A stretch of DNA of 56,942 nt. Source: Aequorivita vitellina (GTDB lineage: Bacteria > Bacteroidota > Bacteroidia > Flavobacteriales > Flavobacteriaceae). The position numbers and the translations under genes were made by a program. The stretch spans positions 1-56,942 of the forward strand of contig NZ_JAIRBA010000027.1 of the NCBI RefSeq assembly GCF_022008365.1, in the 5' to 3' direction. Position 1 is the stretch's first letter. Every line of letters starts with the position of its first letter. Below, piece after piece: positions 1-56,942 of the stretch. The notes under the pieces are model-generated. The model did no database searches. It was not told the origin of the DNA and worked only from the letters and a program-made list of their open reading frames with translations.

Positions 1-277
1 AAAATCCAAGTCTTTAAATAAGGGGAAGGTGGCCCCCGGACGAATTTTTAATTTTTGATCAGAATTTTGAATCGGGGGTCGGAAGGGGTTTTGTCATAAT
101 TAGGCACGGAAGGTAATTCACTCTTAACAAAAAGTTAAAGTTCCATTGTTTTGAAGTTTTTTGGAATGCTGAAAGCACGATAAATGGGGAATCCGATTAT
201 ATTTACCGAGCGATAAATTCACCTGTATTTTTAGGGTTTTTATCCCAATTTGTTAAATATTAAATCTTACCATTCTA
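1..277. other. Intergenic leader, no gene seen
   Basis: No convincing coding region is visible before the peptidase gene. A weak inverted pair, CCCCCG near 36 and CGGGGG near 73, is separated by about 30 bases. It could belong to the end of a gene outside the window. No good TAnnTTTG promoter was found just upstream of 278. Confidence 0.4.
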
Positions 278-2419
278 ATGAAAAAATTAATTATTTGTTT
301 CCTACTTGCTGCTTTCGCACTGCCTGTTCAGGCCAACGAAGGTATGTGGTTTTTAATGCATATTGAGCGGTTAAACTACCGCGATATGCAAAAAATGGGG
401 CTTCAACTTACGCCCGAAGAAATTTACAGTATAAACAATGCCAGCTTAAAAGATGCCATTGTACAGTTTAACCGTGGGTGTACTGCCGAAATAATTTCAG
501 ACAACGGCCTTGTACTAACAAACCATCACTGTGGTTACAGCCAAATTGCTGAACTTTCTACCGCCGAAAACGACTACTTGACCAACGGATTTTGGGCAGG
601 AAACCACAGCGAAGAATTAAAACCAAAAAGCCTTTCGGTTCGTTTCTTTGTTAGAATGGACGATGTTTCTAAACGCATTCTAAGTTTAGTTAATGAGAAT
701 ATGACTGAATTAGAACGTGAAGCTACCATCAATAAAGAAATTGCCAAGATTGAGCAAGAAAACAACGAAGGCGGAAAATACACCGTTTCGGTAAAGTCTT
801 TTTACCAAGGCAATGAGTTTTACTACTTTGTTTACCAAGATTACAACGATGTGCGTTTGGTAGGAACTCCTCCAGCCAGCATTGGAAAATTTGGTGGCGA
901 TACCGATAACTGGGAGTGGCCACGCCACACTGGCGATTTTTCACTTTTTAGAGTGTATGCCGATAAAGACGGAAACCCTGCAGAATATTCAGAAGACAAT
1001 GTGCCGTTAAAGCCAAAATACCACTTAAAGACGAGCATTAAAGGTTTTGATGAAAACGACTTCGCCATGATTCTTGGATACCCAGGAAGAACAAACCGAT
1101 GGATGCCTGCTGGCGGGATTGAGCAAAACGTAGAGTACGCATACCCGGCGTGGGTTGAGGCTTCAAAAACGTCTATGGATGTTATGAAGGATTATATGGA
1201 TAAAGATCAGCAAGTAAAGCTCGATTATGCTTCAAGCTATGCATCTATTGCCAATTATTGGAAAAACCGTCAAGGAATGATCGATGCGCTAAAACAGCAC
1301 AAAACTGCTGAAAGCAAACGGAAAGATGAAAAAGCTTTTCAGAAATGGGCCGATAAAAAAGACAATAAAAAATACGCCGATGTAATTCCCGTAATTAACA
1401 ATTACTACGAAAAAACAAACGAAGCGAGTCGGCACGATAATTATTTAAGACTGTTGCTACGTACTAATATGGCAATTCTTCCGTATCGTTTAGGGGGCGC
1501 TATCGACTATTATTTGCAGCAAAACGAAGCTAAACAAGCTGAGGTAAAGCCTAAAATAGAAGCAGAAATAAACAACCTTTACGACGGACTTTACCTGCCT
1601 TTGGAAAAAGATGTTTTGGCCGCACAATTAAGACTTTATTCTACCAAAGCTGAAAACATTGCGCCTATGGTAGCACGTCTTGCCACGGCAAACAACGATA
1701 GCGAAACAGGTTGGGAAGACTATTTAAACACCGCTTTTGAAAACAGTATTTTTGAAACCAAAGAGAAATTGGAAGCTTTTATGGCGAATCCAGATGCCGA
1801 GGTTTTAAAGAACGATCCATTGTATCAACTTTCTGTAGATTTATTAGCGCGTTACCGTTTTAAAACTGAAGAGGAAAAGCAATTAGACAACGATTTTGAG
1901 CGTGCATACCGAATGCTGGTTCAAGGAATGCGTTTGCAAAACCCAGATAAAAAATACTATCCAGATGCTAACAGCACCTTGCGTTTAACCTACGGAAAAG
2001 TTATTGCTTTGCCTGCCGATGAACGCAACGATGCCGATAAAAATTACTACACAACCCTAAAAGGAACTGTAGCAAAATACCAACCCGGCGATGCTGAATT
2101 TGACATGCCGCAGGAACTAATTGATCTTTATGAGAAAAAGGATTTTGGTCAATATGCCGATAAAGATGGGTATTTGCCAGTAAACTTTTTAACCGATAAC
2201 GATATTACCGGTGGTAATTCAGGTTCGCCAGTATTAAATGGAAAAGGAGAACTAATTGGTTTAGCGTTCGACGGTAACATTGAAGCCATGGCGGGCGATG
2301 TTATTTTTGATGATCAATTGCAACGTACCATCAATGTAGATATTCGTTACGTACTGTTTTTAATAGATAAGTTAGCTGGTGCGAGTCATATAATTGATGA
2401 GCTTACCTTGGTAAAATAA
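278..2419 (+). CDS. dpp7: S46 family dipeptidyl peptidase, DPP7-type
   Basis: This is a periplasmic serine exopeptidase that removes dipeptides from the N-terminus of peptides and feeds amino-acid catabolism. The 713-residue length is typical of family S46. A signal peptide ends near residue 19 (LPVQA/N). The trypsin-like catalytic triad can be placed by motif: His84 in TNHHCGY, Asp220 in PRHTGDF and Ser648 in GGNSGSP. Eighteen residues after the serine, where DPP11 enzymes carry a specificity arginine, this protein has Gly666 (AFDGN). From family knowledge that favours DPP7-like cleavage after hydrophobic residues over Asp/Glu specificity. The gene stands alone, followed by a strong terminator. 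The family call is very secure; the DPP7 subtype is an inference from one position. Confidence 0.93.
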   Translation: MKKLIICFLLAAFALPVQANEGMWFLMHIERLNYRDMQKMGLQLTPEEIYSINNASLKDAIVQFNRGCTAEIISDNGLVLTNHHCGYSQIAELSTAENDYLTNGFWAGNHSEELKPKSLSVRFFVRMDDVSKRILSLVNENMTELEREATINKEIAKIEQENNEGGKYTVSVKSFYQGNEFYYFVYQDYNDVRLVGTPPASIGKFGGDTDNWEWPRHTGDFSLFRVYADKDGNPAEYSEDNVPLKPKYHLKTSIKGFDENDFAMILGYPGRTNRWMPAGGIEQNVEYAYPAWVEASKTSMDVMKDYMDKDQQVKLDYASSYASIANYWKNRQGMIDALKQHKTAESKRKDEKAFQKWADKKDNKKYADVIPVINNYYEKTNEASRHDNYLRLLLRTNMAILPYRLGGAIDYYLQQNEAKQAEVKPKIEAEINNLYDGLYLPLEKDVLAAQLRLYSTKAENIAPMVARLATANNDSETGWEDYLNTAFENSIFETKEKLEAFMANPDAEVLKNDPLYQLSVDLLARYRFKTEEEKQLDNDFERAYRMLVQGMRLQNPDKKYYPDANSTLRLTYGKVIALPADERNDADKNYYTTLKGTVAKYQPGDAEFDMPQELIDLYEKKDFGQYADKDGYLPVNFLTDNDITGGNSGSPVLNGKGELIGLAFDGNIEAMAGDVIFDDQLQRTINVDIRYVLFLIDKLAGASHIIDELTLVK

Positions 2420-2447
2420 ATTCACACATATTTTAAAATAGATTTTA

Positions 2448-2490
2448 AAAACCCTACAAATCACTGCTTAGATTTGTGGGGTTTTGTTTT
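2448..2490 (+). terminator. Rho-independent terminator after the S46 peptidase gene
   Basis: The arms 2448-2462 and 2471-2485 form a 15-bp stem with one G-T pair and an 8-base loop. A T-rich tract follows (GTTTTTCTTTG). It lies 28 bases after the peptidase stop codon. The A-rich 5' arm means it might also work on the opposite strand. Confidence 0.85.
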
Positions 2491-2530
2491 TCTTTGTGTT
2501 TCATTATTCAATAAAAACAGATATTATTAA

Positions 2531-3412
2531 ATGGCTTCAGGAATTTTTGCAATTTTAGACGATATCGCCGTTCTCTTAGACGATGTAGCATTAATGAGTA
2601 AGGTTGCCGCCAAAAAAACGGCTGGTATTTTGGGTGATGACTTGGCCGTGAATGCCGAAAAAGCTTCGGGATTTGCTTCTGCAAGAGAGATTCCTGTACT
2701 TTGGGCAATTACCAAAGGTTCGTTTTTAAACAAATTGATAATCCTTCCGCTTGCGTTTTTGCTCAGTGCGTTTCTTCCTGCCGCAGTTACCGTAGTTTTA
2801 ATACTTGGGGGATTATACTTGGCCTTTGAAGGAGCCGAAAAAATTTATGAATTCTTCTTTCCACACGCTCATTCCAAAGAATCTTTAGTGGCGGAAGATA
2901 TTACCGAAAGTGAAATATTAGCCATTGAAAAGGAACGTGTAAAGTCTGCAATTGTCACCGACTTTATCCTTTCGGTCGAAATTATAATCATCGCCTTGGG
3001 TTCGGTAGTGGAACAAGCTTTGCTTACCCAAATAATTGTAGTTAGCCTTATAGCAATTGTAGCCACAGTGGGGGTTTATGGCATTGTTGCGCTTATAGTT
3101 CGTATGGACGAACTCGGTTTCAAATTAATAAAATACAGCAAAAACAAAAAGAGTTTTTCAAAATGGTTGGGATTGCTTTTAGTACAAGCGTTGCCCAAGG
3201 TAATTAAGTCTTTAACGGTAATTGGCACCATTGCTCTTTTATTGGTTTCGGGTGGTATTTTTGTGCACAATATTGATTTCTTTCACCATTATTTGCCCAA
3301 TATTCCTTCACTAATAAATGAATTTATTGTTGGATTGTTGGTTGGGTTTATTTGTTTGATGATAGTAATGGCTTTCAAAAAAATGTGGGGATTGATTAAA
3401 GGGAATAAATAA
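2531..3412 (+). CDS. DUF808 (YedI-like) inner-membrane protein
   Basis: This 293-residue integral membrane protein matches the DUF808/YedI family, whose function is unknown. The family N-terminus is clear: MASGIFAILDDIAVLLDDVA, followed by the KKTAGILGDDLAVNA region at about 28-42. Hydrophobic segments are visible near 68-100, 142-162, 167-190, 222-245 and 265-283. The motif EGAEKIYEFF (about 100-109) is also family-like. The gene sits 40 bases after the peptidase terminator and looks monocistronic. The family identification is firm and no biochemical role can be assigned. Confidence 0.88.
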   Translation: MASGIFAILDDIAVLLDDVALMSKVAAKKTAGILGDDLAVNAEKASGFASAREIPVLWAITKGSFLNKLIILPLAFLLSAFLPAAVTVVLILGGLYLAFEGAEKIYEFFFPHAHSKESLVAEDITESEILAIEKERVKSAIVTDFILSVEIIIIALGSVVEQALLTQIIVVSLIAIVATVGVYGIVALIVRMDELGFKLIKYSKNKKSFSKWLGLLLVQALPKVIKSLTVIGTIALLLVSGGIFVHNIDFFHHYLPNIPSLINEFIVGLLVGFICLMIVMAFKKMWGLIKGNK

Positions 3413-3552
3413 ATTCTGAAAGAAGGGATTTCTTCAATTATATATTGAAATATATCTTCCAAGTTTTTGATTAAAACCCAAAGAATAAATTCTAAAATGG
3501 TTTTACTTATACTTTCAATTTCACGACATTTGAATTCTCTTAGCATTTTAAA

Positions 3553-4092
3553 TTGAAGAAACGAATTGTCGCCATATCATTTCTATTTGTATTATTCGTC
3601 CCGGCGGCAGCGATGTTTTTATTTCTTCACTATCAAAAATCGAGCATCAAACGCGAAATTAAGTGGAAGATGATTGCCGGAATTGACGAAGAGGAATTGG
3701 TGCTTTTAAAGTTTTCAAAAGAAGAAACGCAAACAAAACTGCGGTGGGAACACTCAAAGGAATTTGAATACAACGGGCAGATGTATGATGTGGTTTCCAA
3801 AGAGATAAAAGGCGATTCCATTTTTTACCGCTGCTGGTGGGATCACGACGAAACCGCCCTCAATAAAAAGCTTCAGAAATTGGTGGCAGACGCCTTTGGC
3901 ACAGATAAAAACAATCGCAACAATCAGAAGCAACTATACAATTATTTTCGATCTTTTTTCTGTACCGAACTTTTTGATTGGCACGCTTTGCCAACCGAAA
4001 TACCGACCGAAATATTTGAAAACATGCTGTACGCCGCTAATTTTACTTCGCTGCGGTTCAGTCCGCCCACGCCTCCACCTAAGTTAAGTTAA
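3553..4092 (+). CDS. Unknown membrane-anchored protein upstream of a TonB receptor
   Basis: This 179-residue protein is not one I can assign to a named family. It starts at TTG; no in-frame ATG lies nearby and the N-terminus from this codon makes sense. Residues 5-27 form one hydrophobic helix after MKKR, which suggests a signal anchor or uncleaved signal. The rest is soluble, with an acidic and aromatic middle (LRWEHSKEFEYNGQMYDVVS at about 64-83, CWWDHDE near 95). The C-terminus is proline-rich (SPPTPPPK). The gene lies 183 bases upstream of the TonB-dependent receptor on the same strand, so a role linked to that receptor is possible but is inference only. The reading frame is clean and its codon use resembles its neighbours. 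Confidence 0.65.
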   Translation: MKKRIVAISFLFVLFVPAAAMFLFLHYQKSSIKREIKWKMIAGIDEEELVLLKFSKEETQTKLRWEHSKEFEYNGQMYDVVSKEIKGDSIFYRCWWDHDETALNKKLQKLVADAFGTDKNNRNNQKQLYNYFRSFFCTELFDWHALPTEIPTEIFENMLYAANFTSLRFSPPTPPPKLS

Positions 4093-4102
4093 CTTTCAAT
4101 TT

Positions 4103-4133
4103 TTGAATAAATTCTTGTTGTCATATTAGTTTG
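4103..4133 (+). promoter_or_regulatory. Possible promoter for the TonB receptor
   Basis: TTG at 4103-4105 and TTAGTTTG at 4126-4133 are 20 bases apart. This approximates the Bacteroidota pattern of a -33 TTG and a -7 TAnnTTTG, with one mismatch in the -7 element. It would give a 5' untranslated region of roughly 135 bases before 4276. The call rests on pattern alone. Confidence 0.35.
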
Positions 4134-4275
4134 GCAGCAATGAATTTTTATACGGTTTTAGAAGAAACGTGTTTTAAAAATCAAGGTGTTAAGCCTATGT
4201 GGTTCAGAATTTAATGAATCTAATAATACGTATCTTCAAACCTTCAGTTAACTTAATACAAGCCAATTAAAAAAA

Positions 4276-6681
4276 ATGAAAAAATTATATATTATATGGT
4301 TATTGTTGGGTTTTGTGGGATCCACTTTCGCCCAAACCATAACTGTAAAAGACGCCGAAACCAATGAGCCTATAGAGTTGGTTACGCTCAGCAGTCCGCA
4401 TTCTAAACAGTACGCCACCACCAATGCAAAGGGGCAAGCAGACATTAGCGCTTTTAAAAATGAAGAAAAGATTGAAATTCGCACCTTGGGATACAAAACG
4501 CTTATAAAAAGCTACAACCAATTGCAAGCCGAAAATTTTAATGTGAAGTTGGAAGTTTCAAATTTAAATTTAGATGAAGTAGTAATTTCCGGTTCGCGTT
4601 GGCGGCAGAGTAGCGACGATGTGCCGGCAAAAATAATTTCTATTTCAACCAAAGACGTTGCCTTGCAAAATCCGCAGACCGCAGCCGATCTTTTGGGTAT
4701 TTCGGGAAAAGTATTTATTCAGAAAAGTCAGCAGGGGGGAGGTAGCCCTATGATACGTGGCTTTTCAACCAGCCGTTTGCTTTATTCGGTCGATGGAATA
4801 CGTATGAATACGGCAATCTTCCGATCGGGAAATCTTCAAAATGTAATTAGTTTAGACCCCTTCGCCGTTGAAAATACCGAGGTGGTATTTGGCCCGGGAT
4901 CGGTAATTTACGGCAGTGATGCCATTGGCGGGGTTATGAGTTTTCAAACTTTAACTCCGCGTTTATCGCTAACAGATGCACCATTAATAACGGGGAAAGC
5001 AAATGTGCGTTACTCATCTGCCAACAACGAAAAAACTGGTCATTTTGATGTAAATGTGGGTTTTAAGAAATGGAGTTTTCTTACAAGTATAAGTTCTTTT
5101 GATTATGATAACCTTCGCCAAGGAAGCCATGGACCCGAAGATTATATTAGAGATTATCACGTGCAACGGCAGGACAGTACAGATGTAATTATTACGCAGG
5201 AAGATAAATTGTTGCAGATTCCAACAGCCTATTCGCAGGTGAATATGATGCAGAAATTTAGATTTAAGCCCAATGAAAAGTGGGATTTTCAATATGGGTT
5301 TCACTATTCCGAAACTTCAAATTACGGTAGATACGATAGGCACCAGCGCGTTAAAAATGGTACGGCGCGTTATGCCGAGTGGGATTACGGACCACAAATA
5401 TGGATGATGAACAATTTGAGTATTGGTTATAATGAATCTAATTCAATCTTTGACCAGATGAACATCCGTTTGGCGCATCAATGGTTTGAGGAAAGTAGAA
5501 AGGATCGTTCTTTTAACAAGCCAGACCGAAACATAAATGAAGAAGAGGTAAGTGCCTACTCCATAAATGCCGACTTTATAAAAGCAACTGGCGAGCGAAA
5601 CACAATATTTTACGGCCTTGAATATGTTTTAGATGAGGTGAATTCCGTTGGCAAAGTAACCGATATTACCACGGATAAAACCGTACCAGGACCCGCGCGT
5701 TATCCCAACAGTACGTGGCAATCTTTGGCGGCTTATATAACCGATGAGTTTAAGGTTACAGACCGTTTTACGCTGAGTGGTGGTGCCAGATACAATCACG
5801 TTTTGTTGGACTCAGAGTTTGATACTACTTTTTATCCCTTTCCTTTTACCGAAGCCAGTTTGAGCAACGGTGCCTTAACAGGGAGTTTGGGAGGCGTTTA
5901 TCGCCCCACAAATACATGGGTTTTAAGCGCCAATTTAGGCACTGCCTTCCGCGCACCGAATGTTGATGATGTGGGAAAAGTATTTGATTCTGCCCCCGGG
6001 CAAGTGGTAGTGCCAAACCCAGATTTAAAACCTGAATACGCGTATAATGCAGATTTGGGAGTGGCCAAGGTTTTTGGAGACGTGCTTAAAATAGACGTTA
6101 CAGGATATTACACCCATTTAAAAAATTCATTATTACGACGCGATTTTAAACTGAATGGACAGGATAGTATAATGTACCAAGGCGAAATGAGTAGGGTACA
6201 AGCCATTCAAAATTCGGCGGTGGCAAATATTTATGGGGTGCAATTTGGGCTTGAATTAAAATTGCCCAAAGGTTTTGGATTTAGTACAGATTTCAATTTT
6301 CAAAAAGGAAAAGAGGAACTGGAAAATGGCAAAAAAAGCCCCGTGCGACATACGGCGCCATTTTTCGGAATCTCTCGTTTAAATTACAAAGCCCAAAAAT
6401 TAAATATGGAAGTGAATTTACTATTTAACGGTAATCGTGATTTTGACGATATGCCCGATGGTGAAAGGACCAAAACAGAAATTTATGCCTTAGACGCAAA
6501 CGGAAATATCTATTCGCCGGCTTGGTATACTTTAAATTTTAAAGGACTTTATAAATTGAGCGAGACACTTGATGTAAGCGGCGGTATTGAAAATTTAACC
6601 GATCAGCGGTATCGACCTTATGCTTCGGGAGTTTCTGGTGCGGGAAGGAATTTTATTCTCGGTTTAACCGCGCACTTTTAA
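4276..6681 (+). CDS. TonB-dependent outer-membrane receptor, haem/haemoglobin-type
   Basis: This 801-residue outer-membrane receptor imports a scarce ligand using TonB energy. A signal peptide ends at TFA/Q (about residue 19). Residues 22-92 form a carboxypeptidase-D regulatory-like domain, usual in Bacteroidota receptors. The plug follows (about 105-230), with the motifs QQGGGSPMIRGFSTSRLLYSVDG and VFGPGSVIYGSDAIGGV. The barrel runs to a terminal aromatic residue (LTAHF). FRAPN near 557 and PNPDLKPE near 580 resemble the FRAP/NPNL signature of haemoglobin/haem receptors such as HmuR, so haem or haem-protein uptake is the best guess. No haem lyase or HmuY partner gene is adjacent, so the substrate is not proven. 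A terminator follows at 6857. Confidence 0.88.
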   Translation: MKKLYIIWLLLGFVGSTFAQTITVKDAETNEPIELVTLSSPHSKQYATTNAKGQADISAFKNEEKIEIRTLGYKTLIKSYNQLQAENFNVKLEVSNLNLDEVVISGSRWRQSSDDVPAKIISISTKDVALQNPQTAADLLGISGKVFIQKSQQGGGSPMIRGFSTSRLLYSVDGIRMNTAIFRSGNLQNVISLDPFAVENTEVVFGPGSVIYGSDAIGGVMSFQTLTPRLSLTDAPLITGKANVRYSSANNEKTGHFDVNVGFKKWSFLTSISSFDYDNLRQGSHGPEDYIRDYHVQRQDSTDVIITQEDKLLQIPTAYSQVNMMQKFRFKPNEKWDFQYGFHYSETSNYGRYDRHQRVKNGTARYAEWDYGPQIWMMNNLSIGYNESNSIFDQMNIRLAHQWFEESRKDRSFNKPDRNINEEEVSAYSINADFIKATGERNTIFYGLEYVLDEVNSVGKVTDITTDKTVPGPARYPNSTWQSLAAYITDEFKVTDRFTLSGGARYNHVLLDSEFDTTFYPFPFTEASLSNGALTGSLGGVYRPTNTWVLSANLGTAFRAPNVDDVGKVFDSAPGQVVVPNPDLKPEYAYNADLGVAKVFGDVLKIDVTGYYTHLKNSLLRRDFKLNGQDSIMYQGEMSRVQAIQNSAVANIYGVQFGLELKLPKGFGFSTDFNFQKGKEELENGKKSPVRHTAPFFGISRLNYKAQKLNMEVNLLFNGNRDFDDMPDGERTKTEIYALDANGNIYSPAWYTLNFKGLYKLSETLDVSGGIENLTDQRYRPYASGVSGAGRNFILGLTAHF

Positions 6682-6856
6682 TTTTATACAGATTGAATTT
6701 TAGTTTGTGAAAAGCAATTATGATGGTACAACTAGAAACTATTAGTTTTATATTGTTGAAAAAAATGGTTAATCATAACATAATAAGATAGTTATAGTTG
6801 TGGAACTTATGTATATTTGATTAAGCCTTTTGGCTTATATCTCCCCAATTAATTAA

Positions 6857-6894
6857 AAGAACCCACGCCAAATTTGGTGTGGGTTCTTGATTTT
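6857..6894 (+). terminator. Terminator downstream of the TonB receptor
   Basis: The arms 6857-6870 and 6875-6888 form a 14-bp stem with one G-T pair around a 4-base AATT loop, followed by GATTTT. It lies about 175 bases after the receptor stop. The 3' side has few Ts, but the stem is strong. Confidence 0.75.
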
Positions 6895-6908
6895 AACAAA
6901 TGTGCACT

Positions 6909-6957
6909 AAAAAAGAGGAAAGGGTCGGTCAAGAAAATACTTGACGCAAACCCTTTC
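6909..6957 (-). terminator. Minus-strand terminator of the 38-residue gene
   Basis: GAAAGGGT at 6918-6925 pairs with ACCCTTTC at 6950-6957, with an inner CAAG/CTTG stem (6930-6933 with 6940-6943). Read leftwards on the minus strand it is followed by CTCTTTTTTT. It lies 34 bases beyond the stop codon of the small minus-strand gene and supports that gene being transcribed. Confidence 0.65.
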
Positions 6958-6990
6958 ACTCATCAACTAACTATACAAACCAAAGAATAG

Positions 6991-7107
6991 TCAAACACGC
7001 GATTTACGCTTTTTCATCTGTTTCTCTTCCAGCTTTTTTAATATTTTTTCTTGTTTTAATGCTTTAGCATCTTTAGCAGAAGCTCTAAGATTTCTACCTT
7101 TTGCCAT
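6991..7107 (-). CDS. 38-residue highly basic small protein
   Basis: A short minus-strand frame encodes 38 residues, beginning MAKGRNLRASAKDAK and ending KRKSRV. Sixteen residues are Lys or Arg and the middle is a charged, probably helical stretch (KALKQEKILKKLEEKQMKKR). Three signs suggest a real gene: an ATG start after an A/T-rich Bacteroidota-type start region, a plausible terminator of its own, and an otherwise gene-free neighbourhood. The composition suggests nucleic-acid or ribosome binding, but I recognise no family and assign no function. It is convergent with the TonB receptor. Confidence 0.5.
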   Translation of the reverse strand: MAKGRNLRASAKDAKALKQEKILKKLEEKQMKKRKSRV

Positions 7108-7312
7108 TTTATCAATTCTTAAAAATTAACAACATAACATCCCAGCTTCACCTTTAAAATAAATTTTTATAACGAGTTTAAAGCACCGATAATTTCGGTG
7201 TAAATAATGGATGTATTTTTTGAAAAAGGAAGCCGTTACGGCACACTCGCGGGTGCGCCTTAATTCGGGAAGATAATCTTCAGCTTAAAAAATGATACTA
7301 ACGATTTCCGCA

Positions 7313-7562
7313 GCCCTGTTAGGTTACAAATGCTCTTAGAAAGTTGAATTAAACAGGGCATAGCGAAAACTTTATTAAAACAGTATTGTTCGATTAAAAA
7401 ACATATTTTGTCCCTACGGGAGACATTTACTTAGTCGTCACCTCTTAATTACCAATACTTTGCCTCGATGAGGCAGTATGCCGTTAGGCATTAAATATGG
7501 GTAAAAAAATAAAGCCCCGTCAATTCCTAGTCGAGTAGGAACTACATATAATATGGGGTTTT
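7313..7562. repeat. Cluster of five stem-loops (REP-like)
   Basis: This non-coding stretch contains several hairpins in a row. They are GCCCTGTT/AACAGGGC (7313-7320 with 7352-7359), TCCC-TAC-GGGA (7411-7421), TGCCTC-GAT-GAGGCA (7461-7475), ATGCC-GTTA-GGCAT (7479-7492) and TTCCTA/TAGGAA (7524-7529 with 7536-7541). The last sits inside an outer AAAGCCCC/GGGGTTTT stem (7511-7518 with 7555-7562). The region 7108-7649 holds no supported gene. The pattern resembles degraded interspersed hairpin repeats. The outermost stem, followed by Ts, could also terminate transcription. Confidence 0.45.
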
Positions 7563-7649
7563 CAAAAGTTAGTCATTACTTTTATCGGGCAACAATGTAA
7601 TTAAAAGTAAACATATACAATTTTTTAGAGGAAAGCAAATTGAAACATC

Positions 7650-7958
7650 CTACGCGTTCGCTCTCGGGATTTTATTGTAATAACGAATGCCTACATAAGT
7701 GAAGATTCTTTTTACCATATTATTTTTTCTACAAAACAATATTATTTCCTTGTTGTTTTCGCGGGCTGTTTCAGTAGTTAAATAGAGCATATAAGCACCG
7801 GCAATATCGAGCTTTTCTAGCAAGTCTAAATCTACAATTAAAGACGAGGTATTATCCAGCGCGCTTTCAATTCGGTATTGAACTTCAGAAAGATTTCCGC
7901 TGTATAATTTTCCTTCTAAACTTAAAAATCGATTGGTTAAAAAACTCTGCAATATCAT
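7650..7958 (-). CDS. STAS-domain protein (anti-sigma-antagonist-like)
   Basis: This 102-residue protein consists of a single STAS-like fold. The signature is SLIVDLDLLEKLDIAGAYML (about 39-58), matching the beta-strand and phospho-acceptor loop region of anti-sigma-factor antagonists. It continues with TTETARENNKEIILF and the hydrophobic VKRIFTYVGI end. The usual acceptor Ser/Thr after the central Asp is replaced (LDIAG), so regulation by phosphorylation is doubtful. No anti-sigma kinase or sigma gene is adjacent. A lipid-binding role like that of MlaB is an alternative, but no Mla genes are nearby. The gene is alone on the minus strand. Confidence 0.6.
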   Translation of the reverse strand: MILQSFLTNRFLSLEGKLYSGNLSEVQYRIESALDNTSSLIVDLDLLEKLDIAGAYMLYLTTETARENNKEIILFCRKNNMVKRIFTYVGIRYYNKIPRANA

Positions 7959-8184
7959 ACTAAGTGATTTAAATTATTGATCACATAGGTTTGCGTAGGG
8001 ATTTGAGGATATGCCCGATTTGAGGAAAAAAATTTAAAGAAACGTGAAGATACAAAAAGCTGAATTAATTAACGCCGCAAAACCTGTGCGAAGATTACTA
8101 CTATTTATAAGTTTTAACTCACTAATTTCTTGAAATACACACAACAACTTCCTATTTACCGTCTGCCAATTCACTTCTTTTTAA

Positions 8185-8192
8185 TAGTTTTG
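8185..8192 (+). promoter_or_regulatory. Probable -7 promoter element of the ABC-F gene
   Basis: TAGTTTTG at 8185-8192 matches TAnnTTTG exactly. No clear -33 TTG was found. Transcription from about 8199 would produce a leader of roughly 135 bases that includes the stem structure at 8229-8288. Confidence 0.4.
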
Positions 8193-8228
8193 CAAACTTT
8201 AAAAATGACTTGAGACGGAAGGACATAA

Positions 8229-8288
8229 GACGTATGTGGAGGCAATGCCAAAAAAGCATTCTAATCATTTTGAAGAGTGCCATACGTC
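8229..8288 (+). promoter_or_regulatory. Structured leader (three-way junction) before the ABC-F gene
   Basis: GACGTATG (8229-8236) pairs perfectly with CATACGTC (8281-8288), enclosing two hairpins. One is small, GGC-AAT-GCC (8241-8249). The other has a 7-bp stem, GCATTCT/AGAGTGC (8256-8262 with 8274-8280, one G-T pair). The second hairpin ends directly against the outer stem, so the three helices could form a junction. It ends 45 bases before the start codon. Leaders that control ABC-F translation are known for antibiotic-resistance members; whether this one regulates is inference. Confidence 0.4.
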
Positions 8289-8333
8289 CTACGAATTATA
8301 GTTTTACGTCATAAAAAAACAACACATTAGAAT

Positions 8334-9971
8334 ATGATTTCAATAGATGGTTTAGCGGTTGAGTTTAGTGGTGATACACTTTTTAGCGACGTTTCATTTG
8401 TAGTAAACGAAAACGACAAAATTGCCCTAATGGGGAAAAACGGCGCGGGGAAAAGTACAATGATGAAAATTATTGCCGGCGAACAAACGCCAACGCGCGG
8501 CAATGTGCGTACTCCAAAAGATGCCGTGATTGCCTATTTGCCGCAGCATTTATTAACAGATGATACTGCAACAGTTTTTGAAGAAGCCTCAAAAGCCTTC
8601 AAGCAAATTTTTGAAATGCGGGACGAAATGGATCGCCTAAACAAAGAGCTGGAAACCCGCACCGATTACGAAAGCGACGCCTATATGAATATTATTACCA
8701 AAGTGGCAGAGCTCGGTGAAAAATATTACGCTTTGGAAGAAATAAACTACGAGGCCGAAGTAGAAAAAGCCTTGCGCGGATTGGGCTTTAAACGAAGCGA
8801 TTTGCACCGCCCAACTTCCGAGTTTAGCGGTGGATGGCGCATGCGTATTGAATTGGCAAAGCTGCTACTTCAAAAACCTGACTTGATTTTGCTGGATGAG
8901 CCCACAAACCACGTAGATATTGAATCGGTAATTTGGCTTGAAGATTTCTTGCTGAATAAAGCCAAAGCGGTAATCGTAATTTCGCACGACCGAAAATTTA
9001 TAGACAACATAACCAATCGCACGATTGAGGTTACAATGGGACGCATTTACGATTACAAAGCCAATTACAGTCACTATTTGCAACTACGAGCGGAAAGAAG
9101 GTCGCATCAAATAAAAGCCTACGAAGAACAACAGAAATTTATTGCCGAAACCCAACAGTTTATCGAGCGGTTTAAAGGCACCTACTCTAAAACCAATCAA
9201 GTAAATTCTCGCGAAAAAATGCTTGAAAAGTTGCAGCTAATTGAAATTGATGAAATAGATACTTCAGCTTTGGCACTTCGATTTCCACCTGCACAACGCA
9301 GTGGTGATTATCCGGTTGTTGCAGAGGGGCTTACTAAGAAGTACGGCGATTTGGTGGTTTTTAGCGACGCCAACATGAGTATTTCGCGGGGTGAAAAAGT
9401 GAGTTTTGTAGGCAGAAATGGCGAAGGAAAATCAACTATGATAAAAGCCATTATGGGCGAAATTGACTTTGAAGGCACTTGTTCTTTGGGCCACAATGCC
9501 AAAGTGGGATATTTTGCGCAAAACCAGGCCGCACTTTTAGACAAAGATTTAACGGTTTTTCAAACGGTGGATGAAGTTGCAAAGGGTGAAATTCGCACGC
9601 AAATAAAAAACATTCTCGGTCGTTTTATGTTTAGCGGCGACGATATCGATAAAAAAGTAGGCCTGCTTTCGGGAGGAGAAAAAACGAGGTTGGCAATGGT
9701 AAAGTTGTTGTTAGAGCCAGTAAACGTTTTAATTCTCGATGAGCCAACCAATCATTTAGATTTAAAATCGAAAGATGTATTGAAAGAAGCACTGCTTCAA
9801 TTTGACGGCACTTTAATTTTGGTATCGCACGATCGCGATTTCCTTCAGGGGCTTTCAGAAAAAGTATTCGAATTTAAAGACAAACGCGTAATTGAGCATT
9901 TTGAGAGTATAGACGATTTTCTTCAACGTAATAAAATTGAGAATTTGAAGGAGATTGATTTGAAGGTGTGA
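8334..9971 (+). CDS. ABC-F family ATPase (YbiT/Uup-like)
   Basis: This 545-residue cytosolic protein has two ABC ATPase domains and no membrane segments. That is the architecture of ABC-F translation factors, which act at the ribosomal E-site. Domain 1 has Walker A GKNGAGKST (34-42), signature FSGGW (about 163) and Walker B LILLDEPTNHVD (about 184). Domain 2 has GRNGEGKST (about 360), LSGGEKTR (about 445) and LILDEPTNHLD (about 467). Between them, about 245-300, lies the charged helical linker (P-site tRNA interaction motif). The length fits YbiT-type proteins. A housekeeping role is more likely than drug resistance, but the structured leader leaves that open. Confidence 0.92.
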   Translation: MISIDGLAVEFSGDTLFSDVSFVVNENDKIALMGKNGAGKSTMMKIIAGEQTPTRGNVRTPKDAVIAYLPQHLLTDDTATVFEEASKAFKQIFEMRDEMDRLNKELETRTDYESDAYMNIITKVAELGEKYYALEEINYEAEVEKALRGLGFKRSDLHRPTSEFSGGWRMRIELAKLLLQKPDLILLDEPTNHVDIESVIWLEDFLLNKAKAVIVISHDRKFIDNITNRTIEVTMGRIYDYKANYSHYLQLRAERRSHQIKAYEEQQKFIAETQQFIERFKGTYSKTNQVNSREKMLEKLQLIEIDEIDTSALALRFPPAQRSGDYPVVAEGLTKKYGDLVVFSDANMSISRGEKVSFVGRNGEGKSTMIKAIMGEIDFEGTCSLGHNAKVGYFAQNQAALLDKDLTVFQTVDEVAKGEIRTQIKNILGRFMFSGDDIDKKVGLLSGGEKTRLAMVKLLLEPVNVLILDEPTNHLDLKSKDVLKEALLQFDGTLILVSHDRDFLQGLSEKVFEFKDKRVIEHFESIDDFLQRNKIENLKEIDLKV

Positions 9972-10165
9972 AATCTTCTTCAGTAATCAATAAATTTAAT
10001 TATAAACAACTGCAATTATTAAATTGTCGATATTTCAAATAAATTAAAAAACCACGATGCTTTTAATACTTCAAAGTAAAAATAGCTTTAGAAAATTTAT
10101 AGAATAATGCGAAATTACCTACAGATTAGTATATTGCATACCTTAGAGAGAAGATAGAATAAAAG

Positions 10166-12394
10166 TTGAAGAAAGTCGGCGATAATAAATACAATCAGTT
10201 TTACGAAATGCTGTTAAAGGCGCCGTCTGCCGTTGGCATGGTAAAAGGCGAAAACCATGTTTACGAAATGGTTAATCCGCTTTACTTGCAATTAATGGGC
10301 AGAAAAGATGTGATAGGAAAAACTGTTGCCGAAGTCTTTCCCGAAATGGAGGAGCAGGGCATTATAGCGCAATTAGATCGTGTATATCAAACTGGTGAAA
10401 CCTACAATGGGAAGGAAAGGTTGATTAAGGTAGCAAACAAAGATACTGGCGGCTATGCCGATTTTTATTTAGACTATGTTTATCAGCCTTATATAGATAA
10501 TGACGGTTTAATTGCCGGGGTTTTCTTCTTTATAAACGACCGCACTGAACAAGTAACCACAAAGAAAAAAATAGAAAAAAGTGAAAGCCAGTACCGTCGT
10601 ATTGTGGAAACTGCGCAAGAGGGAATTTGGTTGCTCGACGAGTTTGGCAGGACAACCTTTGTCAATAAAAAGTTATGCGAAATTCTTGAATATTCTGAAG
10701 TAGAAATGTTGGGGAAGAAGAATTCATTTTTTATGGATGAAGCTTCCAAACGGCAAGCTTTGAAGGCATTGGAAAGAAGAAAAAGGGGAGTTGCCGAAAG
10801 TCTGGAGTATAAGTTTATTTCTAAAAGTGGAAAAAAAATTCTTACAAAAGTAGCTGCCAATCCAATCTTTGACGATGCTGAAAATTTTAAAGGCTCGCTG
10901 GGCATGGTTTCAGATATTACTGAGAAGAAACATTTGGAAGAACTCTTAGAAAAATCGAACAGACTGGCAAGAATTGGAAGCTGGGAGATCGATGTTGAAA
11001 AGAACACGGTATATTGGTCTGATATTACGAAGGAAATTCGTGAAGCCCCGGCCAATTTTATCCCCGATCTCAGCACGGGTATTGGTTTTTTTACCGAGGG
11101 CATCAATCAGAAAATTATCGCACAACGCGTTAAGGAATGCATGGAAAACGGAACTCCGTGGGACGAGGAATTGCAGTTCAAAACATTTAAAGGAAATTTA
11201 AAATGGGTGCGAACCATAGGAGAAGCTGTTTTTACCAATGGTAAGTGCAGCAAAATATACGGCTGTTTTCAGGATATTACGGAGCGTAAAAATGCGGTCA
11301 ATAAAATATTTAGGAGCGAGGCTAAGCTAAAAGTGGCACAGACCATTGCCCAAGTAGGCAGTTGGGAAGTAGATATATTTACCAATACACATACTTGGTC
11401 TGACGAGATTTATAGAATTCTGGGGATGGACAAAAGTGTTGTGCCATCTGCAGAAACGTTTTTAGATTTTGTGCATCCAGACGATAGGCCAATGGCATCT
11501 AAACGCGTGGCAGAGGCATTTGCCAAACACCAGGATTCTTCGTTTTATTTTCAGTTTTACAAAGAAAATGACGAACTGGGTTACGGTTTAACCGAATGGC
11601 GGTTTGAGTTTGATAAAGCAGGAAACCCCTTGTATATTTCGGGAATTTTACGCGACTTAACCAAGGAGAAAAAAGCTGAGAATGAACGCCTTAAAATGAT
11701 CTCGGACTTGCACCAGCGCAATAACGATTTGGAGCAGTTTTCGTATATAGTATCGCATAACCTACGTTCGCCAGTAGCTAATATTATTGGTTTAACCGAA
11801 GAGTTAAAAGACGAGTCGCATAGTGCCGAAGTAAAAAAAATACTGGGAGAAGCCCTCATTTCAGATGCCCATCGGCTTGAAAATGTAATTGGCGACCTCA
11901 ACACCATATTACAAACCAAAACCGAAATTACCGAGCGGAAGGAGCTGGTAATCTTTTCAGATTTAACACACGATATAGAGCTGAGTATCAGTAATCTTAT
12001 TCAAAAGGAAGAAGTTGCCATTACAACTGATTTTTCGGCAATTGATGAATTCAACACTATAAAAAGTTATCTGCAGAGTATCTTTTACAACCTTATTTCA
12101 AACAGTATTAAATTTAGGCAACCCACCGTTAGACCGTTGATTGAAATTAGTTCGCAGCTCTCTAAAAATAAATTGATTTTAACTTTTAAAGACAATGGCA
12201 GCGGAATTGACCTAGAGAAAAAAGGCGACGAGGTTTTTGGGCTCTATAAAAGATTCCACGCCGATAGGGAAGGAAAAGGAATGGGATTGTACATGGTAAA
12301 AACCCAAGTGGAAACCTTGGGCGGGAAAATCTCTGTTGCTAGTAAAGTAAATAGTGGCACTGTGTTTACAGTTGAATTTGAACACGATGCATAG
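10166..12394 (+). CDS. Soluble multi-PAS sensor histidine kinase
   Basis: This 742-residue histidine kinase has no transmembrane segment, so it senses a cytosolic signal. Four PAS modules can be placed at roughly 10-125, 138-260, 265-378 and 385-505. Several end in the PAC signature DITE(K/R)K. The HisKA domain has phospho-acceptor His531 in YIVSHNLRSP. The ATPase domain has the N box NLISNSIKFRQP (about 645), G1 FKDNGSGID (about 680) and G2 GKGMGLYMVK. The start is TTG; an alternative ATG lies at codon 15 (10208) but would cut into the first PAS strand. The receiver gene 140 bases downstream is the likely partner. The ligand cannot be read from the sequence. Confidence 0.9.
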   Translation: MKKVGDNKYNQFYEMLLKAPSAVGMVKGENHVYEMVNPLYLQLMGRKDVIGKTVAEVFPEMEEQGIIAQLDRVYQTGETYNGKERLIKVANKDTGGYADFYLDYVYQPYIDNDGLIAGVFFFINDRTEQVTTKKKIEKSESQYRRIVETAQEGIWLLDEFGRTTFVNKKLCEILEYSEVEMLGKKNSFFMDEASKRQALKALERRKRGVAESLEYKFISKSGKKILTKVAANPIFDDAENFKGSLGMVSDITEKKHLEELLEKSNRLARIGSWEIDVEKNTVYWSDITKEIREAPANFIPDLSTGIGFFTEGINQKIIAQRVKECMENGTPWDEELQFKTFKGNLKWVRTIGEAVFTNGKCSKIYGCFQDITERKNAVNKIFRSEAKLKVAQTIAQVGSWEVDIFTNTHTWSDEIYRILGMDKSVVPSAETFLDFVHPDDRPMASKRVAEAFAKHQDSSFYFQFYKENDELGYGLTEWRFEFDKAGNPLYISGILRDLTKEKKAENERLKMISDLHQRNNDLEQFSYIVSHNLRSPVANIIGLTEELKDESHSAEVKKILGEALISDAHRLENVIGDLNTILQTKTEITERKELVIFSDLTHDIELSISNLIQKEEVAITTDFSAIDEFNTIKSYLQSIFYNLISNSIKFRQPTVRPLIEISSQLSKNKLILTFKDNGSGIDLEKKGDEVFGLYKRFHADREGKGMGLYMVKTQVETLGGKISVASKVNSGTVFTVEFEHDA

Positions 12395-12534
12395 ACTTAT
12401 ATCCGTGTTAAATATTATAAATGTATTTGTCTGCCTATAACAATTAAGTATATTTATCGGCGATGACTAAATAAAATTTAAAAAATGCCATTTTAAAATG
12501 TGCAAATCCCCTCTTCTATTTTAATAACCTACCC

Positions 12535-12951
12535 ATGAATTTACCCAATCGATTTATAGTTGTTGATGATGATCGTATTAGTAATTTAATTTGCGAATTG
12601 GCGTGTCGCAGGTTTTCTTCCCTTCCGGAGATCAAAACCTTTTTAGACCCTCATGAAGCGCTTAGTTTTATAAAGGACGCCTATACCAATTCACAAAATA
12701 GTACACCAACAATGCTTTTTCTAGATATCAATATGCCAGTGATATCGGGTTGGGATTTTTTAGACATTTTTAATGAATTGCCGCCACACATTAGGCAACA
12801 GTTCAGTATTTATATACTTACTTCCTCTCTGGAGCAGAGAGACGTAGAAAAGGCCGAGGCACATAAATATGTAAAAGGTTTGTTGAGTAAACCCCTTTCG
12901 GCAGAAACCATTGAAGGTATTTATTCTGAAGATATATTTATCACCAAATAG
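12535..12951 (+). CDS. Stand-alone response-regulator receiver
   Basis: This 138-residue protein is a single receiver domain without an output domain. It has the acidic cluster Asp11-Asp13, phospho-acceptor Asp64 in FLDINMPVISGW, the switch Thr96 in ILTSS and Lys119 in SKPL. It sits 140 bases after the multi-PAS kinase on the same strand, so it is probably its phosphorylation target. It could act as a phosphorelay intermediate or bind a partner. A 12-bp palindrome, CATTTTAAAATG, lies at 12488-12499 just upstream. Confidence 0.9.
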   Translation: MNLPNRFIVVDDDRISNLICELACRRFSSLPEIKTFLDPHEALSFIKDAYTNSQNSTPTMLFLDINMPVISGWDFLDIFNELPPHIRQQFSIYILTSSLEQRDVEKAEAHKYVKGLLSKPLSAETIEGIYSEDIFITK

Positions 12952-13029
12952 CTAAAACTTCGGTTTAATTTGGGCCAGGCTTTGTCACTATAAGGGGTAT
13001 ATATTTATAAGTTTTAAAATTTTTATATT

Positions 13030-13740
13030 ATGGAGAAACCAGATTTTTCAAAACTCAAAGCACTTTATATTAACTGCACCCTCAAGCAATCGCCACGTAT
13101 GAGTCATACACAGGGTTTAATGAATGTTTCACAAAATATAATGGAAGCCGAAGGGGTTTCTTTTGAAAATATTCGTTTGGTAGATCATGCTGTTGCTAAT
13201 GGTGTATATCCAGATATGACGGAGCACGGCGCCAAGGAAGATGCCTGGCCAGAAATATGGAAGAAAGTAGATGCCGCCGATATTTTAATTATTGGCACCC
13301 CCATTTGGCTGGGTGAAAAATCGTCTGTTGCCACAAAATTAATAGAGCGTTTATACGCCATGAGCAGTCTTCAAAATGATAAAGGACAATATTATTTCTA
13401 CGGAAAAGTGGGTGGCTGTATTATTACCGGAAACGAAGATGGTATTAAACACTGTGGCATGGGGATTTTGTATTCGTTACAGCACGTGGGTTACAGTATT
13501 CCGCCACAGGCAGATTGTGGCTGGATAGGTGAAGCTGGCCCCGGCCCCAGTTATAGAGATGAAGAAAGCAATGCCAAAAACAACGATTTCACCAATAGAA
13601 ATACCACTTTTATGACTTATAATGTGCTTCATTTAGCAAAGATGCTAAAGGAGCAGGGTGGATATCCTAAATACGGAAACTCCCGTAAAGAATGGGATGA
13701 TGGTACCCGCTGGAATTTTGAAAACCCGGAATATCGTTAA
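13030..13740 (+). CDS. Flavodoxin-fold NAD(P)H-dependent FMN reductase
   Basis: This 236-residue protein has the flavodoxin-like fold of the NADPH-dependent FMN reductase / iron-sulphur flavoprotein group. The phosphate-binding loop is near 15-27 (NCTLKQSPRMSHT) and the flavin-contact motif is GTPIWLG (89-95), followed by KSSVATKLIERL. A glycine-rich segment, GGCIITGNEDGIKHCGMG, follows near 128-145. The three cysteines I see are scattered and do not form a ferredoxin-like cluster, so a plain flavoprotein is more likely. The electron acceptor is unknown. No operon partner is evident. Confidence 0.8.
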   Translation: MEKPDFSKLKALYINCTLKQSPRMSHTQGLMNVSQNIMEAEGVSFENIRLVDHAVANGVYPDMTEHGAKEDAWPEIWKKVDAADILIIGTPIWLGEKSSVATKLIERLYAMSSLQNDKGQYYFYGKVGGCIITGNEDGIKHCGMGILYSLQHVGYSIPPQADCGWIGEAGPGPSYRDEESNAKNNDFTNRNTTFMTYNVLHLAKMLKEQGGYPKYGNSRKEWDDGTRWNFENPEYR

Positions 13741-13775
13741 TTGAACCGCAGTTTTTCTATTAAAGCAATCCGTGC

Positions 13776-13836
13776 TTTTATTGAAGAAGGTTGATAGCCA
13801 ATCCATTTCGGCACAGTGCTTGCTTCTTCAATAAAA
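13776..13836. repeat. 14-bp perfect inverted repeat before the DUF4251 gene
   Basis: TTTTATTGAAGAAG at 13776-13789 is the exact reverse complement of 13823-13836, with 33 bases between. It fills the gap between the FMN reductase gene and the DUF4251 gene and ends 10 bases before the latter's start codon. It could end transcription of the first gene or influence initiation of the second. No long T tract follows. Confidence 0.5.
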
Positions 13837-13846
13837 AACTATAATT

Positions 13847-14338
13847 ATGAAAACACGAAATATTTTATTTGCCGTGCTGTTTAGTTTTATTCTTGGCGGT
13901 GTAAACGCTCAGGATAAAACAGCCAAAGCACAACTGGCTCCCAAAGCTGAACAGAGTACAACTGAAGTCTTATTGAATTCAAAAACCTTTGAATTTATTG
14001 CTAACACGATGTATCCGATGGGGCAACCTTCAAAAAATTTAGTGGGTAGTGATTATTCCGTGACCTTTTCTCCAGAAATGATTGTAAGCAATATGCCGTT
14101 TTACGGGCGATCGTATAGCGCTTTGGCAATTGGGAAAGACAAAGGAATGCGTTTTAAAGGAGCCCCCGAAGATTTTACTGTCGAAAAAATAAAGCGAGGC
14201 TATGAGGTAAAAACGAAAGTGAAAAATGACAGAGATACATTTGCACTAGTTTTAACCGTTAGCGATTCGGGATATGCCACACTTTCCATTTCAACAAATG
14301 ATCGCGAAACTATAAGTTATCACGGGGAAGTTCGGTAG
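13847..14338 (+). CDS. DUF4251 family secreted protein
   Basis: This 163-residue protein has a signal peptide ending at GGVNA/Q (about residue 21) and then a DUF4251 domain. Recognisable family features are the early FEFIANTMYPMGQPSKNL segment (about 49-66), the VSNMPFYGRSYSALA core (about 84-98) and the closing ISTNDRETISYHGEV. The family is common in Bacteroidota and has no known function. Export to the periplasm or cell surface follows from the signal peptide. An inverted repeat sits directly upstream. Confidence 0.82.
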   Translation: MKTRNILFAVLFSFILGGVNAQDKTAKAQLAPKAEQSTTEVLLNSKTFEFIANTMYPMGQPSKNLVGSDYSVTFSPEMIVSNMPFYGRSYSALAIGKDKGMRFKGAPEDFTVEKIKRGYEVKTKVKNDRDTFALVLTVSDSGYATLSISTNDRETISYHGEVR

Positions 14339-14340
14339 TT

Positions 14341-14398
14341 CTTAGGCGGTAGTCGGTAGTGGGTAGTCGGTGGTCTTTAGTTTGTAGTCAGTAGCTGG
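14341..14398. repeat. Degenerate GTAGTCG microsatellite
   Basis: The gap after the DUF4251 gene consists mainly of degenerate GTAGTCG/GTAGT units (GGTAGTCGGTAGTGGGTAG and similar). It is a low-complexity intergenic repeat with no coding sense. Confidence 0.7.
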
Positions 14399-14445
14399 TT
14401 GTGCTGGCTGCTTACACAATTTTTCTCAACTTTTAAATTGACATA

Positions 14446-14823
14446 ATGAGTATTTTCAATAAAATATTAGGAAACGCAAGCGAAGTTTCTTCCGAAAAAT
14501 TAAATGAGAAATACAGTCGGCTTTTAATTGAAGACGAGGTGGTGGAGGTAGGTTTCAAGCTTTTTCGCGATGTATTTATGTTTACAAACAAACGCCTAAT
14601 TTTAATAGACGTACAGGGTTTAACCGGAAGTAAGCAGGAATACAAATGTTTGCCCTACAAACACATTTCGCGCTTTTCGTTGGAAACTGCCGGCACATTT
14701 GATCTTGACGCCGAACTAAAAATCTGGATCAGCAGCGAAGACGCGCCAACGGTGAGCAAAAAATTTAATAAAAGCATTGATATTTACGAAGTGCAGAAAT
14801 ATTTGGCTTCGAAAGTTATGTGA
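14446..14823 (+). CDS. Bacterial PH-domain protein (bPH_1)
   Basis: This 125-residue single-domain protein matches the bacterial pleckstrin-homology-like family bPH_1 (PF08000). Seen features are an N-terminal amphipathic segment (FNKILGNASEV), the strand pattern EVVEVGFKLFRDVFMFTNKRLILIDVQG (about 31-58), in which the TNKRLILID motif is diagnostic, then KCLPYKHISRFSLETAG and a C-terminal helix (SIDIYEVQKYLASKV). There is no signal peptide or membrane segment. These domains are thought to mediate protein or membrane binding. No partner is evident from the neighbours. Confidence 0.85.
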   Translation: MSIFNKILGNASEVSSEKLNEKYSRLLIEDEVVEVGFKLFRDVFMFTNKRLILIDVQGLTGSKQEYKCLPYKHISRFSLETAGTFDLDAELKIWISSEDAPTVSKKFNKSIDIYEVQKYLASKVM

Positions 14824-14906
14824 TTTTTCGTTTTTAACGGGTTCATCGATCGCATTAAGCCAAAAATTTGTGTCTTGGAGGTAAACAGAAATATTCGCTG
14901 TTATTT

Positions 14907-15290
14907 TTAAAGCACCAATTCTTCAAAAAGTCTTTCCAAGGTTGCATCAAGGTCGTTGCTAAAACCATTGTGTGGCCGCGAGGTTTGCAGTGATGAACTG
15001 CGTTGCGCGGTAAGCCATCGGAACCTATCGGGTTTTTCCCACTGCGCCAAAGAGCCGCCTTCTTTTGAACCCAAGCAAATTTTTTCGAAAGCGTTGAGGT
15101 TTTTTTCAATTTCTTCCACTTCCAATTCGCAGGGGAAAAGTTTTAGTTTTTCGGTGTCTATGTGGTATTTGCAATTTAAATACTTTGCACCCTTGCTAAA
15201 AAGAATGATCCCCACATTTAGGAATTCCTCGCGCTCAACACGGGGCACCAAACGTATTACCGCATATTCATACAAGTGTTTTCCGGGCAT
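14907..15290 (-). CDS. DUF3037 protein, partner of a HipA-like kinase
   Basis: This 127-residue protein matches DUF3037: the N-terminus LYEYAVIRLVPRVEREEFLN, then VGIILFS and a WEKPDRFRWLTA region near 84-95. The family is usually found beside a HipA-like kinase gene, as here. Its ATG lies 23 bases inside the 3' end of the upstream kinase frame, which suggests translational coupling. The function is unknown. A toxin-antitoxin-like or accessory role is suggested only by the pairing. It appears intact although its partner is broken. Confidence 0.8.
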   Translation of the reverse strand: MPGKHLYEYAVIRLVPRVEREEFLNVGIILFSKGAKYLNCKYHIDTEKLKLFPCELEVEEIEKNLNAFEKICLGSKEGGSLAQWEKPDRFRWLTAQRSSSLQTSRPHNGFSNDLDATLERLFEELVL

Positions 15291-16048
15291 CCTGAATTTG
15301 TTTTACAAAGTTGTTTGCATGCTTTCTTCGTTGTACTAAAAATTGAAAATACACTGCTCTTATTTCTTCGGCTTTCATTTCAACATCTTCCCAATCTAAC
15401 CATTCGGTGGGGATGAGGTTGGTGATTTCGCGTAATTTTTCATCGGGAAGCAGCGCAATCATTTTATCGTTTATTTCTTCAACTAAGGTTGCTTGCGGCA
15501 ACAGCACGTGATCTTTTATATACGGAAACGGACTCATAGCCGCCTTTTCCCAATTGCTCCACGAATGGTGAAAATAGAAAGTAGCGCCGTGGTCAATCAG
15601 CCATAATTCCTTATGCCAAATAAGCATATTGGTGTTTTTTACCGTGCGATCTATATTGGTGAACAATTTTTGAAGCTAAATTTTCATCTAAAGTTGTTAC
15701 AACGGGATCAAAAGTTAATGCTCCCGAAAGAAAATGCAATGCTAAATTAAGACCTTGGCTACCCTTCAGCAAATCTTGAATCTCCTCGTCGCCTTCACTG
15801 CGACCAAAGGCTTCGTCGAGGTTTGCGAAAACCAACTCCGGGACTTTTAAACCTAAGGTGCGCGCAATTTCGCCCCCAAGCAATTCGGCAATCAGGGCTT
15901 TAACTCCGTGACCTGCACCGCGAAATTTTAAAACGTATTTAAAATCGTCATCGGCTTCGGCCAAAGCTGGTAGCGAGCCCCCTTCCCGAAGTGGCGTTAT
16001 GTAGCGTGTAACGTTTACCGAGCGCAGTTCTATTTTCTTCGTTGTCAT
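15268..16048 (-). pseudogene. HipA-like kinase gene broken by a small deletion/frameshift
   Basis: Two overlapping minus-strand frames together make one HipA-like kinase of about 265 residues. The first (16048 to 15611) starts MTTKKIELRSVNV, contains YVLKFRGAGHGVKALIAELLGGEIAR (nucleotide-binding Lys and following helix) and loses frame after LASKIV. The second (ending 15268) resumes with TNIDRTVKNTNMLIW, the catalytic-loop region, then LIDHGATFYFHH with the metal-binding Asp. At the junction the conserved family segment resembling WLDAF before TNIDR is missing. A small deletion not divisible by three is therefore more likely than a single-base reading error. The intact DUF3037 partner follows. 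Confidence 0.75.
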
Positions 16049-16190
16049 TGCCTACAAAATTAGGCTTATTTGTGAATATTAAGCCGAAAATTTTAATGCG
16101 ATGCTTTTCTAGGCTTTAAAAAACAGATTCTAGATATTTTTAAAAGTATAAATTCGTATTTTGCAGCAAACGTAACTAAACCGAAAGCTA

Positions 16191-17666
16191 TTGAATTTAA
16201 CCATTGAAAACATTCTACTTGTAGGCTCTATTTTACTTTTTATAAGTATTGTTGCCGGTAAAACTTCGTATAAATTTGGGGTTCCCACCTTAGTGCTTTT
16301 CTTGGGAATTGGTATGCTGGCCGGTGAAGATGGTATAGGTATAAGCTTTAACGATCCACAAATTGCGCAATTAATTGGTATAATTTCATTAAACTTTATC
16401 CTCTTTTCGGGAGGGCTTGATACAGATTGGAAAGCGGTAAAACCCATTATGAAAGAAGGTTTTATTCTTTCTACGCTTGGGGTTTTCTTGACGGCCGTTG
16501 GGCTCGGAACCTTTGTTTACTACCTTACCGATTTCACAATTTACGAAAGTTTACTCTTGGGAAGTATTGTTTCCTCTACAGATGCGGCTGCCGTGTTTTC
16601 TATTTTGCGTTCCAAAAATTTGGCGCTCCGGGCAAATTTACGGCCCACTCTTGAAATGGAAAGCGGAAGTAACGACCCCATGGCGTATGTGTTAACCATT
16701 GCATTTTTGGGGTTGGTAGTCAATCAGGATCAAGGGTTGGCATCAATGATTCCGTTGTTTTTTCAGCAGATGATAATTGGTACTATTGCTGGTTTTGGTT
16801 TTGGTAAATTGAGTAAGATTATTATAAATAGAATAAACCTAGACTTTGAAGGGCTTTACCCCGTACTGGTAATTGCATTGATGTTTATCACCTTTTCGGT
16901 AACCGACTTTTTCGGTGGAAACGGCTTTTTGGCAATTTATATTTGCGCCCTCTTTTTGGGGAATCAGTATCTAATTCACAAGAAAACCATCCTAAAAATG
17001 TACGATGGTTTGGCGTGGCTCATGCAGATTGTACTGTTCTTAACTTTAGGGCTTTTGGTGTTTCCGTCGCAGATTGTTCCGGTGATTGGGATTGGACTTA
17101 TAATTTCGCTGTTTTTAATTTTTATTGCGCGTCCGGTAGCGGTTTTCGTCAGTTTGATATTTTTTAAAATGAAGTTGCGCAGACGGTTTTACATCTCGTG
17201 GGTTGGCTTGCGCGGCGCCGTGCCCATTGTATTTGCCACCTATCCGTTATTAGCGGGAATAGACAAGGCAAATATGATTTTTAACATTGTATTTTTCATT
17301 TCGTTAACCTCTATTTTAATTCAGGGAACTACACTTTCGGTAGTTGCAAAATGGTTAAATGTGAGTATTCCGGCGACCGATAAAATTAGAACACCTTCAG
17401 AACGATTTTTAGAAGAACACCCCAAAACCGAAATGCGGGAGATTGGTATTGCAAGCGGAAACAAAATTGTTGGGAAGAAAATTGTAGATATTGAATTTCC
17501 CAAAACCGCTATTATCGCGATGATAAAAAGAGACGAAAAATACATTACTCCCAATGGCGGAACTGTAATTAACGGCGAAGACGTGCTTATTGTGCTTTCT
17601 GAAAATAAAAAGGGAATTAAGAAAGTTTTTAAAGCCTTAAATATTCGCGAATTTTCGGCTGCTTAA
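16191..17666 (+). CDS. K+/H+ antiporter, NhaP2/CvrA-type, with TrkA-C domain
   Basis: This 491-residue protein is a CPA1-family monovalent cation/proton antiporter. About twelve hydrophobic segments fill residues 1-390. The transport-site motif ESGSNDPMAY (about 156-165) and the upstream STDAAAVFSILR (about 128-139) are typical of NhaP2. Residues about 405-485 form a TrkA-C (RCK-C) regulatory domain, marked by GNKIVGKKIVDIEFPKTAII and NGEDVLIVLS, which fits ligand-gated potassium/proton exchange. The start is TTG at 16191; no suitable upstream ATG is visible. It is a single gene, divergent from the HipA-like/DUF3037 pair. Confidence 0.9.
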   Translation: MNLTIENILLVGSILLFISIVAGKTSYKFGVPTLVLFLGIGMLAGEDGIGISFNDPQIAQLIGIISLNFILFSGGLDTDWKAVKPIMKEGFILSTLGVFLTAVGLGTFVYYLTDFTIYESLLLGSIVSSTDAAAVFSILRSKNLALRANLRPTLEMESGSNDPMAYVLTIAFLGLVVNQDQGLASMIPLFFQQMIIGTIAGFGFGKLSKIIINRINLDFEGLYPVLVIALMFITFSVTDFFGGNGFLAIYICALFLGNQYLIHKKTILKMYDGLAWLMQIVLFLTLGLLVFPSQIVPVIGIGLIISLFLIFIARPVAVFVSLIFFKMKLRRRFYISWVGLRGAVPIVFATYPLLAGIDKANMIFNIVFFISLTSILIQGTTLSVVAKWLNVSIPATDKIRTPSERFLEEHPKTEMREIGIASGNKIVGKKIVDIEFPKTAIIAMIKRDEKYITPNGGTVINGEDVLIVLSENKKGIKKVFKALNIREFSAA

Positions 17667-17726
17667 ACGCTAAGCTTTCAATATAATATTTAAAATATTT
17701 AAGGGCGAATTATATTTTAAAGGAAT

Positions 17727-18080
17727 ATGAAAAATAATATGCGACTATTTTTTTTGATGTTGTTTTGCTCGACGACTCTTTTCGGTTAAGATATTTCAAT
17801 CGGGAAGCGCGATAAAGTATATTCTGAAATTCTGCAACAAGACCGTGAGTTCAAGAGATTTATAGAAGCCGAACAGCTTTTAAACGAAGCATTGGCCATC
17901 AATCCAAACAGTTTTGGGAGTTATGATATTTTGGCCAAAGTGAAAATGGCGAACGGCAATAAAACTGAAGCAAACAAAGCTATTGACCAAGCAATACGTC
18001 TCGCAAACCAGCTAGAAGCTAGGCAATGGCAAATCAACGAACTTTTGGAAACAGAGTCTGAAATCAATAAAAAGCCGTAG
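17727..18080 (+). pseudogene. Relic of a secreted esterase with C-terminal TPR
   Basis: A frame starts at 17727 with a good signal peptide (MKNNMRLFFLMLFCSTTLFG). It then meets TAA where a CAA (Gln) is expected at the usual GQ cleavage site. The same frame stays open for 96 codons after that stop: DISIGKRDKVYSEILQQDRE, like the start of Bacteroidota IroE/BesA-type esterases, then immediately AEQLLNEALAINPNSFGSYD, like their C-terminal TPR tail. The whole alpha/beta-hydrolase core between them is missing. This is a gene remnant with an internal deletion plus a nonsense codon. The family assignment is from memory of the pattern. Confidence 0.65.
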
Positions 18081-18115
18081 TTTTAATGTGAAAATAAATC
18101 GGCAAAGGAATTAGC

Positions 18116-18655
18116 GTGAAAAACCTGTTTAAAATATTGCGAATTACAAGCTTTCTATTTCTTTTGGGAATGTTCAGCAGTTGCGAAGAATCCAAGGAGA
18201 TAAGCTCCTACCATCCCAACCATTGGGAAGATCACTATGTCAATTCCGAAACTTTTGGGAAGACAAGTGATTCGCTAATTGTGGGGAAATCGTATTTGAG
18301 TATTTACTCGCATATCTACAGCATTTCAATGGAAAAATCGCAGAATTTAACTGCCATGGTCAGCCTTCGAAATGTGAGCGATACAGATACAATCTACATT
18401 ACAAAGTCCGACTACTACAACACAAAAGGGGAATTGATTCGCAGTTATTTCAAAAAACCCATTTTTTTAAATCCGTTGGAAACCGTGGAAATTATAATTG
18501 ACGAAACAGATAATCACGGAGGCAGCGGCGCCAATTTTATTTTTGAATGGACCACAGAATCCACCACGCCCGAGCCGTATTTTGAAGCGATTATGACTTC
18601 ACTTCGCAGTTCGCAGGGATTGAGTTTTACCACGGTGGGGAGACGGGTTGAGTGA
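18116..18655 (+). CDS. DUF3124 lipoprotein
   Basis: This 179-residue protein has a lipoprotein signal peptide (lipobox MFSSC, Cys23) and a DUF3124 domain. Diagnostic segments are SYLSIYSHIYS (about 60-70), NLTAMVSLRNVSDTDTIYI (about 78-96) and ETDNHGGSGANFIFEW (about 142-157). The start is GTG at 18116, which places the signal peptide correctly. The family has no established function, and membrane anchoring in the periplasm or outer membrane is inferred. It follows the esterase relic by 35 bases. Confidence 0.85.
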   Translation: MKNLFKILRITSFLFLLGMFSSCEESKEISSYHPNHWEDHYVNSETFGKTSDSLIVGKSYLSIYSHIYSISMEKSQNLTAMVSLRNVSDTDTIYITKSDYYNTKGELIRSYFKKPIFLNPLETVEIIIDETDNHGGSGANFIFEWTTESTTPEPYFEAIMTSLRSSQGLSFTTVGRRVE

Positions 18656-18670
18656 AAATGCCAAATTTTA

Positions 18671-18732
18671 CAAATCTCAAATCTCAAATCTCAAATCACA
18701 AATCGCAAATCGCAAATCACAAATTCCAAATC
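18671..18732. repeat. AAATCTC heptamer array
   Basis: At least seven 7-bp units of the type AAATCTC / AAATCAC / AAATCGC follow each other, decaying towards AAATTCC and CGAATCAA to about 18780. The same heptamer family recurs at 28213-28238 and 54576-54612 (reverse orientation) and at 28594-28672. Confidence 0.85.
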
Positions 18733-18800
18733 CACGAATTAACGAATCAACCAAACAACAATTCCCGAATCAACGAATCTCAATTCCCAATAGTTTTCGT

Positions 18801-18808
18801 TATTTTTG
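18801..18808 (+). promoter_or_regulatory. Candidate -7 promoter element of yaaA
   Basis: TATTTTTG matches TAnnTTTG exactly, 16 bases before the yaaA start codon. No clear -33 TTG was seen. It would give a very short 5' leader, common in Bacteroidota. Confidence 0.45.
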
Positions 18809-18824
18809 AAGAAAAAGAATTTTA

Positions 18825-19586
18825 ATGAAAATAGTAGTTTCCCCGGCAAAAACGCTGGATTTTGAATCCAAACTTCCCACCACTCGCGCTACCCAACCCA
18901 AGTTTTTGGAAGAAGCTGAAATGATAAATAATAAGTTGGAACGGAAAAGCAAAAAAGCTGTTTCAAAATTAATGGACATCAGCGATAAACTTGCCGAACT
19001 CAATTATCAGCGTTACAAAGAATTTAGTACTCCCTTTACCAAAGAAAACGCCCGTCCTGCGGTTTACGCCTTCGCTGGCGATGTATATACTGGCTTGGAT
19101 GCGTATTCAATTCCTTTAGAAAAAATAGACCTTTTACAGGATTCACTTCGCATACTTTCAGGAATGTACGGATTGCTACGGCCTTTAGATTTAATGCAAC
19201 CCTACAGACTGGAAATGGGCACTAAATTGTCTGTAAATAGAAAAAAGGACTTGTACGCATTTTGGAAAAAAACACTCACCGAAACGTTGAATGACGAATT
19301 GGAAGAGAATGAACTTTTCTTAAACCTGGCGAGCGTAGAATATTTTAATGCTATTGATGAGAAGAAATTGAAAGTGCCGGTTATTTCTCCAGTTTTTAAA
19401 GATTTCAAAAATGGGGAACTCAAAATTATTTCCTTCTTCGCCAAAAAAGCAAGGGGCAGTATGACGCGTTTTGCAATCGACAACAATATTAAAACCGCGG
19501 ACGATTTAAAAGCATTCGACTACGACGGTTATGGGTATAGTGAAGAATATACCGAAAACGCACAGGAGCCTGTTTTTATTCGGTAA
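18825..19586 (+). CDS. yaaA: YaaA (DUF328) peroxide-stress protein
   Basis: This 253-residue protein matches the YaaA/DUF328 family throughout. It starts with [13 protein letters not shown], followed by [11 protein letters not shown] (about 84-94), [23 protein letters not shown] (about 109-131), [11 protein letters not shown] and the C-terminal RGSMTRFAI and FDYDGYGY. The length is normal. In E. coli YaaA limits Fenton damage by lowering unincorporated iron during peroxide stress and has a DNA-binding fold. It is a cytosolic, monocistronic gene with a candidate promoter directly upstream and a hairpin downstream. Confidence 0.95.
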
Positions 19587-19599
19587 TAGAAATACAGTA

Positions 19600-19624
19600 A
19601 ACCTATTGTTTTTCACAATGGGTT
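19600..19624 (+). terminator. Stem-loop after yaaA
   Basis: AACCTATTGT (19600-19609) pairs with ACAATGGGTT (19615-19624), with one G-T pair and a 5-base loop. It begins 13 bases after the stop codon. Only a short T stretch follows (CATTTTC), so the termination strength is uncertain. Confidence 0.5.
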
Positions 19625-19685
19625 GCTCATTTTCTAATAAAACCGCCTTTCCCGAAAATATGTTTCATTATTAAATGCGTTACTT

Positions 19686-19693
19686 TATATTTG
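19686..19693 (+). promoter_or_regulatory. Candidate promoter of the wza-wzc pair
   Basis: TATATTTG matches TAnnTTTG exactly and ends 22 bases before the export lipoprotein start at 19716. No clear -33 TTG was found. It is the only good promoter-like match in the gap after yaaA. Confidence 0.45.
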
Positions 19694-19715
19694 TTCATTA
19701 TCAACCCTGCCCTTT

Positions 19716-20510
19716 ATGAAGTTTGCGTATTTATTGTTGTTTATGTTTGTCGCGGTAAGTTTCACATCTTGTGTAACCACCAAACAGCTTACCTATTTAC
19801 AGGAAAATGCAAACGGCAGCGACACTTTAGCATTGTTGAGAAAGAAGCAGGAGCCGTACCGACTTCAAATAAACGATCTTTTAAGTATTCGCGTAAAGGC
19901 ATTGGACCAGGAAACAGTGGGTATTTTTAACCCAATAAACGACGACAATCCCAATGTTACCGGAGAGGAACGATTGTATTACGACGGCTTTAAAGTTGAC
20001 GATCACGGTAACATTCGCATTCCGAGTTTAGGGGAGATAAACGTACTGGGTTATACGGTAGATGAGGTGCAGGAGATGCTGGAAGAACGCTTGTTGCAAG
20101 ATTATTTTAAAGCCGAAGCCAACGTATTTGTTACTGTAAAACTGGCCGGAATTCGATATACAATTAACGGGGAAATAAACGGTCCCGGTTCCAATATTAT
20201 TTACCGCGACCAAGTGAGTATTATGGAAGCTATTGCCAACAGTGGCGATATAACCTTAACCGGTGACCGAAGTGATGTTGTTATTATTAGGCAGTATCCC
20301 GCAGGGCAGAAAGTGCATCACATTGATCTTACAAAATTAGATGCGATGAATTCGCCTTATTATTACATAAAGCCGAACGATTTAATTTTAATAAATCCGC
20401 TGCCCCAAAAATCATTGGGCACGGGAACCACCGGACTGCAATCATTCACGACTATTATTTCAATTACAACAGCCTTGGTAACAACCATATTGTTGTTTAC
20501 CAGATTATAA
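19716..20510 (+). CDS. Polysaccharide export lipoprotein (Wza/OPX-like)
   Basis: This 264-residue outer-membrane polysaccharide export protein would form the exit channel for a surface glycan. It has a lipoprotein signal (FTSC, Cys19). A Poly_export domain at about 48-140 starts YRLQINDLLSIRVKAL and includes HGNIRIPSLGEINVLGYT. An SLBB-type segment at about 145-225 includes YTINGEINGPG. Near the C-terminus (about 243-262) is a hydrophobic helix, the position of the Wza membrane-spanning helix. It is shorter than E. coli Wza, as is usual in Bacteroidota. The wzc-like gene follows after 3 bases, so the two form an operon. Confidence 0.92.
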   Translation: MKFAYLLLFMFVAVSFTSCVTTKQLTYLQENANGSDTLALLRKKQEPYRLQINDLLSIRVKALDQETVGIFNPINDDNPNVTGEERLYYDGFKVDDHGNIRIPSLGEINVLGYTVDEVQEMLEERLLQDYFKAEANVFVTVKLAGIRYTINGEINGPGSNIIYRDQVSIMEAIANSGDITLTGDRSDVVIIRQYPAGQKVHHIDLTKLDAMNSPYYYIKPNDLILINPLPQKSLGTGTTGLQSFTTIISITTALVTTILLFTRL

Positions 20511-20513
20511 AAT

Positions 20514-22982
20514 ATGAGCGAGGACTTCGAAAAAAATGAAAACCCCATCACCTTTGATTTTAAAGGTTTTCTCTTGCGGCTTTTGCACCACTGGCCGTTG
20601 TTTTTAGTTTCGTATATTATTGCTTTTGGCATAGCGTACTACGTGAATGTTCGCAAACTGCCAATTTATATTATGGAGAATACGATCTCTATAAAAGACG
20701 ATCAAAACCCTTTTTTTACCAGCAATACCAGTCTTACTTTTAATTGGGGCGGAACTACGGACAAGGTTAACACCGCTGTTATTTCGTTGCGGTCGCGATC
20801 GCACAACGAAAAAGTAGTAGAACGGTTGCAGTATTATATGACGTATTTGCGAGATGGCAAGTACCAACAAGTAAATGCCTATAAGCAAACCCCTTTTGTT
20901 GTAGATGTTGATGCTTCAAGGTCACAGATGCTAAATGAGCAAATTAAAGTTGTTTTTAAAGATTCTATTAATTTTGAATTGAGCGTCGCTTTTGAAACGA
21001 GTAAAAACATCAGCCTACAGAATTACAGCAATAAGGAAATTAGCACTCAATTTATTGATGCTGGCACCTATTCGCATTCGTATAAAATTGGGGAGCGTAT
21101 TCAGTTGCCTTTTTTCAGTGGCACATTTAGAGCAAATCCTGATGTTGTTTCCAGTCCCGGTACGCCTTATTATATAGTTTTTAGAAATTTTGATGGGGTA
21201 GTGCAGCGCTATTCAGGAATTCGGGTTGATGCCGAAAGCAAAGGTTCTTCGGTTTTAAACATGCGACTCACCGGAAATAACAAGGCCGAGCTGGTTGATT
21301 ATTTAAATGCGTCGGTACGTGTGTTAAGCGAAGATATGCTGGAGCGTAAAAATCTTTTCGCTACTAAAACAATTAAGTTTATAGATAGTAGTCTCGCTAT
21401 TAAATCGGCTGAACTTTCTACGGTTGAAGATGAGTTAAACCAGTTTAAAAACAAAAATGCCATCTTCGATCTTGAAAGCGAGGGCACGGAAATAAATACG
21501 AAATTAAACGAATTAGATCTCCGCAAAGAAGCAGCTACCCGCGAATTGAATTATTACAACACCCTGGAAAATTACCTGACGAATAGAACAGATTACAAAG
21601 ATGTGCCGGCACCTTCTGTTGCGGGCATATCGGAGGCTAGCGTAGTAAGTGGAGTTGGAAAAATAATTGCATTAGCCGAGGAGCGCAACAAACTTCAGTA
21701 TTCTTTTAAGGAAGGAGCCCCTATTTTTAGCGATATAGACCGGCAAATCAATGCGGTGAAAACCGTGTTGTTAGAAAATATTCGCTCTTCAAAAAGTTTA
21801 AAGAATCAGGAACTCGCCTCTATTAATCGCGATATTGGCAAGTATGAAGCCGAAATACGAAAACTTCCGAAGGAACAGCAAGGCCTTTTAAATATTGAGC
21901 GACGCTACAATTTAAGTCAGGGGGCCTATAATCTATTTTTAGAAAAACGCAGTGAAGCAGGTTTGGTAAAGGCCGCCAATGTAAGCGATGTGATGGTGAT
22001 AGATTCGGCGAAAGACACTGGCGGCGGACAAATTGGTCCGAATACGCAATTAAATTATATGATGGCTGCCTTGTTGGGCGGATTGTTTCCTTTTCTGTTT
22101 GTGTTCTTGCGTGTGTTTTTCGACACCAAAATTAGCAAGGTGAAGGACTTGGAGCGCGTTACATCAATTCCCTTGTTAGGAATTATCGGAAAAAGTCCGA
22201 TAGATAGCAATTTAATCGTCCTTGAGAAACCGAAATCTGCTATAGCTGAAGGATTTAGGGCCTTGCGGTCTAGTTTGCAATTTATATATAAAAAGCAGGG
22301 AATAAAGGGGGCAAAGACGGTGTTGGTAACTAGTTCGGTAAGTGGCGAGGGAAAAACATTTTGCTCCATCAACCTTGCTTCGGTGTTTGCATTAAGCGAA
22401 AAGAAAACTGTATTGGTGGGCCTCGATCTTCGGAAGCCTAAGATATTTGGCGATTTCAATATCAATAATGATGTGGGAGTGGTGAATTTTCTAATAAATG
22501 AAGCGGATTTTGATGCTGTAATTCAAAAGACGGAAATCGATTATTTGGATGTTATCACATCGGGTCCCATTCCACCAAATCCTTCCGAATTACTAATAGG
22601 CGAAAAACTAGATGAACTAATTGATGGGTTGAAGGAGCGCTACGACTATATTATTTTGGATTCACCTCCTTTGGGAATTGTTTCAGATTCCTTAGAACTT
22701 ATGAAACACGTAGATGCGACTCTCTATATGGCACGTTTTAATTATACGCATAAGAATATGTTTGCCTTCGTCAATGAAAAGTATAAAACTGGAGAGGTGA
22801 AACATATAAGTATTGTGTTAAACGACTATATGGAAAAATCGGGCCGCGTTTACGGTTATGGCTACGGTTACGGTTACGGTTACGGCTATGGAAGCTACGG
22901 AAATTACGGAACTGGCTATCACGACAAAGTAAAACCTTCTTCGGTTTTAGATAGGATTAAGCGGGTTTTTACACGGAAATAA
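20514..22982 (+). CDS. Wzc-like tyrosine-protein kinase / polysaccharide co-polymerase
   Basis: This 822-residue inner-membrane BY-kinase controls polysaccharide chain length and export with the OPX protein. A first membrane helix (about 24-43) follows a short cytosolic tail. A long periplasmic Wzz/GNVR region with coiled coils spans about 45-510, and a second helix spans about 513-535. The kinase has Walker A SSVSGEGKT (about 605-613), Walker A' GLDLRKP and Walker B YIILDSPP. The tail holds seven consecutive Tyr-Gly pairs and three more tyrosines before the last 20 residues, the autophosphorylation cluster. It follows wza after 3 bases. A repeat array begins 19 bases after its stop. Confidence 0.95.
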   Translation: MSEDFEKNENPITFDFKGFLLRLLHHWPLFLVSYIIAFGIAYYVNVRKLPIYIMENTISIKDDQNPFFTSNTSLTFNWGGTTDKVNTAVISLRSRSHNEKVVERLQYYMTYLRDGKYQQVNAYKQTPFVVDVDASRSQMLNEQIKVVFKDSINFELSVAFETSKNISLQNYSNKEISTQFIDAGTYSHSYKIGERIQLPFFSGTFRANPDVVSSPGTPYYIVFRNFDGVVQRYSGIRVDAESKGSSVLNMRLTGNNKAELVDYLNASVRVLSEDMLERKNLFATKTIKFIDSSLAIKSAELSTVEDELNQFKNKNAIFDLESEGTEINTKLNELDLRKEAATRELNYYNTLENYLTNRTDYKDVPAPSVAGISEASVVSGVGKIIALAEERNKLQYSFKEGAPIFSDIDRQINAVKTVLLENIRSSKSLKNQELASINRDIGKYEAEIRKLPKEQQGLLNIERRYNLSQGAYNLFLEKRSEAGLVKAANVSDVMVIDSAKDTGGGQIGPNTQLNYMMAALLGGLFPFLFVFLRVFFDTKISKVKDLERVTSIPLLGIIGKSPIDSNLIVLEKPKSAIAEGFRALRSSLQFIYKKQGIKGAKTVLVTSSVSGEGKTFCSINLASVFALSEKKTVLVGLDLRKPKIFGDFNINNDVGVVNFLINEADFDAVIQKTEIDYLDVITSGPIPPNPSELLIGEKLDELIDGLKERYDYIILDSPPLGIVSDSLELMKHVDATLYMARFNYTHKNMFAFVNEKYKTGEVKHISIVLNDYMEKSGRVYGYGYGYGYGYGYGSYGNYGTGYHDKVKPSSVLDRIKRVFTRK
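22851..22919 (+). repeat. In-gene TACGGT hexamer repeat coding the Tyr-Gly tail
   Basis: Seven TA(C/T)GG(N) hexamers in tandem encode (Tyr-Gly)7 in the kinase tail and are followed by SYG, NYG and TGY. Three adjacent units are identical (TACGGT), so copy number could change by slippage without loss of frame. Confidence 0.8.
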
Positions 22983-23001
22983 CATTGCCTACATCCTTGC
23001 G

Positions 23002-23386
23002 AAACATCCCCCTAAATCCCCCTTCAAAGGGGGACTTTTTGGCCTGTGATTAGGTTGGGGGTTTGGGTGTTTTGGGTTTTCTTTTCGCTTTAAATACGGT
23101 GCTCCTAAGCCTAACCACATTATAAATCAAATCCGAATCTACGCCTCCCTTTCAAGGGAGGTTGGGTGGGATGTTTTTTTTGGGGGTTGTTGGTTTTTAT
23201 TGAATCTCGGCGAAACATCCCCCTAAATCCCCCTTCGAAGGGGGACTTTTGGCCTGTGATTAGGTTGGGGGTATGGGGGTTTTGGATTTTCTTTTCGCTT
23301 TGAATACAGAGTTTATAAATCTAACTCATTTTAAATTATATCCGAATCTAGCTCCTCCCTTTGAAGGGAGGTTGGGTGGGATGTTT
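23002..23386. repeat. Repeat array, first part: two complete 175-bp elements
   Basis: Two head-to-tail elements lie at 23002-23176 and 23213-23386. Each starts AAACATCC and ends GGATGTTT. Near the left end is a hairpin of the form CCCCCTTCGAAGGGGG and near the right end CTCCCTTTGAAGGGAG. The right end, reverse-complemented, aligns with the left end over about 33 bases with about 25 matches, so the element has long imperfect inverted ends. About 36 bases of spacer (GGTTGTTGG and similar) separate neighbours, giving a 211-214 bp period. The array begins 19 bases after the wzc stop. Confidence 0.92.
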
Positions 23387-23432
23387 TCTATTGTAGGGTG
23401 GGTTTAGGAGGAATGATTTTTAATATCTTTAT

Positions 23433-23798
23433 ATGGTGGCAAACAAGATTATTCCATATAATAAGCATCTCAAACCTATAGCAAGGGAACTTCGAAAGAA
23501 TATGACACCTTGTGAGCAATTGATTTGGAAAAAAATTAGAAGGAAATCTTTGGGTTTAGAATTTCACAGACAAGTTCCGATATTGAATTATATTGTTGAC
23601 TTTTATTGCCACGAAATCGGACTAGTTATTGAAATCGATGGTAGCGTACACGACCCTAATTTTTTAGAAGATGCGGAGAGACAAGGCAAAATGGAGAAGT
23701 ACGGTTTGCGGTTTTTGCGTTTTTCCAATGATGAAGTATTAAATAATATGGAAAACGTTTTGGTGACAATTCGAAATTATATTGAAGAAAATACCTGA
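23433..23798 (+). CDS. DUF559 (Vsr-like) endonuclease-domain protein inside a repeat array
   Basis: This 121-residue protein matches DUF559, a Vsr-like branch of the PD-(D/E)XK nuclease fold. It contains ELRKNMTPCEQLIWKKIRRK (about 18-37), FHRQVPILNYIVDFYC (about 44-59) and LVIEIDGSVHD (about 65-75), which supply the likely catalytic Asp (VDF), Glu and Asp (EIDG). The end is KYGLRFLRFSNDEVLNN. No methylase or helicase is adjacent. The gene is flanked on both sides by copies of one repeat element, and its TGA stop shares its A with the first base of the downstream repeat. A role in repeat mobility or maintenance, like RAYT transposases with REPs, is a hypothesis. Confidence 0.9.
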   Translation: MVANKIIPYNKHLKPIARELRKNMTPCEQLIWKKIRRKSLGLEFHRQVPILNYIVDFYCHEIGLVIEIDGSVHDPNFLEDAERQGKMEKYGLRFLRFSNDEVLNNMENVLVTIRNYIEENT

Positions 23799-25146
23799 AA
23801 CATCCCCCTAAATCCCCCTTCGAAGGGGGACTTTTGGCCTGTGCTTGAGTTGGGGGTAAGGGGGTTTTGGACTTGCTTTTTGTTTTAAATTAACCTTGCG
23901 AAACATCCCCCTAAATCCCCCCTTCGAAGGGGGACTTTTTGGCCTGTGCTTGAGTTGGGGTATGGGTGTTTTTGGATTTACTTATCGCTTTAAATACAGA
24001 GCTTACAAATCTAACCACATTATAAATAGAATCCGAATCTAGCCCCTCCCTTTGAAGGGAGGTTGGGTGGGATGTTTCGGTTTTGGGGTTGTTAGTTTTT
24101 ATTAAATCTCGGCGAAACATCCCCCTAAATCCCCCTTGAAAGGGGGACTTTTTGGCCTGTGCTTGAGTTGGTGGTATAGGTGTTTTTGAATTTTCTTTTC
24201 GCTTTGAATACGGTGATCTTAAATCTAACTTCATTATAAATCAAATCCGATTCTACTCCTCCCTTTGAAGGGAGGCTGGGTGGGATGTTTTTTGTTTTGG
24301 GATTGTTAGTTTTTATTGAATCTCGGCGAAACATCCTCCTAAATCCCCCTTCAAAGGGGGGACTTTTGGCCTGTGCTTGAGTTGGTGTCATGGGAGTTTT
24401 GGATTTTCTTTTCGCTTTAAATACAGAGCTCCTAAATCTAACCACATTATAAATAGAATCCGAATCTAGCCCCTCCCTTTGAAGGGAGGCTGGGTGGGAT
24501 GTTTTTTGTTTTGGGGTTGTTGGTTTTGATTAAATCGCGGCGAAACATCCCCCTAAATCCCCCTTCAAAGGGGTACTTTTTGGCCTGTGATTAGATTGGG
24601 GGTATGGGTGTTTTTCAATTTTCTTTTCGCTTTAAATACGGTGATCTTAAATCTAACTACATTGTAAATAGAATCCGAATCTACTCCTCCCTTTGAAGAG
24701 AGGCTGGGTGGGATGTTTTGTTCAAAGGGGAACTTTTTGGCCTGTGATTAGGTTGGGGGTATGGGTGTTTTTGGATTTACTTTTCGCTTTAAATACGGTG
24801 ATCCTAAATTTAACTACATTATAAATCAAATCCGAATCTACTCCTCCCTTTGAAGGGAGGTTGGGTGGGATGTTTTTGTTTTGGGATTGTTGGTTTTTAT
24901 TGAATCTCGGCGAAACATCCCCCTAAATCCCCCTTCGAAGGGGGACTTTTTGGCCTGTGCTTGAGTTTGGGGTATGGGGGTTTTGGGTTTACTTTTTGCT
25001 TTTAAAACAGAGTTCATAAATTAACCACATTATAAATCAAATCCGAATCTAGCTCCTCCCTTTGAAGGGAGGTTGGGTGGGATGTTTTGAGGCTGGGTAG
25101 GATGTTTTTTGTTTTGAATTTGTGAAGAGAGTTGGGTGGGATGTTT
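23798..25146. repeat. Repeat array, second part: seven elements and two extra right ends
   Basis: Copies lie at 23798-23890 (left part only), 23901-24077, 24115-24290, 24329-24504, 24543-24718, 24721-24875 (left end missing) and 24913-25087. Two further partial right ends follow (25089-25106 and 25126-25146). Starts at 23901, 24115, 24329 and 24543 are spaced exactly 214 bp. The unit also contains the constant inner text TTTTGGCCTGTG and TTCGCTTTAAATAC. All copies have the same orientation. The final GATGTTT touches the stop codon of the minus-strand regulator gene. The frames inside are repeat translations, not genes. Confidence 0.92.
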
Positions 25147-26988
25147 TTACAATTCTCGCATTAATTTTTCAAAGTCTTCATCGTTGTCTTGGAGGTGCAT
25201 TTTTGCTTTAATTCGATGTTTTGTGGCGGCAACTTTTTCTTTTGTTATGCCCATTAGGGAAGTAATTTCTTCGGTGGAAAGCTGTAGTTTTAAGAGGGAA
25301 CAGAAGGCGATGTCGTCTTCGGTGAGATTTGGAAACATTTGCTCTAGATTATAACCAAATTCGGGATGTACTTCTACAAATTTGGTTTTAAAATGCTTCC
25401 AATAATTTAACTGATTTAATGTAGAGACAATCCGTTCCGCAAATTCTTCAGATACTTCATTTTTATCGCTCGATTGGATTATATCTTTAATCTGTTTTTG
25501 AATATCTGCTACTTCCAAAGAAATTGCTACCAACTCCCGTTCTTTATCGGCGAGATTATTTTCTTTTTCGGCTAAAAGCTCTTGTTCCAATTCTTGGTTT
25601 TCCTTTAAAACCGAGTTAGCTTTTTCCAAGTTTGCAACAGCTACTTTTTGCAGTGCCAGTCGCTTTTTGTTATACATAAATATAAGAATGCTTAAAATTA
25701 GAATTAGAGCCGTAAGCAGCCAACTGAGAATTGTAATGGTTCGCTGCTTTGTATTGTACCGTTTAAGCATCTCATTGCTGTTTTGCAGCGCGATATTTTT
25801 ATCTCTCTGAAATTTATTTTGATACGATTCTTCCAGCTGCTTTATTTTTACCCGATCTATGGCAGACTGCATGGAATCTTTTAAGTAGTCGATACGGTCG
25901 AAAAGATTGAGCGACTTTTCAAATTGTTTTGTATTGCGGTAGGTTTCACGTGCATTAAGCAAAAAGCTCAACTTATCTTGGGCATTCATAGCAAGTTCAA
26001 AATTGTTGGTGCTGTTTTTAACACGTTCAATCACTCTAATGGCCGTATTGTAGTCTTTTTGAGCGTTTAAAAAACTGAGGTAATCGCTGGCAATTTGCAA
26101 AAATCGGGGAGACTGTGATTTCTGTAAATAATTAAACGATTCCGAATAAGCCTCTTTCGCTAAAACGGGCCTATTGGTCGCTTTGTAAATATTTCCCAAC
26201 TTGCCCCAAGCCACATACATATATTCCAAATTCTTTTTCTCGGTAAGACCTTCTTTAGCTTCCAATAAACGCTTTTCGCCTTCTTTAATATTTCCCAGTT
26301 CAACCAAGCTTTCGGCGTAGGAAAGTAGGGTGAGGTAATAGGAGGGAGCTTTATCTTCAGCAAATCGTGGAAGCACTTGTTCGTATAAATCTACCGCAAA
26401 CTCATAATTTCCGGTGTTGTAGTAGGTGTTGGCGAGCTTTTGTTGTAAAATATACAACCGTTCATCGCCTATTTCTTTAAAAATTTCAATGGCGCGTTTA
26501 AGGTTTGTAATCGCTTTTTCCTTTTCGCCCATATAGTTATAATTGGACGCCATTTCGCCATATACTACGCCTTCGCCGCTGCGATCGCCGTATTCTTGGT
26601 AGATTTCCATAGCTTGTTTAAGTGCCGCCAATGATTGGGGGTAGTTGGCATAATTGCGGTAGTTAATTGCGCTGTTGGCGTATAAATCGGCTTTTAGGGT
26701 TGGGGATTCATCAGCTAAGGCTATTCCTTTTTTAAAGTAATATGACGAAGAATCGTAAATTGCGAGTTGACTGTAAGTAATGCCGAGCTTGCTATACGTG
26801 AGGGCTACCAGCGTATCATCGCGTTCCTGCGAATACTCCAATAATTTAAACAAATAAATTTTTGCCGAATCTGGTTGTTTAAAAAGATACTTTTGTATTT
26901 CGGTTTCTAACTCTGCTATTTTATCGTTTTGAGCGAGGAGAGAACTGCTTAAGAACAGCAGAAATATGGGGAGGCAAAAATGTTTCAT
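25147..26988 (-). CDS. TPR sensor with C-terminal LuxR-like HTH
   Basis: This protein has about 613 residues from the preferred start at 26988, which gives a signal peptide (MKHFCLPIFLLFLSSSLLAQ). An upstream in-frame start at 27057 would bury that signal. About ten TPR units fill residues 20-390. A single membrane helix (SWLLTALILILSILIFMY) lies near 423-440, then a coiled coil (about 450-505), then a C-terminal HTH with LTEDDIAFCSLLKLQLST and TSLMGITKEKVAATKHRIKAK. This is a known Bacteroidota layout for membrane-bound one-component regulators. The gene is divergent from the export/glycosyltransferase locus, which makes it a candidate regulator of that locus. Its stop codon abuts the repeat array. 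Confidence 0.85.
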   Translation of the reverse strand: MKHFCLPIFLLFLSSSLLAQNDKIAELETEIQKYLFKQPDSAKIYLFKLLEYSQERDDTLVALTYSKLGITYSQLAIYDSSSYYFKKGIALADESPTLKADLYANSAINYRNYANYPQSLAALKQAMEIYQEYGDRSGEGVVYGEMASNYNYMGEKEKAITNLKRAIEIFKEIGDERLYILQQKLANTYYNTGNYEFAVDLYEQVLPRFAEDKAPSYYLTLLSYAESLVELGNIKEGEKRLLEAKEGLTEKKNLEYMYVAWGKLGNIYKATNRPVLAKEAYSESFNYLQKSQSPRFLQIASDYLSFLNAQKDYNTAIRVIERVKNSTNNFELAMNAQDKLSFLLNARETYRNTKQFEKSLNLFDRIDYLKDSMQSAIDRVKIKQLEESYQNKFQRDKNIALQNSNEMLKRYNTKQRTITILSWLLTALILILSILIFMYNKKRLALQKVAVANLEKANSVLKENQELEQELLAEKENNLADKERELVAISLEVADIQKQIKDIIQSSDKNEVSEEFAERIVSTLNQLNYWKHFKTKFVEVHPEFGYNLEQMFPNLTEDDIAFCSLLKLQLSTEEITSLMGITKEKVAATKHRIKAKMHLQDNDEDFEKLMREL

Positions 26989-27334
26989 AGAATTTGAGTA
27001 GGGTGGCAAATTTATCGAAAAAAAACAAATAGGGAAGTAGATAAGTTTGTGGTTCAAAAAAATGGGATTTAAATGTCTGTAATTCAGCTATCTTTTGACC
27101 CATATTTTTGAAATATTAATTGAAATCGCGTTTAAAACGGAATATAGCGGGGTTTTAGGGTAAAGTTTGCAATTGCAGATTGGTATTGAATAAAGGTGAA
27201 ATATAATAGGAATTGTTCCAGAGATAGTTCTTATTATTTACGGCAACAATGGGCGCCAGTGTAGTTTGGCTTTAATAAATTAAAATGAAGTTGTTGCAAT
27301 TTTGCTATATTAGCTGCCAATAAAAAACATTTCT
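26989..27334. other. Divergent intergenic region before the ABC exporter gene
   Basis: These 346 bases separate the TPR/HTH regulator from the wzm-like gene and must hold both promoters. No exact TAnnTTTG was found. An inverted repeat, ATAATAGGAA (27203-27212) with TTCTTATTAT (27228-27237), has one G-T pair and a 15-base loop. It is a possible operator or leader hairpin. Confidence 0.4.
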
Positions 27335-28201
27335 TTGACTCCCGAAAACAACGACAATTGGCTTTACGAAATCTCGTCTAAAAAAAGTGCTTTCGACCTT
27401 AATTTAAAAGAAGTTTGGCGCTACCGCGATTTGCTTATTCTTTTTGTGAAAAGGGATATTACTACGGTTTACAAGCAAACTATTTTGGGGCCGTTGTGGT
27501 ATTTTATTCAGCCGCTGTTTACCTCGGTTATCTTTACCTTGGTTTTTAACAATTTGGGGAGTATAAGTACGGGAAGTATTCCGCCTTTTCTCTTTAACCT
27601 CGCTGGAATTACCGCTTGGAATTATTTTACAGCCTGCTTTACCGGCACGTCCAACACCTTTAGAAGTAATGCCGGAATTTTTGGAAAAGTGTATTTTCCA
27701 CGGGTTATTATGCCAATGTCGGTAACAATTAGCAACCTGATGAAATTTGGCATCCAACTGCTTATATTTATTATTTTTTATTGTTATTTTTTATTGCAGG
27801 GATTCGATTTAAGTCCGAATTTGTATTTGTTGCTTTTTCCAATATATATTTTAATGATGGCTTTATTGGGTTTGGGTTTGGGAATGATAATTAGCTCCAT
27901 GACTACTAAATACCGCGATTTGAATGTCTTGGTAGGCTTTGCAGTTTCGTTGTTGATGTACGTTTCTGCTGTGCCATATCCGCTTTCGGAAGCTCGGAAA
28001 AAACTGCCGGGGTATGTTGCAAATTTTGTGGAATACAATCCGCTTACACAAATAATAGAAGGCTTCCGATTTATGCTTTTAGATACGGGAAGTTTTAGTT
28101 GGCTGGGATTTTTCTATACGTTATTGGTAAGTGTAGGCTTGTTTTTGTTGGGATTGGTTATTTTTAATAGAACGGAGAAGAGTTTTATTGATACGGTTTA
28201 G
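27335..28201 (+). CDS. ABC-2 type polysaccharide exporter permease (Wzm-like)
   Basis: This 288-residue inner-membrane permease belongs to the TagG/Wzm family, which moves lipid-linked polysaccharide across the inner membrane. The N-terminal amphipathic part has the family motif LILLFVKRDITTVYKQTILGPLW in condensed form near 33-54. Six hydrophobic segments follow to the C-terminus, and YNPLTQIIEGFR (about 234-245) is a family hallmark. The start is TTG at 27335. It is separated from its ATPase gene by about 850 bases of repeats and a gene relic, which is unusual because wzm and wzt normally adjoin. Confidence 0.92.
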   Translation: MTPENNDNWLYEISSKKSAFDLNLKEVWRYRDLLILFVKRDITTVYKQTILGPLWYFIQPLFTSVIFTLVFNNLGSISTGSIPPFLFNLAGITAWNYFTACFTGTSNTFRSNAGIFGKVYFPRVIMPMSVTISNLMKFGIQLLIFIIFYCYFLLQGFDLSPNLYLLLFPIYILMMALLGLGLGMIISSMTTKYRDLNVLVGFAVSLLMYVSAVPYPLSEARKKLPGYVANFVEYNPLTQIIEGFRFMLLDTGSFSWLGFFYTLLVSVGLFLLGLVIFNRTEKSFIDTV

Positions 28202-28212
28202 GTTTGAGAAAT

Positions 28213-28672
28213 GAGATTTGAGATTTGAGATTTGAGATGTTAGAAATGCGACTTAAGAGGGTATGACGTAGGACAAATGTAGGTTAGAGATATGATTATT
28301 TAACGAATTAACACTATAATTGTAGATGTGAGAATGCGTTTTGGAAGTTATTTTTTTATATGTGGGACTAGTATGATAGTAGGGGTTGAGTAGGGATTGA
28401 CTACCATGAATGTAGCACTCGAGTAGCATTAAAGGTATAGGAACCATACATTAATACAACATGAATGTAACATTAATGCATGTTGAACTATGCATTCAAA
28501 ATTTTGAAAAGTACATAGAAGGTATTAAAAAGGGCTGTTATTTTTGAAGAAATGGGGGGGGAATTGCAAATGATAAATGACTAATGACAAATTGCAAATC
28601 TCAAATCTCAAATCTCAAATCTCAAAAAAGGTAAATCACAAATTACAAATCTCAAATCTCAAATCTCAAATA
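28213..28672. repeat. Inverted AAATCTC heptamer arrays around a gene-free segment
   Basis: Bases 28213-28238 (GAGATTT units) are the exact reverse complement of 28598-28623 (AAATCTC units), a perfect 26-bp inverted repeat about 360 bases apart. A second AAATCTC run lies at 28644-28672. The enclosed segment has no supported gene. It contains a G8 run (28554-28561) and several ATGCAT/ATGAATGTA-like words. The array on the right runs directly into a truncated S23-type gene fragment. Confidence 0.85.
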
Positions 28673-28691
28673 CCAGTTTTTTATTAAAAGT

Positions 28692-28896
28692 GAATTGTAT
28701 AACTTAATGTCACAATTTAAAAGGGCTTCAGTTTCAATTGCTTTAAACACCGTTGAAGGACAGGGCGACACTAATGCGCACTTTAATAGATTGCTACAAG
28801 TAGTTTTAGATTGGGTGAAAGAATGTGTAGTATACGCTACCATAGCAAAAAGGCTTTATTTCCGAAGAACAAGATTTTAATATTAGAACTCATTGA
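28692..28896 (+). pseudogene. Fragment of an S23 / four-helix-bundle protein gene
   Basis: The frame from 28692 reads ELYNLMSQFKRASVSIALNT, then VEGQGDTNAHFNRLLQVVL and VKECVVYATIAKRL. This is the middle of the four-helix-bundle (23S rRNA intervening-sequence protein) family. The N-terminal helix is missing, being replaced by heptamer repeat. After KRLYF the frame shifts; the neighbouring frame continues SEEQDFNIRTH, as the family would, and then hits TGA at 28894-28896. Truncation plus frameshift plus stop mark it as a decayed gene. No gene is visible between it and 29051. Confidence 0.7.
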
Positions 28897-29050
28897 TCCG
28901 AAAACTCACACCTGACTAACATCTCCCAGCTAATGCCAATTAACAAAGAAATACATAATTTTACAGCTAAACCCAAAGCGTTTTGCGATTAGTTTTTATA
29001 TTTGGAGCGAAAGGATTTTATTCACTAAATACACTTCCAACTACCGACAA

Positions 29051-30292
29051 ATGACTATTTTAAAAGCCGAAAACATAAGCAAGCAATACCGCCTCGGAAA
29101 CGTGGGTACTGGTACGCTTTCGCACGATTTAAATCGTTTTTGGCACAACATCCGTGGGAAGGAAGATCCTTATTTAAAAGTTGGCGCAGTAAACGACCGA
29201 AGCAGTAAGGCGAAATCAGATTATGTTTGGGCACTGCGCGATATTAATTTTGAAGTACAGGAAGGGGAAGTTTTAGGAATTATAGGGAAGAACGGCGCCG
29301 GAAAATCTACCTTGCTTAAAATACTTTCCCGTGTTACCAGCCCCACCACAGGCGTTATTAAAACAAAAGGCCGAATAGCCTCTTTATTAGAAGTTGGCAC
29401 CGGTTTCCACCCAGAACTTACAGGCAGGGAAAACATATACCTTAACGGAGCCATTTTAGGAATGACCCGCGGTGAAATAACTGCCAAGCTAGATGAAATC
29501 GTAGATTTCTCTGGCTGTGAAATGTATATTGGTACACCCGTTAAACGTTATAGTAGTGGGATGACCGTTCGTCTTGCTTTTGCCGTGGCTGCCCATTTAG
29601 AACCCGATATTTTGGTGGTAGATGAGGTGCTTGCCGTGGGCGATGCAGAGTTTCAGAAGAAGGCGATTGGCAAAATGCAAGACATTTCGAAAGGCGATGG
29701 TAGAACTGTTCTGTTTGTTAGTCATAATATGGCGAGTGTACAAAATTTATGCAGTAGGGCCATTTTACTTAAAAGTGGAAGTATTTTTATTGACGGAAAT
29801 GTTGATGAGGTTGTAAATGAATATTTAAGTATAGACTCCGTTCTCTATTCTCAATCCTTTGCGGTTTTACAAACTCCGCAGCATAAATCTGTTTATATTA
29901 AAAGTTTTAAAATTACATCAGAAGTGAGGACTGGTGCAACATTTAGCTTTGAATATGAAATAGTTTCGCAAACAGAGAAACAAGTTGATGTAGCTATAAG
30001 TTTTAAGACATATCAGGAAGTGTCTATATATCAAATTTATAGCGGTCATACCAATGAAATACTTATCCTAAGTAATGGGTGTAATAAAATTAGTGGTAGT
30101 ATTAGAGAGTTGCCACTTATTCAAGGTGATTATAGCATTTCACTATGGATAGGTTCAGGGGCTATTACTTTTGATTTCTATCCTACTATTGTACGAATCA
30201 AAGTATTGGAAGGTGGATTTAAGAAAAATCACATTGCCGAATACAGGAATTTTCCTGTTATTGCAAACGCAAATTGGACAATAAATGATTGA
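29051..30292 (+). CDS. Polysaccharide exporter ATPase with C-terminal domain (Wzt-like)
   Basis: This 413-residue protein is the ATPase partner of the Wzm-like permease. The nucleotide-binding domain has Walker A GKNGAGKST (79-87), signature YSSGMTVRLAF (about 163), Walker B DILVVDEVLAVGDAEF and the switch VSHN. An insert before Walker A (residues 20-58) is typical of Wzt/TagH proteins. Residues about 285-405 form an extra beta-rich Wzt-C-like domain, which in O9a/O8-type systems binds the non-reducing end of a capped glycan. That suggests recognition of a modified chain end, consistent with the methyltransferase gene that overlaps its 3' end by 8 bases. Confidence 0.9.
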   Translation: MTILKAENISKQYRLGNVGTGTLSHDLNRFWHNIRGKEDPYLKVGAVNDRSSKAKSDYVWALRDINFEVQEGEVLGIIGKNGAGKSTLLKILSRVTSPTTGVIKTKGRIASLLEVGTGFHPELTGRENIYLNGAILGMTRGEITAKLDEIVDFSGCEMYIGTPVKRYSSGMTVRLAFAVAAHLEPDILVVDEVLAVGDAEFQKKAIGKMQDISKGDGRTVLFVSHNMASVQNLCSRAILLKSGSIFIDGNVDEVVNEYLSIDSVLYSQSFAVLQTPQHKSVYIKSFKITSEVRTGATFSFEYEIVSQTEKQVDVAISFKTYQEVSIYQIYSGHTNEILILSNGCNKISGSIRELPLIQGDYSISLWIGSGAITFDFYPTIVRIKVLEGGFKKNHIAEYRNFPVIANANWTIND

Positions 30293-30947
30293 TAAAAAAT
30301 ACGTAACACATCAAAGAGAACCCTTTTTTGAAATTGTCAATAAGCTCATTACGCTCAATAGCGTTGTATTAGATGTTGGCCCTGGAGATGGTAGCTTTGC
30401 TAAATATTGTAAAAGGGATGATTTTTTTTTATATGAAGGAAATCCAGAAAGTGCGGAAAACCTTAAGTATAATTATCCTAACACATTTCAAGGACAATTG
30501 CCTAAACTTCCTTTCAAAGATGCAATGTTCGATGTAATACACATGAGCCACGTAATAGAACATCTACAACCCCAGGAAGTTTACGATACCTTAAAAGAAT
30601 TTGATCGATGCTGTAAACCTGGTGGAGCCATTGTTATTTCGGCCCCATTGCTCTGGAGCGGGTTTTATGACGACCTCTCGCATATAAGGCCTTATCCTCC
30701 CGCCAGCTATGTGAAATATCTAAGTAACTTAGGTAGCAATCCTACAAGGACGCAAATATCAAATATTTACACAGTAGAGCATATGCAATACCGTTATCAA
30801 CTAGTAGATAACAAATTTAGGTTACGAAAGAAAACAGGACTTATCCACAAAGTATTTTATAAGCTAGGTACATTCATCCGGCTATCGGAGTCTATTTTTA
30901 CAGAAACAGGTTATACTTTAGTTTTAAGAAAATCGCAAAACAAATAA
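30285..30947 (+). CDS. Class I SAM-dependent methyltransferase
   Basis: This 220-residue protein has the class I methyltransferase fold. Motif I is LDVGPGDGSF (about 30-39), the acidic ribose-binding position follows (LYEGNPES), and post-motif VIHMSHVIEHL (about 85-95) and CKPGGAIVISAP (about 107-118) match the Methyltransf_11-like pattern. It starts within the last 8 bases of the wzt-like gene. In ABC-exported glycans a terminal methyl group can stop elongation and be read by the Wzt C-domain, so a chain-capping role is attractive but unproven. Modification of a sugar elsewhere in the repeat is the alternative. Confidence 0.82.
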   Translation: MIDKKYVTHQREPFFEIVNKLITLNSVVLDVGPGDGSFAKYCKRDDFFLYEGNPESAENLKYNYPNTFQGQLPKLPFKDAMFDVIHMSHVIEHLQPQEVYDTLKEFDRCCKPGGAIVISAPLLWSGFYDDLSHIRPYPPASYVKYLSNLGSNPTRTQISNIYTVEHMQYRYQLVDNKFRLRKKTGLIHKVFYKLGTFIRLSESIFTETGYTLVLRKSQNK

Positions 30948-30949
30948 AT

Positions 30950-31894
30950 ATGCGAGAACCATTGGTTTCCATAATAATACCTACATACAACCGTGCCCAC
31001 TTAATTGGTGAAACGCTGGATTCCGTATTAGCACAGACTTATCAAAATTGGGAGTGTATTGTGGTGGATGATGGGAGTACAGATCATACAGGCTCTCTTT
31101 TAAAAGAATATGTTGAGCGTGATGATCGATTTAAATATTGTCATAGACCAAAGGATAGACCTAAAGGAGCCAATGCTTGTAGAAATTATGGGTTTGAATT
31201 AAGTAAAGGAGAATACATCAATTGGTTTGATAGTGATGATTTAATGACTGAAGAAAAATTCTTCGAACAATTGCAGATTCTTGAAAACGATTTGTCTCTA
31301 AGTTTTTGTACTTGTGAATATGGGCTATACGATAAAAATTTTCAGTTGATTTCTCGAATGACTTTTCAATCTGCAAATTTATTGGAGGATTATATAATAG
31401 GTCAAGCCTTCTTTAATTTACCTACTTCAATTTTCAGAAAAGCCACACTCCCAAAAAAGCCACTTGATGAGAATTTGTTTAAAGCTCAAGAAATGGAATT
31501 TTTCTTTCGCTATCTTCAACAGGATTCCAATAAGTATGGATTGTTGAATAAAGAGTTTGTAAAAGTGAGAATCCACGAACATAGTATAACTAATAGTTTT
31601 AAACTCGGTAATAAAAAGGCAATTTATTCAGAAATGAAAGTAAGATTATTAGGATTGAAAATTTTAAAAGAAAAATCTTCAATACGAAATCTAAATATAG
31701 CTTTGAATCATTATATGAGATTTCTTAAAGTCATACTCGTTCAGCGGAAAATGAAGATGTATTATCAAAATTTATATACATTGAGAAAAATAGTGCCGTT
31801 AGGTAAACTGATAAAATTGGTCTTTATAGGTTCTATATTTCGTTTTACAGGGAAAGGTCTGTATTTTTTCCGCAATCATTATTATTTTAAATAG
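30950..31894 (+). CDS. Family 2 glycosyltransferase
   Basis: This 314-residue GT-A fold enzyme belongs to GT2 and transfers a sugar from a nucleotide donor to the lipid-linked glycan at the inner membrane. The N-terminus VSIIIPTYNRAHLIGETLDSVL and the nucleotide-binding VDDGSTDHT are classic. The metal-binding motif is WFDSDD (about 93-98). The C-terminal 100 residues are basic and may bind the membrane. It starts 2 bases after the methyltransferase gene. Donor and acceptor cannot be deduced. Confidence 0.9.
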   Translation: MREPLVSIIIPTYNRAHLIGETLDSVLAQTYQNWECIVVDDGSTDHTGSLLKEYVERDDRFKYCHRPKDRPKGANACRNYGFELSKGEYINWFDSDDLMTEEKFFEQLQILENDLSLSFCTCEYGLYDKNFQLISRMTFQSANLLEDYIIGQAFFNLPTSIFRKATLPKKPLDENLFKAQEMEFFFRYLQQDSNKYGLLNKEFVKVRIHEHSITNSFKLGNKKAIYSEMKVRLLGLKILKEKSSIRNLNIALNHYMRFLKVILVQRKMKMYYQNLYTLRKIVPLGKLIKLVFIGSIFRFTGKGLYFFRNHYYFK

Positions 31895-31901
31895 TGAAGA
31901 A

Positions 31902-33068
31902 TTGAATTTTAATAATAAAAATATTCTTTTGATCATTCATTCTGGTGGCCTAGGTGGTGCAGAACGACAGGGATTAAGTCTCGGAAAGGTTTTGACTGAG
32001 AAGCATGGATGTAATGTTTATTTACTGTTAACTTTTTCGAGGGAAACGTCGGAAGAATTTGAACAATACGCCCGTGCCTGTCATATAAAAGAAATATTCT
32101 TTTTTGGAGAACCTTATATAATTTTAAGACGCGAATTGACATATAAAAATTTAAAACGTCTTGTTTGGTCATCAAAATACTTATGGCGTTTGCGCACAGG
32201 TTTAATGCCTTATAAATTTGATTTCATATTCCCGTTTTTAAACTTTCCTAGTAAAGTTGCATTTTACCTCTATAAATTATTGCCAAGCGTAAAATTTACT
32301 TTTTGGCACCAGTTGGGTTTAGATACATTTAAATTTGACATTTTTGAAAAACATGCAGCGAAAAATATTCCTTGTGTCATTGCTAATGCACCTAGTGGAA
32401 TCGAATTATTTTATAATGCTCATCTAAAGAGCAAAAGGCCTTCTTTTGTTCTTCCTCAGTTTTTAGCATTTGAAGTTATTTTTAAAAATCGCAAAAATTT
32501 ATTAAGAAAATATGGCATACCAGAAAATGCTATAGTAATTGGTATGGTAGCTCATTATCGTCCTGAAAAGCTACATTATTTACTTTTAAATGTCTTTAAG
32601 GAATTGCTAAAAGAACATAGTAATATATATATGATTTTTTTGGGTAATAAAAATAATAGCACGGTTACAAAAAAGACATTTGAATCTTTGCAAGAAAATG
32701 TAATAACAAATCAGTTGACCGAAAAAATAAAATTAATTTCTGAACAGCCTGTTACAGAGGTTCTCAGTATTTTAGATATAGGGGTGTTGGTTTCAGAAAT
32801 AGAAGGCACACCGAATGCAGTAATGGAATATATGGCATATGGTTTACCTGTAGTTGCAACAAATCATAGTGGCTGCAAGCTATTGTTAAAAAATGAAGAT
32901 TTTTTAATTGAGAATTCAATGGAATCCCTGAAAAATAAGCTGAATAAATTAATTATATCTGAAGAATTAAGAAAAGGTGAGGGTGAAGTCAATCGGAAAC
33001 TGATTCGGGCCTACACTCCAGAAAATTATTTAAGAGAACTTTTACTTATCGTCAAGCAATTTGTATGA
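31902..33068 (+). CDS. Family 4 glycosyltransferase
   Basis: This 388-residue GT-B enzyme belongs to family 4. The N-terminal acceptor domain begins LLIIHSGGLGGAERQGL, with the family glycine loop. The C-terminal donor domain has VSEIEGTPNAVMEYMAYGLPVVATN (about 298-322), which contains the EX7E-like donor site. The start is TTG at 31902. The stop codon overlaps the next start (ATGA), consistent with one transcript. The substrate is unknown. Codon use is strongly AT-rich, as in the following genes. Confidence 0.88.
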   Translation: MNFNNKNILLIIHSGGLGGAERQGLSLGKVLTEKHGCNVYLLLTFSRETSEEFEQYARACHIKEIFFFGEPYIILRRELTYKNLKRLVWSSKYLWRLRTGLMPYKFDFIFPFLNFPSKVAFYLYKLLPSVKFTFWHQLGLDTFKFDIFEKHAAKNIPCVIANAPSGIELFYNAHLKSKRPSFVLPQFLAFEVIFKNRKNLLRKYGIPENAIVIGMVAHYRPEKLHYLLLNVFKELLKEHSNIYMIFLGNKNNSTVTKKTFESLQENVITNQLTEKIKLISEQPVTEVLSILDIGVLVSEIEGTPNAVMEYMAYGLPVVATNHSGCKLLLKNEDFLIENSMESLKNKLNKLIISEELRKGEGEVNRKLIRAYTPENYLRELLLIVKQFV

Positions 33069-33895
33069 AAAATTTAATATCTATTATTATTCCTTGTTAC
33101 AACGATGGAGAATTTATCGAAAAATCAGTGAGATCTGCGTTGACTCAATCTTATTTAAACAAGGAGGTTATAGTCGTAGACGATGGATCTAACATTGTAA
33201 CCAAAAAAATACTACGGGATTTAGAACCCGAATTAGATCTATTAATTACTCAAGAAAATAGAGGGCAAAGCTCAGCTAGAAATAACGGAATACAAAACGC
33301 AAGTGGAGATTTTATTTTAGTTCTTGATAGTGATGATTATTTTGAACCAACATTTTGCGAAAAGGCTTTTTTAGAAATGAAAAAGAATGAATATATAAAG
33401 TTGGTTACATGTCATGCAATGCTTCATTTTCAAGATAATTCAAAGAGGATTTATATTCCAAATGGTGGTACATTAATTGATTTTCTTTATTCAAATAGCG
33501 CAATAGGCAATGCTTTGTTCAGAAAAAAGGATTGGGAAGTGATTGGTGGTTATGACGAAACAATGAGAGATGGTTGGGAAGATTGGGAGTTTTATATCCG
33601 TTTAATTCAATTAGGAGGGATTTGTGAAGTGATTCCAGAGGTGCTTTTTCATTACAATAAACGTTGCAACACAACCACTCTTCGTGCAAATTCGAAAAAA
33701 TATGAGTTATGGCGCTACATATTTTCTAAACATGCTGCGCTTTATATGGAAAATTATAAATTGACGATTGATTTTTTACTCGATAAAATTAAGCAAGAAG
33801 AAAGTGAAATGAAAAGTATCAGAAATAAAATTGATTTTCGCGTCGGTCGGAATATGCTTTACCCTTTCAGAATGATTAAAAGGATTTTTAAATGA
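33065..33895 (+). CDS. Family 2 glycosyltransferase
   Basis: This 276-residue GT2 protein has SIIIPCYNDGEFIEKSVRSAL at the start, VVDDGSN (about 36-42), the SARNNGIQNASGDFILVLDSDDYFEP core with the DSD metal site (about 91-93), and GGYDETMRDGWEDWEFYIRL near 163-182, which supplies the catalytic-base ED. Both ends overlap their neighbours by 4 bases, so translation is probably coupled. The transferred sugar is unknown. Confidence 0.9.
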   Translation: MKNLISIIIPCYNDGEFIEKSVRSALTQSYLNKEVIVVDDGSNIVTKKILRDLEPELDLLITQENRGQSSARNNGIQNASGDFILVLDSDDYFEPTFCEKAFLEMKKNEYIKLVTCHAMLHFQDNSKRIYIPNGGTLIDFLYSNSAIGNALFRKKDWEVIGGYDETMRDGWEDWEFYIRLIQLGGICEVIPEVLFHYNKRCNTTTLRANSKKYELWRYIFSKHAALYMENYKLTIDFLLDKIKQEESEMKSIRNKIDFRVGRNMLYPFRMIKRIFK

Positions 33896-34986
33896 TATTA
33901 TACAGGTTAAGAAAAAAAATAAAGAAGAAAGCTTTAAAACTCTTTTTTTGGATAAAAATATATTCACTTCAATTATTTGCCAAACAAAAAACTAAACAAA
34001 TTTATATTGACATCTCAGATATCGACAAAAATAGATATTTGGCTAATTTCATTAAATTTTTTAATTTATTGGATTATACAATATATATACCAAATAACAG
34101 TGAGTTATTATATAAACTTAAGGGAAATAGAGGAGAGTTTAAGTATACTTCAGGAATATTGAGAAATAATATAAAATTAGGCCGACCAAGAAAATGCAGT
34201 CTTACAATTGAAAAGGAACAATTAAGCAATGATTATTTTACGAATTTTTTGAATGATTACACAAACACCAAGACTTATTATATCCCTATGAGTATGTATC
34301 CAGATTTTTATAAGAATCATATAATTGGCACAAGCAAATTTGAATTGACAAAAAAGAGAAATAGATCAATTATAATGGCTGGGAATTTCGACAAAAAAAG
34401 CTATACAAAAATTGAGAATACAGGATATTTTGAAATTCCTAGTCGTAGTAGGACGATTGAATTTTTAAAAGAAACCGAATTTTATGAAAAAGTAAAATCG
34501 CAAAGCCAATTGGATGATATAATTATTAATCAAAAGGAAAATAAATTATTACTTATAGATACTACAAAAGATTTTAAAATATCAATGTACAGTTTACCAT
34601 ATTATTTGTCAAAATTTGATTTTTATTTGGCTTTACCAGGAATAGAAATTCCTCATTCACATAATCTTATTGAAGCAATGGCAGTTTCTTGTATACCTAT
34701 TATCCATAGTTGTTACGCAGCCTTATTTAATCCGCCACTTAAACACCAGCAAGAAGCTTTTGTGTTTCTTAGTCTTAATGATCTCGATGGAATTATTAAA
34801 AACCTAGAATTTATAAGCGAATTGGAAATTCTTACCTTAAGAAAAAACTCATTTAAGTATTACGAAAAGTATCTCAACCCTTCATCTGTGGTTGAAAAAT
34901 TAGAAAGCAAACAATTTAATAAAATTTATATTCAAGCAGAGAAAGTTAGTTTAGAACTTTATAATGGCTCAATGCCAATAGCTTAA
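33892..34986 (+). CDS. Exostosin-like probable glycosyltransferase
   Basis: This 364-residue protein is highly divergent. The C-terminal part is the informative one: SKFDFYLALPG (about 241-251), SHNLIEAMAVSCIPIIHS (about 256-273) and FVFLSLNDLDGI resemble the donor-binding end of exostosin (GT47-like) and other GT-B enzymes. The N-terminal 30 residues are basic and hydrophobic (KKIKKKALKLFFWIKIYSL), suggesting membrane attachment. It overlaps the previous gene by 4 bases. Base composition is strikingly AT-rich. A gene-free gap of 623 bases follows. The function as a transferase is inferred. Confidence 0.6.
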   Translation: MILYRLRKKIKKKALKLFFWIKIYSLQLFAKQKTKQIYIDISDIDKNRYLANFIKFFNLLDYTIYIPNNSELLYKLKGNRGEFKYTSGILRNNIKLGRPRKCSLTIEKEQLSNDYFTNFLNDYTNTKTYYIPMSMYPDFYKNHIIGTSKFELTKKRNRSIIMAGNFDKKSYTKIENTGYFEIPSRSRTIEFLKETEFYEKVKSQSQLDDIIINQKENKLLLIDTTKDFKISMYSLPYYLSKFDFYLALPGIEIPHSHNLIEAMAVSCIPIIHSCYAALFNPPLKHQQEAFVFLSLNDLDGIIKNLEFISELEILTLRKNSFKYYEKYLNPSSVVEKLESKQFNKIYIQAEKVSLELYNGSMPIA

Positions 34987-35609
34987 TATCGATATTCTTA
35001 ATTGTTGAGATTTTTCGTTACTATCAAAGAAATAATTTTATGAAATATATTTCTAAAAGTATTAAGTTAAATGAAGAAGAAAAATGCATTAATTGTAAGT
35101 TTACAATTAAACTTAAACTATTTGATACTCTATGATGTAAAAGTTTAATAATGAACTAATCGAAATATCTTTTCAAAACTTAGTTGTAATTATATCACGA
35201 TTTTTTTAGAGATTAAAATAACTATTCGATAAATAGAAATAAAATCGTATAAGTAGAATTACATAAAAATGAATCAGTGCGAAGGATCCGAAATTAATAT
35301 TAATAAAATTTGAATTTGTTAATGGAGATATTTGGAAGTTGTGTAACCAATCTCAGATTACAATAAAAAAAATTTAATAAATGATAATATTACAGAGAGA
35401 GTGTTCGAATAAAAAAATTCTATTAACTAATGTTTGGATTATAATCAAACTAGAGAATGAAGAACATGTTTTTGTTAGTAAAAAAATTAAAATCAGTGAG
35501 TAATAGAGATTGTTTCCAAATATCCTGATTTTTGGAGAAAACGTAGTTATAAAGTTTACATCCATTATAAATTTTAGAAAGATATAAAAAGATTAAAACT
35601 TGAATATTT
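34987..35609. other. AT-rich gene-free gap inside the glycosyltransferase cluster
   Basis: No supported gene is visible in these 623 bases. The longest reasonable start, ATG at 35040, reads only 31 codons. The stretch is very AT-rich and breaks an otherwise tightly overlapping operon. It may be the remnant of a deleted or decayed gene, an insertion scar, or a promoter region for the genes from 35610. Confidence 0.55.
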
Positions 35610-36524
35610 GTGCATTTCAAAGTAACCATAATTCTCGCCACCTACAACCGCGCCAATTTAATAGCGGAGACTTTGCGTTCTATTGAAAGACAGACCTATG
35701 CTAATTTTGAATGTCTAATAATTGATGATGGGGGTAGGGATAATACTGTAGAGGTAATTGCTCCATTTCTAGAGGATAGAAGATTTAGATTTTTAAAGCG
35801 TCCTGAATATCATAAAAAGGGATTGCCCGGTTGTAGAAATTATGGACTCGAAAAAGCTAAAGGCAATTATGTTATATTTTATGACGATGATGATATTGTA
35901 CACCCTCAAAATTTAGAAATATCTTTAAAGATTCTTTCCGAAAATAAGGGTTCTCATTTCTGCCATTTTCAGAAACAGTCTTTCACGGGCGATTTTGAGT
36001 ATAACCAAATTACATTCATTGATAAATTTAATCAGACTGGAACAAATAAATCTATAATGAAGAAAATGCTCAGATACGAGGTTCCTATGGCATCCTGTAC
36101 TGTTTTATGGAGAAAGAAATGTTTTAATGATAATTTTTTTAATGAATCTTTGCAATATGCAGAGGAGTGGGAATGTTACCAGCGGATATTGAGTACTTAC
36201 TGGAAAGGAATAATATTAGATTGTACACTATACTATAACAGAAAGCATCAAAATTCAAATACTGGAGAGTTTTGGTCTAATAATAAGGTGAAGAATGAGT
36301 CAAAAAGAAAGGCAATTATTTTAATTATAGAGAATCTAAATGAGAAAAATTTACTATCACCTTCATTATTAAAATATTTAGCAGGAATATCAATATCGTG
36401 TCGTGACAAACCACTTTTAGATAAAATACTACTGAAAGCAGAAGTTTCATTATACAATAAGACGGTTTATAATTTTAAATTTCTTTGCTTTCCATTTTAT
36501 AGAAAATTAAAATGGTTGCATTAA
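35610..36524 (+). CDS. Family 2 glycosyltransferase
   Basis: This 304-residue GT2 enzyme begins with GTG. It has VTIILATYNRANLIAETLRS, DDGGRDNTVEVIAP, then LPGCRNYGLEKAKGNYVIFYDDDDIV (about 73-98) with the metal-binding DDDD, and WECYQRIL near 188-195. The C-terminus is basic. It is the first gene after the gene-free gap. The family is clear and the specificity is not. Confidence 0.88.
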   Translation: MHFKVTIILATYNRANLIAETLRSIERQTYANFECLIIDDGGRDNTVEVIAPFLEDRRFRFLKRPEYHKKGLPGCRNYGLEKAKGNYVIFYDDDDIVHPQNLEISLKILSENKGSHFCHFQKQSFTGDFEYNQITFIDKFNQTGTNKSIMKKMLRYEVPMASCTVLWRKKCFNDNFFNESLQYAEEWECYQRILSTYWKGIILDCTLYYNRKHQNSNTGEFWSNNKVKNESKRKAIILIIENLNEKNLLSPSLLKYLAGISISCRDKPLLDKILLKAEVSLYNKTVYNFKFLCFPFYRKLKWLH

Positions 36525-36540
36525 AAAAAAACTTGAAAAG

Positions 36541-37530
36541 ATGAGAACTGGTATAAATCCACAAAAAGCGGAAGGACTTTTAGAACTTACCACAAACCAC
36601 AGAATAGTGATGGTTGTTTTTATTCCAGAGCTTAAAGGTTATTATTCTGATATGTTTGAAGTTATAAAGGTGTCAATATCGTCTTTAATAAATTCAATAC
36701 CAAGAACATCAGCTATCACCATCGTGGATAACGGCTCATGTGGAGTTACCACGGATTATATTATGAGTTTGTATAAAGAGGGGGTAGTGGATACCATACA
36801 AATGCATAAAGAAAATATAGGAAAAATTGATGCTCTTATGGGGGCTGCCAGAACTGCGAGAGAACCAATTATAACTTTGACTGACTGCGATATTCTTTTT
36901 AAAAAAGAATGGGTAATGGAAACGATTAAGATTTTCAATTCATTTCAAAATGTGGGGTCTGTATCTCCTATACCAGTGAGGCGTAGCGTTACTTATTATA
37001 CTTTTTCCGGCCAGGAAGCAATTTTACGAAAAAAACTAAAGTTTAGTTTTACGGAGATTCCAGAAAACTTTGAAGATTATAACAGATTCTTGCAAAGTAT
37101 TAATTGGGATTTAGAAAAATCAAATAAGTTTCTATGGCCAGTTGTTGAGGAAAATGGCAATTGCGCAATCATGGGCAGCGACCATCAAGTTTTAACAATA
37201 AGGCGTGATATTTTATTTAAATACACCCCACATAATCCTTCATTCACCAAAGTAGGTAAGGAGTCTGAAAGAGAGTATGTGGATTTGGCAGTAGACTTAA
37301 GTGGTAAATTAAGGTTATCGACCTATAACTATTTTGCAATACATATGGGGAATAAATTAGAAGACTGGATGCGGGTTAGTGCGAATGAAATCAGCAATAA
37401 AAATCCCGCTTATGAGCTAAAGTTAAATCCAGAAATTGAATATATAAAGCCGAATCAATTCTATTATAAATTAAAAAAAATGATTTTGAAAAGAATATTT
37501 AAATTTATACTTCCCCAAAAAGATTACTAA
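36541..37530 (+). CDS. GT-A type glycosyltransferase
   Basis: This 329-residue protein has a GT2-like core shifted about 20 residues from the N-terminus. It contains MVVFIPELKGYYSDMFEVIK, AITIVDNGS (about 59-67), the NIGK-ALMGAARTA segment and ITLTDCDILF (about 110-119), where DCD takes the place of the usual DXD. A long internal part (NWDLEKSNKFLWPVVEENGNC) is not typical of small GT2 enzymes. It follows the previous gene by 16 bases. A glycosyltransferase role is likely and the substrate is unknown. Confidence 0.78.
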   Translation: MRTGINPQKAEGLLELTTNHRIVMVVFIPELKGYYSDMFEVIKVSISSLINSIPRTSAITIVDNGSCGVTTDYIMSLYKEGVVDTIQMHKENIGKIDALMGAARTAREPIITLTDCDILFKKEWVMETIKIFNSFQNVGSVSPIPVRRSVTYYTFSGQEAILRKKLKFSFTEIPENFEDYNRFLQSINWDLEKSNKFLWPVVEENGNCAIMGSDHQVLTIRRDILFKYTPHNPSFTKVGKESEREYVDLAVDLSGKLRLSTYNYFAIHMGNKLEDWMRVSANEISNKNPAYELKLNPEIEYIKPNQFYYKLKKMILKRIFKFILPQKDY

Positions 37531-37563
37531 TAAATTGGAGATTTCAATTACAAATAGAAAAAA

Positions 37564-38823
37564 GTGAGTTTAAAGATTCTAATACTTGCAGAAACCTTGG
37601 ACGTTGATAGCAGTAGTGCAGGGAAAGCTCAAAATGCTTTTATAAAATCTTTGGCAGCAGAAGATTTTGATATTAAAGCCTATCATTATTCATATAAGGA
37701 AATAAATATTAAAAACGTCCAAACCATTCTAATTAAAGAGAACCGATTAGATATCTATTATGTATTAAGTCGATTCCAAAGAATATTTCAAAGAATGACG
37801 AAGCTAAATATAAGTAGGTTCCTGGAAACAAGGTTTGGGTTCTCTTATACTTTTAGAAATGATGTTAATAGTATGGCAAAGACCTTGAAGTTGGAGAAGC
37901 CAGCAAATTATGATATTCTAATCACCCTTAGCAGAGGAGCCAGTTATCGTACACACGCTGCCCTATTAAAACTCCCGAAATGGCATAAAAAGTGGCTTGC
38001 ATATATCCACGACCCTTATCCATTTCACTGGTATCCTAAACCCTATAAGTGGCTACAAGCGGGTAGCGCTCAGAAAGAACAGTTTTTTAAACAGGTTGCT
38101 TTAAAAGCAAGGTGGCTGGGTTACCCCAGCCAATTATTATCGGAATGGATGGGGCAATTTGATAGTTCGTTTATTGAAAAGGTTGTTATCTTACCGCATC
38201 AGATTCCGAAAAACATAACTGAAAACATAAATGTATTACCAGATTATTTTGAAAAGGATAAATTTACCGTATTACACGCTGGTAATTTATTAGCCCAGCG
38301 TAATCCCTTTCCTCTTATCGAGGCTTGGGTTAACTTTTTAGATAAAAACCCTGAAGTAAAAGACGAATGTCAACTTCTTCTTATAGGTCCAGCTTCTTAC
38401 CATCAACCAAAATTGTCCCATATTTGCACTAATGCACCATCTATATTCGTGAGTGATGGTTATAGACCACAAAAGGAGGTTATTCAAATTGAAACTAAAG
38501 CCTCAGTAAATATTATTTTGGAAGCTGTTTCAGAAATCAGTCCCTTTTTACCGGCCAAATTTCCAGGCTTAGTAAAAGCAAATAGACCTATCCTCCATTT
38601 AGGGCCAGAACATAGTGAAAGTAGAAGATTATTAGGAAGCGATTATGAATATGTAGCAGTTGCCGATGATATATTAACTATTTCAGATAAATTGCTGTTA
38701 TTATATAAGGAGTGGAAAATGAATAATTCCCATTTCTATTTAAATAATCCAGAATTGCAATATTATTTTTCAAGTGAAAATTTTGAAAAAATAATTAAAG
38801 GGTTAAAGCGAATGATTTCATGA
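37564..38823 (+). CDS. GT-B type glycosyltransferase (family 4-like)
   Basis: This 419-residue protein starts at GTG. The N-terminal domain starts LKILILAETLDVDSSSAGKAQNAF, like family 4 acceptor domains. The C-terminal domain shows FTVLHAGNLLAQRNPFPLIEAW (about 238-259) and PFLPAKFPGLVKANRPILHLGPEHSE (about 327-352), the expected donor-site region but without the canonical EX7E spacing. It overlaps the next gene by 4 bases (ATGA). The transferase call is reasonable and the specificity is unknown. Confidence 0.75.
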   Translation: MSLKILILAETLDVDSSSAGKAQNAFIKSLAAEDFDIKAYHYSYKEINIKNVQTILIKENRLDIYYVLSRFQRIFQRMTKLNISRFLETRFGFSYTFRNDVNSMAKTLKLEKPANYDILITLSRGASYRTHAALLKLPKWHKKWLAYIHDPYPFHWYPKPYKWLQAGSAQKEQFFKQVALKARWLGYPSQLLSEWMGQFDSSFIEKVVILPHQIPKNITENINVLPDYFEKDKFTVLHAGNLLAQRNPFPLIEAWVNFLDKNPEVKDECQLLLIGPASYHQPKLSHICTNAPSIFVSDGYRPQKEVIQIETKASVNIILEAVSEISPFLPAKFPGLVKANRPILHLGPEHSESRRLLGSDYEYVAVADDILTISDKLLLLYKEWKMNNSHFYLNNPELQYYFSSENFEKIIKGLKRMIS

Positions 38824-40112
38824 AAAACTTAAAATTGGTTGTAAGTTCCTATGCCATTTATCCAGATATTAAATCTAGCGAAGGAATAGTAAATAAAAAT
38901 TGGTTAACACTTTTGGGAAGAAAAACACCCACTCTTTTTTTAAGTGCCAAAAAATCGATAGCAATCGGTAATAAAAAGGATAAAAGCAAAAGTCGGGTTG
39001 AAACTAACATTTTCTTGAACACTCTCTATTTTTTATCAAAAACTGATAATTTACCAATCAAATATTGTTACAAGATCATTAATTTTCTTTTTTTTAAAGC
39101 ATTTAATGTTTCATTACAAAATTATTTTTGGTCAAAATATCAAAAATATATCCTCTTCAATTTTGTTAGAAATAATAATTGTGTAGTATGGGTTAGAATA
39201 TTACCACTTTTATCGCTGAGGCCTGTATTAGATGTATACAAGAAAAAAGAATTTCCTATAATTCTTAATATTAATGACCCAATTGAATTTGAAACCCAGC
39301 AAGATAATAATAGTGACCATTATTTCAAAGAATCAATCTCAAGTGTCCAGTGCTGGACCTTTCCAAGCAATGCATTGGCAAATAGGACAATTATGAGATA
39401 TAAATTGGATAAGGAAAGATGTTTCGTTCTTCCACACGCAATGGAAAGACAAGCTATATTATACGACGGGATTAAAAATAAAAACAGAAAAATTAAATTA
39501 ATTTATACGGGGACATTTTATAAATCTGCTTTTTCAGAAAATTTTAGGATGGCACTTAAAAAGTTTTGTGGTACCGAGGCTTCGCGTTCTGTAGAATTTG
39601 TCTTTATTTTATCACAATTTGATAAGCAATCAATCAAATGGCTTAAAGAAACAATTACTAATCTAATAATCCATAACAACCTTGATAGGAAGGAAGTCTT
39701 AATGCACTTGTCTAATTCTGATTGTGTTTTAGCAGTCGATTCTGAAGGACATAAAGAACTTTTAAAAGGCAAAGTGGCTGAAGCAGTATCATTTGGACTC
39801 CCGATTTTAGGAATTACATATCAAGGCTCAGTTATGGAAAAGGTTTTATTAGAATATTGTGGATATTGTTCTTATCAAACAGACTCTGAAAACATTTTCA
39901 AAGCCCTACTTCTTGTCTGTTCAAACTTAAGAAATAAAGAATGGAAACAACATTTCTTTATAAAACGTAATTTGGTAATGGAAAAATTATCAGAAGAAAA
40001 AATAATTTTATATTCAAACAAAATAATTGAGTTTGCATATAATAGGTTTCAAATGTTAGATAATAGATATGTGGAAGATATTGAGGTGCCAAATATTCCA
40101 CAATGGCCTTGA
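38820..40112 (+). CDS. GT-B type glycosyltransferase (divergent)
   Basis: This 430-residue protein pairs with the previous one by a 4-base overlap. It begins LKLVVSSYAIYPDIKSSEGI and has a poorly conserved N-terminal half. The C-terminal half shows the donor-domain pattern IKLIYTGTFYKSAFSENF (about 222-239), then MHLSNSDCVLAVDSEGHKEL and KGKVAEAVSFGLPILGITYQG (about 318-338). Family 4-like GT-B fold is the best guess. It is the last glycosyltransferase before the sialic acid genes, which makes it one of two positional candidates for using CMP-sialic acid. Confidence 0.7.
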   Translation: MKNLKLVVSSYAIYPDIKSSEGIVNKNWLTLLGRKTPTLFLSAKKSIAIGNKKDKSKSRVETNIFLNTLYFLSKTDNLPIKYCYKIINFLFFKAFNVSLQNYFWSKYQKYILFNFVRNNNCVVWVRILPLLSLRPVLDVYKKKEFPIILNINDPIEFETQQDNNSDHYFKESISSVQCWTFPSNALANRTIMRYKLDKERCFVLPHAMERQAILYDGIKNKNRKIKLIYTGTFYKSAFSENFRMALKKFCGTEASRSVEFVFILSQFDKQSIKWLKETITNLIIHNNLDRKEVLMHLSNSDCVLAVDSEGHKELLKGKVAEAVSFGLPILGITYQGSVMEKVLLEYCGYCSYQTDSENIFKALLLVCSNLRNKEWKQHFFIKRNLVMEKLSEEKIILYSNKIIEFAYNRFQMLDNRYVEDIEVPNIPQWP

Positions 40113-40135
40113 GTCTGTAAGTTACAACAATAAAA

Positions 40136-40816
40136 GTGAATAAATTTAAAAAAACAATAGTCATAATCCCGGCCCGTGGCGGCTCCCAACGCTTGCCCAA
40201 AAAAAACATTCGATATTTAGCCAAAAAACCTCTTATCGAATATAGTATTGCGTATGCTTTATTTAATATGGATATAGTGGATGAGGTATATGTTTCTACT
40301 GACAATGAGAAGATAAAAAATATAAGTTTACAACTTGGAGTTAAGGTAATAGATCGTCCCGAACATTTAAGTGGAGACAATGAACCGACAGTTACCGCTC
40401 TCAAACATGTACTGCAATCATTAAATCATAAGATAGAAAACGTAATTCTTCTACAACCTACAAACCCGCTAAGACCTAAGGATTTACTTAAGGATTGTTT
40501 TCAAGCATTCGAAAACGGAAATTACGATAGCGCAATGACTGTAAGCCGAAACCACCAAAAATTCGGGATAATAGAAGATGGCAAGTTTGTGCCGTATAAT
40601 TATGAATTTGGACAGCGTAGTCAAGATTTGGAGCCGCTATATTTTGAAAACGGTTTGTTATACATCACAAAGTCTTCTCTGATTTTAGAAGAAAAGATAA
40701 TGGGTGATAAAAACCTCCCTTTTATTGTAGATCATCCATTTGCCAATATTGATATAGACACCAAGGAAGATCTTTTAATGGCTGAATTTTATCTTTCGAA
40801 ATATTTAAATGACTGA
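40136..40816 (+). CDS. neuA: CMP-sialic acid synthetase (acylneuraminate cytidylyltransferase)
   Basis: This 226-residue cytosolic enzyme couples CTP and a nonulosonic acid to give the activated CMP-sugar. The nucleotide-binding motif IPARGGSQRLPKKN (11-24) is diagnostic, followed by VDEVYVSTDNEKI, DRPEHLSGDNEPT (about 80-92), LLQPTNPLRP (about 109-118) and the C-terminal DIDTKEDL. The start is GTG. The presence of neuB and neuC downstream makes N-acetylneuraminic acid the most likely substrate. The length is that of the short single-domain NeuA/LegF/PseF group. Confidence 0.92.
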   Translation: MNKFKKTIVIIPARGGSQRLPKKNIRYLAKKPLIEYSIAYALFNMDIVDEVYVSTDNEKIKNISLQLGVKVIDRPEHLSGDNEPTVTALKHVLQSLNHKIENVILLQPTNPLRPKDLLKDCFQAFENGNYDSAMTVSRNHQKFGIIEDGKFVPYNYEFGQRSQDLEPLYFENGLLYITKSSLILEEKIMGDKNLPFIVDHPFANIDIDTKEDLLMAEFYLSKYLND

Positions 40817-40952
40817 GGATGGATTCAGCGAATGTTCAAATTTTAAAAAAGGGTAGGGATTTCCACTGCGTATTCCGACCTTTGGTCTAGCTTATAATTT
40901 GGCAGCTACTTAATTATTGAATACTTTAACTATTTAAAACACTTCCAGAATT

Positions 40953-41996
40953 TTGAAGCCGGAAATTACAATAGGAACTAGGCAAATTGGGCCAGAACAT
41001 CCACCCTTGGTTATAGCGGAAATTGGAATCAACCATGAAGGCTCTCTCAAGGTTGCCAAGGAAATGGTCGATGCAGCGAAACGAGCTGGCGTTGAAGTAG
41101 TAAAACATCAAACCCATATAGTGGAAGATGAGATGAGTTATGCAGCCAAGAAAGTGATTCCCGGAAATGCCAAGGAATCTATCTATGAAATTATGGAGCG
41201 TTGTGCGCTATCTGAAACCGATGAATTTGCGTTAAAGCAATATGTGGAGGCCCAGGGAATGCTTTTTATTAGCACACCGTTTTCAAGGGCTGCGGCCGAT
41301 AGGCTCGAAAAATTTGGAGTATTAGCTTATAAAATAGGAAGTGGTGAGTGCAATAACTATCCTTTATTGGAGCATATTGCATCCTTCGGAAAGCCTGTAA
41401 TACTGAGTACTGGCATGAATTCTATAGTAAGCGTATCCAAAGCCGTTAAAATCTTTGAGAAACAAAATGTGCAAGTATCGTTGCTACATACCACTAACTT
41501 ATATCCCACCCCCATACATTTAGTGCGGTACGGAGCTATGACGGAGCTGCACCAAGCTTTCCCCAATAAAGTTTTTGGTCTTAGTGACCACACTTTAAAT
41601 AACAATGCCTGTTTAGGAGCAGTGGCTTTGGGAGCGTCTATTCTGGAACGTCATTTTACAGATCATAAGAAACGTAAAGGCCCAGATATTATTTGTAGTA
41701 TGGATGAAACTGAATGCAAAGATTTGATAATTGGTTCAAATGAAATCTGGCAAATGCGTGGTGGCACGAAACAAGCTGCTAAAGAAGAACAAGTAACTAT
41801 GGATTTTGCCTTTGCTACAGTTTGTACTATTGCGTCTATCAAAAAAGGGGAAGTGTTCACAAAGGAAAATATTTGGGTAAAGCGTCCTGGAACAGGTGAG
41901 ATTAAAGCGGAAGATTTCAATTCGCTTTTAGGCAAAAAAGCTTCTCATAATTTAGAAAATGATAAACAGTTGGAATGGAAAAGTATAATTACATAA
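40953..41996 (+). CDS. neuB: N-acetylneuraminate synthase (NeuB)
   Basis: This 347-residue enzyme condenses phosphoenolpyruvate with ManNAc to form sialic acid. Characteristic segments are [20 protein letters not shown] (about 20-39), [20 protein letters not shown] (about 129-142), [18 protein letters not shown] (about 174-184) and GLSDHT. The C-terminal SAF (antifreeze-like) domain covers about 285-345, with [10 protein letters not shown]. The start is TTG at 40953, chosen because it is the first codon giving the full N-terminal strand. NeuA is 136 bases upstream. A neighbouring methyltransferase gene separates it from neuC. Legionaminate synthase is the main alternative. Confidence 0.93.
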
Positions 41997-42038
41997 AAAT
42001 TTTCAATAAAATTTTGGCGCTGTAAAGGTGAAAATGAT

Positions 42039-42755
42039 ATGAAAAGAATAATTAAAAGCATCTTTTATAAATTTGGATTTAAATTCACCAAGATTAATCC
42101 GAATCCATTGCTCAAAGACAATTATTTAGAGGCGATTAAACAAAAAATTGGAGTAGAACCAATACTGTTCGATGTTGGGGCCAATCAAGGACAGTCCGTA
42201 AAATCTTTTCAGGCAGCTTACCCCACTTCCCAAATTCATAGTTTTGAACCTAGTAAAATTTGTTTTGAAGTTTTAAGGAAAAATTTTCCAAATTCAAAAA
42301 ATTTAAAAATCATCAATAAGGCTGTTGGAGGCGAAAAGGGATCATTAAAATTTAATGAGTATGCTTGGAGCGCCCTCAATTCTTTGTTGAAAAGATCTTT
42401 TACAAAATCGGAGATAATTGATAATTATATGGTTGATGTAATTACGATTGATGATTATTGTAAGGAGAATAAAATATTTCAAATAAATGTCTTGAAGACT
42501 GATACCGAGGGGTATGAACTTGAGGTGCTTAAGGGAGCTGAAAGAATGATGAATGAGAATTCTATTCAATTTATCTATTGTGAAATATTTTTTTATGAAA
42601 ACTATATTGATCAATCTTCATTTGGTGATATTTATAATTATTTGCTTCAAAAAGGATATAGCTTTGTTAGGTTTTATACTTTCGAGTATACAGATGAAGG
42701 TTTGGCCAACCGCACAGACGCTTTATTTGTAAATAGAGACTTCAGGAGTAATTAG
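42039..42755 (+). CDS. FkbM family methyltransferase
   Basis: This 238-residue SAM-dependent methyltransferase belongs to the FkbM family. It has ILFDVGANQGQSVKSF (about 42-57; SAM loop), IHSFEPSKICFEVL (about 65-78), KIINKAVGG, VDVITIDDYC and LKTDTEGYELEVLKGAE (about 149-165), the FkbM hallmark. It sits between neuB and neuC, which are otherwise pathway partners. O-methylation of the polysaccharide, possibly of the sialic acid residue itself, is a reasonable guess. The sequence is AT-rich like the glycosyltransferase block. Confidence 0.88.
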   Translation: MKRIIKSIFYKFGFKFTKINPNPLLKDNYLEAIKQKIGVEPILFDVGANQGQSVKSFQAAYPTSQIHSFEPSKICFEVLRKNFPNSKNLKIINKAVGGEKGSLKFNEYAWSALNSLLKRSFTKSEIIDNYMVDVITIDDYCKENKIFQINVLKTDTEGYELEVLKGAERMMNENSIQFIYCEIFFYENYIDQSSFGDIYNYLLQKGYSFVRFYTFEYTDEGLANRTDALFVNRDFRSN

Positions 42756-42756
42756 G

Positions 42757-43875
42757 ATGAAAAAAATAGTATTCCTTACTGGTACCCGTGCTGATTTTGG
42801 TAAAATAAAATCCTTAATCACCATTTTGGAAGCACATCCTAATTTCGAACCTTATGTTTTTGTTACTGGGATGCACTTGTTAGAAGAATATGGCTATACC
42901 CTGATAGAAGTGGAGCGATGTGGGTTTACCAATATTCACACTTTTGCCAATCACACTCACGAATCAACAATGGATTTAACCCTCGCAAAAACAATGGAAG
43001 GGTTTTCTGCTTTTGTAATGGAGATAAATCCCCATATGATAGTTGTACACGGGGATCGAGTAGAAGCCTTGGCAGGTGCCTTGGTTGGGTCGTTAAATAA
43101 TGTTTTGGTCGCCCATATTGAGGGGGGAGAAATTTCTGGCACTATCGATGAACTTATCCGCCATGCCACCAGCAAAATGAGTCATATTCATTTTGTGGCT
43201 AACAAATTGGCTAAAGCTAGACTGATTCAAATGGGAGAGGTTCCCGAAGCGGTATTTATTATTGGTTCTCCCGATGTAGATACTATGTTTTCTGATAAGT
43301 TGCCAGACTTAGAAGAAGTTCGGAGATATTACGAAATTTCATTTCAAGATTATGGAATAGCAATGTTTCATCCAATTACAACTGAAATTGAAAGTATAGA
43401 GAAATATATTTCTGATTTTACCAAAGCTTTGGTCGATAGCGAAAAAAATTTTGTGGTGGTCTATCCCAATAACGACTTAGGAAGCAGTACTATCATTTCA
43501 GTATTTAACAAATTAAAAGAAAACAATAGATTTAGGGTTATTCCTTCCATTCGTTTTGAGTATTTTTTGGTTTTGCTAAAAAACGCAAAATTTATCATAG
43601 GGAATTCCAGTGCTGGAATTAGAGAGGCTCCTTATTATGGAGTGCCCACCATTAATATTGGTACACGGCAAGAAAACCGGGCTCTTCACGGTCATATCAT
43701 TAATTCAGGTTATAATTACGAGGAGATTATTTCAGCCTTAAACAGCAAATTGGAAAAAGTTGTGCCAGATAAGCATAGCTTCGGCAATGGAAAAAGCGAT
43801 GTCTTATTTTTGGAAAGCTTGCTTCTACCTAGCTTATGGTCAATTAAACATCAAAAACAGTTTGTGACTTTATGA
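42757..43875 (+). CDS. neuC: UDP-GlcNAc 2-epimerase (hydrolysing), NeuC
   Basis: This 372-residue enzyme converts UDP-GlcNAc to ManNAc plus UDP, the first step of sialic acid synthesis. It has the GT-B-like epimerase fold with VFLTGTRADFGKIKSL (4-19), VVHGDRVEALAGAL (about 91-104), HIEGGEISGTIDELIRHATSK (about 120-140), MFHPITTE and IGNSSAGIREAPYYGVPTINIG (about 282-303). The GGEISGT motif separates it from the non-hydrolysing WecB type. The alternative LegG would need a UDP-bacillosamine pathway, and none of those genes is present, so NeuC is favoured. It overlaps the next gene by 4 bases. Confidence 0.9.
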   Translation: MKKIVFLTGTRADFGKIKSLITILEAHPNFEPYVFVTGMHLLEEYGYTLIEVERCGFTNIHTFANHTHESTMDLTLAKTMEGFSAFVMEINPHMIVVHGDRVEALAGALVGSLNNVLVAHIEGGEISGTIDELIRHATSKMSHIHFVANKLAKARLIQMGEVPEAVFIIGSPDVDTMFSDKLPDLEEVRRYYEISFQDYGIAMFHPITTEIESIEKYISDFTKALVDSEKNFVVVYPNNDLGSSTIISVFNKLKENNRFRVIPSIRFEYFLVLLKNAKFIIGNSSAGIREAPYYGVPTINIGTRQENRALHGHIINSGYNYEEIISALNSKLEKVVPDKHSFGNGKSDVLFLESLLLPSLWSIKHQKQFVTL

Positions 43876-45272
43876 CTTCAACTTCTAAAAAACTAGCAGT
43901 AGTAATCACCGATGGTGTAGGTTTTCGAAACTTTGTACTGAGTGATTTTTTTGTGGAAGCAGCACAAAATTTTGAGGAGGTCGTAATTTTATCTTGTTTA
44001 CCGGCATCCGTCTATACAGGGGTTACAGAATGTAGGATTATTGAGCTTGATGTTTTTGAGGAGCATTTTTTTACTTGGTTTTTTAGAAAGACAAAAGAAG
44101 TAGTTCATCTTCAAAATTATAAAAAGGGCAATTTTGGGATTACCGATAATTTGAACACAAACAAATCAAAAAGTAAAAGCCCACGTGGCTATGCTACTCG
44201 TTTTATTTTTAAGATTACGAGTTTGTTTCACAGTGAAAAATGGATTTCCTTTTTTCATAAACTTCAACAAAACACTTTTAAAAACAAATCGATTACTAAC
44301 GGTTATTTAAAGATTTTAGAAAAAGAAAAGCCAGACCAGCTTTTCTTTACACATCAGCGACCCCCGTATATTGCGCCCTTGGTATACGCAGCACATAAAT
44401 TAAATATTAATACTTTGGCATTTATTTTTAGTTGGGATAACCTAGCCTCTAAAGGCAGAATGGCGGCCGATTTTAAAAATTATATGGTGTGGAGCGAATT
44501 GATGAAAAGTGATTTGCTTCGTTTTTATAAAAATGTAAAAGCTGAAGCCATAGAGGTTGTAGGTACGCCTCAGTTTGAACCCTATGTGTTGTCAAGGTAT
44601 GCAAGTACTCTAAAAGAATTTCAAGATCAATTTAGTTTAAAAGCTGACTTGCAAACGGTTTGTTTTAGTTGTGGTGATATTTCAACAAGTAAGAATGATG
44701 AACTCTATATCGAAACAATAGCCGAAGCTCTACAGCAAGGGCAACTGCCTCAATTTAATTTTATAGTGCGCACTTCTCCAGCGGAAGATCCAATACGGTT
44801 TAAAGAGATATCGGCGAAATATCCCTTTATAATTTGGAATTACCCCGATTGGAAGATAAGTCGACACGGTCATCAGGAAGCCTGGTCGCAGCGAGTGCCG
44901 TGTGTTGATGATGTGAAACGTTTACGTGCAATTCTTGAGTTTTCAGATATAAGTATCAATATGCTTTCTACCATGAGTCTCGATTTTATGCAATTTGATA
45001 AACCTGTGATAAATCCGGTATTTGGCACAGAAAATAACGGGTTATACAATGACGGTCGCTTTCTTAACTACGAACATATTGAACACGTGGTGAAGAGCAA
45101 TGCAACCAAAATAGCAAAGAATAAAACTGAACTAATTGAAGCCATACAGTTTTATTTGGCAAACCCCAATGCCAATCATACTGAACGACAATTGTTACTT
45201 GCACAGCAAATAGGTAAGCCATTAAAAGGTACAAGTGAACGCATAGCCAAAACCTTGAGGCAATGGGTATAA
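43872..45272 (+). CDS. Uncharacterised GT-B-like protein coupled to neuC
   Basis: This 466-residue protein is not a family I can name firmly. It contains QLFFTHQRPPYIAPLVYAA (about 155-173), LAFIFSWDNLASKGRM (about 181-196), VVGTPQFEPY (about 234-243) and a late STMSLDFMQFDKPVINPVFG (about 364-383). These resemble GT-B enzymes of the CDP-glycerol glycerophosphotransferase-like group. The ATGA overlap with neuC suggests co-translation with the sialic acid pathway. No known sialyltransferase family is visible in the window, so this is the best positional candidate for one. That role is inference. Confidence 0.6.
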   Translation: MTSTSKKLAVVITDGVGFRNFVLSDFFVEAAQNFEEVVILSCLPASVYTGVTECRIIELDVFEEHFFTWFFRKTKEVVHLQNYKKGNFGITDNLNTNKSKSKSPRGYATRFIFKITSLFHSEKWISFFHKLQQNTFKNKSITNGYLKILEKEKPDQLFFTHQRPPYIAPLVYAAHKLNINTLAFIFSWDNLASKGRMAADFKNYMVWSELMKSDLLRFYKNVKAEAIEVVGTPQFEPYVLSRYASTLKEFQDQFSLKADLQTVCFSCGDISTSKNDELYIETIAEALQQGQLPQFNFIVRTSPAEDPIRFKEISAKYPFIIWNYPDWKISRHGHQEAWSQRVPCVDDVKRLRAILEFSDISINMLSTMSLDFMQFDKPVINPVFGTENNGLYNDGRFLNYEHIEHVVKSNATKIAKNKTELIEAIQFYLANPNANHTERQLLLAQQIGKPLKGTSERIAKTLRQWV

Positions 45273-46345
45273 AAAAAAATAGTATAGCAGTACTTTGCGA
45301 TTATAGTTTAATGCCAGAGAGAATTGGCGGGATGGACTATTTTTTTTGGCAATTTGATGCAAGTTGTAAAGCACAAAATATTGGTGTAGATTGGTTTTTT
45401 CCGAATAAAGAAATGCACGGTGAATATGGTAATTTGAATATAATTCCAGCAGAAGGGAAATCGATTGAGAATTTATTTCTAGACTATGTGCAAAAAAACA
45501 AAATTCATTATACCCATGTCATCACGCATTTTTTAGAAATATGCACACCATTTTACAAAAACGTAAAAAAGATTCTACTTGCCAAAATTATTGCAGTAGA
45601 TCACAATCCGAGGCCATTAAGCGGATACTCAATCAAAAAGAAAATAGTAAAACGAATTAAGGGAAGGTTATATTCTAAATATATCGATCTTTTTATAGGG
45701 GTATCTCAATATACTGTTGATGAATTAATTCGCGATTTTGGAAAGCATATAAAACCAAAATGTCAAGTTATATACAATGGAATTGTACTAGAAAATATAA
45801 AAGAGAGAACGATTCGAAATACCAATAATCCTACGCTTTTAGTCGCTTCTCATTTACGGGAATCAAAAGGAATTCAGGATTTAATTGCTGCAGTAGCTCT
45901 ACTTCCGTCAAATTTGAAAGAGAACCTCACAATAGATGTTTATGGAGAAGGACCCTATGAGAAGCAGCTATTGGAACAACTGAAAGACATGAGGGTTGAA
46001 GAAAATTTTAATTTTAAGGGAAGTTCTCCAAATCTATCTGAAACATTTTATAAATATGATTACTTGTTGCATCCCACCCATATGGAATGTTTTAGTTTGA
46101 CAATTTTGGAGAGTTTAGCAGCTAATGTACCCGTGATTACTACCCCTGTAGGTGGGAATTTAGAGGTAGTATCTAATAGCGAGAATGGTTTTATCTTTAA
46201 TGCCAAAGAAATTGATGAATTGAAGAATCTCATCATCGGTCTTATAAATGGCAACAAACAAATCATTGGAAATACAAGAACTTTGATAGCCAATAATTTT
46301 TCGCTTCAAAATATGGTGGAACAACATTTAAAGTTATTAAAATGA
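45263..46345 (+). CDS. Family 4 glycosyltransferase
   Basis: This 360-residue GT-B enzyme belongs to family 4. The N-terminal domain has ERIGGMDYFFWQFD. The donor domain has TLLVASHLRESKGIQDLIAAVALL (about 192-215), LTIDVYGEGPYEKQL, and HPTHMECFSLTILESLAANVPVITTPVGG (about 270-298) with the EX7E-type site. The start lies 10 bases inside the upstream gene and the stop overlaps the next start by 4 bases. Specificity is unknown. Confidence 0.9.
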   Translation: MGIKKNSIAVLCDYSLMPERIGGMDYFFWQFDASCKAQNIGVDWFFPNKEMHGEYGNLNIIPAEGKSIENLFLDYVQKNKIHYTHVITHFLEICTPFYKNVKKILLAKIIAVDHNPRPLSGYSIKKKIVKRIKGRLYSKYIDLFIGVSQYTVDELIRDFGKHIKPKCQVIYNGIVLENIKERTIRNTNNPTLLVASHLRESKGIQDLIAAVALLPSNLKENLTIDVYGEGPYEKQLLEQLKDMRVEENFNFKGSSPNLSETFYKYDYLLHPTHMECFSLTILESLAANVPVITTPVGGNLEVVSNSENGFIFNAKEIDELKNLIIGLINGNKQIIGNTRTLIANNFSLQNMVEQHLKLLK

Positions 46346-47481
46346 AAATCGCCTTTCTAACCCCCGAATTTCCCCACGAAAAAACTGGCAAGTCTGGTGG
46401 TTTGGGGACAAGTATCCTAAACCTTGCTACGGGTTTAATTAAACTTGGACATCAGGTTTCAGTTTTGGTATATCAGCAAAAAGAAGATGCTGTTTTTGAG
46501 GAGAACGACATCACAGTTTATCAAATAAAAAATATAAAAGTAAAAGGACTGTCTTTGCTATTAACACAACAAAAAGTGCAGCGCTTAATAAATAAGCTAT
46601 ATGTTGAAAAGAAACTAGAAATAGTGGAAGCGCCAGATTGGACGGGTTTTACAGCTTTTTTACGGCCCAAATGTCCTTTAGTAATTCGTCTTAATGGAAG
46701 TGACACTTATTTTTGTCATTTGGATAAAAGACCGGTAAAAGCAAAAAACAGGTTTCTTGAGAAACATGCTCTACAAAGAGCGGATGGTATTATATCGGTA
46801 AGTCAATTTACGGCAGATGTTACCAAGAAATTATTCAACCTTCAAACTGAAACAACTGTAATCCCTAACTCTATAGATATTACGAAATTTCAATCTAAAA
46901 ATATTGAAGCGGCAGATGCAACAATCCTTTATTTTGGAACTCTGATTCGCAAAAAGGGGCTTTTAGAATTGCCTTTTATTTTTAATGAAGTAAATAGAAG
47001 TCAGCCAAATGCAAGGCTCATCCTGATAGGGAAGGACAGTGGTGATAAACAAGCGGGAAGTAATTCAACTTGGGAGTCAATGCAATCTCTTTTTACTGCT
47101 GAAGCTTTTAAAAATGTTAATTATTTAGGTTTAGTGCCTTATAGCGAAATAGGTGAACACATAGCCAAAGCCACTGTCTGCGTTTTTCCTACCTTCGCAG
47201 AGGCCCTGCCGGTTTCGTGGATAGAAGCCATGGCGTTAAAAAAAGCAATTGTTGCATCGAATATTGGTTGGGCGCCTGAGGTTATTGACGACGGAGTCAA
47301 TGGGTTTTTAGTACATCCTACCAATCATAAAAATTATGCGGATAAAATAATAAAACTATTAAAAGATCAATCTTTACGTCAGTCATTTGGGGAAGCAGCG
47401 AGAGAGAAAGTGGAAAAGACTTTTGCGATGGAGGTAGTTGCAAAACAAAGTTTGAATTTTTATAAGAGATTTTTAAAATGA
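46342..47481 (+). CDS. Family 4 glycosyltransferase
   Basis: This 379-residue GT4 enzyme has a glycogen-synthase-like N-terminal loop (FLTPEFPHEKTGKSGGLGTSI, shortened). The acceptor side carries VEAPDWTGFTAFL (about 94-106). The donor domain has ILYFGTLIRKKGLLELPFIF (about 195-214) and FPTFAEALPVSWIEAMALKKAIVASNIG (about 282-309). Both ends overlap neighbouring genes by 4 bases. A retaining hexosyltransferase role in the polysaccharide is likely; the linkage is unknown. Confidence 0.9.
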   Translation: MKIAFLTPEFPHEKTGKSGGLGTSILNLATGLIKLGHQVSVLVYQQKEDAVFEENDITVYQIKNIKVKGLSLLLTQQKVQRLINKLYVEKKLEIVEAPDWTGFTAFLRPKCPLVIRLNGSDTYFCHLDKRPVKAKNRFLEKHALQRADGIISVSQFTADVTKKLFNLQTETTVIPNSIDITKFQSKNIEAADATILYFGTLIRKKGLLELPFIFNEVNRSQPNARLILIGKDSGDKQAGSNSTWESMQSLFTAEAFKNVNYLGLVPYSEIGEHIAKATVCVFPTFAEALPVSWIEAMALKKAIVASNIGWAPEVIDDGVNGFLVHPTNHKNYADKIIKLLKDQSLRQSFGEAAREKVEKTFAMEVVAKQSLNFYKRFLK

Positions 47482-49028
47482 AAGCCGTTTTAAATTTTAA
47501 TGAATTCACAAGTTCTAAAGGAGAGATTATTCTCTATAAGGGAGAACCAGATTTTGATATGTTGGAAAAACTATCATTGGAAGAAGGTGATATTTGGCAC
47601 AGTTCCTTAGAAGAAGGTTATAAAAATGTATTTCCAGAAATAGTGTATCAGACAGCTGTATTCTTTTGGTATGTTTATGATTTTGATAATCTTGAAAAAT
47701 GCGTTAGTTGGCGGATGTCTCCCAATAATTTTGCCATTCGCAAACGAGTATGGGAAGAGCTAAATGGTTTTGATACAGATTTTAAGTCTCCCACCATGCA
47801 AGCATTGGATTTCGCATATAATGCTCTTCGGAATAGTGGGGCAGTGCCGCTCTATGTGAAGAATCTTTTTTCAAATTCAAAAAATGCTGATGTAAAAATT
47901 TCTGTTTTAGACCGTTATGTTTTTTATCGAAAGAATTTCAAAATGGCACATAGTTATTATATGTTATTTAGAAAAGGGGTTTGGAAATTAGAAGAATGGA
48001 AGGCGTTTCTAAAAGCTAAAATGAATTTTACACAACGTGCTCCTGCTCCAAGAATCAAACCTCGAAATTTAACACCTTTGCAAGGAAATCCATCTGTTAG
48101 TTATATTATTCCTACGATGTTTCGGCAGGATTATACACTTCAACTTTTAGAGGATTTAAAAAATCAAACGTATTTTCCCTCGCAGGTCATCGTAGTTGAT
48201 GCTACACCCGATGAAAGTCGGAACCATAGTTTGTACAAATCTGAAAATTATCCTTTTGAAGTGCAGTTCCACTGGCAAACCACAAAAGGGAGTTGCAGGG
48301 CTCGAAATGAAGCAATTGCGCGCTGCGAAGGCGACTATATAGTTTTTGGAGACGATGATATTCGCATCCCATCAGATTTTATAGAAAACCACATTAGGTT
48401 ATTGCAAACTTATAATGCTGGTGCCTGTAACGGCCTTGATATTAGAGGGGACAATGAAAGACAGGACTTGTTAGATCTTTCGGCAAAACTCAAAAGTATG
48501 GAAGACTCACGATGGTATGTGGGGGCCGCAAATAGTTTCAGTAATGCTAATTCCTGCGTAAGAAAAGAATATGTAGATTCATTGATTGGTAACGACATTA
48601 ATTATGACGGTGGATATGGTGAGGATAGCGACTTTGGAATTTCACTAACAAAAATGGGAGTTACAGTTCTCCACAATCCTTTTTCAGCGAACCTTCATCT
48701 AAAACCATCGAGCGGGGGATATCGTTTTTGGGGAAGTCAAGCAAAAATACTTGGCAAAAAACGAAAACAGCAACCGTGGGAACTCGATAATCCGGTGGGA
48801 ATGATACGTCCAGTACCTAGCCCAACATTAATGTATCAATTTTATAAACAATTCAATAAACAACAGCGAGCAGAGTATAAACGCAAGTATTTTATACGTT
48901 ATTTGTTTACTGGAAATAGGATGATGCTACCTATTCGACTTTTAAAGCTTCCATTTAGGTTGCTGCAGTACGACAAATCGATTTTTTATGCAAAACAACT
49001 CCTAAAACTGGGAAGAAGAACGGCTTAA
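47478..49028 (+). CDS. GT2 glycosyltransferase with an extra partial GT-A domain
   Basis: This 516-residue protein has a complete GT2 domain from about residue 205: SVSYIIPTMFRQDYTLQLLE, VIVVDATPDES, GSCRARNEAIARCEGDYIVFGDDDIRIP (metal site DDD near 290) and the acceptor part GGYGEDSDFGISL. The first 200 residues look like the acceptor half of another GT-A enzyme (WRMSPNNFAIRKRVWEELNGF near 77-97, then QALDFAYNALR) without the nucleotide-binding half. This could be a worn fusion of two transferases or an unusual acceptor-binding module. It overlaps its upstream neighbour by 4 bases. Confidence 0.85.
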   Translation: MKAVLNFNEFTSSKGEIILYKGEPDFDMLEKLSLEEGDIWHSSLEEGYKNVFPEIVYQTAVFFWYVYDFDNLEKCVSWRMSPNNFAIRKRVWEELNGFDTDFKSPTMQALDFAYNALRNSGAVPLYVKNLFSNSKNADVKISVLDRYVFYRKNFKMAHSYYMLFRKGVWKLEEWKAFLKAKMNFTQRAPAPRIKPRNLTPLQGNPSVSYIIPTMFRQDYTLQLLEDLKNQTYFPSQVIVVDATPDESRNHSLYKSENYPFEVQFHWQTTKGSCRARNEAIARCEGDYIVFGDDDIRIPSDFIENHIRLLQTYNAGACNGLDIRGDNERQDLLDLSAKLKSMEDSRWYVGAANSFSNANSCVRKEYVDSLIGNDINYDGGYGEDSDFGISLTKMGVTVLHNPFSANLHLKPSSGGYRFWGSQAKILGKKRKQQPWELDNPVGMIRPVPSPTLMYQFYKQFNKQQRAEYKRKYFIRYLFTGNRMMLPIRLLKLPFRLLQYDKSIFYAKQLLKLGRRTA

Positions 49029-49029
49029 T

Positions 49030-50055
49030 ATGAAATTCTCTCTCATCATCTGCACCTATATGCGGTCACAGCCTTTGTGGAAGCTGCTTGAGTCGGTGGC
49101 AAAGCAGACGCTATATCCGGATGAAATTTTAATTATTGATGGGTCTACGGATGAGACAACTAAAAACATGCTTCGAAAGCATCCTTTTGAAAATCTAAAA
49201 TACTTTAAAGTAAGAGATGAAGATCGCGGCCTAACGCGGCAGCGCAATTTTGGAATAGAGAAAGTTGGAGCTGGTATTGAAATAGTCTGCTTTTTAGATG
49301 ACGATACAGTATTAACCGAAACCTATTTTGAAGTCCTTTTAAACACTTATAAGCTTTATCCAGAAGCCTTGGGAGTAGGGGGATATATTATAAATGAAGT
49401 GAAGTGGTGGGAAAACCAGGTATCTAAGGAACAGCAACGGTTGCTGAGCGAAGCCGAAGTAAGACCTAATGAATTTTCCTACGACGGCTGGACCCGCTCA
49501 GACGGTTCCCGCTTTGTACTTCGAAAAAAACTTGGATTAGATGCAAATAGGCCGCCCGCGCATTTTCCTGATTTTGGTCATGGTAGAAGTGTAAGCTTTC
49601 TTCCGCCCAGTGGAAAAATTTACGAAGTAGAACAGTTTATGGGCGGCGTAGCTTCCTATAAAAGAAAAACATTGGAGACTGAGAAATTCTCAGAATATTT
49701 TGAAGGCTATGGCCTTTACGAAGATGCAGACTTTACCCTTCGGCTTTCAAATATTGGAAAATTATATGTGAATACTGCGGCACAACTCTATCATTTTCAC
49801 GAAGTAGCAGGGCGACCAGACTACTATAAATACGGTAAAATGGTTGTCCGCAATGGGTATTTTGTGTGGCGGGTAAAACACCCAAACCCTTCTTTAAAGG
49901 CTCGTTTTAAATGGAATGCCACATCATTTTTGCTCACCGTAATCCGCTTTAGTAATACAATAACTTCTTCTGATAAAAAGGCCGCCTTTAGCGAGGCACT
50001 TGGTAGATCCATCGGTTGGTTTAGCCTATTGTTTAATAAACCTACTGCGCGATGA
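49030..50055 (+). CDS. Family 2 glycosyltransferase
   Basis: This 341-residue GT2 enzyme begins SLIICTYMRSQPLWKLLESV, with ILIIDGSTDET (about 33-43) and LTRQRNFGIEKVGAGIEIVCFLDDDTV (metal site DDD near 94). The acceptor-side motif GYGLYEDADFTLRL is near 232-245. Its closest relative here is the catalytic part of the preceding gene, which ends 1 base before it. A gene duplication is possible. The stop overlaps the next start by 4 bases. Confidence 0.9.
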   Translation: MKFSLIICTYMRSQPLWKLLESVAKQTLYPDEILIIDGSTDETTKNMLRKHPFENLKYFKVRDEDRGLTRQRNFGIEKVGAGIEIVCFLDDDTVLTETYFEVLLNTYKLYPEALGVGGYIINEVKWWENQVSKEQQRLLSEAEVRPNEFSYDGWTRSDGSRFVLRKKLGLDANRPPAHFPDFGHGRSVSFLPPSGKIYEVEQFMGGVASYKRKTLETEKFSEYFEGYGLYEDADFTLRLSNIGKLYVNTAAQLYHFHEVAGRPDYYKYGKMVVRNGYFVWRVKHPNPSLKARFKWNATSFLLTVIRFSNTITSSDKKAAFSEALGRSIGWFSLLFNKPTAR

Positions 50056-51164
50056 ACTTCCTTGTCGTATCACATACACCACACACTTTTATAAATGGTC
50101 GTTTTAACGCTTATGGTCCGTATGTAAAGGAAATGAATCTATGGTTGAAATATGTGGATACCTTTGAAATATTGGCGCCATGGATAAAAGATGAACCTTC
50201 ATTGATTTTGCTTCCCTATAAAAATAAGGAGATCCGGTTTTCAGAAGTACCAGCAATTTCATTGCTTTCTTTTTTTGAAATAGTAAAAACTGTAATTAAA
50301 CTTCCTAAAATTTTCTTTTCTCTTTTTGGAGCGATGAAAAGGGCAGACCACATCCATCTCCGATGCCCAGGAAACATCGGACTTTTAGGCTGTATTGTAC
50401 AAATATGCTTTCCGAAGAAAAAAAAGACTGCTAAATACGCGGGGAATTGGGATCCGAAGGCGAAGCAGCCTTGGAGTTATCGTTTGCAAAAGTGGATACT
50501 CTCGAATACGTTTTTAACGCGGAATATGAAAGTGCTCGTTTACGGGGAATGGCCGGAACAGACTAAGAACGTCCTACCCTTATTTACCGCTAGTTATTCC
50601 GAAGAAAAAATTGCTGCGATACCTCAAAAGAAATACGATGCAATTTTGCAGTTTGTGTATGTGGGTACCCTCTCCAAAGGGAAACGCCCGCTTTATGCCA
50701 TACAGTTGGTAGAGAATTTAATGAAAAAAGGAATACTGTGTAGGTTAGCAATTTATGGGGAAGGGGAGCAGCGTGGAGTTTTAGAAAAATATATAAAGGA
50801 AGCGCAATTAGGGTCGGTAGTTACGCTGTACGGAAATCAGGCCACAGAAGTAATTGAGACAGCATATAAATACAGTCATTTTTTAATCCTAGCTTCCCAA
50901 TCTGAAGGCTGGCCCAAGGTTGTTGCTGAAGCTATGTTTTGGGGAGTTGTGCCTTTAGTAACACCTGTATCCTGTGTGCCTTGGATGCTGGATAACGGAA
51001 ACCGAGGGATAATCTTAACTTTGAAGGTAACGGATGATACCGAAACACTACTTAGATTGTTAAAAGAAAAGGAAATGTTAAAGAAAATGGCAGAACGCGG
51101 TGCCGAATGGAGTCATCAATATACGCTGGAAGGATTTGAAGCAGAAATAAAAAAATTGATTTAA
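50052..51164 (+). CDS. Family 4 glycosyltransferase
   Basis: This 370-residue GT-B protein has the N-terminal NFLVVSHTPHTFINGRFNAYG and an acceptor-side HLRCPGNIGLLG (about 99-110). The donor domain has LQFVYVGTLSKGKRPLYAIQLVE (about 201-223), LAIYGEGEQR, and LASQSEGWPKVVAEAMFWGVVPLVTPVS (about 281-308), containing the family's acidic donor site. It overlaps the preceding gene by 4 bases, and its stop shares one base with the following start (TAATG). Specificity is unknown. Confidence 0.88.
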   Translation: MNFLVVSHTPHTFINGRFNAYGPYVKEMNLWLKYVDTFEILAPWIKDEPSLILLPYKNKEIRFSEVPAISLLSFFEIVKTVIKLPKIFFSLFGAMKRADHIHLRCPGNIGLLGCIVQICFPKKKKTAKYAGNWDPKAKQPWSYRLQKWILSNTFLTRNMKVLVYGEWPEQTKNVLPLFTASYSEEKIAAIPQKKYDAILQFVYVGTLSKGKRPLYAIQLVENLMKKGILCRLAIYGEGEQRGVLEKYIKEAQLGSVVTLYGNQATEVIETAYKYSHFLILASQSEGWPKVVAEAMFWGVVPLVTPVSCVPWMLDNGNRGIILTLKVTDDTETLLRLLKEKEMLKKMAERGAEWSHQYTLEGFEAEIKKLI

Positions 51165-52219
51165 TGCGGGTATTGCAACTTATAGATTCTTTAAATCCTG
51201 GCGGTGCAGAACGGATGGCGGTCAATATAGCCAGTGCTTTGAATAGAGCGGGAGTGGATTCATTTATATGTGCAACCAGAGAGGAAGGTAAATTAAAATC
51301 TGAGTTGAGAGAGGAAGTTTCTTATTTCTTTTTACGCAAACTAAGAACTTTCGATTTTTCAGCGCTTGTAAGAATGCGTCGCTTTATTAAGAAACATGAG
51401 ATTACACATATCCATGCGCATACTACTTCTTATTTTTTTGCAATATTAATAAAGGTTTCCTTACCTAAATTAATTATTATATGGCATGAGCATCAGGGAA
51501 ATAGGATAACTACAAAACGACGTGATAATATGGCGCTCTACTTTTGCTCTTTCTTTTTTTCGGGTATAATTGTCGTTAATAAAGAGTTAGAAGCGTGGTG
51601 GGTAAATAATCTGACGACAGCTAAGGTTTTTTATCTTCCCAATTTTGTGCCGATATTTTATCCGAAGGAAATATTAGCTAAAGAGAAAACAATAGTTTGT
51701 TTGGCAAATTTGCGAACCCCCAAAAATCATCAACTTTTACTGAAAGTATTCAATACCGTCCATAGTAAACATCCGGAGTGGAAATTAAAACTTATAGGAA
51801 ATGATTTTAAGGATTCTTATTCCGAGAATTTAATAAATGTCGTCAAAAAAGAGAAGTTGGAGAATTCGGTAATTATTGTAGATAATAGTAAAACGATAAA
51901 TAATGAACTTTCAAAGGCCACGATTGGAGTGCTCTCTTCCGACAGTGAAGGATTGCCAATGGCTATTTTAGAGTACGGTGCCGCTGGCTTACCCGTTGTA
52001 TGTACAGATGTTGGTCAGTGCAAAGAGGTAGTAAATGGCTTTGGAAAGATAGTGCCTCCAAAGGATGCTGCGGCACTTGCTGCGGCACTTCTTTTTTATA
52101 TTGAAAATAAGGAGAAAAGAATTGCCGATGGCACAGCATTTTCGGCACATATTGCGAAAAATTATGCAGCGGACGCAGTAATCCCTAAATTGCTGAATAT
52201 TTACAAAAATTCGAACTGA
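51164..52219 (+). CDS. Family 4 glycosyltransferase
   Basis: This 351-residue GT4 enzyme has RVLQLIDSLNPGGAERMAVN at the start, THIHAHTTSYFFAIL near 81-95 and the donor domain TIVCLANLRTPKNHQLLLKVF. The donor-site motif is LSSDSEGLPMAILEYGAAGLPVVCTDVG (about 258-285). It is coupled to the gene upstream by a 1-base overlap and is followed after 20 bases by the ligase-like membrane protein gene. Confidence 0.9.
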   Translation: MRVLQLIDSLNPGGAERMAVNIASALNRAGVDSFICATREEGKLKSELREEVSYFFLRKLRTFDFSALVRMRRFIKKHEITHIHAHTTSYFFAILIKVSLPKLIIIWHEHQGNRITTKRRDNMALYFCSFFFSGIIVVNKELEAWWVNNLTTAKVFYLPNFVPIFYPKEILAKEKTIVCLANLRTPKNHQLLLKVFNTVHSKHPEWKLKLIGNDFKDSYSENLINVVKKEKLENSVIIVDNSKTINNELSKATIGVLSSDSEGLPMAILEYGAAGLPVVCTDVGQCKEVVNGFGKIVPPKDAAALAAALLFYIENKEKRIADGTAFSAHIAKNYAADAVIPKLLNIYKNSN

Positions 52220-52239
52220 TTAAGCCTTTTCACAACATA

Positions 52240-53568
52240 GTGTATTTCCAGCTGCTAGCGTTTCATATCGCTTTGGGCTTTGCTGTTTATACCTTTAATG
52301 CATTATCAAAATATTATTTGATTGCAATTTGTTTTTACTTCCTATACCGAATTGTCTCTAATTCAAATAGGAAAGACGAGGTGTTATTAGCGGCAGGCTA
52401 TATTACGGGTTTTGAGGTTTTGTCGCGTATGACGGGGGGTGCCATTAGTTACGAATTTTCAAAATACGCGGTAATTGGGTTTGTGCTAATAGGGATGTTT
52501 TACAAAGGCTTTAAACTAACTTCCCTGCCATATTTTATTTATATACTGCTCTTAATTCCAGGGATCGTGTTTTCGGCTATTAACCTTAGCTATGAGGCAA
52601 AAGTGGGGAATGCCATAGGGTTTAACTTAAGTGGTCCGGTTTGTTTAGGAATTGCTGCCCTCTACTGTTACGATAGGAAGATACCGATAGCCCGCTTACA
52701 AACAATCTTATTGGCGGTGCTATTGCCTATTGTATCAATTACTGTTTATTTATTTCTGTATTCCCCGAGTATTCGTGATGTACTTACGGGAACGGCTTCT
52801 AATTTCGCTGCTTCGGGCGGATTTGGTCCCAATCAAGTTTCGACAGTATTAGGATTGGGGGCGTTTATTCTTTTTACACGGGTATTTACAATTAAAAACA
52901 GACTTTTTAATATTGTGGATATTGCGCTCTTGGGGTTAATTGGCTACCGTGCCCTTATCACTTTTTCACGGGGAGGCGTATTAACCGCCATAGCGTGTGC
53001 CGTTTTGTTTTTAATTGCATTGTATTTAAAATCGGGTGTAAAACAAAAAGTAAATTTGTTGCCCAAGATAATTGTTATGGCTTCTGTGATTATCGGGGTT
53101 TGGGTTGTAAGTTCGTTTGCTACTATGGGCTTGATAGAAAATAGATACGCCAATGAAGACGCCAGAGGAAGGGAAAAGGGAGATGTAGGCACCGGAAGGG
53201 CTGCACTATTTGAAACTGAATTGGAAGCTTTTAAAGAGGCGCCCTTTACCGGAATAGGGGTAGGCAAATCTAAAGAATACAGGGAAAAACGCACTAATAT
53301 TGAAGCTGCCAGCCATAACGAGATAAGCCGGTTATTATCGGAACACGGGTTATTTGGAATTTTAGCCTTGCTAATATTGCTCATAACACCTTTAGCCTTT
53401 GGATTGCAACACAGATCTAATATATATTTATACGCCTTTTTGTGCTTTTGGTTTTTTACTATTAACCATTCCGCTATGCGGATTGCAGCCCCAGCCTTTA
53501 TATATGCCTTAAGTTTGTTGAAGATAGATTATGCATCAAAGAAAAAAACTGCTCTACATAGGAAATAA
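52240..53568 (+). CDS. O-antigen ligase/polymerase-like membrane protein (Wzy_C)
   Basis: This 442-residue protein has about ten or eleven hydrophobic segments and one large hydrophilic loop near 300-375, the layout of O-antigen ligases and Wzy polymerases. The loop carries the Wzy_C signature: GTGRAALFETELEAFKEAPF (about 326-345), TGIGVGKSKEY and ASHNEISRLLSEHGLFG (about 366-382), including the functional His of the family. The start is GTG at 52240. With an ABC exporter in the same cluster a WaaL-type ligase fits better than a polymerase, but Wza/Wzc nearby keeps the polymerase option open. It overlaps the next gene by 38 bases. Confidence 0.85.
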   Translation: MYFQLLAFHIALGFAVYTFNALSKYYLIAICFYFLYRIVSNSNRKDEVLLAAGYITGFEVLSRMTGGAISYEFSKYAVIGFVLIGMFYKGFKLTSLPYFIYILLLIPGIVFSAINLSYEAKVGNAIGFNLSGPVCLGIAALYCYDRKIPIARLQTILLAVLLPIVSITVYLFLYSPSIRDVLTGTASNFAASGGFGPNQVSTVLGLGAFILFTRVFTIKNRLFNIVDIALLGLIGYRALITFSRGGVLTAIACAVLFLIALYLKSGVKQKVNLLPKIIVMASVIIGVWVVSSFATMGLIENRYANEDARGREKGDVGTGRAALFETELEAFKEAPFTGIGVGKSKEYREKRTNIEAASHNEISRLLSEHGLFGILALLILLITPLAFGLQHRSNIYLYAFLCFWFFTINHSAMRIAAPAFIYALSLLKIDYASKKKTALHRK

Positions 53569-54562
53569 ACTGGTCGTCCACGGAAAGCCTCCTACTGCTA
53601 TCGATTTGCTCTCAGGAAAACTGCAGGAGGAAGGATATTCCGTAATTACAGCTTCTTCTAAATCAAATAGAATAAGCAGGATGATTGCTATGGTATTCAT
53701 TACTATCAAAAACCGAAACATCGTTGATTTCGTTTTAATCGACACCTACAGCACCCAAAATTTTTATTACGCCGTTGTTATAGGATGGTTATGTCGCTTG
53801 TTTAAATTGCCCTATATACCTATTTTGCACGGTGGAAATCTTCCGGAGAGATTGAAAAGTAACAAAGGGTTTAGCAAAAGTCTTTTTGGAAAGGCCTACA
53901 AAAATGTAGCTCCTTCAAAGTATATACTGGAGCAGTTTAAATTGCAAGGGTTTAAAAATGTAGTTTATATTCCCAATACTTTAGAAATCAAAAACTACCC
54001 ATTTCAGTTTAGAAAATCCGTAACCCCCAAGTTATTATGGGTGCGTTCCTTTTCTGAAATATACAATCCGTTGTTGGCTTTGGAAATAGTTGAAATGCTT
54101 AAGATAAACGGACACGATGTATCCCTCTGTATGGTTGGTCCCGACAAGGATGGTTCCATGGCACGTTGTAAAAAAGTTGCTTTGGAATTAAATTTACCTA
54201 TTACTTTTCCTGGAATTTTAGCGAAGGATAAATGGGTTTACCTTTCAAAAAAATACGATATATTTATCAATACAACCAATTTCGACAATATGCCGGTAAG
54301 CGTAATGGAAGCGATGGCTTTAGGTCTGCCGGTGGTTTCAACAAATGTGGGGGGGATGTCTTTTTTAATTGAAAGTGAAATAGATGGTGTTTTGGTCCCG
54401 CCAAATAATCCTGAAATGTTTCTGAATGCTATTGAAGATGTATGTTCTAATGCTACTAAAGTAGAAGAAATAACAAAAAACGCACGCATCAAAGTCGAGC
54501 AATTCGATTGGCAAAAAATAAAACATAGTTGGATGGAGCTTATGAGAGGGGATGAAAATTGA
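53531..54562 (+). CDS. Family 4 glycosyltransferase
   Basis: This 343-residue GT-B enzyme has the N-terminus KKLLYIGNKLVVHGKPPTAI and YIPILHGGNLPERL (about 95-108), where the acceptor loop His is expected. The donor domain has KLLWVRSFSEIYNPLLALEI (about 166-185) and INTTNFDNMPVSVMEAMALGLPVVSTN (about 245-271). It begins 38 bases inside the ligase-like gene. It is the last glycosyltransferase before the initiating transferase gene, from which a heptamer-repeat spacer separates it. Confidence 0.9.
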   Translation: MHQRKKLLYIGNKLVVHGKPPTAIDLLSGKLQEEGYSVITASSKSNRISRMIAMVFITIKNRNIVDFVLIDTYSTQNFYYAVVIGWLCRLFKLPYIPILHGGNLPERLKSNKGFSKSLFGKAYKNVAPSKYILEQFKLQGFKNVVYIPNTLEIKNYPFQFRKSVTPKLLWVRSFSEIYNPLLALEIVEMLKINGHDVSLCMVGPDKDGSMARCKKVALELNLPITFPGILAKDKWVYLSKKYDIFINTTNFDNMPVSVMEAMALGLPVVSTNVGGMSFLIESEIDGVLVPPNNPEMFLNAIEDVCSNATKVEEITKNARIKVEQFDWQKIKHSWMELMRGDEN

Positions 54563-54575
54563 GTAAATTTGAAGT

Positions 54576-54612
54576 GGAGACTTGAGATTTGAGATGTGAG
54601 ATTTGAGATGTG
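54576..54612. repeat. Heptamer repeat (GAGATTT orientation)
   Basis: TTGAGATTTGAGATGTGAG and further units match the reverse complement of the AAATCTC heptamer arrays at 18671 and 28594. It fills most of the gap between the last glycosyltransferase gene and the initiating transferase gene. Confidence 0.8.
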
Positions 54613-54688
54613 TGTAGGTCCCTATTATAGTTTAACTACAGAGACACAGAGAGTTTTATAAATAAAAAACGGTCAATGCTATTTATGC

Positions 54689-56110
54689 ATGGACAAACCA
54701 ACAACCCACATCCGAATAATGGCCAAAAGCAGTATTCATTTTGATATTTCTGAAAGAAAAGTACTCTTGCGTATATTGGATATTGCTCATGTACTGGCCT
54801 TGCTGTATGTGATGGGGATTGCTTTCGATTTTGATTATTTTAAAATCAATTCCGAACACTGGATGTGGTCTATAGTATTAACCGTCTATCTTACCGTCTT
54901 TGCCACTATTTTTGAACTTTACGATCTGCAGAAAGCAAGTAGATTTAATGTGGTAGTAAAAAACGTAATTATCACTTCATCGGTTACGGTTTTATTCTAT
55001 TTGCTTACCCCATTTTACACTCCTACATTGCCATCAAATAGATTGCAAATAGTGTATTTCTTTCTCGCTATAAACGTAGCTTTATTGGTTTGGCGGTATG
55101 CGTATATAACCCTTATTTCAACTCCCCGTTTTTATAAAAGGGTAATTCTTATAGCCCACGTGCAAGAGGTAAATACCATAGTGGCATCACTTCAAAAATC
55201 TGACCCTAACTATAGGGTTGTAGGGTATTTTAATACCGCTCCCAGCGATGGGAGAATTATCCACAACTTAGAATTAGACGCCATAACGTTCCCCGAAATA
55301 AACAAAATGGCCGAAGAAAAAACCGTATCTGAAGTAGTAGTGGGCACCCCGCTATCTGAAGGAATGACTGTAGCACTCAACAGGCAATTGATAAAGTTAT
55401 TGGAAAACGGAATCCCAATCCGCGAATACACCCAGGTATATGAAGAATTGACCCACCGCATTCCGGTACAGCACGTAGAAAAAGATTTTTATCGCTACTT
55501 TCCTTTTAGCCGAAGTAACCAAAATAAATTATACCTTTTTTACAGCCGAATTTCCGATTTGTTTATCTCAGTTTTAGGGCTTGCTTTTGGCTTGTTGCTT
55601 TTACCCTTGTTTTTAATAGGAAATTTACTGGGAAATAGAGGCTCTTTGCTTTACACCCAAAAACGGGTTGGTAAAAACGGCAAACGTTTTAAAATCTATA
55701 AATTGCGAAGTATGGTGAAAAATGCTGAAACATACGGCGCCCAATTCGCAAAGGTAAAAGACAAACGCGTTACAAAGTTTGGTCGTTTTTTAAGGCGCTC
55801 CCGATTAGATGAAATCCCTCAATTTATAAATGTAATAAAAGGTGAAATGAGCATCATCGGTCCCCGTCCCGAGCGCCCAGAGTTTGTAAAAGACTTAATT
55901 AAAAAAATACCCTTTTATGAAGTCCGCCACCTCGTAAAACCCGGTTTAACAGGTTGGGCACAGGTAAACGCAGAATATGGTTCCAGCAATGAGGACGCTT
56001 TGGAAAAACTGCAATACGATTTGTACTATATGAAACACCGAAGCTTTTTTCTCGATATTACTATAATGGTAAAAACCCTTAGCACGATTTTGTTTTATAG
56101 GGGACAGTAA
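54689..56110 (+). CDS. Undecaprenyl-phosphate sugar phosphotransferase (WcaJ/WbaP-type)
   Basis: This 473-residue polyprenyl-phosphate hexose-1-phosphate transferase would start the repeat unit by loading the first sugar phosphate on undecaprenyl phosphate. Four N-terminal membrane helices lie at about 30-140. A Rossmann-like CoA-binding domain follows (about 148-255). A re-entrant helix (about 288-312) leads into the catalytic Bac_transf domain: TQKRVGKNGKRFKIYKLRSM, then RRSRLDEIPQFINVIKGEMS with the catalytic Asp-Glu, IGPRPERPEF and KPGLTGWAQVN. An alternative start is codon 11 (54719). A heptamer-repeat spacer separates it from the glycosyltransferase gene upstream. Confidence 0.93.
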   Translation: MDKPTTHIRIMAKSSIHFDISERKVLLRILDIAHVLALLYVMGIAFDFDYFKINSEHWMWSIVLTVYLTVFATIFELYDLQKASRFNVVVKNVIITSSVTVLFYLLTPFYTPTLPSNRLQIVYFFLAINVALLVWRYAYITLISTPRFYKRVILIAHVQEVNTIVASLQKSDPNYRVVGYFNTAPSDGRIIHNLELDAITFPEINKMAEEKTVSEVVVGTPLSEGMTVALNRQLIKLLENGIPIREYTQVYEELTHRIPVQHVEKDFYRYFPFSRSNQNKLYLFYSRISDLFISVLGLAFGLLLLPLFLIGNLLGNRGSLLYTQKRVGKNGKRFKIYKLRSMVKNAETYGAQFAKVKDKRVTKFGRFLRRSRLDEIPQFINVIKGEMSIIGPRPERPEFVKDLIKKIPFYEVRHLVKPGLTGWAQVNAEYGSSNEDALEKLQYDLYYMKHRSFFLDITIMVKTLSTILFYRGQ

Positions 56111-56244
56111 AACTGGACTCACGATAAACTGGAAAAAAGAACCATCACTTTTAGACCCACAACCAATCAGAAACGGGTACCAGAACTTGACCTTTTGAAT
56201 CAAAATTTAACTAGTTAAATCCATCTGCACGGCTAGTTCATAGT

Positions 56245-56276
56245 AAAGCCATAGCAAAGCCATACCAAAGCCATTA
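56245..56276. repeat. Three 11-bp tandem units (AAAGCCATANC)
   Basis: AAAGCCATAGC, AAAGCCATACC and AAAGCCATTA follow directly on one another, about 130 bases after the initiating transferase stop. The rest of the gap 56111-56365 shows no gene and no clear terminator. Confidence 0.6.
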
Positions 56277-56365
56277 AATTGTAGGAAAACAACTGTTTAT
56301 TCCTACAGATTTTAGTTTGCAGAAATTAAAAGGCGAATAAATGCTGGGAAGCCTTGGTTTTATGG

Positions 56366-56942
56366 AAACATCCCCCAAAATCCCCCTTGAAAGGAGAACT
56401 TTTTGGCCAGTGCTTGAGTTGGGGGTATGGGGGGTTGGACTTGCTTTTAGTTTTGGGTTGATGGTTTTAATTAAATCTTGGCGAAACATCCCCCTAAATC
56501 CCCTTCGAAGGGGGACTTTTGGCCTGTGCTTGAGTTGAGGGCATGGGTGTTTTGGACATGATTTTCGCTTTAAATACGGTGATCTTAAATCTAACTTCAT
56601 TATAAATAGAATCCGAATCTAGCTCCTCCCTTTGAAGGGAGGTTGGGTGGGATGTTTTTTTTGGGGGTTGTTGGTTTTGATTAAATCTCGGCGAAACATC
56701 CCCCTAAATCCCCCCTTCGAAGGGGGACTTTTTGGCCTGTGATTAGGTTGGGGGTTTGGGTGTTTTTGGGTTTACTTTTCGCTTTGAATATGGTGCTCAT
56801 AAATCTAACAACATTATAAATCAAATCTGAATCTAGCCCCTCCCTTCGAAGGGAGGCTGGGTGGAATGTTCTTTGTTTTGGGATTGTGGGTTTTGATTTA
56901 ACCTTGTGAAACATCCCCCTAAATCCCCCTTCAAAGGGGGAC
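56366..56942. repeat. Second copy of the 176-bp repeat array, cut by the window end
   Basis: Elements lie at 56366-56455 (left part only), 56484-56657, 56694-56870 and from 56909 to the window end. They have the same AAACATCC/GGATGTTT ends, paired hairpins, inner text and orientation as the array at 23002-25146. Spacing is 210-215 bp. This array follows the polysaccharide locus on its right side, so the two arrays are direct repeats bracketing it. Confidence 0.92.

Follow-up and report, generated by a model that had tools for sequence, protein, structure and literature searches.

The closest described arrangement is that of the REP/RAYT systems (REPtrons, REPINs), in which the gene for an HuH Y1 tyrosine transposase lies between hairpin repeats of its own that carry an unpaired GTAG tag at one end and form paired inverted units, with many dispersed copies elsewhere. 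REPs supply stop codons and occur inside genes, CGTC-tagged REPs are hairpin repeats reported without a dedicated transposase, and in its excerpted text Di Nocera et al. 2013 leaves open which proteins partner the CGTC and untagged palindromes (PMC3733652). The BoxC/PIT/triplex motifs, known since the 1990s, occur in many copies in >260 genomes; 23 motifs of the E. coli form, BoxC/PIT/TM_ECO, are listed in MG1655, and the excerpted text states that activities giving mobility were never found around triplex motifs (Holder et al. 2015, PMC4666352). On the protein side, YcjD, of the DUF559 family (PF04480; solved member 3hrl), was treated in the available part of a 2005 paper as a PD-(D/E)XK relative detecting Vsr (PMC1189080). 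Among the matches listed in open-licence PMC full text (subscription papers and preprints lie outside it), we found no description of DUF559 with repeats of the kind reported here.

The window, the whole 56.9-kb stretch of DNA analysed here, belongs to a draft genome of 3.63 Mb in 197 contigs. A repeat array fills the 2.16-kb interval between a gene ending at 22982, which we take to encode a wzc-like tyrosine kinase, and a converging TPR gene ending at 25147 (Table 1). Each unit of ~175 bp starts with AAACATCC and has a left end (LE, AAACATCCCCCTAAATCCCCCTTCGAAGGGGGACTTTT) and a right end (RE, CTCCTCCCTTTGAAGGGAGGTTGGGTGGGATGTTT); both form a hairpin and are imperfect inverted copies of each other (76-84% inverted identity in the listed pairs), as are the terminal inverted repeats of MITEs and transposons. 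The cluster at 23002-25087 holds eight LE and eight RE copies (≤6 differences), every one in the orientation of the DUF559 gene, and no inverted copy of the repeat was found in the 56.9-kb window. As the first-pass annotation had described, a complete DUF559 gene occupies one inter-unit spacer, with an RE ending at 23386 on one side and an LE starting at 23798 on the other, and the last base of its TGA stop (23796-23798) is the first A of that LE.

Table 1 Features of the repeat arrays and the DUF559 gene in the window.
Feature	Coordinates	Strand	Detail
Two-ended hairpin element 1	23002-23176	+	LE 23002-23039, RE 23142-23176
Two-ended hairpin element 2, immediately 5' of DUF559	23213-23386	+	LE 23213-23250, RE 23352-23386
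DUF559 (PD-(D/E)XK, Vsr-like) nuclease gene, 121 aa	23433-23798	+	stop shares A with repeat
Truncated element 3, begins at DUF559 stop codon	23798-23900	+	LE 23798-23835 only
Two-ended element 4	23901-24077	+	
Two-ended element 5	24115-24290	+	
Two-ended element 6	24329-24504	+	
Two-ended element 7	24543-24718	+	
Element 8, LE truncated	24719-24875	+	RE 24841-24875
Two-ended element 9, then RE fragments to ~25123	24913-25087	+	
Second cluster, same repeat, cut by contig end	56366-56942	+	4 LE, 2 RE; no DUF559 seen

The locus resembles REP/RAYT in several ways: a small DNA-processing gene is bordered by hairpin repeats of its own, these bear an unpaired tag at one end and form paired inverted units, and gene-less copies occur elsewhere; DUF559 repeats likewise supply stop codons and occur inside genes. 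It differs in its enzyme, which is by Pfam a PD-(D/E)XK nuclease and not a Y1 transposase, in its tag, which is AAACATCC or another C-rich tract instead of GTAG, and in its apparently low copy number, with 12 matches in its own genome (a draft of 197 contigs, with contig ends in or near copies). Seven of these 12 lie at the DUF559 locus, all in one orientation. The apparent scarcity of dispersed copies counts against the nuclease-driven repeat system that the first-pass annotation had proposed by analogy with REP/RAYT, and tandem duplication alone could produce the single orientation. Because contigs C128 (copy at 78-104) and C164 (copy at 117-143) start within 120 bases of a repeat copy, this count is probably an underestimate, and assembly gaps may conceal more DUF559 genes. 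Six Rfam matches within 22900-25200 (E up to 1; best 0.069) all fell below the gathering score. A search of ORFs for a hairpin-peptide motif found nothing, and identity as a defence system was rejected, the only PADLOC match being a weak one to DpdF (15.8 bits).

The window ORF matched Pfam DUF559 with E = 2.9e-31 (108 bits, cut-off 20.6) over profile positions 3-108 of 109. The family core D ... ExDG ... H is present, including the likely catalytic Asp and Glu-Ile-Asp-Gly pointed out in the first-pass annotation (D56, E67-I-D-G70); across an alignment of 47 sequences D56, E67, G70 and H73 do not vary, and D69 is conserved in at least 90%. Against the YcjD equivalog NCBIfam PRK09767 the protein scored 66.9 bits (cut-off 218); by profile score it has the domain common to YcjD but is not a YcjD orthologue. 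Model comparison predicts a Vsr-like PD-(D/E)XK fold, common to Vsr and the homing endonuclease I-Bth0305I, in a gene that here lies outside an intron or intein. The nuclease genes of the window clade have a pN/pS of 0.11-0.25, with synonymous sites near saturation, which shows purifying constraint. In many relatives a DUF559 domain is also part of a long ORF of 850-1260 aa (L011, L012, L014, L017, L020, L022), and 23 contigs of the viral collection (L149-L171), many of ~6-7 kb, carry DUF559 relatives.

Repeats around DUF559 genes were compared with those around control genes in a flank test, in which the 300-bp upstream and 300-bp downstream flanks of each gene were aligned locally and the best alignment, in either orientation, had to exceed the control 95th percentile. 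As controls, 317 ORFs of ≥90 aa were taken across 13 genomes from 20 arbitrarily chosen stretches of 20 kb each. The genus and phylum set comprised 52 genes from 57 target loci: the motif filter gave no ORF in L047, L050, L113, L121, L124 and L127, L049 counted as two genes, and for L051 and L103 the frame scored was truncated. A named set comprised 79 loci, the best 80 of 588 minus L249 (contig end), of which L172 is the same locus as L054 of the 52-gene set. The test was passed by 45/52 genus and phylum genes and 53/79 named loci (best 80 of 588) against 27/317 controls. C/G hairpins on both sides were found at 19/52 and 38/79 (best 80 of 588) against 0/317, a C/G tract within 100 nt on both sides at 31/52 and 45/79 (best 80 of 588) against 6/317, and a C/G tract within 10 nt of the stop at 22/52 and 24/79 (best 80 of 588) against 5/317. 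Fisher p was ≤2.5e-18 for the contrasts between DUF559 and controls, with loci that are not independent. The pairing of DUF559 with repeats is confirmed as general and beyond chance, and the enrichment near DUF559 genes anticipated in the first-pass annotation is strong, in Bacteroidota and beyond. The 7/52 genus and phylum loci and 26/79 named loci (best 80 of 588) that failed count against a nuclease-driven system.

The pairing extends to Cyanobacteria, Deinococcus and Proteobacteria. Loci from Cyanobacteria, Deinococcus and Alphaproteobacteria together with E. coli ycjD passed the flank test in 12 of 16 cases, against 14 of 159 control genes drawn from four of the same plasmids; 22 of 39 matches in the plasmid collection had been taken, L286, in which DUF559 is part of a long ORF, was left out, and ycjD was among the four that failed. 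Six further loci were read, with clear repeats on both sides of DUF559 in Neisseria, Deinococcus aetherius and Sinorhizobium, upstream only in Shinella and Sphingomonas, and downstream only in Photobacterium. The stop codon abutting a repeat recurs in these sequences with other repeat types: in Deinococcus (L283, L284) TGA or TAA is followed by CCCCTCCCC, and in Picosynechococcus (L279, L280) TAG is followed by CCCCTAAATCCCC. Window repeats are without the CGTC tag, and CCCCGTC occurs in repeats of some other DUF559 clades. A link to CGTC-REPs or dRS3 was considered and dropped, the Neisseria DUF559 gene being flanked by repeats of the CCTCTCCCTGTGGGAGAGAG type and not by what we take to be the CGTC type. 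Palindromes of the CTTCGACAAGCTCAGCACATCG type lie inside the hairpin loops of some repeats (L048, L063, L253), apparently as a second repeat nested in the first.

Several loci bear on mobility. At the site that holds 2.16 kb with the array and DUF559 gene in the window, the converging stop codons are 40 bp apart in G008; in G016 they are separated by 415 bp that contain three decayed elements, with DUF559 absent. Two Deinococcus species carry a cassette of hairpin, DUF559 and inverted hairpin in the hpa operon, each at a junction where the other has no DUF559; further copies occur in a third hpa operon, in paa and in suf, and the terminal inverted repeats of L284 are longer than those of the window. 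Five of 23 aligned orthologues of an intact ORF, which we take to be TrpE-like, contain a single LE as an in-frame addition of 30 nt, and G020 has a different C/G-rich insert at the same place. No target-site duplication was legible, the empty and filled sites being too diverged. In the available part of a Legionella evolution study, segments that carry DUF559 together with a transposase are described as hotspots of recombination (PMC12308824); these fit DUF559 mobility, and the study names no repeat.

The pairing, its breadth, its clade dependence among close relatives, the operon cassettes and the intragenic repeat leave, in our judgement, an even chance that DUF559 and the C/G-rich hairpin repeats around it are together a single small mobile system driven by the nuclease. 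The enzyme would recognise its own repeat, folded as a hairpin (or triplex) in cruciform or single-stranded DNA, and nick the folded repeat at the C-rich tag or beside it. Replication restart or repair would then copy the repeat, or a repeat-gene-repeat cassette, into the broken site, or may instead duplicate the repeat in tandem. Single hairpins, and two-ended elements that lack the gene, would be non-autonomous derivatives. Such a mode would be analogous to REP/RAYT or homing, with a hydrolytic PD-(D/E)XK nuclease replacing the transposase. Of the analogy drawn in the first-pass annotation, the pairing and enrichment held; the driving role of the nuclease is what we infer from them. A hydrolytic nuclease alone cannot join DNA, which counts against a driving role, and low copy number, uniform orientation and gene-less arrays would also fit local tandem duplication after rare insertion.

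The repeats might instead arise and spread alone, by slippage or triplex-induced breaks, with DUF559 inserting or surviving among them as a passenger; some insertion sequences target REPs in this way. Arrays without DUF559 (G016 and the right end of the window) and the single orientation of all cluster copies agree with this, as does a survey that ties instability in E. coli to BoxC/TM motifs (PMC4666352, in part). We consider it unlikely, since repeat type tracks nuclease relatedness, as shown by sequence comparison, though clearly only at ≥70% identity. Among 49 loci (the 52-gene set less L051, L118, L128 and the second gene of L049, with L050 added), nuclease identity correlated with flank similarity (Mantel r 0.358, 0/2000 permutations). 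The median flank score was 82 at ≥70% nuclease identity (33 pairs) and 27 at 50-70%, so that the correspondence of DUF559 phylogeny and repeat type foreseen in the first-pass annotation stands for close relatives only. DUF559 genes of different clades within one genome had unlike flanks (median score 25, 12 pairs), which also argues against a passenger, with different-genome pairs of ≥50% identity weakly apart from same-genome other-clade pairs (medians 29 and 25, p 0.04). Conserved neighbours raise the high-identity scores for some pairs; one clade, with flanks judged by eye, seems to occupy a conserved place beside an apparent helicase gene, and the window clade is a second case, with 4/5 of its genes downstream of wzc. 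This placement points to a gene that is mostly stable in the genus, which counts against a mobile system.

The distribution of the repeats among genomes bears on the same question. In 24 of 28 genus genomes, those searched for both repeat and DUF559, the window's pattern had 33 matches in the five with the window clade (12, 11, 5, 4 and 1 per genome; membership assigned by eye) and 13 in the 19 without it. The prediction that genomes without the gene would lack the repeats is accordingly borne out only in part, with arrays or solitary copies lacking a cognate gene (G016, G017) against it, among them the decayed G016 array. G012 has five matches, none beside its own DUF559 gene, where the array is of a variant type. 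Since the genome profile search gave no PF04480 match in E. coli (1 of 14 control genomes, and one with a Y1_Tnp match), where MG1655 ycjD scores 167 bits, it can miss genes; genomes without DUF559 are uncertain and presence counts are lower bounds. Three further patterns were written from known DUF559 flanks, which makes most of their matches circular. Pattern 1, CACCCCTCTTN{3,16}AAGAGGGGAGC, had eight matches in 28 genomes, seven of them beside DUF559, a specificity that also speaks against a passenger: five flank genes already known (G001, G003, G004), two lie 609 bp apart in G042 with a previously unseen DUF559 gene between them, and the eighth has no DUF559 nearby. The G042 pair, the only unseen one, is the cleanest test of specificity. 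The second pattern had 2/2 matches beside DUF559 and the third only 2/8, which counts against a nuclease-driven system. A tblastn search with seven DUF559 proteins (E 1e-3) at 18 repeat places found the intact G042 gene and no DUF559 gene or remnant at the other 17.

A caretaker role, in which a Vsr-like repair nuclease removes or repairs hairpins and triplexes while the repeats act as terminators or insulators and their proximity reflects regulation, would suit the predicted Vsr fold. It would also suit the Caulobacter DUF559 protein VsrA, which the available part of a recent study holds responsible for the SOS response in cells without a cytosine methyltransferase (PMC12907096). We regard this role as improbable: a trans-acting repair enzyme need not sit within its substrates or vary its repeat by clade, and the cassettes in hpa and suf operons look inserted.

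We give similarly little weight to a generic effect, whereby any small mobile gene in these genomes gathers flanking repeats and DUF559 is not special. The flank test was indeed passed by 25/29 S23 four-helix genes and 11/18 Y1 genes, but their repeats are of other kinds, with C/G hairpins on both flanks at 0/29 and 0/18 against 19/52 and 38/79 (best 80 of 588) for DUF559, and ordinary genes of ≤250 aa passed in only 13/130 cases. S23/four-helix (PF05635) genes of the genus (L383-L412) thus make up a further family of small genes with repeats of their own; most have similar repeats on both sides, many of which are by eye short AT-rich tandem units. In the window, CAAATCT-type heptad arrays lie at 18656-18744 and 28203-28684, the latter adjoined by a 61-aa ORF (28695-28880) whose start, MSQFKRASVSIALNTVEGQG, resembles what we take to be the four-helix protein signature, probably as a remnant.

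That a RAYT-type Y1 transposase elsewhere moves the repeats with DUF559 as cargo is very improbable: Y1_Tnp matches occur in 19/28 genus genomes, three in the window's own, but window-type repeat ends lie at only 1/30 Y1 loci, ~1.1 kb from the gene, C/G hairpins flank 0/18 full-length Y1 genes on both sides, and G006 (10 repeat matches around DUF559) and G018, both drafts, have no Y1_Tnp match.

The window repeats also resemble the triplex motifs. On the G-rich strand LE and RE share with BoxC/PIT/TM_ECO a pyrimidine stem, a purine stem and a mirrored purine stem, as in a purine-motif intrastrand triplex, and satisfy our re-implementation of the published rule (Y-R-mirror-R stems ≥6 nt, loops 1-6 nt). 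All 17 motifs so identified in the 56.9-kb window lie within the two arrays. The consensus differs (CCCTCNCCC...GGGNGAGGG in TM_ECO, TCCCCCTTCGAAGGGGGATTTAGGGGGA in the window), and the window copies, unlike those of E. coli, are tandem and clustered. Triplex motifs were found in DUF559 flanks at 13/52, 3/79 (best 80 of 588) and 14/21 loci against 3/317 and 3/159 controls. The rarity in the named set (3/79, best 80 of 588, vs 3/317; p 0.097) counts against a nuclease-driven system and rules out the triplex as a universal feature of DUF559 repeats; it marks a subset of loci.

MG1655 ycjD is a strong DUF559 match. Motif 9 in Table 1 of PMC4666352 (1,351,239-1,351,204, MG1655; source seen in part) lies in the ycjD-fabI gap, 168 nt from ycjD, and was not flagged by our rule, which is stricter than the published one. 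We estimate the chance of such adjacency at ~0.4% (18 sites x 954 bp / 4.64 Mb) for what is a single observation. No BoxC-type repeat was found upstream of ycjD, and a BoxC on one side only counts against a nuclease-driven system. A 49-nt BoxC query matched in 5376/5426 E. coli genomes, at a median of 19 places. It is possible, if doubtful, that DUF559 is the long-missing driver of pan-bacterial G/C-rich hairpin and intrastrand-triplex repeats, E. coli BoxC included, spreading them by cutting at their folded structure and copying by repair, without transposase, integrase or reverse transcriptase.

A candidate enzyme makes the mobility of BoxC a testable question in E. coli K-12, where ycjD and 23 mapped motifs are at hand. 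With the pairing recurring in very different bacteria, DUF559 nucleases are good candidates for the enzyme that a widespread class of orphan DNA repeats has lacked. If the nuclease-driven reading is true, a repeat family can be maintained by a hydrolytic Vsr-like nuclease, which would bridge REP/RAYT and the homing endonucleases.
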